41,275 bases of DNA, taken from a virus. The stretch is taken from positions 1 to 41,275 of the IMG/VR virus record IMGVR_UViG_3300046167_000406; one strand, written 5' to 3'. The position numbers and the translations under genes were made by a program. Positions 1 to 41,275 of the stretch are shown here, in pieces (the first letter of the stretch is position 1; each line of letters begins with the position of its first letter). The notes beneath the pieces were generated by a model. It was not told where the DNA came from and did not search any database. It worked only from the letters and a program-made list of their open reading frames with translations.

Positions 1-66
1 GTAGTATAAAATAAAATTAATTCTATATATCCAGAAGTCGAAAAAAAAAAATTTCCCTAGGCCAAA

Positions 67-81
67 TGCGAATCAATCTCA
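67..81 (+). promoter_or_regulatory. Fur-box-like sequence 1
   Basis: TGCGAATcAATCTCA has the 7-1-7 layout of a Fur site (TGAGAATnATTCTCA type) with one mismatch in each half. A further ATTCTCATT follows directly, giving the run of GAGAAT-type hexamers (bottom strand) known for Fur targets. Binding is not shown. This is the weakest of the three boxes in the repeat. Confidence 0.45.
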
Positions 82-128
82 TTCTCATTTACAGTTTTTA
101 TTGTAACCAGATCAAATCTGGCAGCAGA

Positions 129-143
129 TGCGAATGATTCTCA
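129..143 (+). promoter_or_regulatory. Fur-box-like sequence 2
   Basis: TGCGAATgATTCTCA matches the inverted 7-1-7 pattern at 14 of 15 positions, and an extra TTCTCAT hexamer follows. It lies in the terminal repeat and is duplicated at 41028-41042. Confidence 0.55.
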
Positions 144-210
144 TTCTCATTTCCGGGATAACCTACCACATCTTCTGGCATAAGTCTAGTTATTTATTTA
201 ATTAAATGTA

Positions 211-238
211 TTGACATTTATGATCCAGTGTGTATCCA
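211..238 (+). promoter_or_regulatory. Putative sigma70 promoter in terminal repeat
   Basis: A perfect -35 TTGACA (211-216) is followed after 16 bases by TATCCA (233-238). A Fur-box-like palindrome lies at 247-261, where it would cover the transcription start. The promoter points into the early gene cluster, about 350 bases upstream of the first gene. The -10 is imperfect, so this is a moderate call. A copy lies at 41110-41137 in the right repeat. Confidence 0.5.
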
Positions 239-246
239 GTGGCCAA

Positions 247-261
247 TGCGAATGATTCTCA
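247..261 (+). promoter_or_regulatory. Fur-box-like sequence 3 over a promoter start
   Basis: TGCGAATgATTCTCA has the same sequence as box 2 and lies 8 bases downstream of the -10 hexamer at 233-238. This is the usual operator position for a Fur-type repressor, which suggests iron-dependent repression of leftmost early transcription. Binding by host Fur is inference. Confidence 0.58.
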
Positions 262-377
262 TTTAGATTTGGGTTGCGTAATAAGTTTTACTTATATCTC
301 TGTAATCGCTCTGTATTGATTCTCAAGGTATCATATGATCAAAATCACCTATAATCTCACTACGAGCTTAAAAACCC

Positions 378-586
378 CTTTCAAATTGATTTAGCATATA
401 AACTCATGATTTGATTATACTTTTATGACAGTTTTATGACAGTTTTATGACATATATATACTAAATAATAACCTTTTATGATTAAGATCTACTTTATTAA
501 TAAGAGTATAAATAAGTATTGTTTTTAGATTTATTATGGTTTATACTTAAACTTGTAACATTCATTAATTATTAGGAGTTTATAAC
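378..586. other. Gene-free early leader
   Basis: No gene is visible between the terminal repeat and the first early gene. The stretch is very AT-rich. It holds three head-to-tail copies of an 11-base unit at 421-452, a TATACT hexamer at 457-462 that could be a -10, and the ribosome site AGGAG at 574-578 that serves the gene starting at 587. Confidence 0.6.
421..452. repeat. Three tandem 11-bp repeats
   Basis: TTTTATGACAG occurs twice, followed by TTTTATGACA. The 11-base period equals about one helical turn, so the copies lie on one face of the DNA. Each copy ends in a TGACA that resembles a -35 element, and TATACT follows at 457. It may be an operator or a promoter-proximal binding array. 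Confidence 0.6.
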
Positions 587-811
587 ATGAGATATTTAGC
601 ACAGTTAACAATGAAAAATTTATTAACAGATCGTAAGAATGAGTATAAAAAACTTGATTTAGATGATAAAATATATATGGGAAATTATCTTAATGATCAA
701 GATGACACATCATTTGACACTATCAACGAATTAAAAGGTAATGAGTTAACATTTTCAGAGTCTACATATGAAGACGGAATTGAAGTAATTAATAATAATA
801 AAGGGGAATAA
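587..811 (+). CDS. Hypothetical early protein, 74 aa
   Basis: This is the first gene of the left early cluster. The ATG is preceded by AGGAG with an 8-base spacer. The product is small and acidic, with no membrane segment and no family I recognise. Its last codons read Lys-Gly-Glu-stop (AAA GGG GAA TAA), and that same string is the ribosome binding site of the next gene 2 bases downstream. Position and size suggest an early host-takeover protein, but that is inference from location only. Confidence 0.75.
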   Translation: MRYLAQLTMKNLLTDRKNEYKKLDLDDKIYMGNYLNDQDDTSFDTINELKGNELTFSESTYEDGIEVINNNKGE

Positions 812-813
812 TC

Positions 814-1029
814 ATGGATCTACGAATAAAAGAAAACAAAAATAAAGTATTTAATGCGATGTGTAATCATTTTGATAGGATCGCATCTAAAAATAATAAT
901 CATATAACTTTATTTGACATTTGGGATGTAGAAGATTTTATTCAAAAAAAATTCAAATTGAATGATAGACAGATTAGAATAATAACTGATAAAGTCTTTA
1001 ATGATGATCTGTTAAAATATAATAGTTAA
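814..1029 (+). CDS. Hypothetical early protein, 71 aa
   Basis: This is a small charged protein rich in Lys, Asp, Asn and Ile, probably helical, with no recognised domain. The ATG follows the AAGGGGAATAA leader that recurs through the cluster, and the gene follows the previous stop by 2 bases. The codons are strongly AT-biased, as in its neighbours. Function is unknown. Confidence 0.72.
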   Translation: MDLRIKENKNKVFNAMCNHFDRIASKNNNHITLFDIWDVEDFIQKKFKLNDRQIRIITDKVFNDDLLKYNS

Positions 1030-1043
1030 TAAGGGGAATAATT

Positions 1044-1331
1044 ATGGATAGATTTAAGAAAATATCTGATTACTATCATAATGATGATGATTATAAAATT
1101 AAATTGTCATCATCTGATATGTTATCAATGATTAAATCAATAGGTTTTTTAGTCTATAAAGATGATCAAAAAGATTTGAGATTACATGACAAAATGAATG
1201 GCAATAGATTATATCTAGGAAATATAGAGAGGGAATCATTTAGTAATTTATATGATATAATAGAAAGGTTACATCATGAAATATATTTTAATTATCAAGA
1301 TTATAGAGGGGGTAAAATATGGAAGTATTAA
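1044..1331 (+). CDS. Hypothetical early protein, 95 aa
   Basis: The ATG is preceded by AAGGGGAATAATT. The product is soluble, with Asp/Tyr-rich segments and a C-terminal half rich in aromatic residues. No family is recognised. Its 3' end overlaps the start of the 36-aa membrane peptide gene at 1319 by 13 bases, which suggests translational coupling. Confidence 0.72.
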   Translation: MDRFKKISDYYHNDDDYKIKLSSSDMLSMIKSIGFLVYKDDQKDLRLHDKMNGNRLYLGNIERESFSNLYDIIERLHHEIYFNYQDYRGGKIWKY

Positions 1332-1429
1332 TTTTAGTATCATTTATAGTTTTTTTAGGAATCATCAACCTTTTATTTTTAAAGGTGGATCATTTGATAG
1401 ATAACGTAACAATAGACAAAGGAGAATAA
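1319..1429 (+). CDS. Small membrane peptide, 36 aa
   Basis: This short gene begins at an ATG inside the end of the preceding gene, with GAGGGGG at 1306-1312 as ribosome site. Residues 2-21 form one strongly hydrophobic segment (Ile/Leu/Phe/Val), followed by a short acidic tail ending Lys-Gly-Glu. That is the form of a single-pass inner-membrane peptide. It could modify the host membrane or interfere with superinfection; neither is shown. Confidence 0.55.
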   Translation: MEVLILVSFIVFLGIINLLFLKVDHLIDNVTIDKGE

Positions 1430-1431
1430 TA

Positions 1432-1602
1432 ATGATAGTTAATATAATTAAACACAATGGTCATATCGAAATAAGCGATATTGTAAACAATGAGAGATTT
1501 TCTAAAGTTTATATTGGTTATTCGTTAGAAGATGCCAAAAAACAATTTAGATCTGATTTACATGATCATAGAATTTTTAACGTGGGAATGATGATAGGAT
1601 AA
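1432..1602 (+). CDS. Hypothetical early protein, 56 aa
   Basis: The ATG lies 2 bases after the previous stop, with AAAGGAGAATAAT as ribosome site. The product is mixed alpha/beta and includes a Gly-Tyr-Ser-Leu-Glu-Asp-Ala segment near residues 29-35. This pattern is seen in many small phage proteins of unknown role. No function is assigned. Confidence 0.6.
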   Translation: MIVNIIKHNGHIEISDIVNNERFSKVYIGYSLEDAKKQFRSDLHDHRIFNVGMMIG

Positions 1603-1631
1603 AGGGAGTAAATATTAAAAGGGGAATAAAA

Positions 1632-1934
1632 ATGCAAGTAGAAAAAATGTTAGATCTTATGGAATCAGATTTTGTGAATAGTAAGAATGTTAGATTAAAA
1701 ATGGTTATATCGTATAGATTAGAAGATAGTAATTATATAATATCTTTCTATTCTCCCTCTAATAATCACATCTATAATGATTATTTAATAAGTAGGTATC
1801 AAATGAAAACATTATTAAATGTCAAAGGGGGGTTATGTTTAGAGGGTAGTAATTCCGATGCTTATTTCGTTGATTCAGATCAAATGAGTAAATTTATTAA
1901 AATATTTAATATGTTTAATTTGGGGGATGTATGA
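1632..1934 (+). CDS. Hypothetical early protein, 100 aa
   Basis: The ATG follows AAGGGGAATAAAA. The protein is mixed alpha/beta with no transmembrane segment and no recognised motif. The stop overlaps the next start by 4 bases (ATGA at 1931), so the two genes are probably translationally coupled. Confidence 0.72.
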   Translation: MQVEKMLDLMESDFVNSKNVRLKMVISYRLEDSNYIISFYSPSNNHIYNDYLISRYQMKTLLNVKGGLCLEGSNSDAYFVDSDQMSKFIKIFNMFNLGDV

Positions 1935-2134
1935 TTTTAAATAGATGTAATGATGTATTGAATGAGTTTTATTCTATATTTGGATATAACCCATTGCCGA
2001 AAAGATATATAATTAGTTTATTAAATAGGGGAATATCTCAAGATAGTATTTTTACCATTGGCACGGATGCAATAAGTCGAAATAATATAGCAGTAAAAAA
2101 TAAACATTATTATGAAAACTTTAAAGGGGAATAA
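1931..2134 (+). CDS. Hypothetical early protein, 67 aa
   Basis: The gene starts at an ATGA overlap with the preceding gene, with GGGGG (1922-1926) as ribosome site. It encodes a small basic protein with no recognised domain. It ends in Lys-Gly-Glu-stop, and these codons double as the ribosome site of the next gene. Confidence 0.7.
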   Translation: MILNRCNDVLNEFYSIFGYNPLPKRYIISLLNRGISQDSIFTIGTDAISRNNIAVKNKHYYENFKGE

Positions 2135-2136
2135 AA

Positions 2137-2604
2137 ATGGATAGAGTATTTATATATAACGATATTGAAATAAAAGACGTTAAAAAATCATCTTGTGGGA
2201 GGTTCTCTTATAATTACGATGAATCAAGAAAGCATTATAATTTATTACATTCCGAATACTTATATTTTGCCAATGTACCCATTGGTAAAGAATACCTTAA
2301 TCTTGAATTAAAAGAGGATGAAAAAGTAGAAGATGAAGAAGACACACAAGGTGATTCTATACTTAATCAGTTTTATTACGGCAATTGGAGTCAAACTATA
2401 AAAGAATGTGTATATTATAGGATCGAACCACAAATATTACTTGAATACGTACAAGATCGAGCGTATGAATTTTACGGAGATATTCCGATAGATCAAGAAA
2501 GTTATTTTAGTCATTTTGATAGTAATTTTTTTATCACCTACACTATGGAATATTATTCTAAATTAAGAGATGAAGACAAAAAAAGGGGGAATAAAAATGG
2601 ATAA
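2137..2604 (+). CDS. Hypothetical early protein, 155 aa, acidic
   Basis: This is the largest product of the left cluster. It is acidic, with a Glu/Asp-rich run around residues 58-72, and rich in Tyr and Phe elsewhere. Strong negative charge is common among phage DNA-mimic or protein-binding inhibitors, but nothing here identifies a target. The ATG follows AAAGGGGAATAAAA, and the 3' end overlaps the start of the next gene. Confidence 0.72.
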   Translation: MDRVFIYNDIEIKDVKKSSCGRFSYNYDESRKHYNLLHSEYLYFANVPIGKEYLNLELKEDEKVEDEEDTQGDSILNQFYYGNWSQTIKECVYYRIEPQILLEYVQDRAYEFYGDIPIDQESYFSHFDSNFFITYTMEYYSKLRDEDKKRGNKNG

Positions 2605-2803
2605 TTTCGATTTTTTATCAGAGGTTTTTAATGATTATTGTGTTAAAAATAATTTGCCATTAAATATGAGTGCCGATGACATCCTACATGGGAATAATTA
2701 TGGAACAATACAAGAGGATCAAAGTAACCTAATTGATCTAACGGAAGATCAAATTCAATGGTTAAAAAGATTTATTATTATATGGGAGGAAATAACCGAA
2801 TGA
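2597..2803 (+). CDS. Hypothetical early protein, 68 aa
   Basis: I chose the ATG at 2597 because AGGGGGAATAAAA lies directly upstream; a longer in-frame start at 2570 has no such site and lies deeper in the preceding gene. The product is small and acidic. Its stop overlaps the next start (ATGA, 2800-2803). Function is unknown. Confidence 0.68.
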   Translation: MDNFDFLSEVFNDYCVKNNLPLNMSADDILHGNNYGTIQEDQSNLIDLTEDQIQWLKRFIIIWEEITE

Positions 2804-2991
2804 AAAAACATTTAAATAATAGAGAATTAGAAGATATACGAGGATATAGTAATAAGCATAACGAACATATAATAGCTTATATAGTTTTTATTATGGGGGA
2901 ATTGGTAGAAAGGATGACAATAAAAGAGGTATTTAATATAATTGATTCTAAAGGGTTGGAGGGTTTAAGATATGAATACAATAAAATATAA
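2800..2991 (+). CDS. Hypothetical early protein, 63 aa
   Basis: The start at 2800 is supported by GGGAGGA (2784-2790) and the ATGA overlap with the previous gene; an in-frame TTG-type start further upstream is less likely. It encodes a small protein with a mildly hydrophobic stretch around residues 25-34. No recognised family. Confidence 0.68.
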   Translation: MKKHLNNRELEDIRGYSNKHNEHIIAYIVFIMGELVERMTIKEVFNIIDSKGLEGLRYEYNKI

Positions 2992-3076
2992 ATTTTTGAT
3001 GTGGTTTTATAAGGGGAATACTAAAAAAGAGATAGACATTATTTTAAGGTATGATCCGTTGAAGTTATTAAGATAG
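2972..3076 (+). CDS. Small basic peptide, 34 aa
   Basis: This ATG-initiated reading frame starts inside the end of the previous gene, behind GGAGGG (2958-2963), and stops 8 bases before the terminator hairpin. The product is lysine-rich and basic. Position, ribosome site and the terminator straight after it support a real last gene of the operon, though the peptide is too short for family evidence. Confidence 0.45.
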   Translation: MNTIKYKFLMWFYKGNTKKEIDIILRYDPLKLLR

Positions 3077-3083
3077 ATAAAAG

Positions 3084-3108
3084 AACCCCTTTATAGGGGT
3101 TTTTTTTT
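3084..3108 (+). terminator. Rho-independent terminator after early cluster
   Basis: AACCCC (3084-3089) pairs with GGGGTT (3096-3101) around a 6-base loop, followed by a run of nine T. It ends the early operon. Confidence 0.9.
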
Positions 3109-3319
3109 ACCCTAAAACAATGCCAGATCCCAGTTAATACTAAATTGCTGCCGATTTTGCCAGTTTTCGACCTCCACAATCGCCCCCTAACGCGTTAAAA
3201 AAGTTATTTGATGTCATGTAAGGGCAAAATTTAAAGCTTTCAGAGAGCTTTAAAATAAGCTCTATAAAGATTAATCAAAAATAAGGGTATTTTGCGGCAG
3301 ATCCTAACCTAAATGCAAA

Positions 3320-3334
3320 TGAGAATCATTCTCA
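3320..3334. promoter_or_regulatory. Perfect palindromic Fur-box-like site
   Basis: TGAGAATcATTCTCA is an exact 7-1-7 inverted repeat and a textbook-like Fur target. It lies in the intergenic region upstream of the replication operon promoter, about 400 bases from it. The nearest downstream features are the first repeat copies at 3367. Confidence 0.65.
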
Positions 3335-3366
3335 CCTGAAATATTTTTTTTTCCTTTTTTTTTAAG

Positions 3367-3722
3367 GCAAATTTGAAGTTTCATACAAGGATGTCAGTTT
3401 TTTATTTTAGATCATATTGATTTGAATGTTCATACAAGGATAACCGGGAATTTTCCCAGTTGTGTAAAAAAACACTGGTTTGTAAGCTATTGATTTTAAA
3501 GAGATTAATTTTAGCAAAAATACCCTCTAAGGCCATATAAGGCCCTAGAACGATTTAGGGGTTACTACCCTACGCTGCAGAATTATAATCGCTTAGAGAG
3601 GACTTTTTCCCGGAGAGCTTAGGCCACTATTATGATGGACACTTTAGTAGCAAATTTGAAGTTTCACACAAGGGTGTCGGAAAATTTAGTAGCAAATTTG
3701 AAGTTTCACACAAGGGTAACCG
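3367..3722 (+). repeat. Four-copy GCAAATTTGAAGTTTCA repeat
   Basis: Copies start at about 3367, 3414, 3650 and 3692. The consensus is GCAAATTTGAAGTTTCA followed by (T/C)ACAAGG. The tail alternates: copies 1 and 3 continue with TGTC and copies 2 and 4 with TAACCG. The ACAAGG cores are 49 and 42 bases apart within each pair. The last copy ends 8 bases before the -35 at 3730, so a transcription-factor binding array is plausible. Copy 2 is the most degenerate. Confidence 0.75.
3479..3602 (+). repeat. Dispersed structured intergenic element, copy 1
   Basis: It shares two blocks with copies at 33886-34009 (+) and 15541-15665 (-): a TTTGTAAGNNATTGATTT lead, then a core containing ACCCTCTAAGGC, ATATAAGGC, GATTT, CTACCCTACGCTG and AATCGCT. 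In this copy TCTAAG can pair with CTTAGA, CGATT with AATCG, and TAGGG with CCCTA as nested helices. No open reading frame is present. It does not match an RNA family I can name. Confidence 0.65.
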
Positions 3723-3729
3723 AAAGTTG

Positions 3730-3758
3730 TTGACATTTAAATTTAAATATGTAATACT
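3730..3758 (+). promoter_or_regulatory. Promoter of the replication operon
   Basis: TTGACA (3730-3735) is followed after 17 bases by AATACT (3753-3758), with TG one base upstream of the hexamer (extended -10). It lies just after the last repeat copy and 42 bases upstream of the gene at 3800. The -35 resembles the one in the terminal repeat, where both read TTGACATTTA. Confidence 0.62.
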
Positions 3759-3799
3759 TAAAGAATAGAGCAACGCATTTTTAACCAAAGGAGAAAGTT

Positions 3800-4003
3800 A
3801 TGAAACGAGTATTTACACACGAGGCAATTGATAGAGAAACAAAAGAAGTCGAACGTAGATTTCTTTCTAAACGAGAGTGTGCTTTTTATATTACTAACAA
3901 ACCTGAGTTAGTTATGAAAGCAACTGGCAACAAACGAGATAAGAAAGGTTTTAAAGATCTATACAAACAAGCACTAAACGATTGTGGTAAATGTTTAATA
4001 TAA
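3800..4003 (+). CDS. Hypothetical basic protein, 67 aa
   Basis: This is the first gene of the replication arm, with AAAGGAG before the ATG. The product is lysine- and arginine-rich with Cys24, Cys62 and Cys65, so nucleic-acid binding is possible. I do not recognise the family. Confidence 0.72.
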   Translation: MKRVFTHEAIDRETKEVERRFLSKRECAFYITNKPELVMKATGNKRDKKGFKDLYKQALNDCGKCLI

Positions 4004-4013
4004 GGAGAATACT

Positions 4014-4238
4014 ATGAAAGCAACACATTTGAAAAAAATGAAACAATGGCAGTTTGAGGACGAATTAATCAGGTCACTTGATAATGCTCAAGATATTAGC
4101 AAAAGAAAACATTATGAAATGAGTATTGATGATGACAATAACGAACAAACAATTTCATTATGGTTGTATTATAATTCTGATCGTCACATTGGTACTTGGC
4201 AAAAAGGTGACTGTTGGGTTTTTAAAGAAAACTTTTAA
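4014..4238 (+). CDS. Hypothetical protein, 74 aa
   Basis: The ATG follows ATAAGGAGAATACT. The product has a charged N-terminal helix and a Trp/Tyr-rich C-terminal half. No transmembrane segment and no recognised domain. It is co-oriented and closely packed with its neighbours. Confidence 0.7.
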   Translation: MKATHLKKMKQWQFEDELIRSLDNAQDISKRKHYEMSIDDDNNEQTISLWLYYNSDRHIGTWQKGDCWVFKENF

Positions 4239-4248
4239 GGAAAACATT

Positions 4249-4353
4249 ATGGTTATAGATAAAGGAACTAACGAGTATGATGCAGACGAACCAAAAATGG
4301 GTTACAATGGTTATTATTTTGAATTAGATGAGGAGGATGAAGATGAAGTGTAA
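4249..4353 (+). CDS. Small acidic protein, 34 aa
   Basis: The start at 4249 has AAGGAAAAC upstream; an in-frame start at 4126 would overlap almost all of the preceding gene, so it is rejected. The last ten residues are nearly all Glu and Asp. Their codons (GAGGAGGATGAAGATG) also form the ribosome site and start of the next gene. Confidence 0.5.
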   Translation: MVIDKGTNEYDADEPKMGYNGYYFELDEEDEDEV

Positions 4354-4507
4354 TAAATGTAATGCAAGTGCAAGGTTTCAACATGAGGGTGTTAATTGGT
4401 GTGCAACAGATAGTTTTATAGGCACTGCTAATATGTTTGGATATTGCAAGACAAAGAAAGTTAACAGTAAACAATTAAGGAGAAAACTAAATGCCATACA
4501 AAAATAA
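4343..4507 (+). CDS. Small Cys-rich protein, possible zinc finger, 54 aa
   Basis: This short gene starts at an ATG inside the end of the previous gene with GAGGAGGA as ribosome site, and overlaps the next start at 4491. A Cys-x2-Cys knuckle (residues 3 and 6) with further Cys at 20 and 35 could bind one zinc ion, and the C-terminus is basic. A small nucleic-acid-binding protein is possible; no family is assigned. Confidence 0.55.
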   Translation: MKCNKCNASARFQHEGVNWCATDSFIGTANMFGYCKTKKVNSKQLRRKLNAIQK

Positions 4508-4997
4508 AGAAGATAAACAGAAACACAACAAGAATAACTATATTAAAAACAGAGGTTACAAGAAAGCAAACCATAAAGGTTTCTTTGATGGGTTAGCCAA
4601 TAAAGCAGAAGAGGCATCATCGTTCCTAACAAGAACTAAGTCGCCACCTAACTTTACGCTAAACAGAATACTTGGATTAGCTGAACAGGCACAAATGTAT
4701 AATGCAACAACAGTATGGGAAAAGAGGCAACCTCAAGAAGACTTTGAAGCATCTCGTAATAGATGTTTGGATAGAATTTGGGCATCTTATCAGATCGTTA
4801 TGGAGTTTGAGGTTATGTATGACTCAACAGTGGATGAGAGTTGGGGAAATGCTAAAGTGCTAGAGGGGACAAAAGATAAGTTTACTCATGAGCCTATCTC
4901 ATACTATGGAGATGCTTTTGAAAGTAAAATTGCTGCCGAAAAGCATGGTAATAAGTCTATCGGAATTACTGACAACAAAACAAAGGAGGATATATGA
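4491..4997 (+). CDS. Hypothetical protein, 168 aa
   Basis: The ATG follows TAAGGAGAAAACTA. The N-terminal 30 residues are very basic (Lys/Asn-rich); the rest is mixed alpha with a predicted helix around residues 60-110. No recognised domain. The stop overlaps the next gene (ATGA at 4994). Confidence 0.72.
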   Translation: MPYKNKEDKQKHNKNNYIKNRGYKKANHKGFFDGLANKAEEASSFLTRTKSPPNFTLNRILGLAEQAQMYNATTVWEKRQPQEDFEASRNRCLDRIWASYQIVMEFEVMYDSTVDESWGNAKVLEGTKDKFTHEPISYYGDAFESKIAAEKHGNKSIGITDNKTKEDI

Positions 4998-5290
4998 AAC
5001 CATTAAACGCATTAGTAGTAGTTGTATTGGTATTTCTTTTTTCAAGTAACATGATTGACCAAGCAAGAGCAGAAAGTTTGGAGTTGTTTGTAGATGACAC
5101 ACCTAGAAAGGAAAGAAATAGTATTTGGAAAGGTGATGGGTCATTAGTCATTATAAATAATGCAGAGGACTCAGGTTATGTCATTAAAGATGGTGAGATT
5201 GAATACTTTGTAGAGCCTAAGAATGATGGATCACCTACATTTATATATGATGATGAGCTGATAGTATGCACAAACACTGGGTGTTATTAG
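4994..5290 (+). CDS. Secreted small protein with signal peptide, 98 aa
   Basis: It starts with Lys-Pro, then a hydrophobic core (residues 4-18), and has an Ala-Arg-Ala cleavage site at about residues 24-26. This is a classical Sec signal peptide, so the mature 72-aa acidic protein should be periplasmic. Two Cys near the C-terminus (Val-Cys-Thr-Asn-Thr-Gly-Cys) could form a disulphide. Its role is unknown; a periplasmic protein in an early or middle operon could serve superinfection exclusion. The stop codon abuts the leader element at 5290. Confidence 0.7.
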   Translation: MKPLNALVVVVLVFLFSSNMIDQARAESLELFVDDTPRKERNSIWKGDGSLVIINNAEDSGYVIKDGEIEYFVEPKNDGSPTFIYDDELIVCTNTGCY

Positions 5291-5375
5291 GGTCTGAATA
5301 CCCTCAATTTTTTCTCTTGTAAGAGGTTGAATTGATTGATTATTTTTTAACAAAAAGACCTACTTCCATTAGGTT
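5290..5375 (+). promoter_or_regulatory. Leader element shared with the pqqA leader
   Basis: Two blocks, GGGTCTGAATAC (5290-5301) and ACTTCCATTAGGTT (5362-5375), occur with exactly the same 72-base spacing on the minus strand at 40611-40526, ahead of the pqqA-like gene. Between them lie GGGT/ACCC and CTCTT/AAGAG hairpins and a T-rich run that could attenuate transcription. CCTAC (5360-5364) can pair with GTAGG (5378-5382). It may be a regulatory leader of the gene at 5403. Confidence 0.5.
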
Positions 5376-5402
5376 ATGTAGGCGACTAAAAAGGAGACAT
5401 AT

Positions 5403-5627
5403 ATGGCTAATGATTTAGATGTAGATTGGGTTGATGATGATGGAACAAGACAACCTAGAGATGAGGAAGAAATGATGTGGACACACGAAACATTAAATCA
5501 GTTTGAGTTGCTTATTGATACATTAGGAATCTCAACTGCAATGTTTTTGATGTCTGACGAGCATGAAAAGATTGTTACCGCTTGGGTAAAAGATAAAGAA
5601 GATATACAACATAGGAGGAAACAGTAA
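5403..5627 (+). CDS. Hypothetical acidic protein, 74 aa
   Basis: The gene follows the 112-base leader, with AAGGAGACATAT before the ATG. The first 25 residues are highly acidic and the rest looks helical. It overlaps the replication gene by one base, so the two are probably co-translated. No family is recognised; a partner or loader for the replication protein is only a guess from position. Confidence 0.7.
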   Translation: MANDLDVDWVDDDGTRQPRDEEEMMWTHETLNQFELLIDTLGISTAMFLMSDEHEKIVTAWVKDKEDIQHRRKQ

Positions 5628-6298
5628 TGCACTACTACCCTAAAAATATAGGTGACTATCGTAGAGACACTATGCACCTATCGTTATTAGAGCATGGTGT
5701 TTATATGACTTTGATTGATCATTATATCTTGAATGAAGAACCATTTTCAGATAATATAGAAGATATACTTTGGCTTGTTGGAGCAAGAACTGAAGAAGAG
5801 AAGAACGCTGTATCTTTAATTCTTAACAAGTTTTTTAAGAAAAAGGATGATGGTTATTATCACAAAAGATGTGATGAGGAAATACAAAAATATAAGAAGA
5901 ACGCTGAGGTAGCAAGGGAAAATGGAAAGAAAGGGGGTAGACCTAGAAACCCAGAGGTAACCCAGAGTAAACCCAACCCTAAGCTAACCAATAACCAAAA
6001 ACTAGAAACCAATAACCATGAACCATTGTTTGTAGAGTTTTGGAAAACATATCCTCATCGTAATGGGGTTGGTGCTACTAAACCACAATCGTTAGAGTGG
6101 TGGAATACTAAACCATTAGATACCTTAACGATGGTTTTAGATGGGACAAAGAAGTTTAAAGCTTATATAGAGAGATGTCATAAGGACAATGTATTTAATG
6201 GAGGAATACCTGACCCTATTAGATACCTAAAAAACAAAAGGTATAAGGATGACTTTAAAGTAGTTAGAAAAAAGTCTGCATACGATAACATAAAATAG
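5627..6298 (+). CDS. DUF1376 / O-like replication protein, 223 aa
   Basis: Residues 1-90 match the DUF1376 pattern: His-Tyr-Tyr-Pro then Ile-Gly-Asp-Tyr-Arg-Arg-Asp, Leu-x3-Glu-His-Gly-Val-Tyr, and a winged-helix-like body. A Lys/Gly/Arg stretch (100-107) and a low-complexity Asn/Thr/Pro hinge (108-133) follow. The C-terminal part resembles lambda O-type proteins (Phe-Trp-Lys-x-Tyr-Pro at about 138-143). Such proteins bind phage origins and recruit helicase. The hinge DNA at 5984-6025 is a six-unit heptamer array, as expected if the origin lies inside the initiator gene (as in lambda O). The helicase is encoded downstream. Confidence 0.82.
   Translation: MHYYPKNIGDYRRDTMHLSLLEHGVYMTLIDHYILNEEPFSDNIEDILWLVGARTEEEKNAVSLILNKFFKKKDDGYYHKRCDEEIQKYKKNAEVARENGKKGGRPRNPEVTQSKPNPKLTNNQKLETNNHEPLFVEFWKTYPHRNGVGATKPQSLEWWNTKPLDTLTMVLDGTKKFKAYIERCHKDNVFNGGIPDPIRYLKNKRYKDDFKVVRKKSAYDNIK
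5984..6025 (+). repeat. Six in-phase heptamers inside the replication gene
   Basis: Six consecutive 7-base units follow NNAACCA; the third is degenerate (AAAACTA). They encode residues 120-133 and create a seven-residue protein repeat. An AACCC-rich stretch (5948-5980) precedes them. The same arrangement, inverted, recurs at 40718-40800. This is a candidate origin iteron array. Confidence 0.75.
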
Positions 6299-6307
6299 GA
6301 GATAAAT

Positions 6308-6709
6308 ATGAAAGAACTAATTGCAATACAACAAGAACTAAACGTACCAAAGAATCAGAAAAACAAGTTTGGTAATTATAACTACAGATCATGTGAAGAT
6401 ATACTGGTAGCATTAAAACCTTTACTTGATAAATACAAATCATCAATTTTAATTACTGATGACGTTAAAGAGGTAGCTGGTATTCCTTATGTAGAGGCAA
6501 CTGCTGTATTTAAAGGCCAAGACACTGAAGCATTAAGTGTTCGCGCACAAGCAGGTATCAATCCTAACCAAAAAGGAATGAGTATCTCTCAGTCGTTTGG
6601 GGCAAGTAGTTCCTATGCCAGAAAATATGCTTTAGCAGGAATGTTCTTACTAGATGATACTAAAGATGCAGACACACAAGATAACTCTAAGGAGAACTTT
6701 GGCTTATGA
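6308..6709 (+). CDS. ERF-family single-strand annealing protein, 133 aa
   Basis: The protein matches the ERF superfamily: an N-terminal Gln-rich helix, Lys-Phe-Gly-Asn-Tyr-x-Tyr-Arg-Ser-x-Glu-Asp-Ile, and the core Gln-Ser-Phe-Gly-Ala-Ser-Ser-Ser-Tyr-Ala-Arg-Lys-Tyr-Ala. ERF proteins anneal complementary single strands in phage recombination, fitting a genome that must form concatemers from terminal repeats. It ends in an acidic tail. The stop overlaps the exonuclease start (ATGA), giving the usual exonuclease/annealing pair in one operon. Confidence 0.9.
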   Translation: MKELIAIQQELNVPKNQKNKFGNYNYRSCEDILVALKPLLDKYKSSILITDDVKEVAGIPYVEATAVFKGQDTEALSVRAQAGINPNQKGMSISQSFGASSSYARKYALAGMFLLDDTKDADTQDNSKENFGL

Positions 6710-7347
6710 GCAACGAAGAATTAATACAAGGTAGTGATGAATGGTTTGCTGTTAGGATGGGTAAAATAACGGCATCAAAATTAGGAGACCTTATGAGGGT
6801 CACTAAATATGGAGAGTCAACATATAAAACTAGACTCAGAATGGAACTTGCTATTGAAAGACTGACTGGCAAATCTGCTAGTCCTAATTTCATGAACCAA
6901 GCTATGCACGATGGTGTTGAGCGTGAGCCTGATGCTAGAACTTTGTTTGAAGCAGTTACAGGAAAAGAGGTTGCCCTCTGTGGTAGCTTTGACCATCCTG
7001 AAATTGTAAATACAAGTGCAAGTCCTGATGGATTGCTTAGAGGTGAAAATGCTGTATTGGAGATTAAGTGTCCTACGCATATCACTCATGCTAAAAATCT
7101 TTTGTCAGAAAAGATGCCAAAGAACTATGAGTACCAAGTTCAATGGCAGATTGCTTGTACTGAAAGTGAGTATGCTTACTTTGCATCTTACCATCCTGAC
7201 TTTCCACCTGAACTTAGGTTGAAGTGGGTTAAGGTTTTAAGAGACAATATTATGATTCTTGAAATCGAAGATGAGGTAAGGAAATTTGATATAGAAGTAG
7301 AAGACTTAATTAATCAACTAAAAAAAGGAGCAAATAAAAATGGCTGA
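6706..7347 (+). CDS. YqaJ-like phage recombination exonuclease, 213 aa
   Basis: This is a lambda-exonuclease-like enzyme of the YqaJ family. It has Gly-Ser-Asp-Glu-Trp-Phe near the N-terminus, Ser-Pro-Asp (Asp108) and Glu119-Ile-Lys121 of the PD-(D/E)XK metal site, and Gln-Val-Gln-Trp-Gln further on. It would chew one strand of duplex DNA ends to expose substrate for the ERF partner encoded just upstream (4-base overlap). Length is normal for the family. The ribosome site of the SSB-like gene lies in its last codons. Confidence 0.92.
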   Translation: MSNEELIQGSDEWFAVRMGKITASKLGDLMRVTKYGESTYKTRLRMELAIERLTGKSASPNFMNQAMHDGVEREPDARTLFEAVTGKEVALCGSFDHPEIVNTSASPDGLLRGENAVLEIKCPTHITHAKNLLSEKMPKNYEYQVQWQIACTESEYAYFASYHPDFPPELRLKWVKVLRDNIMILEIEDEVRKFDIEVEDLINQLKKGANKNG

Positions 7348-7591
7348 ACAATATGATAACACTAACTCATTTGCAATGTTTAAGAATGAGAAAGGTGATA
7401 ATGAAGCAAGACCTGATTACACAGGTACAGTAACATTAGAGGGTGGTAAAGAAATGAGAATGGCTGCGTGGATTAGGGAATCTAAGTCAGGAGTAAAATT
7501 CTTAAGTGGTAGGTTATCTGAACCACAAGTTCAATCTTCTGAGGCTAACAGGAATAATGCTAGAGTAGAGGGGGATGACGTACCATTCTAA
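7340..7591 (+). CDS. Small SSB-like / DUF736-like protein, 83 aa
   Basis: The protein has a beta-rich core with a Pro-Asp-Tyr-x-Gly motif and ends in Asp-Asp-Val-Pro-Phe, like the acidic tail of single-stranded DNA-binding proteins that recruits replication partners. Its place directly after the annealing protein and exonuclease supports a recombination or replication role. The SSB-like assignment rests on the tail and context, not on a full OB-fold signature. The start overlaps the exonuclease end by 8 bases. Confidence 0.68.
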   Translation: MAEQYDNTNSFAMFKNEKGDNEARPDYTGTVTLEGGKEMRMAAWIRESKSGVKFLSGRLSEPQVQSSEANRNNARVEGDDVPF

Positions 7592-7992
7592 TACAAGAGG
7601 TCTTAAACCACTTTGATGGAGTTCGTGAAACGGGCAATGGACAGTATTCGTGTCGTTGCCCTGCACACGAAGATAAGAGTGCATCACTAGGAATAAAAGA
7701 GGGAGATGAAAATCGCATCCTACTGAATTGTTTTGCTGGTTGTGATGTTAAATCTATTTTAGAGTCGGTTGGTTTGGACTGGAAAGACATACTGCCTGAT
7801 AACAAACTATATCAAGCAGAGAAACATAGCTTTAATCCTTTTGCGGTATTAAAGATGATTAGAGATGAAGTATTAATTATTGGTCTAGCAAGTGCAGATA
7901 TTAGAAATAATAAACCACTTAACGATAAAGATCATGATAGATTATTAAAAGCAGTAAGCAATGTAAGAGATGCTTATGCTAAAACAAAATAG
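7591..7992 (+). CDS. Primase-type zinc-binding protein, 133 aa, no standard start
   Basis: The open frame encodes a CHC2-like zinc domain: Cys-x-Cys-Pro-Ala-His-Glu-Asp-Lys-Ser-Ala-Ser-Leu-Gly-Ile, later Asn-Cys-Phe-Ala-Gly-Cys. The family normally starts just before the Gln-Glu-Val-Leu segment seen here, but the codon there is ATA (7591), overlapping the previous stop as TAATA. A single A-for-G error (ATG to ATA) or a rare ATT/ATA start would explain this. No TOPRIM domain follows, so only the template-recognition part of a primase is present, encoded ahead of the helicase. The last base overlaps the tmRNA-like RNA. Confidence 0.7.
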   Translation: MQEVLNHFDGVRETGNGQYSCRCPAHEDKSASLGIKEGDENRILLNCFAGCDVKSILESVGLDWKDILPDNKLYQAEKHSFNPFAVLKMIRDEVLIIGLASADIRNNKPLNDKDHDRLLKAVSNVRDAYAKTK

Positions 7993-8069
7993 GGGTAGCT
8001 TTGGTTTCGACAGTGTGTAAAATTAATTTAGCATACTGGACGTGAGTTCGATTCTCACCTACTCCACCA
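7992..8069 (+). ncRNA. Minimal tmRNA-like RNA (tRNA-like domain only)
   Basis: The 78-nt RNA folds as a tmRNA tRNA-like domain. The acceptor GGGGUAG pairs with CUACUCC, including a G3-U70 wobble, followed by discriminator A and an encoded CCA. The 5' part keeps the tmRNA signature GGUUUCGAC in place of a D-arm. CAGUGUG pairs with CAUACUG (helix 2), capped by a 14-nt loop. GGAC then leads into a perfect T-arm, GUGAG-UUCGAUU-CUCAC. The whole mRNA-like region, resume codon, tag peptide and pseudoknots are absent. G3-U70 and A73 are the identity marks for alanyl-tRNA synthetase. It could be an SmpB/EF-Tu-binding decoy or regulator. It starts on the last base of the primase gene and lies 5 bases from tRNA-Tyr. 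Confidence 0.82.
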
Positions 8070-8074
8070 TTAAA

Positions 8075-8160
8075 GGATAGTCGGCAAAGTAGGAGAGTTG
8101 CGATGGACTGTAAATCCATTCCCTCTGGGTGAGTAGGTTCGATTCCTACACTATCCACCA
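8075..8160 (+). tRNA. tRNA-Tyr (anticodon GUA)
   Basis: The RNA has a 7-bp acceptor (GGATAGT/ACTATCC), an anticodon loop CTGTAAA with GUA on the stem ATGGA/TCCAT, a long class II variable arm, the T-arm GTAGG-TTCGATT-CCTAC, and an encoded CCA. Length 86 nt fits bacterial tRNA-Tyr. Position 8 reads C, not the near-universal U, which may be a base error. Confidence 0.95.
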
Positions 8161-8175
8161 TTATAGGAGAATAAA

Positions 8176-8340
8176 ATGACAGTATATAAAGTATCAGGAG
8201 GAGTTAAAGACTATCTAGTAACGCCTTGGGCAATGGGTGCGTTTAAAGCTAGATCTTATTTGAAAGCAAGAAGTATAGATGCAATAGTAACTAAGTATGT
8301 GCAAGTAGATGGTCAGTGGAAAAAGAGAGGTGTTAGGTGA
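8176..8340 (+). CDS. Small basic protein, 54 aa
   Basis: The ATG has ATAGGAGAATAAA upstream, and the stop overlaps the helicase start (GTGA). The product is basic (Lys/Arg-rich) with no hydrophobic segment. Tight coupling to the helicase gene suggests a replication-linked role, but no family is recognised. Confidence 0.68.
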   Translation: MTVYKVSGGVKDYLVTPWAMGAFKARSYLKARSIDAIVTKYVQVDGQWKKRGVR

Positions 8341-9239
8341 CAGCACAGACATTAGAGGACATTCTCATTACTGATAGAGAAGTTTCAGGTTATATGGAGA
8401 CTAGAGATTCAGGTGAGCATCTTAAAATTAAAAAACCTACCGAGTATATAGATCAGGTAGAGAAATACTTTTCTGATGACTTAACAGGAGGATTAGAGTT
8501 ACCATTTCCTAAAACTGCTGCTGACTATAAAGTTCGTATGGGGGAAATTTCTTTGTACACTGGATTTTCCGGGCATGGCAAATCGGCATTTTTAAACTTT
8601 GTTATGTTACATCTAATGAAACAAGAGAAGACTATGATTGCTTCTTTTGAGATGTTACCTAAGGCCACACTAGGTAGGATGTGTCAGCAAACAGGTGAGG
8701 CTTTACCTAACAGTGATTACATTAAAGACTTTTTAGGTAAGTTAGATAATAACTTATTCTTGTATGACCCACAAGGAGAAACTTCAGCTGAAAAAGTCCT
8801 TGAAGTAATTTATTACTGTGCTGAAAAGCTTGGTGTTAAACTGATGGTCATAGACTCGTTAATGAAGTGTGGTATTAATGAAGATGATTTAAATAAACAA
8901 AAGTCTTTTGCTAATAAGCTATCAGTTGCAGCTAGAGACTTAGACATACATATATTTCTAGTAGCACACAGTAGAAAGACCGCTAACGAGAATGACTGGG
9001 CAAATAAGTTTGATGTTGCAGGTTCTGCAAATTTAACTAACCTAGTTGACAATGTATTTTCTATTCATCGTAATAAAGCAAGAGAAGAAGAGGTGCTAAA
9101 TGGTAGTTTAGATACAGAGTTAATGAATCAACCACCATGTAGTGTGTACTTATTAAAACAAAGACATGGGAGAGGTATAGAGACTCGTTGGGGATTTGGT
9201 TTTAAGCCTGAGACGTTCTCTTATACAGAGACATGGTAA
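8337..9239 (+). CDS. DnaB/gp4-type replicative helicase, 300 aa
   Basis: This is a RecA-fold hexameric helicase. Walker A is Gly-Phe-Ser-Gly-His-Gly-Lys-Ser (residues 76-83) and Walker B is Leu-Met-Val-Ile-Asp-Ser (169-174). An Ala-His-Ser-Arg-Lys segment (DnaB motif H3-like) and a C-terminal Lys-Gln-Arg-His-Gly-Arg-Gly region with an arginine finger follow. It lacks a primase domain; the zinc-binding primase part is a separate gene at 7591, so the usual gp4 fusion is split. The start is GTG, overlapping the upstream stop. It should unwind phage DNA at the fork for host polymerase. Confidence 0.9.
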   Translation: MTAQTLEDILITDREVSGYMETRDSGEHLKIKKPTEYIDQVEKYFSDDLTGGLELPFPKTAADYKVRMGEISLYTGFSGHGKSAFLNFVMLHLMKQEKTMIASFEMLPKATLGRMCQQTGEALPNSDYIKDFLGKLDNNLFLYDPQGETSAEKVLEVIYYCAEKLGVKLMVIDSLMKCGINEDDLNKQKSFANKLSVAARDLDIHIFLVAHSRKTANENDWANKFDVAGSANLTNLVDNVFSIHRNKAREEEVLNGSLDTELMNQPPCSVYLLKQRHGRGIETRWGFGFKPETFSYTETW

Positions 9240-9403
9240 TGATGATTAAAGACTTTATTAAAGAAGTAAAGAAGACTTTTGGGGATGATGTAGAGTTTAA
9301 AGCTACATCTAATGATGGACAAACATACAGGAGTAAACACTATGAAAAAATTGATTCTGAGATCAAAAAAGGACGTGGAACAAATAGAAAGTCTTTGTGG
9401 TGA
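9239..9403 (+). CDS. Small basic protein, 54 aa
   Basis: The ATG overlaps the helicase stop (TAATG). The product is lysine-rich with no recognised domain. Its 3' part overlaps the NinB-like gene by about 60 bases in another frame, so the overlap makes this call weaker than its neighbours. Confidence 0.45.
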   Translation: MMIKDFIKEVKKTFGDDVEFKATSNDGQTYRSKHYEKIDSEIKKGRGTNRKSLW

Positions 9404-9707
9404 GTTAGATTTTAGTAAAGCTTGGGAAGTAGAAATAAAGCCTTTTTCATTTAGTAGAAGTGCAGATCAAAACAAAAGATACTGGAAGATAATAAAGGAG
9501 TTAGGAAGTTTTCTTGGTTATGATGAGGGAGAGATGCACGAGCTTATGAAGTATAAGTTTCTATCTTACAAACAAGAAATGTTAGGTGATGAAATGACAG
9601 TAGTCCCATCTACATCTAAACTAACGATTAAAGAGTTTGTAGAGTATTCATCTAAAGTAGAAAGGTTTGCATCAGGGTTAGGTTTTAATTTTAAAGGAGA
9701 TTATTAA
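9342..9707 (+). CDS. NinB-like recombination protein, 121 aa
   Basis: The start at 9342 is preceded by CAGGAGTAAACACT; an upstream in-frame ATG at 9312 has no such site. The protein has the NinB layout: a beta strand with Val-Glu-Ile-Lys-Pro-Phe, then Arg-Ser-Ala-Asp-Gln-Asn-Lys-Arg-Tyr-Trp, a helical part and Asp-Glu-Gly-Glu-Met-His-Glu-Leu-Met-Lys. In lambda-like phages NinB (Orf) is a mediator of ERF/Bet-type recombination that binds single-stranded DNA and SSB. It sits with ERF, exonuclease and SSB-like genes, as expected. Confidence 0.8.
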   Translation: MKKLILRSKKDVEQIESLCGELDFSKAWEVEIKPFSFSRSADQNKRYWKIIKELGSFLGYDEGEMHELMKYKFLSYKQEMLGDEMTVVPSTSKLTIKEFVEYSSKVERFASGLGFNFKGDY

Positions 9708-11179
9708 TGAACTATTTATCTGTATGCAGTGGAGTTGAAGCTGCATCTGTAGCATGGAAAGGATTAGGGTGGAATCCTCTAGGTTTTAGTGAGATAGAGA
9801 AGTTTCCATCAGAAGTATTACAGCACCATTATCCCAATGTGCCTAACTTAGGGGATATGAATAACTATAAGGAGTGGAATTTTGGAAAAAGATCAGTTGA
9901 CCTTGTCGTTGGGGGAACACCATGTCAATCATTCTCAGTCGCTGGACTCAGAAAAGGAATGGAAGACCCAAGAGGGAATCTTGCCCTCACATTTTGTGCA
10001 ATTCTTGATAAGTTTAGACCCAAGTGGTTCGTTTGGGAAAACGTGCCAGGTGTCCTCAGTAGTAACAAAGGACGAGACTTTGGCTCCTTCCTCGGGGCGG
10101 TGGCTGAACTCGGGTATGGTGCATCATACAGGGTGCTTGACGCTCAGAACTTCGGAGTCCCACAGCGAAGGAGAAGAGTCTTTGTTGTCGGACATCTTGG
10201 AGACTGGAGTCCTACCGCAGAAGTATTATTTGAGCCAGAAAGCTTGTCAAGGCATATTGAGGAGAGCAGAAAAAAGAGGAAAGACACTCCCAGAGACTCT
10301 TCGCTTGGCATTGATACAAGTGGCCCACTCGCAGCAAGAGACCACAAAGACATGGGAACAGATGGACTAAACAAAACTTCATCGAAAATGATCCCTACAA
10401 TAGCTCACTGTTTAGAGACAACAAGCAATGACTATTCAAGAGCTGATGGTTTTAACATGATACCAGAGAAAACAGATGCTTTGTTAGCTAGGGATTATAA
10501 AGGATTAAACTCTGATAGTTTAGCCAGTAAAGCTATTGTTGAAGTCTTTGAGAACCATCCATCTGATAGTCGTGTTAAAGAAATGGGTGAAACTTGTCAA
10601 ACAGTAACATCAACATGGGGTGCAGGTGGCGGTAATATTCCATTTGTGTTAGGAGGTCAGCATCCAAACGCTGCAGTTTCTGAAAATGAATCACCCACAT
10701 TAACTAATGCTATGGGAAGTGGTGGAGGTCATGTCCCTGTAATAAACGAACCTTTTGCATTAGCTGAAAACACTATAGGAAGACAGCCTCTTAACGGAGG
10801 TAATGGAGATGGGTACACTGAAAAAACACCTATGTACACATTAAATGCTACAGGAGTTCATGGCATAGCACATGGGTTTGAACCAGGTATTGCAAAGAGG
10901 GAGGGTAATCCATCTAGGTTTACTGAAGAAAAGTCTCCTACCATAAGAGCTAACATGGGAGATAATCAAGTAGCAGTTTCAAATCAAATGGCAGTAAGAA
11001 AGTTAACGCCTGTTGAGTGTGAAAGGTTGCAAGGATTTCCTGACAACTACACTAACATTAAAGAGAATTGTCCTGATGGTCATAGGTATAAAGCTATGGG
11101 TAATAGTATGGCAGTACCTGTAATGAGATGGATAGGAGAACGTATAAACAACTATAAGGAGGAAAACTATGCAGTATAA
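9707..11179 (+). CDS. DNA (cytosine-5) methyltransferase, 490 aa
   Basis: This is an m5C methyltransferase. It has Cys-Ser-Gly-Val-Glu-Ala-Ala-Ser (cofactor motif I, residues 7-14), Pro-Cys-Gln-Ser with catalytic Cys73, Glu-Asn-Val (111-113), Gln-Arg-Arg-Arg-Arg (153-157), and a C-terminal Arg-Leu-Gln-Gly-Phe-Pro plus Gly-Asn-Ser. The target-recognition region (about 195-435) is long, Gly-rich and partly repetitive (Ser-Pro-Thr-x-Thr-like units). It probably protects phage DNA from restriction. The DNA of residues 58-220 (about 9880-10370) uses many more C- and G-ending codons than the flanks, which suggests a mosaic origin. No cognate endonuclease is adjacent. Confidence 0.92.
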   Translation: MNYLSVCSGVEAASVAWKGLGWNPLGFSEIEKFPSEVLQHHYPNVPNLGDMNNYKEWNFGKRSVDLVVGGTPCQSFSVAGLRKGMEDPRGNLALTFCAILDKFRPKWFVWENVPGVLSSNKGRDFGSFLGAVAELGYGASYRVLDAQNFGVPQRRRRVFVVGHLGDWSPTAEVLFEPESLSRHIEESRKKRKDTPRDSSLGIDTSGPLAARDHKDMGTDGLNKTSSKMIPTIAHCLETTSNDYSRADGFNMIPEKTDALLARDYKGLNSDSLASKAIVEVFENHPSDSRVKEMGETCQTVTSTWGAGGGNIPFVLGGQHPNAAVSENESPTLTNAMGSGGGHVPVINEPFALAENTIGRQPLNGGNGDGYTEKTPMYTLNATGVHGIAHGFEPGIAKREGNPSRFTEEKSPTIRANMGDNQVAVSNQMAVRKLTPVECERLQGFPDNYTNIKENCPDGHRYKAMGNSMAVPVMRWIGERINNYKEENYAV

Positions 11180-11873
11180 AAAAGTTATGGTAATAGGTGA
11201 TATGCACATTCCGTATCATCACAAAGACTCTATGGCATTTCTTAGAGCGTTAAAGAAAAAGTACAAAGGTTTTGACCTAGTAGTAAACATAGGTGATGAG
11301 TTAGATCAACACGCAATTAGTATGCACGATAATGATCCAGACTTACCTAGTGCTGGAGATGAGTTAAAGATGTCTAAGGTTCACGTTAAGGAATTAGAAA
11401 AGATATTCCCTGATATGACGTTAGTTGATTCTAATCATTCATCGTTAGTATATAGACGAGCATTAAAGTATGGTTTACCAAAGGCTTATCTTAAACACTA
11501 CAACGAGTTCTTAGGTGTAGGTAAGGGTTGGAAGTGGGTGCAAGACTTAACCATTACTCTTAATGATGGTTCTAGGTGTTTCTTTACTCATGGTATGTCA
11601 GCTAATGTATTAAGTGTGGCTCAGAAGTATGGTATGCACACAGTTCAGGGACATTACCATAGTAAAGCTAGTATTCAATACTTTAGCAATCCTGATAAAT
11701 TAGTATGGGGCGCACAAACAGGATGCTTAACTAACCAAGATTCAATGGCCTTTAGTTATGCTAAAAACTTTAAAGACAGATTCATTATGTCATCCATTGT
11801 GATTGTAGATGGACAACCTAGAATACATCCTATGGTTATTAAAGATGGTAAATGGATAGGTAAGATAGTATAA
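11169..11873 (+). CDS. Calcineurin-like metallophosphoesterase, 234 aa
   Basis: The phosphoesterase motifs are in order: Gly-Asp11-Met-His13, Gly-Asp-Glu-Leu-Asp (42-46), Asn89-His90, His141-Gly, and Gly-His-Tyr-His (161-164). These ligate two metals. Substrate is unknown; phage members may act on nucleotides or protein phosphates. The gene overlaps the methyltransferase by 11 bases, with AAGGAGGAAAACT as ribosome site, and its stop overlaps the next start. Confidence 0.88.
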   Translation: MQYKKVMVIGDMHIPYHHKDSMAFLRALKKKYKGFDLVVNIGDELDQHAISMHDNDPDLPSAGDELKMSKVHVKELEKIFPDMTLVDSNHSSLVYRRALKYGLPKAYLKHYNEFLGVGKGWKWVQDLTITLNDGSRCFFTHGMSANVLSVAQKYGMHTVQGHYHSKASIQYFSNPDKLVWGAQTGCLTNQDSMAFSYAKNFKDRFIMSSIVIVDGQPRIHPMVIKDGKWIGKIV

Positions 11874-12160
11874 TGAAGAAAGCAAACAAACTTAAAATGC
11901 AAAAGATGGTAGAGTTTGGTTGTGTGGTATGTAGGTGGTATGAGGGGGTAGATGATTTACCTCCTTGTAACATTCATCATATTAGAGATAAGACTGGACT
12001 AGGCATGAAAGATGAAGAGATGATACCTCTTTGTCATTACCATCATCAAGGGCGTATGGGTATTCATACTATAGGTAAAAAGATGTGGGAAGAAAGGTAT
12101 GGAACTCAACGTGAATTACATGAACGAATGAAGGAGGAATTAAATTTTGACATCGATTGA
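11873..12160 (+). CDS. Ref-like HNH nuclease, 95 aa
   Basis: Cys-Val-Val-Cys near residue 17, Asn-Ile-His-His-Ile, then Ile-Pro-Leu-Cys-His-Tyr-His-His-Gln-Gly match the zinc-plus-HNH core of Ref-type (phage P1 recombination enhancement function) nucleases. The C-terminal Trp-Glu-x2-Tyr-Gly-x-Gln-x-Glu-Leu is also typical. In other phages these are RecA-dependent or recombination-associated nucleases. ATG overlaps the previous stop. Confidence 0.82.
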   Translation: MKKANKLKMQKMVEFGCVVCRWYEGVDDLPPCNIHHIRDKTGLGMKDEEMIPLCHYHHQGRMGIHTIGKKMWEERYGTQRELHERMKEELNFDID

Positions 12161-12380
12161 TTTTGAAGTAAAGAATCCACTTAAAGATCAGGTGGGTGGA
12201 GACCATTATAGTAAGTTAGAAATACAACCAGCGGTGTATTCAGAACGTAACAAGCTATCTTACTTACAAGGTAATGCAATTAAGTATATTACTAGATATA
12301 AAGATAAGGGAGGTGTAGAAGACTTATACAAGGCAATACACACTGTTAAACTTTTAATAGAATTGGAGGACATAAAATGA
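12147..12380 (+). CDS. DUF3310 protein, 77 aa
   Basis: The DUF3310 hallmarks are present: Gln-Val-Gly-Gly-Asp-His-Tyr, Ile-Gln-Pro, Gly-Asn-Ala-Ile-Lys-Tyr-Ile-Thr-Arg-Tyr-Lys-Asp-Lys-Gly-Gly, and Asp-Leu-x-Lys-Ala-Ile-His. The family is widespread in phages and is often described as nucleotide-kinase-like; its activity is not firmly established. The start is TTG at 12147, behind AAGGAGGAATTAAA, overlapping the end of the nuclease gene by 14 bases. Confidence 0.85.
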   Translation: MTSIDFEVKNPLKDQVGGDHYSKLEIQPAVYSERNKLSYLQGNAIKYITRYKDKGGVEDLYKAIHTVKLLIELEDIK

Positions 12381-12886
12381 GCTATTTAGGTTACAAGAAT
12401 AAGGCTTTCATGAATTATAAAAGGGAGCAAGAAAGAATAAAGATATGGAAGATAAAACAAAAGGCAGCAAAAGCAAGGAAGCTTAAAAGGTTTAGGCAGT
12501 GGAAAAAACTATCTAATACATTCATAATACAGCTTGTAGTAGTAGCATTACTAATAGCTCTTTATGGTGTGTTTGCTTCAGCAATAATAGCAGAAGAAAA
12601 AGGTAGTAAGGTAGGGGTAGGCAATTTTGTAATGGCAGTATCTTACACAGATTCATATAATGATTTAGTCTATGTATCTAACTTTGTCAACTGCGACCAT
12701 GCTTTAGATTATTACAATATGAACTGTGCAACACAAGGCGCTAAAATTATGATGTGTCAATTAGAAGAATACCTTTATATGCCAATAGGCCATAACAGTG
12801 ATTCATCATTTGACTTTGAGCCAACAGACAAACAGTCCTGCGGATTCGTAGGAGTTCAGAAACCTAAATTTACGGAGGCACAATAA
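12377..12886 (+). CDS. Membrane-anchored hypothetical protein, 169 aa
   Basis: A very basic N-terminal 45 residues is followed by one transmembrane helix (about 48-70), so the Cys-containing C-terminal 100 residues should lie in the periplasm. Five Cys residues after the helix suggest disulphides. No family is recognised. The ATG overlaps the DUF3310 stop. Confidence 0.7.
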   Translation: MSYLGYKNKAFMNYKREQERIKIWKIKQKAAKARKLKRFRQWKKLSNTFIIQLVVVALLIALYGVFASAIIAEEKGSKVGVGNFVMAVSYTDSYNDLVYVSNFVNCDHALDYYNMNCATQGAKIMMCQLEEYLYMPIGHNSDSSFDFEPTDKQSCGFVGVQKPKFTEAQ

Positions 12887-13053
12887 TGGGAAAAGGCAGC
12901 GGAAGACGTAAGCAAGATATTACTGACGAAGAGATGGAAAAAGCATGGAACGCTATCTTTGCTGGGCATCCAACTGAAGATCAGTTTGAAACAATAAAGA
13001 AAGACATCGTTAAACGTAAAGAAGATGTCAGTAAAGAGAGATGGGTATGGTAA
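12886..13053 (+). CDS. Small phage protein, Gly-Lys-Gly-Ser-Gly-Arg-Arg start, 55 aa
   Basis: The ATG overlaps the previous stop (TAATG), with ACGGAGGCACA upstream. The Met-Gly-Lys-Gly-Ser-Gly-Arg-Arg opening followed by an acidic helix with Trp and Ile-Phe resembles small proteins seen in many podovirus and siphovirus genomes. Function is unknown. Confidence 0.66.
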   Translation: MGKGSGRRKQDITDEEMEKAWNAIFAGHPTEDQFETIKKDIVKRKEDVSKERWVW

Positions 13054-13123
13054 TGAACTACCAGATCTAAAGAGATTAAAAGATGACCCTGATAGGTTTT
13101 ATGATGAAAGTGGGGATGCGTGA
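13025..13123 (+). CDS. Possible small acidic peptide, 32 aa
   Basis: An ATG frame runs from inside the end of the previous gene to a TGA that overlaps the next start (TGATG). The product is Asp-rich (Asp-Glu-Ser-Gly-Asp-Ala end). The ribosome site is weak (AAAGAAG), so support is mainly gene packing. Confidence 0.35.
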   Translation: MSVKRDGYGNELPDLKRLKDDPDRFYDESGDA

Positions 13124-13449
13124 TGGCTAAAACATCTCCTACACAAAGAACCTTAAAACGCATGAGAGAGTCAGGTGACTATGTTCTAGTAAAGATAGTT
13201 GAAAGATGGAACGCTCATGCTTTTAAAAGGCAAGACCTCTGGAACTTTGATATATTAGGTATATCAATTACTGGAGAGACACACGCTATACAGGTCACAT
13301 CGTATAGCAATGTAAACGCTCGGATTAAAAAGATAGAAGAATCTGAATACACACCTCACTTACGAGATGCAGATTGGGTTCTTCTTGTTGAAGGCTGGAA
13401 GAAAGAAAAGAACGGCAGATACAAATCTTACATAACCGACTTATCTTAA
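13123..13449 (+). CDS. PD-(D/E)XK-like phage nuclease/resolvase-type protein, 108 aa
   Basis: Lys-Thr-Ser-Pro-Thr-Gln-Arg-Thr-Leu at the N-terminus, Val-Glu-Arg-Trp-Asn-x-His-Ala-Phe-x-Arg-Gln-Asp-Leu, an Asp in Phe-Asp-Ile-Leu, and Ala-Ile-Gln-Val-Thr fit a common small phage family with an archaeal resolvase-like PD-(D/E)XK fold. The last metal-binding position reads Gln-Val-Thr where Glu-x-Lys is usual, as in many members, so catalytic activity is uncertain. I chose the ATG at 13123 over GTG at 13120, with GGGG upstream. Confidence 0.65.
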   Translation: MAKTSPTQRTLKRMRESGDYVLVKIVERWNAHAFKRQDLWNFDILGISITGETHAIQVTSYSNVNARIKKIEESEYTPHLRDADWVLLVEGWKKEKNGRYKSYITDLS

Positions 13450-13463
13450 CGAAAGGAGACTAA

Positions 13464-15329
13464 ATGGACAATTACCAGAGATTCATTCATGTATCACGCT
13501 ATGCTAGATACATACCAGAACTAAAAAGAAGAGAAACATTTGAAGAAACAGTAACAAGGCTAACAGATTTTATTAAGAAACATCAACCAAAACTAGGTAA
13601 AGATATAGATAGGATTCATAATGCAGTATTAAACCTAGAAGTAATGCCATCTATGAGATTGTTAATGACAGCAGGTGAGGCTTGTGAGCGTGATAACATA
13701 TCTGCGTATAACTGTAGCTACTTGGCTATGAATAACAAGAGAGCTTTTAGTGAAGCACTATACATTCTAATGAACGGAACAGGAGTTGGATTTAGTTGTG
13801 AAAGACAAGAGATTGATAAACTACCACAGATACCAGAAAGTATTAATCCTTGTGATGATACTATTGTTGTTGGCGACAGCAAACTTGGGTGGGCGAAAGC
13901 GTTTAAAAAACTTCTATCTAGTTTATGGGAGGGTGACATACCGACCATTGACTACTCTCGTGTTAGACCCGCAGGTGCTAGGCTAAAAACATTTGGAGGT
14001 AGAGCATCAGGGTTTGAGCCATTAAAGAGACTGTTTGATTTTGTTACTGATACATTCATTAACGCTAGAGGTCGTAAGCTAACATCATTAGAAGTACATG
14101 ACATTACTTGTATGATTGGTGAGATTGTAGTAGTTGGAGGAGTTAGACGATCAGCTCTTATATCATTATCTAATCTTACTGATAAACGAATGAGAGAGGC
14201 TAAGATAGGTGCTTGGTATAATGACAATCCACATAGAGGTTTAGCAAATAACTCTGTAGCTTATACAGAAAAACCTGACATGGAAGTATTTATGGAAGAG
14301 TGGCTATCGTTAGTAAAGTCTAAGTCAGGTGAGCGTGGTATCTTTAACAGAGTAGCATCTCAGAAACAAGCTTCTAAATGGGGTAGACGTGATGACTCTT
14401 TAAACTACGGGACGAACCCTTGCAGCGAGATAATTTTGCGTGATAAGCAATTCTGTAACCTAACAGAGGTAGTTGTAAGAAGTAATGACACAAAAGAATC
14501 ATTACTTGAAAAAGTAAGGTTAGCAACAATACTAGGTACTTTTCAATCTACTTTAGACAAGTTTCAATTCTTATCTGCTGAATGGCATAAGAATACAACT
14601 GAAGAAAGATTGTTAGGTGTTTCATTAACAGGGATTATGGATAGCAAAATGATGTCAAATCCAGATCCTACATTTTTAGAGGAGTTAAGAGATGAAGCAA
14701 GAAAAACAAACAAAAAGTATGCCAAGCTCCTTGAAGTTCCAGAGTCTGCTAGTATTACTTGCGTTAAGCCTAGTGGTACTGTTAGTCAGCTTGTTGACTC
14801 CGCTAGTGGTATTCATAGTAGACATAGTGATTATTACATTCGGACTGTTAGAATTGATAAGAAAGACACTCTTTATGAGTTCCTTAAAGGGAAGGGAGTC
14901 ACTGTTGAAGATGAAGCATATCGTCCTGACAGCACCGCAGTCTTTAGTTTTCCTATTAAGAGTCCTAGAGGAAGCATTACACGCAACGATAGAACTGCTC
15001 TTGAAGAACTTGAAACTTGGTTAATCTATCAAAGGCATTGGTGTGAACATAAACCATCTGTAACTATTAACGTTAGAGAGCATGAATGGTTAGAGGTAGG
15101 GGCATGGGTGTATAAATACTTTGATGAGATTTCCGGGATTAGTTTCTTACCTCACTCAGATCATAGCTATGTTCAAGCACCATATCAGGACATTAGTAAG
15201 GATGAGTTTAGAAAGGCGTTAGCAGAAACACCACAGTTAATTGAGTTTGACGAGATGTTAGAGGAAGAAGATAATACTGAATCTTCTCAGACTCTAGCTT
15301 GTACTGGTGGGTCTTGTGAAATCACATAA
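13464..15329 (+). CDS. nrdJ: Adenosylcobalamin-dependent ribonucleotide reductase (class II), 621 aa
   Basis: This monomeric class II reductase makes deoxynucleotides with coenzyme B12 as radical source. Visible features are active-site Asn-Pro-Cys-Ser-Glu (318-322), the redox pair Cys84 (Asn-Cys-Ser) and Cys331, Pro-Ser-Gly-Thr, and the C-terminal shuttle Cys613-x4-Cys618. Length fits the short, monomeric viral type. It needs no iron centre or small subunit but depends on host cobalamin or on scavenging. AAAGGAGACTAA precedes the ATG. The last codons overlap the start of the next gene. Confidence 0.93.
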   Translation: MDNYQRFIHVSRYARYIPELKRRETFEETVTRLTDFIKKHQPKLGKDIDRIHNAVLNLEVMPSMRLLMTAGEACERDNISAYNCSYLAMNNKRAFSEALYILMNGTGVGFSCERQEIDKLPQIPESINPCDDTIVVGDSKLGWAKAFKKLLSSLWEGDIPTIDYSRVRPAGARLKTFGGRASGFEPLKRLFDFVTDTFINARGRKLTSLEVHDITCMIGEIVVVGGVRRSALISLSNLTDKRMREAKIGAWYNDNPHRGLANNSVAYTEKPDMEVFMEEWLSLVKSKSGERGIFNRVASQKQASKWGRRDDSLNYGTNPCSEIILRDKQFCNLTEVVVRSNDTKESLLEKVRLATILGTFQSTLDKFQFLSAEWHKNTTEERLLGVSLTGIMDSKMMSNPDPTFLEELRDEARKTNKKYAKLLEVPESASITCVKPSGTVSQLVDSASGIHSRHSDYYIRTVRIDKKDTLYEFLKGKGVTVEDEAYRPDSTAVFSFPIKSPRGSITRNDRTALEELETWLIYQRHWCEHKPSVTINVREHEWLEVGAWVYKYFDEISGISFLPHSDHSYVQAPYQDISKDEFRKALAETPQLIEFDEMLEEEDNTESSQTLACTGGSCEIT

Positions 15330-15549
15330 GACTTTAAATTGTGTAAAGTGGATAAGCTCTGTATTTATCATCTTATCCATGATACTTACTGCTGCTAACA
15401 TCTATCCAGCAAATCTATTTATAGCGGTACTGCCTACAGTAGGGTGGATATATATATCGTTTGTGTGGAGAGATAAGGCACTTATTGCAATGAACTTTAC
15501 AGCATTAACGATTTATTTGCTTGGAATTACTAATTATTTGAGGCTCTAG
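15316..15549 (+). CDS. Small integral membrane protein, 77 aa
   Basis: The GTG at 15316 lies inside the nrdJ end, with GGTGGG before it (a start at 15307 is also possible). Three hydrophobic segments at about residues 12-31, 34-47 and 54-72 predict a three-helix inner-membrane protein. It is the last gene of the rightward arm. Function unknown; such proteins can be holins, but nothing else supports that here. Its last codons form part of the structured element on the opposite strand. Confidence 0.62.
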   Translation: MKSHKTLNCVKWISSVFIILSMILTAANIYPANLFIAVLPTVGWIYISFVWRDKALIAMNFTALTIYLLGITNYLRL

Positions 15550-15665
15550 GAGCGATTTAAATCTTCCAGCGTAGGGTAGCCTACCCAAAATCAACACAGA
15601 GCCTTATATGAGCTTAGAGCCTAAAAACCCATAAAAAAACCCCTTTGTAATCAACTACTTACAAG
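15541..15665 (-). repeat. Dispersed structured intergenic element, copy 3
   Basis: On the minus strand it reads CTTGTAAGTAGTTGATTAC, then AGGCTCTAAG, ATATAAGGCTCTGTG, TTGATTT, CTACCCTACGCTGG and AAATCGCT, and ends AGAGCCT. GGCTCT pairs with AGAGCC, GATTT with AAATC, and GGGTA with TACCC. The lead motif coincides with one arm of the convergent terminator. It aligns with copies at 3479 and 33886. Confidence 0.65.
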
Positions 15666-15679
15666 GGGGTTATTTTTTT
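15636..15679. terminator. Bidirectional terminator between the two arms
   Basis: CCCCTTTGTAA (15640-15650) pairs with TTACAAGGGGG (15659-15669) around an 8-base loop. An A-run lies upstream and a T-run downstream, so it works on both strands. It separates the rightward replication arm from the leftward virion arm. Confidence 0.9.
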
Positions 15680-15692
15680 GTCTAATTGCTAT

Positions 15693-15851
15693 TTACAGCT
15701 CTTTTTCTATCTGTCTCACCACTGTACATTCTTCCGTTATAACATGAGTATGCAATGTTGGTTCTACTGTATCAAGATAATCTCCACCTACAAAAGCAGT
15801 CGCTAATGCGATGATGGATATTAATGTTTGTTTCGTGGTTTCCAAGTGCAA
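15693..15851 (-). CDS. Small secreted or membrane protein, 52 aa, TTG start
   Basis: The frame opens with TTG (15851, or 15845), 4 bases after GGAGGAAAC. It encodes a hydrophobic segment (Leu-Ile-Ser-Ile-Ile-Ala-Leu-Ala-Thr-Ala) followed by a short polar domain with one Cys. It starts inside the end of the upstream gene in another frame, an arrangement seen in phage spanin pairs, but no lipobox is visible. It is the last gene of the leftward arm. Confidence 0.45.
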   Translation of the reverse strand: MHLETTKQTLISIIALATAFVGGDYLDTVEPTLHTHVITEECTVVRQIEKEL

Positions 15852-16030
15852 GTTTCCTCCGTTACTGAGTTCTCAATATAATCCTTAATCTCAAAGTTAT
15901 ATTCCTTTGTTGTTTTAGTGTGTGTATAGCAATCTTTATCATGAAAAGGTAGGGATAGGGGTTTATATGCTTCCCCTATCACTGTACCTGTTACAGCTCC
16001 ACTAAGATATAATAGTGTAACTATTGTCAT
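15821..16030 (-). CDS. Small secreted protein, 69 aa
   Basis: A short hydrophobic N-terminus (residues 2-18, ending Gly-Thr-Val-Ile-Gly-Glu-Ala) suggests a signal peptide or anchor, followed by a Lys/Thr/Glu-rich domain with two Cys that could form a disulphide. ATG overlaps the previous stop (TAATG). Its place between a small membrane protein and a nested gene at the end of the virion arm is typical for lysis genes, but no lysis family is recognised. Confidence 0.55.
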   Translation of the reverse strand: MTIVTLLYLSGAVTGTVIGEAYKPLSLPFHDKDCYTHTKTTKEYNFEIKDYIENSVTEETCTWKPRNKH

Positions 16031-16173
16031 TACTTTTTATGGGGATGATTAGTCACCCAGTGTTTAAATTTGTACCAAACGTGTTCTAGCCATGTTTCCC
16101 AGACCCACAATGCTACAACGCCTCCGAGTAGCCACTGCCATGCTGGTGCTGATACTGTCCATAATGCTTCCAT
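16030..16173 (-). CDS. Small Trp-rich membrane protein, 47 aa (holin candidate)
   Basis: The ATG has ATAGGAAC upstream. Residues about 12-27 form one transmembrane segment (Trp-Leu-Leu-Gly-Gly-Val-Val-Ala-Leu-Trp-Val-Trp), followed by a basic and aromatic tail ending His-Lys-Lys. Size, single helix and a basic C-terminus fit a class III-like holin. The call is from form and position only. Confidence 0.55.
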   Translation of the reverse strand: MEALWTVSAPAWQWLLGGVVALWVWETWLEHVWYKFKHWVTNHPHKK

Positions 16174-16209
16174 AAAAATAGTTCCTATAAAGTTAAAACT
16201 CCCTACCCC

Positions 16210-18081
16210 TTACCTGCCTTGTCTTAACTCGTTTACAAGTTGGTTTATTTCAGTGCCTGCTAAACCACTACCAGTGCCATACTTTTCTAACATATCTGCT
16301 GCTTGTCGGTAGTCTTTTTTAGCAATCATTTTATTAAATCTTCTGATCATTGAAGGTGAGTATTGAAATGCCTTAGCACCAACTGCTGCAATTACACCTA
16401 ATACTGCTGGAGCTAATATTGCACCACCACCAATAAGGCCACCAATACCAAGAATAGACCCTGTAGATGCAATAGCACCCGCAGTGCCTGAGTCAGGATT
16501 AATTCTACCAATAGTTTCCAAGCTATATTCATCAGCTTCTTTAGCTATATTATCACCAGCCCTAGATGTAGCTTGTGCTTTATTTCTATTTTTAGCGTTA
16601 ATATTAAACCCTCTATCAACAAACTCTTTTCTAGCCTTTTTAGGAGTTATAATACCTAAACCACTTTGGTCTCCAGCTGACTTGTTAAAAGCTAGTTTAA
16701 GATTATATGCAGCTTTAGTGCTTTCTAACAGCTTTGCGGCTTTAGGACTTTGTCTTTCTACTGCCTTTTTAAATATTGATTGTAACTCTTTAGTTTCATC
16801 TGCAACCTGTAACCTTCTATTTACGTTGTTCATAATGCCTTTTGAGGCTTGTGTTGTTGATGCTTGTAATTCTCTAATTATTTCATTAATATTGCCACCA
16901 TTCTCTTTTCCACGACCATTTTTCTTTAACGATGCTACCCTAGTTTTAAGTAAGTCATAACTTTGTTGTAAGTATTTTTTTTCTTCTGGAGATTTGTTAG
17001 CTAAAGATTTAACAAGCCATTTATCTATTGCATCGTTATATGGAGTATCTGGTCTAAAACTTAAACCTTTAAATGCTTCGTCATAGTTTTTATTAAATGC
17101 TCTTTCTAATATTTCAGATCTTTCTGCGTTATCTTTTGCAAGATTCATCTGTTTTTTTAAAATAATTCTATCTGTAGAGTTTAGGTCTTTTGTGCTTACT
17201 GCTAATATCTTTCTAGCTACGTTAGCATTATAACCTTTTAATGTGCTATTTTTGCCTTCCTTAATAAAACTAAACACATTGCCTAATTGCTTTTCAAAGC
17301 TATCAGAGAAACCACCCTCAGCAGTACCTTTAGTTACAAATCCCGGATCTAAATCATCACGACCTAACTTTTTAAACAATTCATCTCTTGCAACCGCTTT
17401 TCTGGCTAACTGCCTAGAGTATTCGTTAACAAGAGGTTTAAACTGTCTTCCTATGCCATGAATAGCACTACCTGCTACGCCACCAATAGTTGCACCTAAT
17501 GCAGTATCTGCAGCCATTCCTGATACCTTATCTGACTCACTTGTACCTAAACCATAAGCTCCACCCAAGCCAGCGTTTACTCCAGCGGCTTGTTTTAAAG
17601 TAACTGCATTGGCGTTATTGGTTTTGTTAATAGCATCACCTACCTTAAAAGGCATACCCTTTTTAGCACCTGTTTTTATAGCAGTTTTAAAAGCAGTTCT
17701 TGCTATCCCACCTGGAATAACAACACCACCTGCCATTTCTAATGCTAACGCTTCGCCCGGATTGTCTGTACGATAGTCCCTAGTGTTTTGCCTAATTTCA
17801 TCCCTAATGTCTTTATACTTGCTATCAGAGAATAAAGACCTTGCACCAGCTTCAATTTCATCTGCAAAGCCAAATGTAAGACCTTGTGCAGCAGTTCTTG
17901 CCCTTTCTGCACCCAGACTATAATCACCTGTTTTAACATCTTCTTCAGCACGACTAGTCTTACCTCTAAGTGATAAGTACTTGTTTTTAACCTTTTCAAA
18001 ATCTTGTCCATCTTTGCCCTCTTTGCCTTGTTTATCTTGGTTTTCTACTATCCATGTCTTTAACTGATCTTTAGTCGCCAT
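16210..18081 (-). CDS. Large internal/ejection-type virion protein, 623 aa
   Basis: No enzymatic motif is visible. The protein has an N-terminal charged part (1-60), Ala/Gly-rich segments with weakly hydrophobic stretches (110-215), a long Lys-rich helical middle (220-500), and a C-terminal hydrophobic Gly/Ala/Ile region (about 535-580) able to enter a membrane. This composition matches podovirus ejection proteins that cross the envelope with the DNA. It is the end of a run of four virion genes. RBS AGGAC precedes the start. Confidence 0.65.
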   Translation of the reverse strand: MATKDQLKTWIVENQDKQGKEGKDGQDFEKVKNKYLSLRGKTSRAEEDVKTGDYSLGAERARTAAQGLTFGFADEIEAGARSLFSDSKYKDIRDEIRQNTRDYRTDNPGEALALEMAGGVVIPGGIARTAFKTAIKTGAKKGMPFKVGDAINKTNNANAVTLKQAAGVNAGLGGAYGLGTSESDKVSGMAADTALGATIGGVAGSAIHGIGRQFKPLVNEYSRQLARKAVARDELFKKLGRDDLDPGFVTKGTAEGGFSDSFEKQLGNVFSFIKEGKNSTLKGYNANVARKILAVSTKDLNSTDRIILKKQMNLAKDNAERSEILERAFNKNYDEAFKGLSFRPDTPYNDAIDKWLVKSLANKSPEEKKYLQQSYDLLKTRVASLKKNGRGKENGGNINEIIRELQASTTQASKGIMNNVNRRLQVADETKELQSIFKKAVERQSPKAAKLLESTKAAYNLKLAFNKSAGDQSGLGIITPKKARKEFVDRGFNINAKNRNKAQATSRAGDNIAKEADEYSLETIGRINPDSGTAGAIASTGSILGIGGLIGGGAILAPAVLGVIAAVGAKAFQYSPSMIRRFNKMIAKKDYRQAADMLEKYGTGSGLAGTEINQLVNELRQGR

Positions 18082-18082
18082 A

Positions 18083-19522
18083 TTATAGTCCTAAAATTGC
18101 ATCTACTTCTGCATCACTTGCTATGCCACTACCGCCTGACAAACCTAAGCTATCAGCATTAGGAGTAGATGATTCGTATTGTGTTAATGCGTTAAGTTCA
18201 AACTTATCCTTATCGCCATAGGTTTGATAGTATTCTTCTCTATCAAGCTCTTCATATTTAGCTAGTTCTTTTTCAAGTCTAATTAAAGTCCTTTCCATTT
18301 GCTCTGGACTTTGTGTTTGACTTAACACAGCTCTCATGTTTTCTAGTCTTTCACCCTCTTTCTCTGTCAATGAACCAAAACCACCACCTGCTGCTTTAAT
18401 GCGTTGGTAGTTGTTTAGAAATTCTTTCTCTTTAATTCCTTTTAGTTCATTTTCAGCATCAGCAGCGGGTGTTCCATCAATACTAGGAAACCTACCAACA
18501 ACACCTGTAATCCTACCTAACGAACCAGTAGCTAATAATCTTCTAATACCATTTCTTGCGTTTCTTAATAGTAACTGATTAGATTTAAATGCTTTATCTA
18601 CTGATGGTTTTAGTTTCCTCATTTCGGTAATTACTTTTTGAGGTTGTGTTGTGTCAAAGATGACAGGGGTTCTAGTTACACCATTTGCATCTGTGTAATT
18701 ATAGTTAGCATCTTGCACAGCTGGTTTAGCTTGTACTCTATACCCCTCTCTCTCTGTCAATGAACCAAAACCCTGACTAGTTTGACTATTACCCATTACA
18801 GAGGCAAGGTATTCATTTGCTTGAGCTTCACCATACTCGTTTTTTTGCCTTGAATACTCTTTTTGAATATTAGCTATATCTTCACTTTTTTTAATTGAGT
18901 TTAATTGGCTTGGGTCACCAGTAGCTACAAATCTATTGATGTCACCATTTTCATATTTGTCAGCATTTTTTAAGATAGTTTCCATATCTAATCCGCCATC
19001 ACCAGTAGCTCTGTTTTCTTCTGCTTCAGAGTATAACTTATCAATCTTAGCATCGTTAAGCTCAAGCTCTTGGTATTGTAAGAACGCTTTAGGATCTTCT
19101 GCTCTTAACTGTTTTAACACTTCCACGTTAATAGTTCCATCAGGGTTTCTGATTTTATCCATTAAAGCTCGTGATCTAGCACTTCTTTCTCTTGTTTGTT
19201 TCTGTAGTGCATAGTCTTCCATCTTCATAGCAGAGTTAGCAGTGCTTCTTAAGTCAGTAAATGGTTGTTTAGCTTGTTCCATACCTTGTTGAAAGCCTTT
19301 AGCTAAGTAAGGTACAAATGAGCCATAGTCTTGGTTTTTAGGTTGAGCTGCATAAGATAAACCTGTCCCAATTAAACCACTAATTAATGATGCGTTTTGT
19401 GCTTTTTCTACTTGTTCTTGTGATAACAAACCATTTTTAACAAGTAAGTCTGTTTCTCCTCCAGCACTTTGACCAAATATGTTTGTCCCTGTACCAAATA
19501 TGTCCTTTAAGTAACTTGCCAT
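18083..19522 (-). CDS. Virion-associated protein, 479 aa
   Basis: This is a Gln/Ala/Lys-rich, largely helical protein without recognised enzymatic motif. Two segments near residues 252 and 381 repeat Gly-Phe-Gly-Ser-Leu-Thr-Glu-(Arg/Lys)-Glu-Gly; the underlying DNA is nearly identical at about 18355-18380 and 18745-18772. Position between other structural genes and the amphipathic helical content suggest an internal virion protein. Ribosome site AGAGGAC. Confidence 0.65.
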   Translation of the reverse strand: MASYLKDIFGTGTNIFGQSAGGETDLLVKNGLLSQEQVEKAQNASLISGLIGTGLSYAAQPKNQDYGSFVPYLAKGFQQGMEQAKQPFTDLRSTANSAMKMEDYALQKQTRERSARSRALMDKIRNPDGTINVEVLKQLRAEDPKAFLQYQELELNDAKIDKLYSEAEENRATGDGGLDMETILKNADKYENGDINRFVATGDPSQLNSIKKSEDIANIQKEYSRQKNEYGEAQANEYLASVMGNSQTSQGFGSLTEREGYRVQAKPAVQDANYNYTDANGVTRTPVIFDTTQPQKVITEMRKLKPSVDKAFKSNQLLLRNARNGIRRLLATGSLGRITGVVGRFPSIDGTPAADAENELKGIKEKEFLNNYQRIKAAGGGFGSLTEKEGERLENMRAVLSQTQSPEQMERTLIRLEKELAKYEELDREEYYQTYGDKDKFELNALTQYESSTPNADSLGLSGGSGIASDAEVDAILGL

Positions 19523-20370
19523 TAGTATTGTCCTCTTCTATATCTATCTCGTTGAAATGGGCTAATTAAGCCTTGTGCTTGTGTCATCTGCATTGAGTTT
19601 AATGGTTGTACTGGGTTAACCATTGAATTAACACCTTGCATACCACCTTGTGGCATTGGTATTGGGCTACCCTTAGTCATTCCAGGCCCAGCTGGTGCTT
19701 TTGATGGTTGTACTGGTGTTGGTTGTGCTGCACTTACTCCTGCTGCCAATACACCTTGCATACCCATCTTAGTATAGTCTTTACCTTCCAAACCTAAGAA
19801 TGTTCCGGGAGCTTCTTCAGGTGTTTCTACTGGAGGTAAGCCACTGTCAGTATATCCATCAATCCCATAATATGGTGACTCTCCTACTGGTGTATTTATG
19901 CTTTGGTAAGCGTTGTCATCATACTGAACACCAGTTGGTTGGCTGTTAGTTATATCTATACCTTGTTTTGGTATTGTAGGGTTTAGTGCATTATCACCTA
20001 GCTTAACCTGCCCTCCTTGACCAACTATTCCTGAATCTTGCAATCCTGAATTTGCTATTGTAGGTTGTTGTGGGTACTGTGGTGTTGTAGGAATGTTTAT
20101 AGCATCATTATATAGCTGTTCTTGTGAAGCATTACCAAGAGCATCTGTTTGCCCTGGACTAACCATACCAGCATCAGCAAATTGTTGGGTAGCTGCATCT
20201 ACATTGTCTGTAGCACCATGTAACGCATCTGCACCAGAATCAACTCCGAAACTCAATGCTTGACCTGTACCATAATCTACAAGAGCCTCATCAATACCCT
20301 TTTCTCCTGATGCTACATCAAAAGTTGCTTTCATTTCAGGCGAAAGAAACATTTTCCAATTTAAAGCCAT
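19522..20370 (-). CDS. Pro/Gln/Gly-rich virion protein, 282 aa
   Basis: The N-terminal 60 residues look helical. The rest is low complexity, rich in Pro, Gln, Gly, Thr and Asn, with a Pro-Gln-Tyr-Pro-Gln-Gln-Pro patch. Such tails occur in structural proteins injected or folded inside virions. ATG overlaps the previous stop (TAATG), with GGAGGTGG as ribosome site. No family recognised. Confidence 0.62.
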   Translation of the reverse strand: MALNWKMFLSPEMKATFDVASGEKGIDEALVDYGTGQALSFGVDSGADALHGATDNVDAATQQFADAGMVSPGQTDALGNASQEQLYNDAINIPTTPQYPQQPTIANSGLQDSGIVGQGGQVKLGDNALNPTIPKQGIDITNSQPTGVQYDDNAYQSINTPVGESPYYGIDGYTDSGLPPVETPEEAPGTFLGLEGKDYTKMGMQGVLAAGVSAAQPTPVQPSKAPAGPGMTKGSPIPMPQGGMQGVNSMVNPVQPLNSMQMTQAQGLISPFQRDRYRRGQY

Positions 20371-21277
20371 TATTTGCCACCTCCGCTATTAGATGTTGTA
20401 GATGTGCTACCCCCTGGTGCGCCCCATACAGCGTTAGTGTAATTAGATAAAGTGTTGTTGTTGAGCGTTCTGACCATAGTCATGTCTAGCAATATCTGCA
20501 TTTAGTTGCTGTTTGGTCAAATCCAGCTTGTATATTACCAGCGTTCATTAGGTTATTTGCACCTATGTTTTGGTTGTTAGCAATATTACCAGCATTTTGC
20601 ATAGCTTGATTCTGATTAGCTCTTTCGGCAGAATAATTTTGATAAGCGTACTGTCCAGCGGTGTCAGCCAATGATGTTGCTAACTTACCAGCATTACCAG
20701 CTTGTAATCTTGCATGAGCATCTGAACCATAACGACCAGCTTTGCTTACATCTGACATCGTGCCTTGTGTTGCTGTGTTATATAAGTCAGTTGCTTTCCT
20801 ACCAGCAGTATTCATTACAGCATCAAAGTTAGGGTTGTTCTGTAAGAAGTCACCCTGTATCATCTGGTTGTTAAGGTTTGTAGCATTTTGTAGCATAGGG
20901 TTATTAACATTAGCGTTAGCAGTCATCATGTCAATAGCTTGTTGCTGTTGTGAATTAGGATCTAGGTATGTTTGGTCGCCATAATACTCTGGCGCACCTT
21001 CTCTATATAACTTTTGTTGCTCTGATAAAGCATCTCTTACATAAGGAACTACGTTAGGGTCTAAGTCATTTGTTGTTTGTGAGTTACCACCTCCACCACC
21101 ACCCTTATACTGAACTAAGCCAGTGTCAGGATTTATACTTCCCTCACCACCTACAGTCTTGAGTAGCTTATCTTCAAATTTATTTATGTGAGCTAAGTAA
21201 ACATCACCATCATGTCCATGCTTAGATACATCGTTAAGCAGTTTTTTAAGTAACCACACTTTTAATTTAAGTATCAT
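20370..21277 (-). CDS. Virion protein, about 300 aa, frame broken near its end
   Basis: Residues 1-255 read cleanly: a charged N-terminus, a Gly-rich linker, then a Gln/Asn/Ala-rich helical domain with many repeats of Asn-Gln and Asn-Ala-Gly-Asn. The frame then ends at 20486, but continuation is evident in two successive other frames: one giving Lys-Gln-Gln-Leu-Asn-Ala-Asp-Ile-Ala-Arg, and one ending Trp-Gly-Ala-Pro-Gly-Gly-Ser and Gly-Gly-Gly-Lys-stop at 20370. Two small indels within about 130 bases best explain this, probably sequencing errors. The true stop overlaps the next start. Confidence 0.6.
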
Positions 21278-21698
21278 TTTGTTCCTTGTTAAGTTTAAGT
21301 TCTACTGTTATATATTTACTTGTAAAGCCATACATCTTTGCCCATAATTTAGCTACTGATTCTGTTACTGCACTGCCTGTTACTCTGTCGCATCCTTGAT
21401 TCTGTGTCCAATCTAAAAACTGTTGCCATCCATCCTTTGTATTCTTACCACCTATATAAGATATATACATCTGTCTAAATCTAGGAAAGTTATACTGTAT
21501 TGTTGTTAACGCACAATGACATTTGTCATCCCTCATTACCATCAACAACTGTTGCTCTCCTCTGCTGCATACATATCTTAATTCGTTAAGGTCAAACTCT
21601 CCATTTCCTTTTTCTATTGCTAACTTCAAGTGTGGCTCTGCCATGTGCCAATATTTATGTACTAACTGTGGCGGTACTACAAATAACTGTGATTTCAT
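21267..21698 (-). CDS. GNAT-fold-like internal virion protein, 143 aa
   Basis: The start at 21698 follows ATAGGAGTAAGG; a longer in-frame start at 21740 lies inside the upstream gene. The size, the central beta-rich part with Gln-Met-Tyr-Ile-Ser-Tyr-Ile-Gly-Gly, and the Trp-Ala-Lys-x-Tyr-Gly-Phe end recall podovirus gp13-like internal proteins that share a GNAT-like fold. It has no clear acetyl-CoA motif, so activity is doubtful. It overlaps the next gene by 11 bases. Confidence 0.5.
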   Translation of the reverse strand: MKSQLFVVPPQLVHKYWHMAEPHLKLAIEKGNGEFDLNELRYVCSRGEQQLLMVMRDDKCHCALTTIQYNFPRFRQMYISYIGGKNTKDGWQQFLDWTQNQGCDRVTGSAVTESVAKLWAKMYGFTSKYITVELKLNKEQNDT

Positions 21699-21717
21699 CC
21701 TTACTCCTATAAAGTTT

Positions 21718-22026
21718 TTATCCAAGTACAACATAATCAAATGTTGCTGGTACTGTTCCCTCGTAACCTATTACTGCCTCACCTTTTCTTTTTGTTTTAA
21801 CATAAGGCAACCCAAATTCTGCGTTAGCTCTTGCTGTAAACAAAATAACTGACTCTACTGCTATTCTCTCGTCTACTAAAGTTTGAATAGTGCCATTTGT
21901 TATCTCAACAGTGCCTGTTGCATTAATTTTACCATTCATCACCCCATTAACGACTTCTGATACATCCCTATTAGTCCATAATCCATTAAAAGGTAGTATG
22001 CGATACATGATTCCTTTTTTTGCCAT
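21718..22026 (-). CDS. Hypothetical virion-arm protein, 102 aa
   Basis: This is a beta-rich small protein with no signal peptide and no recognised family. GGTGGGATA precedes the ATG, and its start overlaps the previous gene. Location after the tail hub and next to internal proteins suggests a structural or assembly role. Confidence 0.62.
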   Translation of the reverse strand: MAKKGIMYRILPFNGLWTNRDVSEVVNGVMNGKINATGTVEITNGTIQTLVDERIAVESVILFTARANAEFGLPYVKTKRKGEAVIGYEGTVPATFDYVVLG

Positions 22027-22400
22027 TATCCCACCAACCCATTATTTAGCAAATTGCCCCAACCTAAGTCTTGTTTCTTATTACCATTACCGCCCATAAA
22101 TGTATCTTGGAATAGTATGTCTGCCTCTAGGTTTGGTGTATTTACATGACTATCATAAGCTGATAACATTTTTTCTCCAAACCCTTGCATAAAACCAGGT
22201 CTACCAGTTTGAGGATTATTTGGAAAATTGTTAAAATTCTCAAAATAACTTCTACCACCATTGTCACCTTGATTTGCAAAGTTAAATGCCCAGTTACCTA
22301 ATAACCCTTGCTGTATTGCTGGGTCTTCAGATAAATTACCAAATGGATTAGTTAAGTTAAGTTGTTGTTGTTGGCTTCCTTGATTTGCAATCATTACCAT
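22026..22400 (-). CDS. Asn/Gln/Gly-rich hypothetical protein, 124 aa
   Basis: The low-complexity composition (Asn, Gln, Gly, Phe) and lack of hydrophobic segments suggest a flexible structural protein. Two starts are possible (22400 and 22394), both near AAGG. It overlaps its neighbours at both ends, indicating co-translation in the tail module. Confidence 0.6.
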   Translation of the reverse strand: MVMIANQGSQQQQLNLTNPFGNLSEDPAIQQGLLGNWAFNFANQGDNGGRSYFENFNNFPNNPQTGRPGFMQGFGEKMLSAYDSHVNTPNLEADILFQDTFMGGNGNKKQDLGWGNLLNNGLVG

Positions 22401-23860
22401 TACCTTTGTCCTTGAGGTGTTACTGTTAAGTCAAATCCTATAGCGTGTGTCCATGCTCCTGTAGGTATTGTTCTTAACCTATGATACCTTCCACCACTTC
22501 TTAGGTCTGCTCTATTTTCGTTACTTGTAACTGATACGGGCATAAAGTCTATTGATGATGACATAGTTTGTCTTGAAGCTATTTGAAAAACAGCACTTCC
22601 ATTTTCAATAATAGGTTGTGCCAAAGTAGCCACACTAAACATACCAAACTCTAAATCATTAGTCGTTAATGTACAGTCATCAGGTATTAAATTAAAAGCT
22701 ACTATATGACTACCAGAAGCTCCACAAAGTGCAAACTGCCCTCCAATAAATAATGGTGAATCTAGTGATACTGGCATATCATCAAGTATAGGATATGGGG
22801 CATCTAGTGAATCTAGTGTTCTTCCTTGAGTCGCTAATCCAGCAACAACTTGAGCATCTGTGCCACCAACTGTCCATCTTTGAGTATTAAAGTTGTACAT
22901 AATTAATCCTCTGGTATCTGTAGCGGTAGGAAAATCCCACACAATTAAAGATTTTAAAGGGTCTATTGTTACACTTATATTATCTATTTGAGTTCTATCA
23001 AGCTGATTAAAGAACCAATCATTAATCTTGCCTTCGCCAATCGGTGTAACTGTTGAACCATCACAAGCCATAAATCCTGATTCTGATAGCCAATAAGATG
23101 AGCCATTATGTCCTATTGCTGAAGATCCTGAAATACACCCTGTGTTATCTGATATTAAATCAAATTGCCATATTAATGGAGTTCCAATATACGAGCAACG
23201 AGTCACTGCTTTTTCTTGTAAAATTAATCCAAACTCACCGCCTGTTATAGCTTTTACAGCTCCGCCACTGGGAAGTATTTGAAAGTCAGCTTGATTTGTG
23301 TCTGAGCCATCCCATACATTTTCATTGTTTAAATCTGACCATTGTACCTTGTTGTAATCTTCATCACAGTATCCAGCCATTACGAAATCTCTCACAATAG
23401 CCATTGTTTTACATACAGGAGCTTGTTCTATATCTGCAAATGGTTCGCTACTGCCAATAAGATACCTTTGAATTTTATCTGTTCCATTGGTGGCTAAAAC
23501 AGCTCTACCAAATTGTTTAAATATCCAATTAACTTGCGGTGAAGTATATCCACCATCTTTACCTACTGGAGTAATTGTTGCTCCACTTGTTCCAGTTCTT
23601 AGTATGTTGTTAGCACGATATATCTCAGAATTAGTACCAGCCATAATGATTATTTCAGCTTGGTCTTTTGCTAAGAATAGAGAATTAACATCTTCACCAT
23701 TAGGCATATCATCAGAAGCAGTAGATGTTTTAGGAAATGGTGCGTAGCCTGTAGAACTAGAATAGACATTGTAAGCCATGTCTAAGTTAGCTGTTGGACT
23801 ACCTTCATTATCAGGTAAGTCAGGTTTCCATTCACCAAATAGTATTCTTTGTGTTGTCAT
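22400..23860 (-). CDS. Tail hub / DNA-stabilization protein (P22 gp10-like), 486 aa
   Basis: It opens with Phe-Gly-Glu-Trp-Lys-Pro-Asp-Leu-Pro, then runs of beta strands of the kind seen in P22 gp10-like tail proteins: Ile-Met-Ala-Gly-Thr near 72, Gln-Trp-Ser-Asp-Leu-Asn near 175, Trp-Leu-Ser-Glu-Ser-Gly-Phe near 260, and Ile-Val-Trp-Asp-Phe-Pro near 313. Length (about 470-490 aa) fits. The protein joins the head-proximal adaptor to fibres and plugs the DNA channel. It lies next to fibre genes as expected. Confidence 0.8.
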   Translation of the reverse strand: MTTQRILFGEWKPDLPDNEGSPTANLDMAYNVYSSSTGYAPFPKTSTASDDMPNGEDVNSLFLAKDQAEIIIMAGTNSEIYRANNILRTGTSGATITPVGKDGGYTSPQVNWIFKQFGRAVLATNGTDKIQRYLIGSSEPFADIEQAPVCKTMAIVRDFVMAGYCDEDYNKVQWSDLNNENVWDGSDTNQADFQILPSGGAVKAITGGEFGLILQEKAVTRCSYIGTPLIWQFDLISDNTGCISGSSAIGHNGSSYWLSESGFMACDGSTVTPIGEGKINDWFFNQLDRTQIDNISVTIDPLKSLIVWDFPTATDTRGLIMYNFNTQRWTVGGTDAQVVAGLATQGRTLDSLDAPYPILDDMPVSLDSPLFIGGQFALCGASGSHIVAFNLIPDDCTLTTNDLEFGMFSVATLAQPIIENGSAVFQIASRQTMSSSIDFMPVSVTSNENRADLRSGGRYHRLRTIPTGAWTHAIGFDLTVTPQGQR

Positions 23861-23867
23861 GTGTTAT

Positions 23868-24545
23868 TTACCAATTAATTTTAATTATACCGCCAGTGCC
23901 TACACCACCAGTCCAGTAATAAGGGTTAGACCTATCTCTAAATCCAGCACCACCACCACCAGAGCCATAACCACTGCCGTTGTTGCCATTAGCATAAACT
24001 CCACCAGCACCACCAGTTCCATAAGCTGTACTTGCTCCTCTACCACCACTGCCACTTGAATGGTCATTTGTACCAGATTGTCCTTTAGCACCACCTACAC
24101 TTCCACCTGAACCACCACCACTGCCCTCACTACCATTGCCACCATTTGTTCCACCATTAGCAATTACTGAGCCAAAAGTAGAACTTGCGTTTCTTCCACC
24201 TACTGAATATGAAATAACTTGAAATGGTTGTACAGTAAGTGTAGTGGTAATAGTTCTACCAGCACCACCACCGCCTCCACCTCCACCATTACCTCTTTCA
24301 GTTCCAGAACCACCAGCTCCACCACCACCTATTACAGTTAATGTAAGACTTGTAACACCAGCTGGTACAGTAAAGCTACCACTGCCAGAGGTGTATGTTT
24401 TAGAGCCTGATTTATAAAGAAGTGGTCTCCAAGCATCTCCAACCTTAACATAAACTTCAGAACACTGTCTCCAAGCTCCAGACCTTTTGATGTAAATATC
24501 TTTAGTATCTTGCCATGCACCACCTGATTTGTAATATAAAGGCAT
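23868..24545 (-). CDS. Glycine-rich tail adhesin, 225 aa
   Basis: Residues 1-45 contain three short repeats of Tyr/Val-Lys-x-Gly-x-Ala-Trp-(Gln/Arg) type. Residues 50-75 form a beta segment (Gly-Ser-Phe-Thr-Val-Pro-Ala-Gly-Val), and the rest is a Gly-rich domain with many runs of four to nine glycines. Gly-rich receptor-binding tips of this kind (polyglycine-II-like bundles) sit at the end of phage fibres and vary fast. It likely determines host receptor choice. Confidence 0.75.
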   Translation of the reverse strand: MPLYYKSGGAWQDTKDIYIKRSGAWRQCSEVYVKVGDAWRPLLYKSGSKTYTSGSGSFTVPAGVTSLTLTVIGGGGAGGSGTERGNGGGGGGGGAGRTITTTLTVQPFQVISYSVGGRNASSTFGSVIANGGTNGGNGSEGSGGGSGGSVGGAKGQSGTNDHSSGSGGRGASTAYGTGGAGGVYANGNNGSGYGSGGGGAGFRDRSNPYYWTGGVGTGGIIKINW

Positions 24546-25018
24546 TATATATACTTATACCAAATGTCACCATTTTGACCGCCACTTGGGTTTCCTGTAG
24601 AAAATGTTTTTTGACCTGAAGCGTTAGTCCCAACTGTAACAGTATTAATTGTAGTTCCAGTTATTGTGCCACCAGTTATATCAACTGCATCTTTATTTTG
24701 AACAGACATATTTCCTAGTGTTTCCCATGTAGGGGTCTCTGTAGAACCTTTAGATGTTAATACTTGCCCATTTTCACCTAACACACCATCCATAGCAAAA
24801 GAGCCAGTAATGTTTGTTGCTCCTGTAGCAGTAAAAGCACCTGATACAGTGAGTGAGTCACCACCAACACCTATCTGCCAATCTTTAATTTGAGCCATCA
24901 TTTCTCGCATAGCATCATTTACATAAGATGGAGGACAATCGTTAGAGATGTTTATGCCATCAATATCTAGGTTGTTAGTTGCTACTGAGTCCCATTCTGA
25001 AACTTTAGTCTTTGCCAT
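24545..25018 (-). CDS. Tail fibre-associated protein, 157 aa
   Basis: The N-terminal Val-Ser-Glu-Trp-Asp-Ser-Val-Ala-x-Asn-Asn-x-Asp-Ile-x-Gly-Ile-Asn-Ile and the Pro-x2-Val-Asn-Asp-Ala-Met-Arg-Glu-Met motif are common at the start of phage fibre proteins. The rest is Thr/Gly-rich beta-helix-like. It sits between adhesin and fibre genes. AAGG precedes the start. Confidence 0.72.
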   Translation of the reverse strand: MAKTKVSEWDSVATNNLDIDGINISNDCPPSYVNDAMREMMAQIKDWQIGVGGDSLTVSGAFTATGATNITGSFAMDGVLGENGQVLTSKGSTETPTWETLGNMSVQNKDAVDITGGTITGTTINTVTVGTNASGQKTFSTGNPSGGQNGDIWYKYI

Positions 25019-25028
25019 TGTGTATACC

Positions 25029-25217
25029 TTATTTGTTTTGAAGTTTATATGCTGCTAGATTACACGGATCATATTGCCATGATGTCATAGTGTTCTGTAC
25101 TTTAGGATGATCTACACGACAGTTTTCATAAGACTTGTATGCCTTAGCTACTTTCCAATCGTTGTCTACTCCATATCCTACACCTACTACTAATGCTACA
25201 ATTGCTAATACATTCAT
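25029..25217 (-). CDS. Small protein with N-terminal membrane segment, 62 aa
   Basis: Residues 2-16 are hydrophobic (Val-Leu-Ala-Ile-Val-Ala-Leu-Val-Val-Gly-Val), followed by a Cys-containing polar domain (Cys33 and Cys52). It is probably exported or membrane anchored. AGAGGAAATAATT precedes the ATG. It is odd among fibre genes; a lysis or superinfection role is possible but unproven. Confidence 0.62.
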   Translation of the reverse strand: MNVLAIVALVVGVGYGVDNDWKVAKAYKSYENCRVDHPKVQNTMTSWQYDPCNLAAYKLQNK

Positions 25218-25232
25218 AATTATTTCCTCTAG

Positions 25233-25493
25233 TTATTTAATTTGATTCCAATCTTTAGACTTATCCATATCCCACTCAGGGGTATCAGGGTTTTGTCTTA
25301 CCCAACCACTTCCAGCAATAGTGCCAGTTGTATCTAATATAGCTTCACCTATCATGTCTGCATTGCTAGACCAATTAGCATTAGCATTGGCTTCTAATAT
25401 AGCTTCGCCAACAAAACTAGCTTGGTTTCTAACGATTGCTCCACTACCTGTAGAAGCAAAAGGTGCTGATGCAAAAGTGCTAAATCCTAGCAT
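25233..25493 (-). CDS. Hypothetical Ala-rich protein, 86 aa
   Basis: This is a small Ala/Gly/Asn-rich protein with two near-repeats around Gly-Glu-Ala-Ile-Leu (residues 29-33 and 49-53). Its start overlaps the fibre stop. No recognised family; likely fibre-associated from position. Confidence 0.6.
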   Translation of the reverse strand: MLGFSTFASAPFASTGSGAIVRNQASFVGEAILEANANANWSSNADMIGEAILDTTGTIAGSGWVRQNPDTPEWDMDKSKDWNQIK

Positions 25494-28099
25494 TATTTAA
25501 CCCTCTTTTCTAGTTCATCTAATCTTGCTGATAGTTTCTCAATGAGTTTATCTTTGATAGCTAACTTCTTGTCTACTTCTTCTGCTGAATATGTGGCAGT
25601 AGTAGACTTATATAAATCTCCACCACCATCTACATAAACATTTGGTGTTTGAACTGTGTCTTTTATGCTAGGAAGTCCTACAATACCATCAGTTTTAATC
25701 AGTAGTGAATTGCTACCAGATGTTTCATTTCTAACTACAAAAGCGTTTGCTTGGTCAGGTCTGATTTGCATAGCATACTTTTGGTCGCCATTGTCTGCTA
25801 TATAAGTTGCATATTGTCCAGAGGGTGCTGTTATTCTAACATCTGTGTTTCCAGCGCCTTTTACTTGCACACTACCATCAGACTTTATTCCAAGACCTGA
25901 ATTAGGTGCGCCAGCTGACCTTATCCATAAATCACACGCATCTGTTCCGTTATAACCAACAATATTCATATTGTTATTTTCTTGAGAGTTAAGGTAAAGA
26001 CCACTATCAAAGTTAGAGCTTTTATAAAATAAGTCGTTACCTGATTCTGTCCAATAGCTATCACCTGAACCACCTGTGCCTACTTTTTGTATGTCTACTG
26101 TTGCATAAACATTTGGCGCACCTTGTGAGACTGTTGATATTCCTAAACCATTACCTGTTTTTGCAATTTGAGCATAATGGTTTAATTGATAAGTTGTAGG
26201 TTTTGTTAAAGTAACTACATATTTACCAAAACTTCTATTATCGCCTACTGAAGCTGGACTATTACTAGCATTAGCAGAATACTCACTTGACCCTTGACTA
26301 ACTGATTCACCATCAGTTATGTTTCTTAAACTAACTTTATGAGAATTAACCATATGAGTAGGTGCTGAATAGTCAATTACATAAGTACCCTCTTGTAACG
26401 TAAATGCATTACCAGCTACTGTAACAATGTTATCTTTATCATAGACAACTGTATTTAAATCTCTAATATTATTACCAGCTACAGCGTCTCCAGCTTGAGT
26501 ACCCTCTGGCTTCTCATCTACTATTCTAGCGAATGAGCTTGGTGTTCCACTACCACCACCTGAAGCTGACCCACCTGATACATTAGCTTCAAACCATTCT
26601 TTAAGAGCTGTTCCTGTTACAGTATCTTCAAGTTCATATGTGCTACCTGATGGGACAACAAACATAGGCGAACTAAATGAAACAGCTTCTCCGCCTTCTG
26701 TCCATACTAAATCACCATCTATTTTAAACTGAACATACATTCTGTCGGTAGAATTTCTTTCAAGGTAAGGTTGAACATATATAGGACAGTCTTTTGTGTT
26801 AGTGTAAACAGTATCATAAGCTCTTTCTGCTTTTTTGTTTTCCCATACCATAGGTTCAGCAGTTCCACCACCTGAACCACCTACAGGCATTTTAGCTTCT
26901 TTCCAAATAGTTCCACCATCAGCTCCAGTTAAATCTATTTTATATGTTTTACCAGCTGGAATAATATATAAAGGATTTACTAAAGAATTTACACCATCAG
27001 TAGTACCACCTGCTCCGTTTCCTGCGTATCCTTGTGATTGTCCATCAATTACTGCTTGAATATAATTACCTTTTCCATCAACATTTATATATACTTGAAC
27101 ATATAAAGGGACATCATTAGTATTGGTATATAAAGTACCATATTCTCTATCAGCAGTCTTATCTTCCCATACCATAGCTTCTGGAGTACCACCACCTGAA
27201 CTAGGTTCAGCAGTAGCGTTAATACAATACAACATAGCTACGTTACGAGGTCTTGTTTCTTCACCCCCTGTTGAGCTAGAATCAATTGTAGCACTTCCTG
27301 GAAACTTTGCTTGATTACTATTAGTAGCTACTTTAGAAGCACTTCCACCTACTAAGTGTGTGTGAGCTTTAAACTCATCATCCTGTTTATTACCTACAGG
27401 TAATGTATCTGATGAACCTCTAATGAACTCATCTTGTAAGTCAGGTAAGTTGAATGTAGTTGAACCATCACCTACACCATAAGTATCACCTATTTTAGAA
27501 TATAGTAAGCTATATGTAGTTCTTGATACAGCTGAACCATCACAATGTAACCATCCTGTTGGAACACTGTCCATTGCGAAAGGTGCTACCATACCAATAG
27601 CTGTATCTACAGATGGAACTCCAATAGCTACAGGCATTTTAGCTTCGTGCCAAGAAGCTTTATTAGCTATTCCGTATAGTCCTTTGCTAAGTTTATATTT
27701 GCTTCCAGATGGTACTGTAAATGATACTACATCATAAGTTGTATTATCAGATTCAGCATGACCTATAGCTCCAAAGTTTGCACCATCAATAAGCATAGTG
27801 GCATAACCATTAGTTTCCGCTGTATAAACTCCTATAGATAGAAGTAATGGAGTGTCATATGAGTTTGTGTATTCAACATCCATATCTCTTTCAGCTAACT
27901 TATCTTCCCATACTAATGCTTCAGGTGTAGGTGTAGAACCACCACCTGTTACTTCTGTCCAAGTAGCATCTTGTCTGCCATACTGTTTACCATCTACAGG
28001 AGCTTCAGGTATCCCACCACCACTAGAGCCATTATAAGCCGTTGTTTGTTCTGAATCATCAGGGAAAGTGATCTTATCCCCTTGTATCTTAATTGTCAT
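25493..28099 (-). CDS. Modular tail fibre with collar domain, 868 aa
   Basis: The N-terminal segment (about 28-55) carries Ala-Pro-Val-Asp-Gly-Lys-x-Tyr-Gly-Arg, a unit also found in the next fibre. Three copies of a roughly 100-residue beta module begin with Trp-Glu-(Asp/Asn)-Lys-x-Ala-(Glu/Asp)-Arg and end near Trp-x-Glu-Ala. A phage tail collar domain (about 165-260: Phe-Ala-x-Asp-Ser-Val-Pro-Thr-Gly-Trp, Leu-Pro-Asp-Leu-x-x-Glu-Phe) lies after the first module. The C-terminus ends in a coiled coil that would trimerise. The module copies suggest growth by duplication. Confidence 0.85.
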   Translation of the reverse strand: MTIKIQGDKITFPDDSEQTTAYNGSSGGGIPEAPVDGKQYGRQDATWTEVTGGGSTPTPEALVWEDKLAERDMDVEYTNSYDTPLLLSIGVYTAETNGYATMLIDGANFGAIGHAESDNTTYDVVSFTVPSGSKYKLSKGLYGIANKASWHEAKMPVAIGVPSVDTAIGMVAPFAMDSVPTGWLHCDGSAVSRTTYSLLYSKIGDTYGVGDGSTTFNLPDLQDEFIRGSSDTLPVGNKQDDEFKAHTHLVGGSASKVATNSNQAKFPGSATIDSSSTGGEETRPRNVAMLYCINATAEPSSGGGTPEAMVWEDKTADREYGTLYTNTNDVPLYVQVYINVDGKGNYIQAVIDGQSQGYAGNGAGGTTDGVNSLVNPLYIIPAGKTYKIDLTGADGGTIWKEAKMPVGGSGGGTAEPMVWENKKAERAYDTVYTNTKDCPIYVQPYLERNSTDRMYVQFKIDGDLVWTEGGEAVSFSSPMFVVPSGSTYELEDTVTGTALKEWFEANVSGGSASGGGSGTPSSFARIVDEKPEGTQAGDAVAGNNIRDLNTVVYDKDNIVTVAGNAFTLQEGTYVIDYSAPTHMVNSHKVSLRNITDGESVSQGSSEYSANASNSPASVGDNRSFGKYVVTLTKPTTYQLNHYAQIAKTGNGLGISTVSQGAPNVYATVDIQKVGTGGSGDSYWTESGNDLFYKSSNFDSGLYLNSQENNNMNIVGYNGTDACDLWIRSAGAPNSGLGIKSDGSVQVKGAGNTDVRITAPSGQYATYIADNGDQKYAMQIRPDQANAFVVRNETSGSNSLLIKTDGIVGLPSIKDTVQTPNVYVDGGGDLYKSTTATYSAEEVDKKLAIKDKLIEKLSARLDELEKRVK

Positions 28100-30534
28100 T
28101 ATTTAATCCTCGCTTCTAATTTGGTTAGTCTGGCTTCTAGTTTTTCTATAATCTTTAATTTTTTATCCATTTCTTCTGATGAATAAAAAGAAGTGTTAGT
28201 TCTTTCTATTGCCCCTGTTGATGGGATATAGTTCAACATATTAGTAGTAACGCTATTAGTATTACACGTATTTAGCTTAACTATTCCTTTAAGTCTAGTA
28301 GCTGTTATATCATCATTACCGATAGTTACTTCGTTATTTACAGTAGGTGAAGAGGGGTTAGCTTGGTAACCTATACAAATATTATTAGTACCCGTTGTTA
28401 TTGAGTTACCTGCACTTCTACCAATACCTACATTCTGGTCACCTGAAATAAGCGATGTTAAAGCAGCATTACCAACGGCAACATTATATCCACCTGTCTC
28501 ACATTGAGTTAAAGCACTATCGCCTACGGCAGTATTAACAGAACCTGTTGTCATGCCATTCATACAACCCCAACCGATTCCAGTATTTTCTTTGGCTTCT
28601 GTTGCAAATCTTAAAGTGTTATGCCCAACAGTTGTGTTTCGTGTTCCTTTATTGGCTTTTTGTGAGGATTGTCCAATAGCTATATTTTGACTGCCTGTAG
28701 TGTTTTCAAATAATGTGCTAACACCAATACCAATATTACCATTACCTTCTGTATTATTCTTTAATGCTTCACGACCTAGAGCAACATTATACTGACCTGT
28801 TGTGTTAGCTTGAAAAGCATCAAGACCTACTACTGTGTTTAATTGAGAGGGGTTATTACCAACACCTACAGTCATACCATTGACTGTCAAGTCAGCTACT
28901 GTAGTTAATCCAGTATCAGCTATTGTTACATCAGCTATTCCACCAGAACCAGCTTTTAACTCTAATATATTTGCATCAGTAGTAATCCTAGACTTAAGAC
29001 CTAGTTCACCTACATTAGCATCTATTGTTAGTTTCTTGCCATCTGTTTCTAATACTGCATCACCATCTACATCTGTCCATATACTATCTTCATTACTATC
29101 TACTACATGGTAAGCACTTCCTGTTGGGACTGTGACTGTGCCATCAAATTTAATTGGCCCAGATGACATACCATTCTTTCCTGTTGGTATTGTGTAATCA
29201 GAAATAATTGTTTGGTTGTTAAGATAAATACATCCATCAGCTACAGTACCCTCTCCACCACCACCACCTGCACTTGCTGGAAATGCTTGTAACGCTAATG
29301 TATCACCCTCTAATACTGTTCCCTCACCTGTCTGAAATTCCATAATAATATTAACATAATCGCCCAGATCATTAACAGTTGATACTTTATAACGACCATA
29401 ATTAGGACTTTCTACTTGATTTAATACAATAGTATCATCAGGCTTAACAGCTGTGAATTGTCTTACATTACCTTGCTCGTCTGTTTTAGATATAAATACT
29501 TGATTAGCATCAGCGTATGAATAAGTAAATGCTGATAAGTTTTGCAGATATATATTACCTGTTTCAGGGTTTCTATTAGGACTTGTTGGATAATCTGTTG
29601 TGTATGATGAGCTAAAGAATATACCATCTTGTAGTGTTGCTATGTCTTCTGAATTATTAGCTACTTGTCCTGATAGTGTGCCAATAGCAGTTGTGTTAGC
29701 TGATATGTTAGAGTTTTGTGCATTATTTAGTGCGTCAGATTCATCCTTGGTATAAGTAGTAGCTTGGTTTGCTTTCTTAGCAATCTCTGTATCTTGTAAT
29801 GCTTGAGAGCTATCTACTTCAGTCTTTGTGTAGGTAGTAGCTTTGTCTGCTTTTTCAAACAGTTTTCCATCTACCTCAACACTACTGTAAGTTTCAGCTT
29901 TAAGATAGCTATCACCTACATTAGCTTTGTTATCTAATAGTACGTTTGTCTCTGTTTTAGTATAAACATCATCAGCATCAGCTACATTTTCCCATTCCCC
30001 ATCTTTTCTACCATACATAGTGCCATCAACAGGTGCATCAGGAATACCAGAGCTATCGCTAATAGATACCCATGTCTTGTTGTTACGAGCATATGTCTCA
30101 CCATCTGTTGGTGCTTCAGGTGCTAGGTTATTTGTTTCAGCATTAATATTGGTAATACCACCACCATCACCACTAAATTTCTTAGCATTAATATTTGAGC
30201 TAGGTATTTCTATATTTCCATCTAAATTTAAGTAGACAGCTTTCTCAGAGGGGTATGTACAGAATATGCTTGAGTTACCTGATAAGTTTATCTTTTCACC
30301 ATTATTAGATGAGGATAACACAGTTCTTGATATTGCCTGTGTTGAACCTCTGTTCAAGTAGTTTCCGTAACCTACTTCCCACTCTGCATTGTCTGTAATA
30401 CAGTAGTAAACTGTGTTGCCATATGTAATACCACCCCAACCCTGGTAACCATCTTTAGTAGCACCAATAACCAAATCACCTGTGCCTGTGGTTGTACATA
30501 GTGTAAATATTCTATCCTTTAATTGAATTGCCAT
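28099..30534 (-). CDS. Tail fibre with trimeric-adhesin-like repeats, 811 aa
   Basis: The N-terminal 100 residues look like a virion-attachment domain. Two Ala-Pro-x-Asp-Gly-x-x-Tyr-(Ala/Gly)-Arg units and a Tyr-Thr-Lys-(Thr/Asp)-Glu heptad-like stretch (200-280) follow. The C-terminal part (about 565-745) holds repeated Asn-Thr-(Ala/Val)-(Val/Ile)-Gly-x2-Ala/Thr-Leu units resembling YadA-head or left-handed beta-roll repeats. The end is a coiled coil nearly matching that of the neighbouring fibre. Start has TAGGATA upstream, and the stop overlaps the next start. Confidence 0.83.
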   Translation of the reverse strand: MAIQLKDRIFTLCTTTGTGDLVIGATKDGYQGWGGITYGNTVYYCITDNAEWEVGYGNYLNRGSTQAISRTVLSSSNNGEKINLSGNSSIFCTYPSEKAVYLNLDGNIEIPSSNINAKKFSGDGGGITNINAETNNLAPEAPTDGETYARNNKTWVSISDSSGIPDAPVDGTMYGRKDGEWENVADADDVYTKTETNVLLDNKANVGDSYLKAETYSSVEVDGKLFEKADKATTYTKTEVDSSQALQDTEIAKKANQATTYTKDESDALNNAQNSNISANTTAIGTLSGQVANNSEDIATLQDGIFFSSSYTTDYPTSPNRNPETGNIYLQNLSAFTYSYADANQVFISKTDEQGNVRQFTAVKPDDTIVLNQVESPNYGRYKVSTVNDLGDYVNIIMEFQTGEGTVLEGDTLALQAFPASAGGGGGEGTVADGCIYLNNQTIISDYTIPTGKNGMSSGPIKFDGTVTVPTGSAYHVVDSNEDSIWTDVDGDAVLETDGKKLTIDANVGELGLKSRITTDANILELKAGSGGIADVTIADTGLTTVADLTVNGMTVGVGNNPSQLNTVVGLDAFQANTTGQYNVALGREALKNNTEGNGNIGIGVSTLFENTTGSQNIAIGQSSQKANKGTRNTTVGHNTLRFATEAKENTGIGWGCMNGMTTGSVNTAVGDSALTQCETGGYNVAVGNAALTSLISGDQNVGIGRSAGNSITTGTNNICIGYQANPSSPTVNNEVTIGNDDITATRLKGIVKLNTCNTNSVTTNMLNYIPSTGAIERTNTSFYSSEEMDKKLKIIEKLEARLTKLEARIK

Positions 30535-30542
30535 TTTTTATC

Positions 30543-30926
30543 CTATGTTAATTGTAGTTTGATTTCGTTAAGATTAAATCTAAGTTGGTCGCCAGTCAGA
30601 ATTTCTTTTATACTTTCTAATGCTGTAAAATAAAGTAAGTTACCAGATACTGTGTTATCAAAAATTCCTACCCAACCTACAAAACCCCAATTACTTGTTG
30701 CTGTTGCAAAATCTATTTGAGCTGAGTTATTTGTTACGCCATCTACTGGCTCATTAAATACTATTTTTTGCCTAGTATAAGATTCAGCTACTACTTCAAC
30801 TCCTAAAGCTTCTTTTGTTGGGTCTGATGTAAACAATCCCAAATAAACGTCCTCTTCAGTTGTGTAAGGTATATTCCTTACAGTTGCATTGACTAGTTTA
30901 TCTGCTAAATAATTGGTAAAATCCAT
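30543..30926 (-). CDS. Small tail-fibre attachment/baseplate-like protein, 127 aa
   Basis: Opening Leu-Ala-Asp-Lys-x-Val-Asn, then Val-Tyr-Leu-Gly-Leu-Phe-Thr-Ser-Asp-Pro-Thr, Tyr-x-Arg-Gln, and Ile-Phe-Asp match a widespread short beta-rich phage structural protein encoded beside fibre genes. Its exact position in the virion is unknown. TAGGACACACAA precedes the ATG. Confidence 0.7.
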   Translation of the reverse strand: MDFTNYLADKLVNATVRNIPYTTEEDVYLGLFTSDPTKEALGVEVVAESYTRQKIVFNEPVDGVTNNSAQIDFATATSNWGFVGWVGIFDNTVSGNLLYFTALESIKEILTGDQLRFNLNEIKLQLT

Positions 30927-30935
30927 TTGTGTGTC

Positions 30936-31557
30936 CTATGTTGTAAGTTGAATTGATAGTGGTTGTGCTGGGAATGTACTTGATTCGTCTGATTTTGTAA
31001 TACTTGCTAATCCTGTTTGGTACATATTATTCCATGTAGCTAGTCTAGGGTCATCCATTAAGAATGGAGCTGACTCTGCTAATGATGCGTATAGCAATAA
31101 GTCAGGGCATACATCTAAGTATTCGTTAGAAGGGTTGCTATCTGACAATGCTTTTGGTATCTTGTAGTAAGTCATGTTACTGTAGTTGCACCTGTTGGTT
31201 GAGGTGCTAACACAAAGTTATCTGCTACCAATGTATAATTTACTGGAACACCTTGCTGAGTTAGAGCCACCATTTCTTCTGTAGAATTGCGATACTGTTT
31301 GAAATGTTAAAGGTATAATTGGGTTAGCATCTAAGTGTAAATCTTGCATTTCCAAGTAATCTGCTGGAGTTGGCACTGTAAAGCCACTATCCATGCTATA
31401 TGTAGGACTGTTGCAAAGTTTGTCTAAGTCTTAAATCTCTGTTAAGTCTTTTCTCTGCTAACGATATAAACATAGGTATTTGCTCGGTTAGGTCTGTCCT
31501 AGCCAAGTAACTTGCTATGTTAGTCTTTAAGTTTGCGTAACTTGTAAATGCTGGCAT
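30936..31557 (-). CDS. Head-tail adaptor protein, reading frame broken by indels
   Basis: The start is the ATG at 31557. The frames concatenate into one conserved adaptor protein: Leu-Lys-Thr-Asn-Ile-Ala-Ser-Tyr-Leu and Gln-Ile-Pro-Met-Phe-Ile-Ser-Leu-Ala-Glu-Lys-Arg-Leu-Asn-Arg at the start, Val-Pro-x-Asn-Tyr-Thr-Leu-Val-Ala-Asp in the middle, and Pro-Asp-Leu-Leu-Leu-Tyr-Ala-Ser-Leu with Asp-Asp-Pro-Arg-Leu-Ala-x-Trp at the end. The reading frame changes three times (about 31415, 31290 and 31180). An essential tail-connector gene with three indels in 620 bases points to sequencing error. The intact protein would have about 205 residues. Confidence 0.72.
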
Positions 31558-31560
31558 ATC

Positions 31561-31873
31561 TTATAGGTGTCCTTTTTTAGTCCTGAAAAACAAATTCTCA
31601 GGGTCATTTAACCAAGCGAAAAAACGCTTTTGGTCTAATACTGAAAATCCTTGCATAATCCCCATCTTGTTTAATTTGTCTATTGCTGTGAATGGTATGC
31701 TAGCCACCTTGTTTCCGAACAATTGGTCTGACCATTTAGTCTCAGCATTGTTGTATTCTTTTTTGTTTTGCTCTATTAAAGCAGAGACATCTTGCTCTTG
31801 TTTAATAGTTATCTCATCTTTATCATTAAGACCAACACTTGTAGGTCTTTACATCATCCTTATGTGCTTTCAT
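31561..31873 (-). CDS. Hypothetical protein after the capsid gene, one-base frameshift
   Basis: It starts at ATG 31873 behind AAGGATAAAT. The first seven codons read Met-Lys-Ala-His-Lys-Asp-Asp; then a GTAAAGA stretch near 31850 shifts the frame. Removing one A gives a continuous ~103-aa protein (Val-Arg-Pro-Thr-Ser-Val-Gly-Leu-Asn-Asp onwards), ending at 31561. A homopolymer miscount is likely. The product is a charged helical protein with no known family, between capsid and adaptor genes. Confidence 0.6.
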
Positions 31874-31890
31874 ATTTATCCTTAAAGGTA

Positions 31891-31908
31891 ATGCCCCCGA
31901 AGGGGCAT
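31891..31908 (-). terminator. Hairpin after the major capsid gene
   Basis: ATGCCCC and GGGGCAT pair around a UUCG tetraloop (minus strand), 9 bases past the capsid stop. No strong U-run follows, so it may be a weak terminator or an mRNA-stabilising 3' hairpin that lets some transcription through, as after T7 gene 10. Confidence 0.7.
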
Positions 31909-31916
31909 AAGCCATA

Positions 31917-32801
31917 TTACGATTCGTCACTCATCATTGCATGAGCAGCTTCGTTGTTTACTACTAATGTGTACTCAACATTTAATAGATGTTTCTCTGA
32001 ATCACCCATTTTAGCAAGTTTTTGAGACTTGAATGGTCGTAGATAAGCTACTGAAGCCATTGAAGGGTCAAGAACATATGAGAAGTCATCAGATAAGAAT
32101 CTATCTGGAACTACTGATACGCTACCAAAATCTGATAAGTAAACATCAGCAGCACCAATAATAGTTGTTGGTGATGATTTTGGAGCTTGATAACGCTGTT
32201 CAGCAATACCAGCAAATGTTGAAACTACTTGCTTGTTAGCTGGAGATACTAATAGCACATCAGGTTCACCACCAGAGTTATATGCTTTTAATACTGCTTC
32301 TTTTAGCATATCTTCTGTTAGTGCGCCACCTGCTGTATCAACAGTGTTAGTTGTAATCCATGATGCTAGACCACCTAGTTTACGAGCTTTAGCAGCAGCA
32401 CCAGCATCTTGTGCTTGGTCAGACAATAGGATTGATTCCATGTCTCGTTTGATTTCAGCAGAAGCTTTTGAAAGCTGATATGCTGTTTCTGTAGAACGAC
32501 CAGCTTTGTCTACTACATCATCTGTAGTTGAAACTTGAACTACTTTATCAGAAATCTGAGTGTAGTTACCAACACGAGTTGTAGGTGTTAGAACTGCTGA
32601 TACTGCATCAGCTCCCTCAACTTGTGCGTTAGCTAAGTTTACATCAGCTAGGCTGTCTGTTTGCCATTCATGGTATGTGTTTTTAGCTTTAGTTCTGCCA
32701 ACAGTTGACATGAAAGGTGTTGTTGTAGGAGAGATATCATATATCGCATCCTGTAAGTCTTCACGAATACCAACGGTATCGTAGGTTTTATATGTTGCCA
32801 T
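31917..32801 (-). CDS. Major capsid protein, SU10/DUF5309 type, 294 aa
   Basis: The N-terminus Tyr-Asp-Thr-Val-Gly-Ile-Arg-Glu-Asp-Leu-x-Asp-x-Ile-Tyr-Asp-Ile-Ser-Pro-Thr-Thr-Thr-Pro-Phe and the His-Glu-Trp-Gln-Thr-Asp segment are characteristic of the SU10-like (DUF5309) HK97-fold capsid family. The C-terminal half holds Tyr-Leu-Ser-Asp-Phe-Gly and Tyr-Leu-Arg-Pro-Phe typical of the A-domain end. It uses more G- and C-rich codons than the early genes, as expected for high expression. AAAAGGAAAC precedes the start; a separate scaffold gene lies upstream. Confidence 0.88.
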   Translation of the reverse strand: MATYKTYDTVGIREDLQDAIYDISPTTTPFMSTVGRTKAKNTYHEWQTDSLADVNLANAQVEGADAVSAVLTPTTRVGNYTQISDKVVQVSTTDDVVDKAGRSTETAYQLSKASAEIKRDMESILLSDQAQDAGAAAKARKLGGLASWITTNTVDTAGGALTEDMLKEAVLKAYNSGGEPDVLLVSPANKQVVSTFAGIAEQRYQAPKSSPTTIIGAADVYLSDFGSVSVVPDRFLSDDFSYVLDPSMASVAYLRPFKSQKLAKMGDSEKHLLNVEYTLVVNNEAAHAMMSDES

Positions 32802-32816
32802 TGTTTATGTTTCCTT

Positions 32817-33818
32817 TTAAATAAAGTTTTTGAATACATCTACTGCATCAGTTAATTTACCTGATGATTTTAGACGCTTTTTCTGCTTAGTGTAAGTACA
32901 TCCAGCATTAGCAACCTTTTTTCCTTTCTTAGCCATCTTAGGAGCTTTTGCAAGCTTTTTAGTTACGCTAGGATTGGCTTTCTGTAGTTTATCGTACTCC
33001 ATAGCCTTTTGTAGTATAATTACATGGCGATGGTCATAAACTTGTGCTAATTCTTGGTCACTAAAACCTACACTTTTCCCGAAGTTGCGAATATCATTCT
33101 TGATTTGTTCAGCTTTCTTTGGGTCAGAAAATTCCTTTACTTTTTCAGATAACATTTTAGCTTCATTTTGTACGACTTGATTTTGTTGTTGCAATTGGTA
33201 GTGATGTTGTTCTTGAGCTACCTTTTGCTGCTCTTGTCGTATAGCATTAATCTTTTTATTTGCTTCTGTTTGCTCCGCTACTTTTATAGCGTATTGTATT
33301 GGGTCATTTTCTTTTAATTCTTCTAAATTCTCACTTGGGTCTTGGCTGTTAACCAAGTATTGCTCCACTTGTGATAATTTTTGAGCATATGCCTCTCTTG
33401 TACGCATAGCATTTTGAACTTCTTGAGCGTGTGCTTCTACTTTCTTTCGCTCTTCTGCTAATTGTTGGGATTTCTGTGTGTAATCTGTTGATTTTTGATA
33501 ACCTGAAACTAACTCATCTAGGGTAACATCTTTCTCTTCACCACTAGCTTTAACTCTGTAAGTTTTACGTTCCTCAACTTCTACCTCTTCCGACTCATCG
33601 TCTTCATAAGTATCTTCTGGTTCATCTTCCGATTCCTCGTCTACTTCTTCTTCCAATGCTTCTTCATCAGTTTCCTCAACTGCTTCCGTTGCCACTTCTT
33701 CATTTTCTACCTCTGGTTTATCGTTTGATTCCTCGGCATCTAACATATCAGTGAAAACTTCCGTTGCGTCTTTTGGAGTTTCAACTGAGTTAGACTCTTG
33801 GTTGATTTGCTCGTCCAT
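32817..33818 (-). CDS. Capsid scaffolding protein, 333 aa
   Basis: A very acidic N-terminal 80 residues (long Glu/Asp/Val runs) is followed by a Gln/Glu/Lys-rich coiled coil (about 95-250) and a basic Lys-rich C-terminus (about 290-333). This acidic-coil-basic order, and the position directly upstream of the capsid gene, are the usual marks of a podovirus scaffold. AAGGAAGAAAC precedes the ATG. Confidence 0.8.
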   Translation of the reverse strand: MDEQINQESNSVETPKDATEVFTDMLDAEESNDKPEVENEEVATEAVEETDEEALEEEVDEESEDEPEDTYEDDESEEVEVEERKTYRVKASGEEKDVTLDELVSGYQKSTDYTQKSQQLAEERKKVEAHAQEVQNAMRTREAYAQKLSQVEQYLVNSQDPSENLEELKENDPIQYAIKVAEQTEANKKINAIRQEQQKVAQEQHHYQLQQQNQVVQNEAKMLSEKVKEFSDPKKAEQIKNDIRNFGKSVGFSDQELAQVYDHRHVIILQKAMEYDKLQKANPSVTKKLAKAPKMAKKGKKVANAGCTYTKQKKRLKSSGKLTDAVDVFKNFI

Positions 33819-33885
33819 GTTTCTTCCTTATAATTTGCTATTTAACGATAGCTCGTTTTACCCTGTTTGGGTAATAAATATGTGT

Positions 33886-34009
33886 TTTGTAAGTTATTGA
33901 TTTGTAAGGCTTTTATTTTGCCAAAAATACCCTCTAAGGCGATTTAAGGCTCTGTGTTGATTTACCCCTACCTACCCTACCTTGAAGAAAAATAATCGCT
34001 CACAGAGCG
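33886..34009 (+). repeat. Dispersed structured intergenic element, copy 2
   Basis: This copy fills the 195-base gap between scaffold and transglycosylase genes. It reads TTTGTAAGTTATTGATTT, then ACCCTCTAAGGC, AAGGCTCTGTG, TTGATTT, CTACCCTACC and AATCGCT, ending CACAGAGCG. GCTCTGTG pairs with CACAGAGC. The end (CGCTC-ACA-GAGCG then seven T) is also a terminator-like hairpin on the plus strand, against the direction of the genes. Confidence 0.65.
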
Positions 34010-34014
34010 TTTTT

Positions 34015-34518
34015 TTAAACTGTTTTCTTTCTGTAATATGGGTCTTTATGAGTCATAAAATACTTTACAGTTTTGTTTTCTAAATTAGGGTTAATAGAGT
34101 GGCCATTTTTGTCTTTTTTAAAGTAACTAGCAGGTAATACATCTTTTAATAGATCGTTAGGATTAGCTTTAGCTAGTTTACTCATTCCACCAGCTCCTAT
34201 TACCCAAGCTCTATTTATATTGTCTTCATTTACCTCAACACCTTTACTTTTTAGTTGCCTTGCTAACTCACCTTTGTAAGCAGTTCTATATCTCTCTTGC
34301 ACTGCTGGGTCATCATAATTTGAGCCTACTAATGACTTATCAAACTTCTCTGCATCTTTTCTAGCGTTAGAAGTAATTTGATATAAGCCACGAGCTGATG
34401 TATTTGGATTTTGAGCTAATGGATTACCACTAGACTCTCTAAATTTTACATCCTCGTCAGTTAATGTTGTTGGGTTTAATATGCCAGCTACGATGTTATC
34501 ATTACCACCTGCTACCAT
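34015..34518 (-). CDS. Lysozyme/transglycosylase domain, likely C-terminal part of a fusion, 167 aa
   Basis: Phe-Arg-Glu-Ser-Ser-Gly-Asn-Pro, then Ser-Ala-Arg-Gly-Leu-Tyr-Gln-Ile-Thr is the SLT-type catalytic core (Glu in Glu-Ser-Ser-Gly), so the domain can cut peptidoglycan. The ATG at 34518 has no ribosome site, and the same frame is open upstream to 34563, with a sensible linker (Val-Glu-Arg-Gln-Ala-Asn-Ser-Gly). A -1 shift at AAAAAAG (34563-34569) in the upstream gene enters this frame exactly. Either the two are one ~570-aa virion protein made by frameshifting, or a missing A in the run splits one gene. Confidence 0.75.
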   Translation of the reverse strand: MVAGGNDNIVAGILNPTTLTDEDVKFRESSGNPLAQNPNTSARGLYQITSNARKDAEKFDKSLVGSNYDDPAVQERYRTAYKGELARQLKSKGVEVNEDNINRAWVIGAGGMSKLAKANPNDLLKDVLPASYFKKDKNGHSINPNLENKTVKYFMTHKDPYYRKKTV

Positions 34519-34559
34519 AGTGCTAATCTTATTGTAATTGCCAGAGTTAGCTTGGCGTT

Positions 34560-35720
34560 CTACTTTTTTGAGATTAAGCCTTTCATGCCATATTTATCAG
34601 GAACAGGAATACCTTTTTGATTATATAGCTCTATTTTTCTTGCATCAGGAATGTCTAACGCATCTATTTGAATAGCAGTTTGTTCATCCTGCCTAAGTTT
34701 AAGGTAAGCATCTCGCTCTTTTGGTGCTGTGTTAGCTAACACTGGATCTTTACTGTCTGATGCTTCACCTTCATCTGAAAATATCCCCCTACCAAAATTA
34801 ACTACTGTGTCAAAGACTCCTTGATCACCAGAGTTTCCACTAGAACCATCGTTAGGATTAAATTCATTTGTATTGTAGCTTTGATCAAGGTTTACCACTG
34901 GATCTCTATCACCACCATCTCTAAAATACTCCATCATTGCTGCACCATTAGAATCATCACCCCACATTAAAGAGTCTAACCAACTTGTTTCTTTTGGTGT
35001 TGTGTCTGGTGTTCTGTTTGGATGTGGATTAAACTCAAAACTTTCCTTGTCTTTTTCAGCTTGTTTAATGTCATTTTGCTCTTCTTCAAACTTTCTTTGA
35101 TTGTCTTCGTTAATTAAGTCTACTTCAGAGTACCCACCTTTTATTTGCTCACTTGCTCTTAGGCCTGGTGCAATTTCAGTAAAACCTGTCATAGGATAGT
35201 CTCCGTATAACTTGTCTTCTGCTAAAAGACCTGCTTCATAATCTGCTTTCTTTTGAGGTAGGTTTTGGTATGTTACTCTGTTATCAAAATTTAACACTTG
35301 AGCTTCTTTTCTATTTCTGTCATAACCATTAGTGTCTTGATAGTTTCCATATAATGAGTTAGCATTTGCTCTTGCGTTTTCTGCTTTGTCTTCAAAAGTT
35401 CTGATAGGCAAATTATATCCACCATCTATTGTAGGTGTGTAATCAAAGTTAGTAGTGTTTTGTACAGTTCTGTAATCAGGAGTAAACTCTGGGTTATTAT
35501 AAGTTACTCTATTTTGCATTGAAGGGTCTACGACAATATTTTCAGGCGTTGCTAGTAAATTATTTTGTGTTGGTTGTGGTTGTGCTTGATATGGACTAAC
35601 TTCTCCACCCATAAGTCTCTTAGCTGCTAATCCGGGATCTCTTTGGACTGTATTCCAATCCATACCTGTGTTATCAGTTAACCACTGTGTCCCCTGTTTC
35701 ATAAAGTCTAGCAATGCCAT
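34560..35720 (-). CDS. Virion protein, 386 aa, N-terminal part of transglycosylase fusion
   Basis: This is a low-complexity, Asp/Asn/Glu/Pro/Tyr-rich protein with no enzymatic motif in itself, starting Ala-Leu-Leu-Asp-Phe-Met-Lys-Gln-Gly-Thr-Gln-Trp. It ends at TAG directly after the slippery AAAAAAG. Zero-frame reading gives Ile-Ser-Lys-Lys-stop; the -1 frame reads into the transglycosylase. An internal virion protein carrying a wall-degrading domain would help DNA entry. The start lacks a strong ribosome site and lies 1 base after the previous stop. Confidence 0.68.
   Translation of the reverse strand: MALLDFMKQGTQWLTDNTGMDWNTVQRDPGLAAKRLMGGEVSPYQAQPQPTQNNLLATPENIVVDPSMQNRVTYNNPEFTPDYRTVQNTTNFDYTPTIDGGYNLPIRTFEDKAENARANANSLYGNYQDTNGYDRNRKEAQVLNFDNRVTYQNLPQKKADYEAGLLAEDKLYGDYPMTGFTEIAPGLRASEQIKGGYSEVDLINEDNQRKFEEEQNDIKQAEKDKESFEFNPHPNRTPDTTPKETSWLDSLMWGDDSNGAAMMEYFRDGGDRDPVVNLDQSYNTNEFNPNDGSSGNSGDQGVFDTVVNFGRGIFSDEGEASDSKDPVLANTAPKERDAYLKLRQDEQTAIQIDALDIPDARKIELYNQKGIPVPDKYGMKGLISKK
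34563..34569 (-). other. Candidate -1 ribosomal frameshift site
   Basis: On the minus strand the codons read tcA AAA AAG TAG, so A AAA AAG is in slippery phase. AAAGG lies about 9 bases upstream, in the position of the dnaX stimulatory Shine-Dalgarno, and a GCCA/TGGC hairpin starts 6 bases downstream. The competing explanation is one missing A in the homopolymer. Confidence 0.45.
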
Positions 35721-35721
35721 A

Positions 35722-35949
35722 TTATATTTCCCATTTATTGTCTTCTATTTTTTTACCATCTGCGATACTTTGCAAATGAGCCATTATTTCGTTTACTGTT
35801 GTAATTCTCATGTAACATATTTCTCTTGCTGTTTTATCATCTACATCTGAATGTATTAACATATTTATATGTGTTTTTATTAGGTCGTCCATTGCTTCTT
35901 TAAAAGAATCATCGTTAAGAATGTTAGCTATGCCCTGTGCATTAATCAT
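35722..35949 (-). CDS. Hypothetical helical protein, 75 aa
   Basis: This is a small, mostly helical acidic protein with no recognised family. It overlaps the upstream gene by 8 bases and lies among packaging genes, so an assembly role is possible but not shown. Confidence 0.62.
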   Translation of the reverse strand: MINAQGIANILNDDSFKEAMDDLIKTHINMLIHSDVDDKTAREICYMRITTVNEIMAHLQSIADGKKIEDNKWEI

Positions 35950-36226
35950 CAGAGTCTATTCCTGTTTTAACTACAATGGTAATTGGCTCATCACCACCAC
36001 CAATTTCTTGCATAGCTTTACCATCTAATCTATCGCCTAATTCTTTAATAGCAGAGATGTCTCCATCTTCAGCTTTAGCATAAAGTGCGTTAGCAACTGA
36101 ATGTAGTTTTTTATAATCTTCTTGGACTGCTAGTTTACGCACTATTTTACCCCAAACTCTTTTATCTTTAGTGGAGTTCTTGTTTCCTTTGGGTGCGCCT
36201 ACTTTCTTTTTAACTTCTTCTGCCAT
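35942..36226 (-). CDS. Putative small terminase subunit (DUF5681-like), 94 aa
   Basis: The basic N-terminus Val-Gly-Ala-Pro-Lys-Gly-Asn-Lys-Asn-Ser-Thr-Lys and the central Asp-Gly-Asp-Ile-Ser-Ala-Ile-Lys-Glu-Leu-Gly-Asp-Arg-Leu-Asp-Gly-Lys match a DNA-binding-like family commonly encoded beside the large terminase. It could recognise the packaging site. AGAGGATATT precedes the start. It is downstream of the large subunit here, which is less usual. Confidence 0.62.
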   Translation of the reverse strand: MAEEVKKKVGAPKGNKNSTKDKRVWGKIVRKLAVQEDYKKLHSVANALYAKAEDGDISAIKELGDRLDGKAMQEIGGGDEPITIVVKTGIDSDD

Positions 36227-36235
36227 AATATCCTC

Positions 36236-37536
36236 TTAAACGTAATAATCTTTATATGAATCGCCATCTAATGTTGTTTCAAATGGTTTTGACCAGTCTG
36301 TTCTTTGTCCGTTACCAGCAGTGTCCATTCCTAATGCTAAGTATCTAAAAGCATCTGCTGCATGAGAACTCCAATCATGTAATGGTCTGTTTTGGAAAGA
36401 GCTAGTTTTTTCGTTAAAGACTCTACGATAATTCTGTAGACACTCTAATCCAGATCTTGTCTTGTCTTTGTTAAACCAACAATTAGGTAGTATTCTTCTT
36501 GCTGCTTGTATTCCATCTTCTACCGATGCTTTTGGTGCAACTTCAATTTCTAATCCAGCCTCTGTTAAAAATTGGTATCGAGACTTTCCTGTCTGCAACT
36601 CTCTAACATTAACATCGTGTGGCATGATGTGAGTATAATCTCTATACCCTTTTTCATCTAGCCAAGCAATGTAATGGTCTAAAGACTCACCAGATGCTCG
36701 TAGAAATCCATTAACCTAACTTCGCCACTAATTGTTTCTGCTACCCATATTGCAGTTGAATCAGACATACCTAAATCCCATGCAGTTATTTTTTGTGTTG
36801 CTGCCTCTGTTGGAATTTCTCTAATTCTATGTTTGTCAGTTAGTTCTTTTAGTAACTCACCATAATAAGCTCCTACAATAGGTGCTTCAAATGATATTTC
36901 AAACTCTTGCTCGTACTTATTTTCTCCCATTGCTTTTTTAGCATCTTTAAGCTCTTCTGCATCTATTAGTTTTGTTTCTGATGCTTTAAATTCTTTTAGT
37001 GTCCAATTCTCATTGTCATCTGTGTCAGCAAAGTCTCTTAATGTTTTAAAATGGTTACTGCCTTTTGGCGTACCAATAAACATTGCCCATCCTATCCTGT
37101 CCGAAAGAGCAGGTCGTATAACTTCTGTAAATAGGCCAGGGTTAACATCACCATACTCATCGATAACACAACCATCGAGATAAATACCACGAAGGGCATC
37201 AGGATTATCAGCACCATACAGTGAGATACGTCTGCCCATAAAGTCGACTCGTAATTCTGAGACATTTGGCACTCCTCCAAGTGGTCTTGTGTATTCTTTA
37301 AGGTAGTCCCACGCAATTCTTTTAGCCTGAGAGTATGTAGGTGCGATGTAAGCATATTGTGGTGCGTTCTTTTCACACTGCAAAGCTGAGTGAATTAATT
37401 GGTTAATTGCTGCAACTGTTTTACCCATTCTACGATGACAAACTGCCACTGTCCATCTGCTATTCTTTACTGCTTTATGTATTTCTTTTTGTGGTGGTCT
37501 TGGCTCGTAGCCTGTGCTAACTTCCTGAACTTCCAT
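36236..37536 (-). CDS. terL: Terminase large subunit, single-base frameshift
   Basis: The ATPase part has Val-Cys-His-Arg-Arg-Met-Gly-Lys-Thr (Walker A, 32-40) and Val-Ile-Asp-Glu (Walker B, 124-127). The nuclease part has Ala-Trp-Asp254-Leu-Gly, Pro-His-Asp-Val-Asn, and His-Ala-Ala-Asp-Ala-Phe-Arg-Tyr near the end. The first frame stops at 36679 just after Met-Asp-Phe-Tyr-Glu; the second frame continues with Ala-Ser-Gly-Glu-Ser-Leu-Asp-His-Tyr, as in homologues. One missing G near 36697 restores a ~433-aa protein. There is no slippery site, so a base error is likely. It packages DNA into the head through the portal. Confidence 0.88.
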
Positions 37537-37545
37537 TTAATCTCC

Positions 37546-39708
37546 TCATACGTTTCCTTGTGCTGCACTTGCTAGTTTATCAACTGCACTAATAATGTTT
37601 TTAGTTTGGTCATTATCAGCAGTGATTACATTCTTTTGTTCTTTGATTGCAATCTCTGACTCTCTTAGTTGAATGTCAGCTTCTAATTTTGCTCTTTCTG
37701 TTTCTATTTGTAGCATCTCTCTATCTGCATCTAACTGTTGTTGTTGTGCTTTTAGTTGTAACTCTTGTGCTTCTTTTTCAACATTGAATTGTAGCTTTTG
37801 TGTTTCTAACTGTTGTTTAGCCATATCAGTTTGTGCTTTCATCTGAGCTTTCTCACGCTCCGCTTGAGCGATGGCTTCAGCTGCCTTGACCTGTGGCGGT
37901 GTCTTATCAGCTTGTGCATCCATTTGCATGAGTTTAGCCATTTCTTCATTAGTGACCTCTTTTATGAACTGTTTATCGTCTGCCATCCCGGAAGCGTTAA
38001 TAAATTTAGCAAGTGTGTCTCTATATTGTTGAATTGTAACTAATGGATTATTTATTCCATACTGTTGTAGGATTTGTTCTTGTTTAGCCAGAACCATTTG
38101 TAACATACCAATTTTTTCATTTTGTGTTCCTTTACCAAGTCCAACGTGAACTTCAACACTATATCTATCATCCCATTCTCTAGGATTAACTTCTAATGGC
38201 TTACCTGCTATGTTCATTACACGAGGCTCATTTTGGTATTTACAAAGTAAGTGGAATATTCCTTGCATCAACCCAGTAATGCCAGTGTCTGCAAATGTTC
38301 TTGCGATTAATTCTAACTTGCCTTGTGATTGAGCAGTCATTGTTGCTACTGCTGTTGCACTTACATTCTGTAATACGTTAGCATCTAATCCTTGATTAAG
38401 GTCAGATACGCCTGTTCTTTTTGCTTGTAGTTGATCTAAATATTCAAGCATTGGGAATGATTGACTTGCTGATGATGGTACTTGCATAGGCACAATAGCA
38501 TTAGGATTCTTCATTCTAATGATACCGCCTGCTGTTGAGTTAAGTAAGTCGTCCAGATTTACTTGGCCTTCTACTGCACCAACTCGTGAATTGTTGGTGA
38601 GGTAAAGGTTGTCAAGCATTTGTCGTGTAATACTGGTCTTAACAACTTGCAAGTCCATTGTATGGTCTGCCATGCTTTGTCCGTAAAATTCATTAGGCAT
38701 TGGAAATGGGCATAATGAATAAAATGGAATATAATCTATTTCTTCATCTGAAAGAATAGTTTTAGATGCGTAGAGTATTTTATGTTTTATTGATTCACCT
38801 TCATCATTACCAATGTCTACATAACATTCATAACAAGCTATAATTTCTTGTGTTGGGTCAACAGTCTTTTCTGTTTGTTGTGTTGTCCAATCAAATTCTT
38901 GGTTAGTCTCAAATCCCTCTTCATCATCTGTCTTTAGTTCATCTACAACGCTCTTTTTAAAACCCATGTCAACTAGGTCAGCTCTTGTGAGTAATAATCT
39001 TTGTGCTACAAATGATGACTCTTCTATGCTTTCTGCATCTTTGTTAATAATAAAGTCGTCTGGATTAATATTCTCAATCTTAACTCGGCTGCAATCTTCT
39101 GTCTTTTCTAATACAACATCATAGGTTGATGGAGGAGCTTGTAATAGTGGCTCACCTGTCATTGGATCTGTGCCAACTGGGATAGGCTCTTGTATATTCT
39201 CTTGTTGTTCTATTATTTCTACGCCTTTATCGTTAAGAAGCATCCCTAGTTCTTCTTGTGATACAGCAGTGTATGTTTCTTTTGTTTTACTTATAGCCTC
39301 ATTGTAATAACACTTAATAACACCTAAGCCTTTTAGCAAAGCGTTAAAGAAAGCATCCCGGATAATGTCAGCTCCTTTATTATCGTTAAAGAGAACATAT
39401 CTCGTAACATCTGTGATTACTTTACTTTGTTCTGCGCTACCATTAGCTGTTGGTCTAAACTCAAACATATTTAAGCCTAAGAAAGGCTTGACTAGTTCTC
39501 CCAGTGATCCCATTACACTTTCCTGAACTGCTGAGTCTATAACAGAACTTCTACCTTTAGTTTTACCAAGCTCATTGTTATATGGTCTTCTGTAATAGAA
39601 ATTAACGGCACGATTCCTGTCTTCCATAACATACTCGTTAAGGTAATCGGTAGCCATCTCAATATTAGTAGATACTATGTTCTTTATGTCTTCTTCAGTC
39701 TTCTTCAT
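37546..39708 (-). CDS. Portal protein, P22-like size, 720 aa
   Basis: This is the large dodecameric portal through which DNA is packaged. Visible features are the N-terminal helix with Arg-Ala-x-Asn-Phe-Tyr-Tyr-Arg-Arg-Pro, Ser-Val-Ile-Asp-Ser-Ala-Val-Gln-Glu (about 55-63), Cys-Pro-Phe-Pro-Met-Pro-Asn-Glu-Phe-Tyr-Gly-Gln-Ser (about 335), and a long Gln/Glu/Lys-rich C-terminal coil (about 590-690), like the barrel of P22-type portals. Length is near that of P22 gp1. It follows a stable hairpin and has a weak ribosome site (GAGAAAAC). Confidence 0.87.
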   Translation of the reverse strand: MKKTEEDIKNIVSTNIEMATDYLNEYVMEDRNRAVNFYYRRPYNNELGKTKGRSSVIDSAVQESVMGSLGELVKPFLGLNMFEFRPTANGSAEQSKVITDVTRYVLFNDNKGADIIRDAFFNALLKGLGVIKCYYNEAISKTKETYTAVSQEELGMLLNDKGVEIIEQQENIQEPIPVGTDPMTGEPLLQAPPSTYDVVLEKTEDCSRVKIENINPDDFIINKDAESIEESSFVAQRLLLTRADLVDMGFKKSVVDELKTDDEEGFETNQEFDWTTQQTEKTVDPTQEIIACYECYVDIGNDEGESIKHKILYASKTILSDEEIDYIPFYSLCPFPMPNEFYGQSMADHTMDLQVVKTSITRQMLDNLYLTNNSRVGAVEGQVNLDDLLNSTAGGIIRMKNPNAIVPMQVPSSASQSFPMLEYLDQLQAKRTGVSDLNQGLDANVLQNVSATAVATMTAQSQGKLELIARTFADTGITGLMQGIFHLLCKYQNEPRVMNIAGKPLEVNPREWDDRYSVEVHVGLGKGTQNEKIGMLQMVLAKQEQILQQYGINNPLVTIQQYRDTLAKFINASGMADDKQFIKEVTNEEMAKLMQMDAQADKTPPQVKAAEAIAQAEREKAQMKAQTDMAKQQLETQKLQFNVEKEAQELQLKAQQQQLDADREMLQIETERAKLEADIQLRESEIAIKEQKNVITADNDQTKNIISAVDKLASAAQGNV

Positions 39709-39727
39709 GTTTTCTCGTTTTGTTGGT

Positions 39728-39770
39728 GGAGGGTTTTAAACTCTTTCAGGAGAAGGAAAAGAGTCCCTCC
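39728..39770 (-). other. Strong hairpin between HNH and portal genes
   Basis: GGAGGG pairs with CCCTCC, and ACTCTTT with AAAGAGT across an 11-base loop, with one 6-base bulge. No U-run follows in the gene direction. It may be an RNA-processing or stabilising element for the portal mRNA. Confidence 0.6.
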
Positions 39771-39777
39771 GATTTAT

Positions 39778-40269
39778 TTATAAGGAGGTGCTATATTCAC
39801 ATCCCTGTATTGCTTTTAATCTAGCTCTGTATGCTTTGGCAAAATTAGTGCCAGAGTATAATACTTTACCTCTAAAATTGGCCTGCCAAAAAATACCATT
39901 TGTTAGCTTTGGATTTTTAAGTAGGCACAATCCTTTTATTCCTGTTGTATTGGTAGATTTAAGTTTAGAGTTTAATGCGTTCTGAGATTGTGTTACTAAT
40001 CTCAAGTTTTCTATTCTATTGTCGTCTCTAACTCTATTAATGTGGTCAATACACATTCCCTTTGGAATAGCACCATTGTGCATCTCCCAAACGACTCTAT
40101 GACACGTTGTATTCTTTTTATTAACTGTTATTCTTTTATATCCATACTCATCATACCTAAATGCCTCATCGCCTATCTTAACTCTATTAGCGTTAGGTGC
40201 TGATTTAGCTATCCAATATAGCTTACCATCTTCGTATCTTAAATATTTACTGTATTCTATTTTATCCAT
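39778..40269 (-). CDS. Free-standing HNH homing endonuclease, 163 aa
   Basis: Cys-His-Arg-Val-Val-Trp, Ile-Asp-His-Ile-Asn (catalytic HNH histidine), and Asn-Arg-Ile-Glu-Asn-Leu-Arg-Leu-Val-Thr-x-Ser-Gln-Asn define an HNH_3 endonuclease. A C-terminal AP2-like DNA-binding part (Trp-Gln-Ala-Asn-Phe-Arg-Gly-Lys) follows. Such genes are selfish elements in phage genomes, and this one sits between the pqqA-like gene and the portal gene. No intron is visible. AGGAGTATAAA precedes the ATG. Confidence 0.9.
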   Translation of the reverse strand: MDKIEYSKYLRYEDGKLYWIAKSAPNANRVKIGDEAFRYDEYGYKRITVNKKNTTCHRVVWEMHNGAIPKGMCIDHINRVRDDNRIENLRLVTQSQNALNSKLKSTNTTGIKGLCLLKNPKLTNGIFWQANFRGKVLYSGTNFAKAYRARLKAIQGCEYSTSL

Positions 40270-40290
40270 TTTATACTCCTATAAAATTAG

Positions 40291-40308
40291 TGGGGGAAAG
40301 CTCCCCCA
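40291..40308 (-). terminator. Hairpin after the pqqA-like gene
   Basis: TGGGGGA and TCCCCCA pair around a 4-base loop, 5 bases past the stop of the peptide gene. No strong U-run follows, so it may be a partial terminator or a 3' protective hairpin that lifts the peptide mRNA over that of downstream genes. Confidence 0.7.
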
Positions 40309-40313
40309 GGCTG

Positions 40314-40397
40314 TTACTTATTTAAAACGTACATGCAAATCTCAAAACCCCAGCGCATCTCATTTGCCACTGGTTTAGTCCAGACATTTTTATTCAT
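40314..40397 (-). CDS. pqqA: PqqA-like PQQ precursor peptide, 27 aa
   Basis: The ATG at 40397 has AAAGGATAAT upstream. The peptide carries Trp6-Thr-Lys-Pro9 and Arg15-x-Gly-Phe-Glu19-Ile-Cys-Met-Tyr23, then Asn26-Lys27. This matches known PqqA peptides of the Trp-Thr-Lys-Pro...Gly-Phe-Glu-Val-Thr-Met-Tyr type, including the Glu-x3-Tyr spacing whose side chains are joined to make pyrroloquinoline quinone. The other pqq genes are absent, so the host PqqD/PqqE machinery would be used. A phage-supplied precursor could sustain PQQ for methanol or other dehydrogenases during infection. It is the first gene of the leftward arm, behind a 217-base leader and a Fur-like box. Confidence 0.82.
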   Translation of the reverse strand: MNKNVWTKPVANEMRWGFEICMYVLNK

Positions 40398-40611
40398 TTT
40401 ATTATCCTTTATATAAGTTAAGTTATACAAAGATCAGATGAGAGCATAGCAAGTCATCCTTGATTGTTGGTGAGGGTTAAGCCTAAGATGCTTTCGTAAA
40501 GCCACATAAACTCCATTATCCCTCAAACCTAATGGAAGTCAAATTTTTTCTCTTATAACTTGTTGATTTATATAGGTATTTTAGTGTGAAACTATGAGTG
40601 TATTCAGACCC
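40398..40611 (-). promoter_or_regulatory. Leader of the pqqA-like gene
   Basis: The leader starts with GGGTCTGAATAC (40611-40600) and carries ACTTCCATTAGGTT at 40539-40526, the same two blocks and spacing as at 5290-5375. Further in, TGAGGG (about 40524) pairs with CCCTCA (about 40474), enclosing a GCTTT-ACG-AAAGC hairpin (about 40502-40490), giving a compact multi-helix fold. It may be a regulatory RNA. I cannot match it to a named riboswitch. Confidence 0.5.
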
Positions 40612-40614
40612 AGT

Positions 40615-40629
40615 TGAGAATGATTATCA
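40615..40629. promoter_or_regulatory. Fur-box-like site upstream of the pqqA leader
   Basis: TGAGAATgATTATCA follows the 7-1-7 pattern; its right half equals the classical ATTATCA half-site. It lies 4 bases upstream of the leader start in minus-strand direction and just past a possible -10 at 40639-40644. Confidence 0.62.
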
Positions 40630-40638
40630 TTAAGATCT

Positions 40639-40667
40639 AGTATAACCATCTATAACGATAATAAGTA
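40639..40667 (-). promoter_or_regulatory. Possible promoter of the leftward arm
   Basis: TATACT (40644-40639, minus strand) is a good -10, but the -35 region is weak. The Fur-like box at 40615-40629 would cover the start site. Another TATAAT lies at 40696-40691 without a clear -35. Confidence 0.35.
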
Positions 40668-40717
40668 TTACATTACTAGGGGTTTTTAGCATTATATAAG
40701 TTTATTAACTGCCTTTA

Positions 40718-40800
40718 TGGTTAGTGGTTTATGGTTTATGGTTATTGGTTCTTGGTTAGCTTTCGTCTGGGTTAGCCTTGGGTTAGGGTTGGGTTAGCTA
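40718..40800 (-). repeat. Heptamer array near the right terminus
   Basis: Six perfect-phase 7-base units TGGTTNN run from 40718 to 40759 (NNAACCA on the minus strand), followed at 40768-40798 by four GGGTTAG/GGGTTGG-type units. The same AACCC-rich block plus six heptamers, inverted, lies inside the replication gene (5948-6025). It is non-coding here and is a candidate origin or initiator-binding site. Confidence 0.78.
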
Positions 40801-40899
40801 AAATAACCCACTGGGTTTTATATTTTTACAAAAAATTTTAAATCATGGTAGTAGTTTTCTTTGTGATACCCCGTATGCCTTATATATAGAGGGTTTATG

Positions 40900-41275
40900 G
40901 TAGTATAAAATAAAATTAATTCTATATATCCAGAAGTCGAAAAAAAAAAATTTCCCTAGGCCAAATGCGAATCAATCTCATTCTCATTTACAGTTTTTAT
41001 TGTAACCAGATCAAATCTGGCAGCAGATGCGAATGATTCTCATTCTCATTTCCGGGATAACCTACCACATCTACTGGCATAAGTCTAGTTATTTATTTAA
41101 TTAAATGTATTGACATTTATGATCCAGTGTGTATCCAGTGGCCAATGCGAATGATTCTCATTTAGATTTGGCTGCGTGATAAGTTTTACTTATATCTCTG
41201 TAATCGCTCTCTGTTGATTCTCAAGGTATCATATGATCAAAATCACCTATAATCTCACTACGAGCTTAAAAACCC
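40900..41275. repeat. Right direct terminal repeat
   Basis: This is the second copy of 1-377 and is one base shorter. Differences are an A at 41073, a gap and changes around 41172-41178, and two substitutions near 41211-41213. It is gene-free. Confidence 0.93.
40966..41160 (+). promoter_or_regulatory. Three Fur-box-like sites in the right repeat
   Basis: The sites at 40966-40980, 41028-41042 and 41146-41160 are identical to the three in the left repeat, with the promoter copy at 41110-41137. Confidence 0.55.

Follow-up and report, generated by a model that had tools for sequence, protein, structure and literature searches.

The tRNA-like domain (TLD) is the part of tmRNA that binds alanyl-tRNA synthetase (AlaRS), EF-Tu and SmpB (PMC3929946). 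Bound to the TLD, the globular part of SmpB substitutes for the missing anticodon arm and enhances alanylation; the complex of Ala-tmRNA, SmpB and EF-Tu enters the vacant A site, and polyalanine has been made in vitro without mRNA by SmpB and a TLD fragment (PMC3929946). Phage tmRNAs of little more than this domain are already a known kind, for which a single phage has been named: in 2014 Hudson, Lau and Williams listed mycobacteriophage DS6A as 'TLD only' (PMC4131195). According to that paper, a TLD-only molecule inhibits tmRNA whether it can be charged or not, perhaps via titration of SmpB. A 2025 tmRNA database paper (PMC11915505) states that inhibition of the endogenous tmRNA by this form has been shown on expression in E. 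coli, and it also notes that tag-less tmRNAs persist in mitochondria with SmpB.

We analysed a window of 41,275 nucleotides, the whole stretch of viral DNA introduced above, and confirmed that it carries a TLD-only tmRNA with alanine identity at positions 7992 to 8069. The element has the acceptor, D-region, GGAC, T-arm and G3-U70 in common with bacterial one-piece tmRNA (RF00023), but it is without mRNA-like domain, tag reading frame and pseudoknots. Like the DS6A tmRNA (tmID 11587; PMC4131195, PMC11915505) it is a phage gene of little more than the TLD, and so belongs to the kind described there (PMC4131195), although phage and host are different and the likeness is one of description. The tag-coding part has also been lost from the tmRNAs of jakobid and oomycete mitochondria and of Mallomonadaceae plastids, the plastid forms being about 65 bp long (PMC11915505); these organellar RNAs serve their own compartment, whereas the phage gene meets a host with its own tmRNA. 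Two-piece or permuted and full phage tmRNAs (PMC9004378; RF04321) are likewise phage-encoded ssrA genes but keep an mRNA-like piece, of which the window has none. The Thermus thermophilus TLD construct in PDB 2CZJ (PMC3929946) follows the same design, with a short capped helix 2, and is SmpB-bound; it is artificial (the 5' 25 nt, UUCG and the 3' 34 nt), whereas the phage RNAs are natural, and by this analogy the RNA found here resembles a naturally occurring form of the crystallised construct. The newness that the earlier note on this DNA implied for such an RNA is not supported, given the listing of DS6A (PMC4131195) and the inhibition reported in PMC11915505. What appear to be unreported, in the open-licence PMC literature, are the breadth of the family, its covariation, the invariance of its alanine identity and the additional cultured carriers described below.

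The element and its setting in the window

The features of the locus are as follows.

7585 to 7992, + strand: primase zinc-finger-like ORF directly upstream of the element (phrog_6088 DNA primase, E 5e-16)
7992 to 8069, + strand: TLD-only tmRNA gene, 78 nt, CCA encoded (RF00023 match, whole model)
7992 to 7998, + strand: 5' strand of the acceptor stem, pairing with 8059-8065; G3-U70 is G7994-U8063 (sequence, cmscan alignment, fold)
7999 to 8011, + strand: D-region CUUUGGUUUCGAC, with 3' end UUCGAC (cmscan alignment)
8012 to 8037, + strand: helix 2 (8012-8018/8031-8037) and its 12-nt loop, 8019-8030 (fold; covariation, 85 representatives)
8038 to 8058, + strand: GGAC (8038-8041) and T-arm (8042-8058; stem 8042-8046/8054-8058, loop UUCGAUU) (cmscan alignment)
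8059 to 8069, + strand: acceptor 3' strand CUACUCC, discriminator A73 (8066) and encoded CCA (8067-8069) (cmscan alignment)
8075 to 8160, + strand: tRNA-Tyr (GTA), starting 6 nt past the last base of the element (ARAGORN, Rfam)
8337 to 9239: helicase-like gene, downstream of the TLD-tRNA-Tyr cassette

The Rfam tmRNA model RF00023 matched positions 7992-8069 with 71.9 bits (cmscan, E 3.4e-26, cut-off 47). The alignment ran end to end, from model position 1 to 374, and passed over 302 model positions that lie between the helix 2 strands. The earlier note had read these 78 nt, at exactly these coordinates, as a tmRNA reduced to its tRNA-like domain with alanine identity and had proposed the Infernal comparison as a check; the match and the G3-U70 pair bear out that reading. 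All seven acceptor pairs form, G3-U70 included, and of the seven pairs in helix 2 two are G-U. In place of the mRNA-like domain and pseudoknots there is this 7-bp helix with a loop of 12 nt; the stem length given in the earlier note was correct, and its loop of 14 nt is to be counted as 12. In the minimum-energy fold three weak A-U pairs lie inside this loop. By the Rfam comparison the element has the acceptor, D-region and T-arm of a tRNA-like domain and the alanine identity pair, and lacks a tag reading frame and an mRNA-like domain; no second tmRNA piece, permuted or otherwise, was found elsewhere in the window. The permuted tmRNA model RF04321 had no match in the window, and the 5' half of the element precedes the 3' half. 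ARAGORN made no call for the element and reported only the adjoining tRNA-Tyr.

The cassette of TLD and tRNA-Tyr separates the primase zinc-finger gene from the helicase-like gene. The stop codon of the former (TAG, 7990-7992) contributes its G as the first base of the RNA; at the expected place this ORF lacks an ATG, GTG or TTG start codon, and an ATT at 7585 is possible. The window also encodes ERF, a YqaJ exonuclease, SSB, a cytosine methylase, ribonucleotide reductase, portal and scaffold proteins. By portal protein the nearest cultured phage was OM43 phage Venkman (44%); the family pattern found no element in Venkman or MW202481, and a DNA search retrieved no close relative of the locus among cultured phages. 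A promoter scan gave 9 sites against 16 expected.

Family members and selection on the fold

Family members came from three pattern scans, two over IMG/VR and one over GTDB genomes, whose matches were then filtered on acceptor pairing. The patterns fix UUCGAC, GGAC and GTTC, so these letters are not evidence and diverged members are missed; pairing of all seven acceptor positions is likewise a selection filter and not evidence by itself. Acceptor pairing was bimodal: at least 155 matches had 7/7 pairs, and nearly all others had 5/7 or fewer and resembled the 3' ends of ordinary tmRNAs. Distinct sequences among the matches with full pairing numbered at least 123. In IMG/VR there were, as a lower bound, at least 111 distinct viral TLD-only tmRNAs on at least 143 contigs, and 12 distinct members came from contigs in the bacterial genome set (GTDB). 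At less than 85% identity at least 93 members were left, and the family occurs on very different phage contigs. Of the 92 loci from bacterial genomes 12 were TLD-only, and most were set aside because they represent the 3' end of a full tmRNA, with TTCGAC occurring upstream by chance and 5/7 or fewer acceptor pairs. When the 78-mer served as a query, the only matches were to the T-arm and acceptor of ordinary tRNAs and of tmRNAs, either full or permuted. Nearly all family members are missed by ARAGORN; in four loci (L049, L095, L110 and L151) its calls of tmRNAs of about 320-640 nt join sequence to a TLD-only element and look false. The CCA is encoded in only 41 of the 123 distinct members listed, and the others would need CCA addition by the host.

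The alanine identity pair is invariant in the family. A pattern scan of IMG/VR that required U70 gave at least 120 matches, and the same pattern with any other base at position 70 gave none in the whole viral collection, which puts the chance background close to zero and shows U70 to be invariant. Position 3 was G in all 123 distinct members listed, G never having been imposed against A, and the first scan, in which position 70 was free, returned G3-U70 in 21 of 21 distinct members. Acceptor pairs 4-7, unlike G3-U70, vary freely.

Helix 2 was part of no pattern or filter, and its covariation was assessed over 85 representatives. Since the D-region varies in length, MAFFT misaligned the 5' acceptor strand, and pair counts were therefore made in Python from anchored segments. 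The first six pairs of helix 2 were standard in 89.6% of cases, as compared with 35-48% when one strand was slid by 1-4 positions. Over eight pairs we counted 318 two-sided changed cells against at most 159 in 500 shuffles; sequence relatedness can inflate shuffle tests of this type, and the slid control retains that relatedness. The T-stem was 100% paired, one of its bases being fixed by the pattern. Compensation was also seen in close relatives: helix 2 reads AGUGUGU/GCAUACU in the window, AACAUGU/GCAUGUU in L002 and AGAGCGU/GCGCUCU in L080. A hairpin of at least three pairs inside the loop was found in 75 of 84 cases compared with about 63% in shuffles, a modest excess on which no conclusion is based. 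The fold and G3-U70 are under selection. Both signs that the earlier note had suggested looking for, compensatory changes in helix 2 and conservation of G3-U70, were thus found across the family, and its view that the element is selected and not a decayed copy was upheld by the covariation, the invariant U70 and the retention of the element at moved positions.

Three independent contigs (L012, L018 and L027) carry an identical element at the same place between the same flanking genes. This rules out an assembly collapse, a doubt that the earlier note had raised along with absence from relatives, and relatives do carry the element. L070 and L080 retain the replication genes but have the element at another place, in L080 accompanied by the tRNA-Tyr seen in the window (7976-8172, 86.8% identity); the L002 group has the element close to the ribonucleotide reductase gene. 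A tRNA gene was present within 500 nt in 27 of the 155 copies listed, on the same strand in 26 of these. No gene family recurred in more than 10 of 92 loci, and clustering gave no functional partner. Such variable neighbours fit a trans-acting RNA rather than a cis-regulator. SmpB was matched on none of 50 carrier contigs, some of which may be fragments, and the same search found it in 10 of 14 control genomes, the four without it being archaea; the TLD RNA would therefore use the SmpB of the host.

Unannotated TLD-only elements above the Rfam cut-off were present in the cultured Streptomyces phages pSt2308 (61.0 bits), LuckySocke (57.1 bits) and BRock (64.5 bits) and in Stenotrophomonas virus Jojan60 (61.8 bits); GiJojo matched by sequence only. 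Related forms were observed as well. Streptomyces phage Riptide (PV654398, about 83318-83394; L247) has a diverged TLD-like RNA beside tRNA genes, in which G3-U70 and the CCGCACGCGG hairpin are kept and GGUUAGAU and GAAU replace GGUUUCGAC and GGAC; this phage additionally has an annotated full tmRNA. One contig (G020, that of L056) combines a TLD-only element at 46486-46567 with a full tmRNA at 77588-77979 (L248:189-580), which scored 94 bits and whose tag, as called by ARAGORN, is unlike the normal one. A longer class of 98-127 nt (L255, L258, L263, L264, L271, L274, L275, L276, L282 and L290), far shorter than full tmRNA, shows full acceptor pairing and an extra structured insert in helix 2; all six members scanned passed the Rfam tmRNA cut-off, and by eye no tag reading frame was common to the class. 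Self-cleaving pistol ribozymes were seen on phage or phage-like contigs with tmRNA forms (L198:1621-1716, L297:944-1000 and L271:10932-11017).

Possible roles of the RNA

On balance we think it probable that the alanylated TLD relies on SmpB and EF-Tu of the host and competes against the host's own tmRNA without providing a tag. The RNA would be made in one transcript with tRNA-Tyr and the early replication genes and then undergo processing as a tRNA does. AlaRS of the host would presumably charge it through G3-U70, and host SmpB and EF-Tu-GTP would bind it. It would then either move into ribosomes that have stalled at an mRNA's 3' end or compete with host tmRNA for SmpB. In the ribosome the nascent chain would pass to alanine, with no resume codon, tag or stop provided, and tagging and degradation of unfinished proteins by the host would be lowered during infection, to the presumed benefit of the phage. 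Interference with trans-translation, one of the roles put forward in the earlier note, is retained as the leading mechanism; by analogy we favour it because the DS6A TLD-only form is reported to inhibit the tmRNA of E. coli (PMC4131195, PMC11915505). The presence of a full tmRNA alongside the TLD-only element in G020 and alongside the diverged TLD-like RNA in Riptide sits oddly with a purely anti-tmRNA role.

The strict G3-U70 bears on how such interference might operate. An RNA that only sequestered SmpB would need neither charging nor ribosome entry, as the inhibition by chargeable and non-chargeable TLD-only molecules alike, perhaps by titration of SmpB, may suggest (PMC4131195). However, AlaRS identity would be dispensable in such a sponge; in the family U70 never varies and G occupies position 3 throughout although A would pair, while pairs 4-7 are free to change, and we regard the sponge as quite unlikely. 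Since inhibition was reported irrespective of chargeability, inhibition alone leaves the strict G3-U70 unexplained; the conservation of this pair suggests that the charged molecule matters and favours ribosome entry over a plain sponge. The invariant pair would also be accounted for if the alanylated TLD-SmpB complex entered the stalled ribosome, added one or more untemplated alanines and let the chain be released, so that the phage gained recycling without the host tag. The polyalanine made in vitro by SmpB and a TLD fragment without mRNA (PMC3929946) and the tag-less tmRNAs retained with SmpB in mitochondria (PMC11915505) are in line with this rescue by alanine tailing, but its basis is in vitro, there is no stop codon or known release step, and inhibition of tmRNA is what the TLD-only form is reported to cause in vivo; we consider it unlikely. 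If true, a phage RNA family of very wide distribution would be carrying out in living cells what TLD and SmpB do in vitro when they synthesise polyalanine.

Two further explanations lie outside ribosome rescue. Phage tRNAs counter tRNA cleavage, and the 27 of 155 listed copies close to a tRNA gene might point to a decoy for a tRNA-targeting defence nuclease, or to an alanine donor in another process; nevertheless, the RNA has no anticodon arm to cut and the window member retains the tmRNA-specific D-region and GGAC, which makes such uses very improbable. That the element is a relic scarcely merits belief. It is true that ssrA is a site of phage integration and that host tmRNA sequence is present at the ends of prophages (e.g. 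L246), but an attachment-site remnant would consist of the 3' part only, with an integrase gene, whereas here the 5' and 3' halves are both intact, no tyrosine integrase (PF00589) was found in the window and one was found in only 9 of 50 carrier contigs. A decayed phage tmRNA is contradicted by the strong covariation of helix 2 and by the retention of the element while it changed position among relatives.

Interference with host trans-translation by an alanylated TLD, if confirmed, would mean that small phage RNAs commonly control ribosome rescue. DS6A had been the lone TLD-only phage tmRNA on record, a curiosity, and there are now at least 111 distinct viral sequences. The cultured carriers of Streptomyces (LuckySocke, pSt2308 and BRock) and Stenotrophomonas (Jojan60) make the question testable, and the strict G3-U70 separates an SmpB sponge from charged ribosome entry, such that a single base-pair change would distinguish them.
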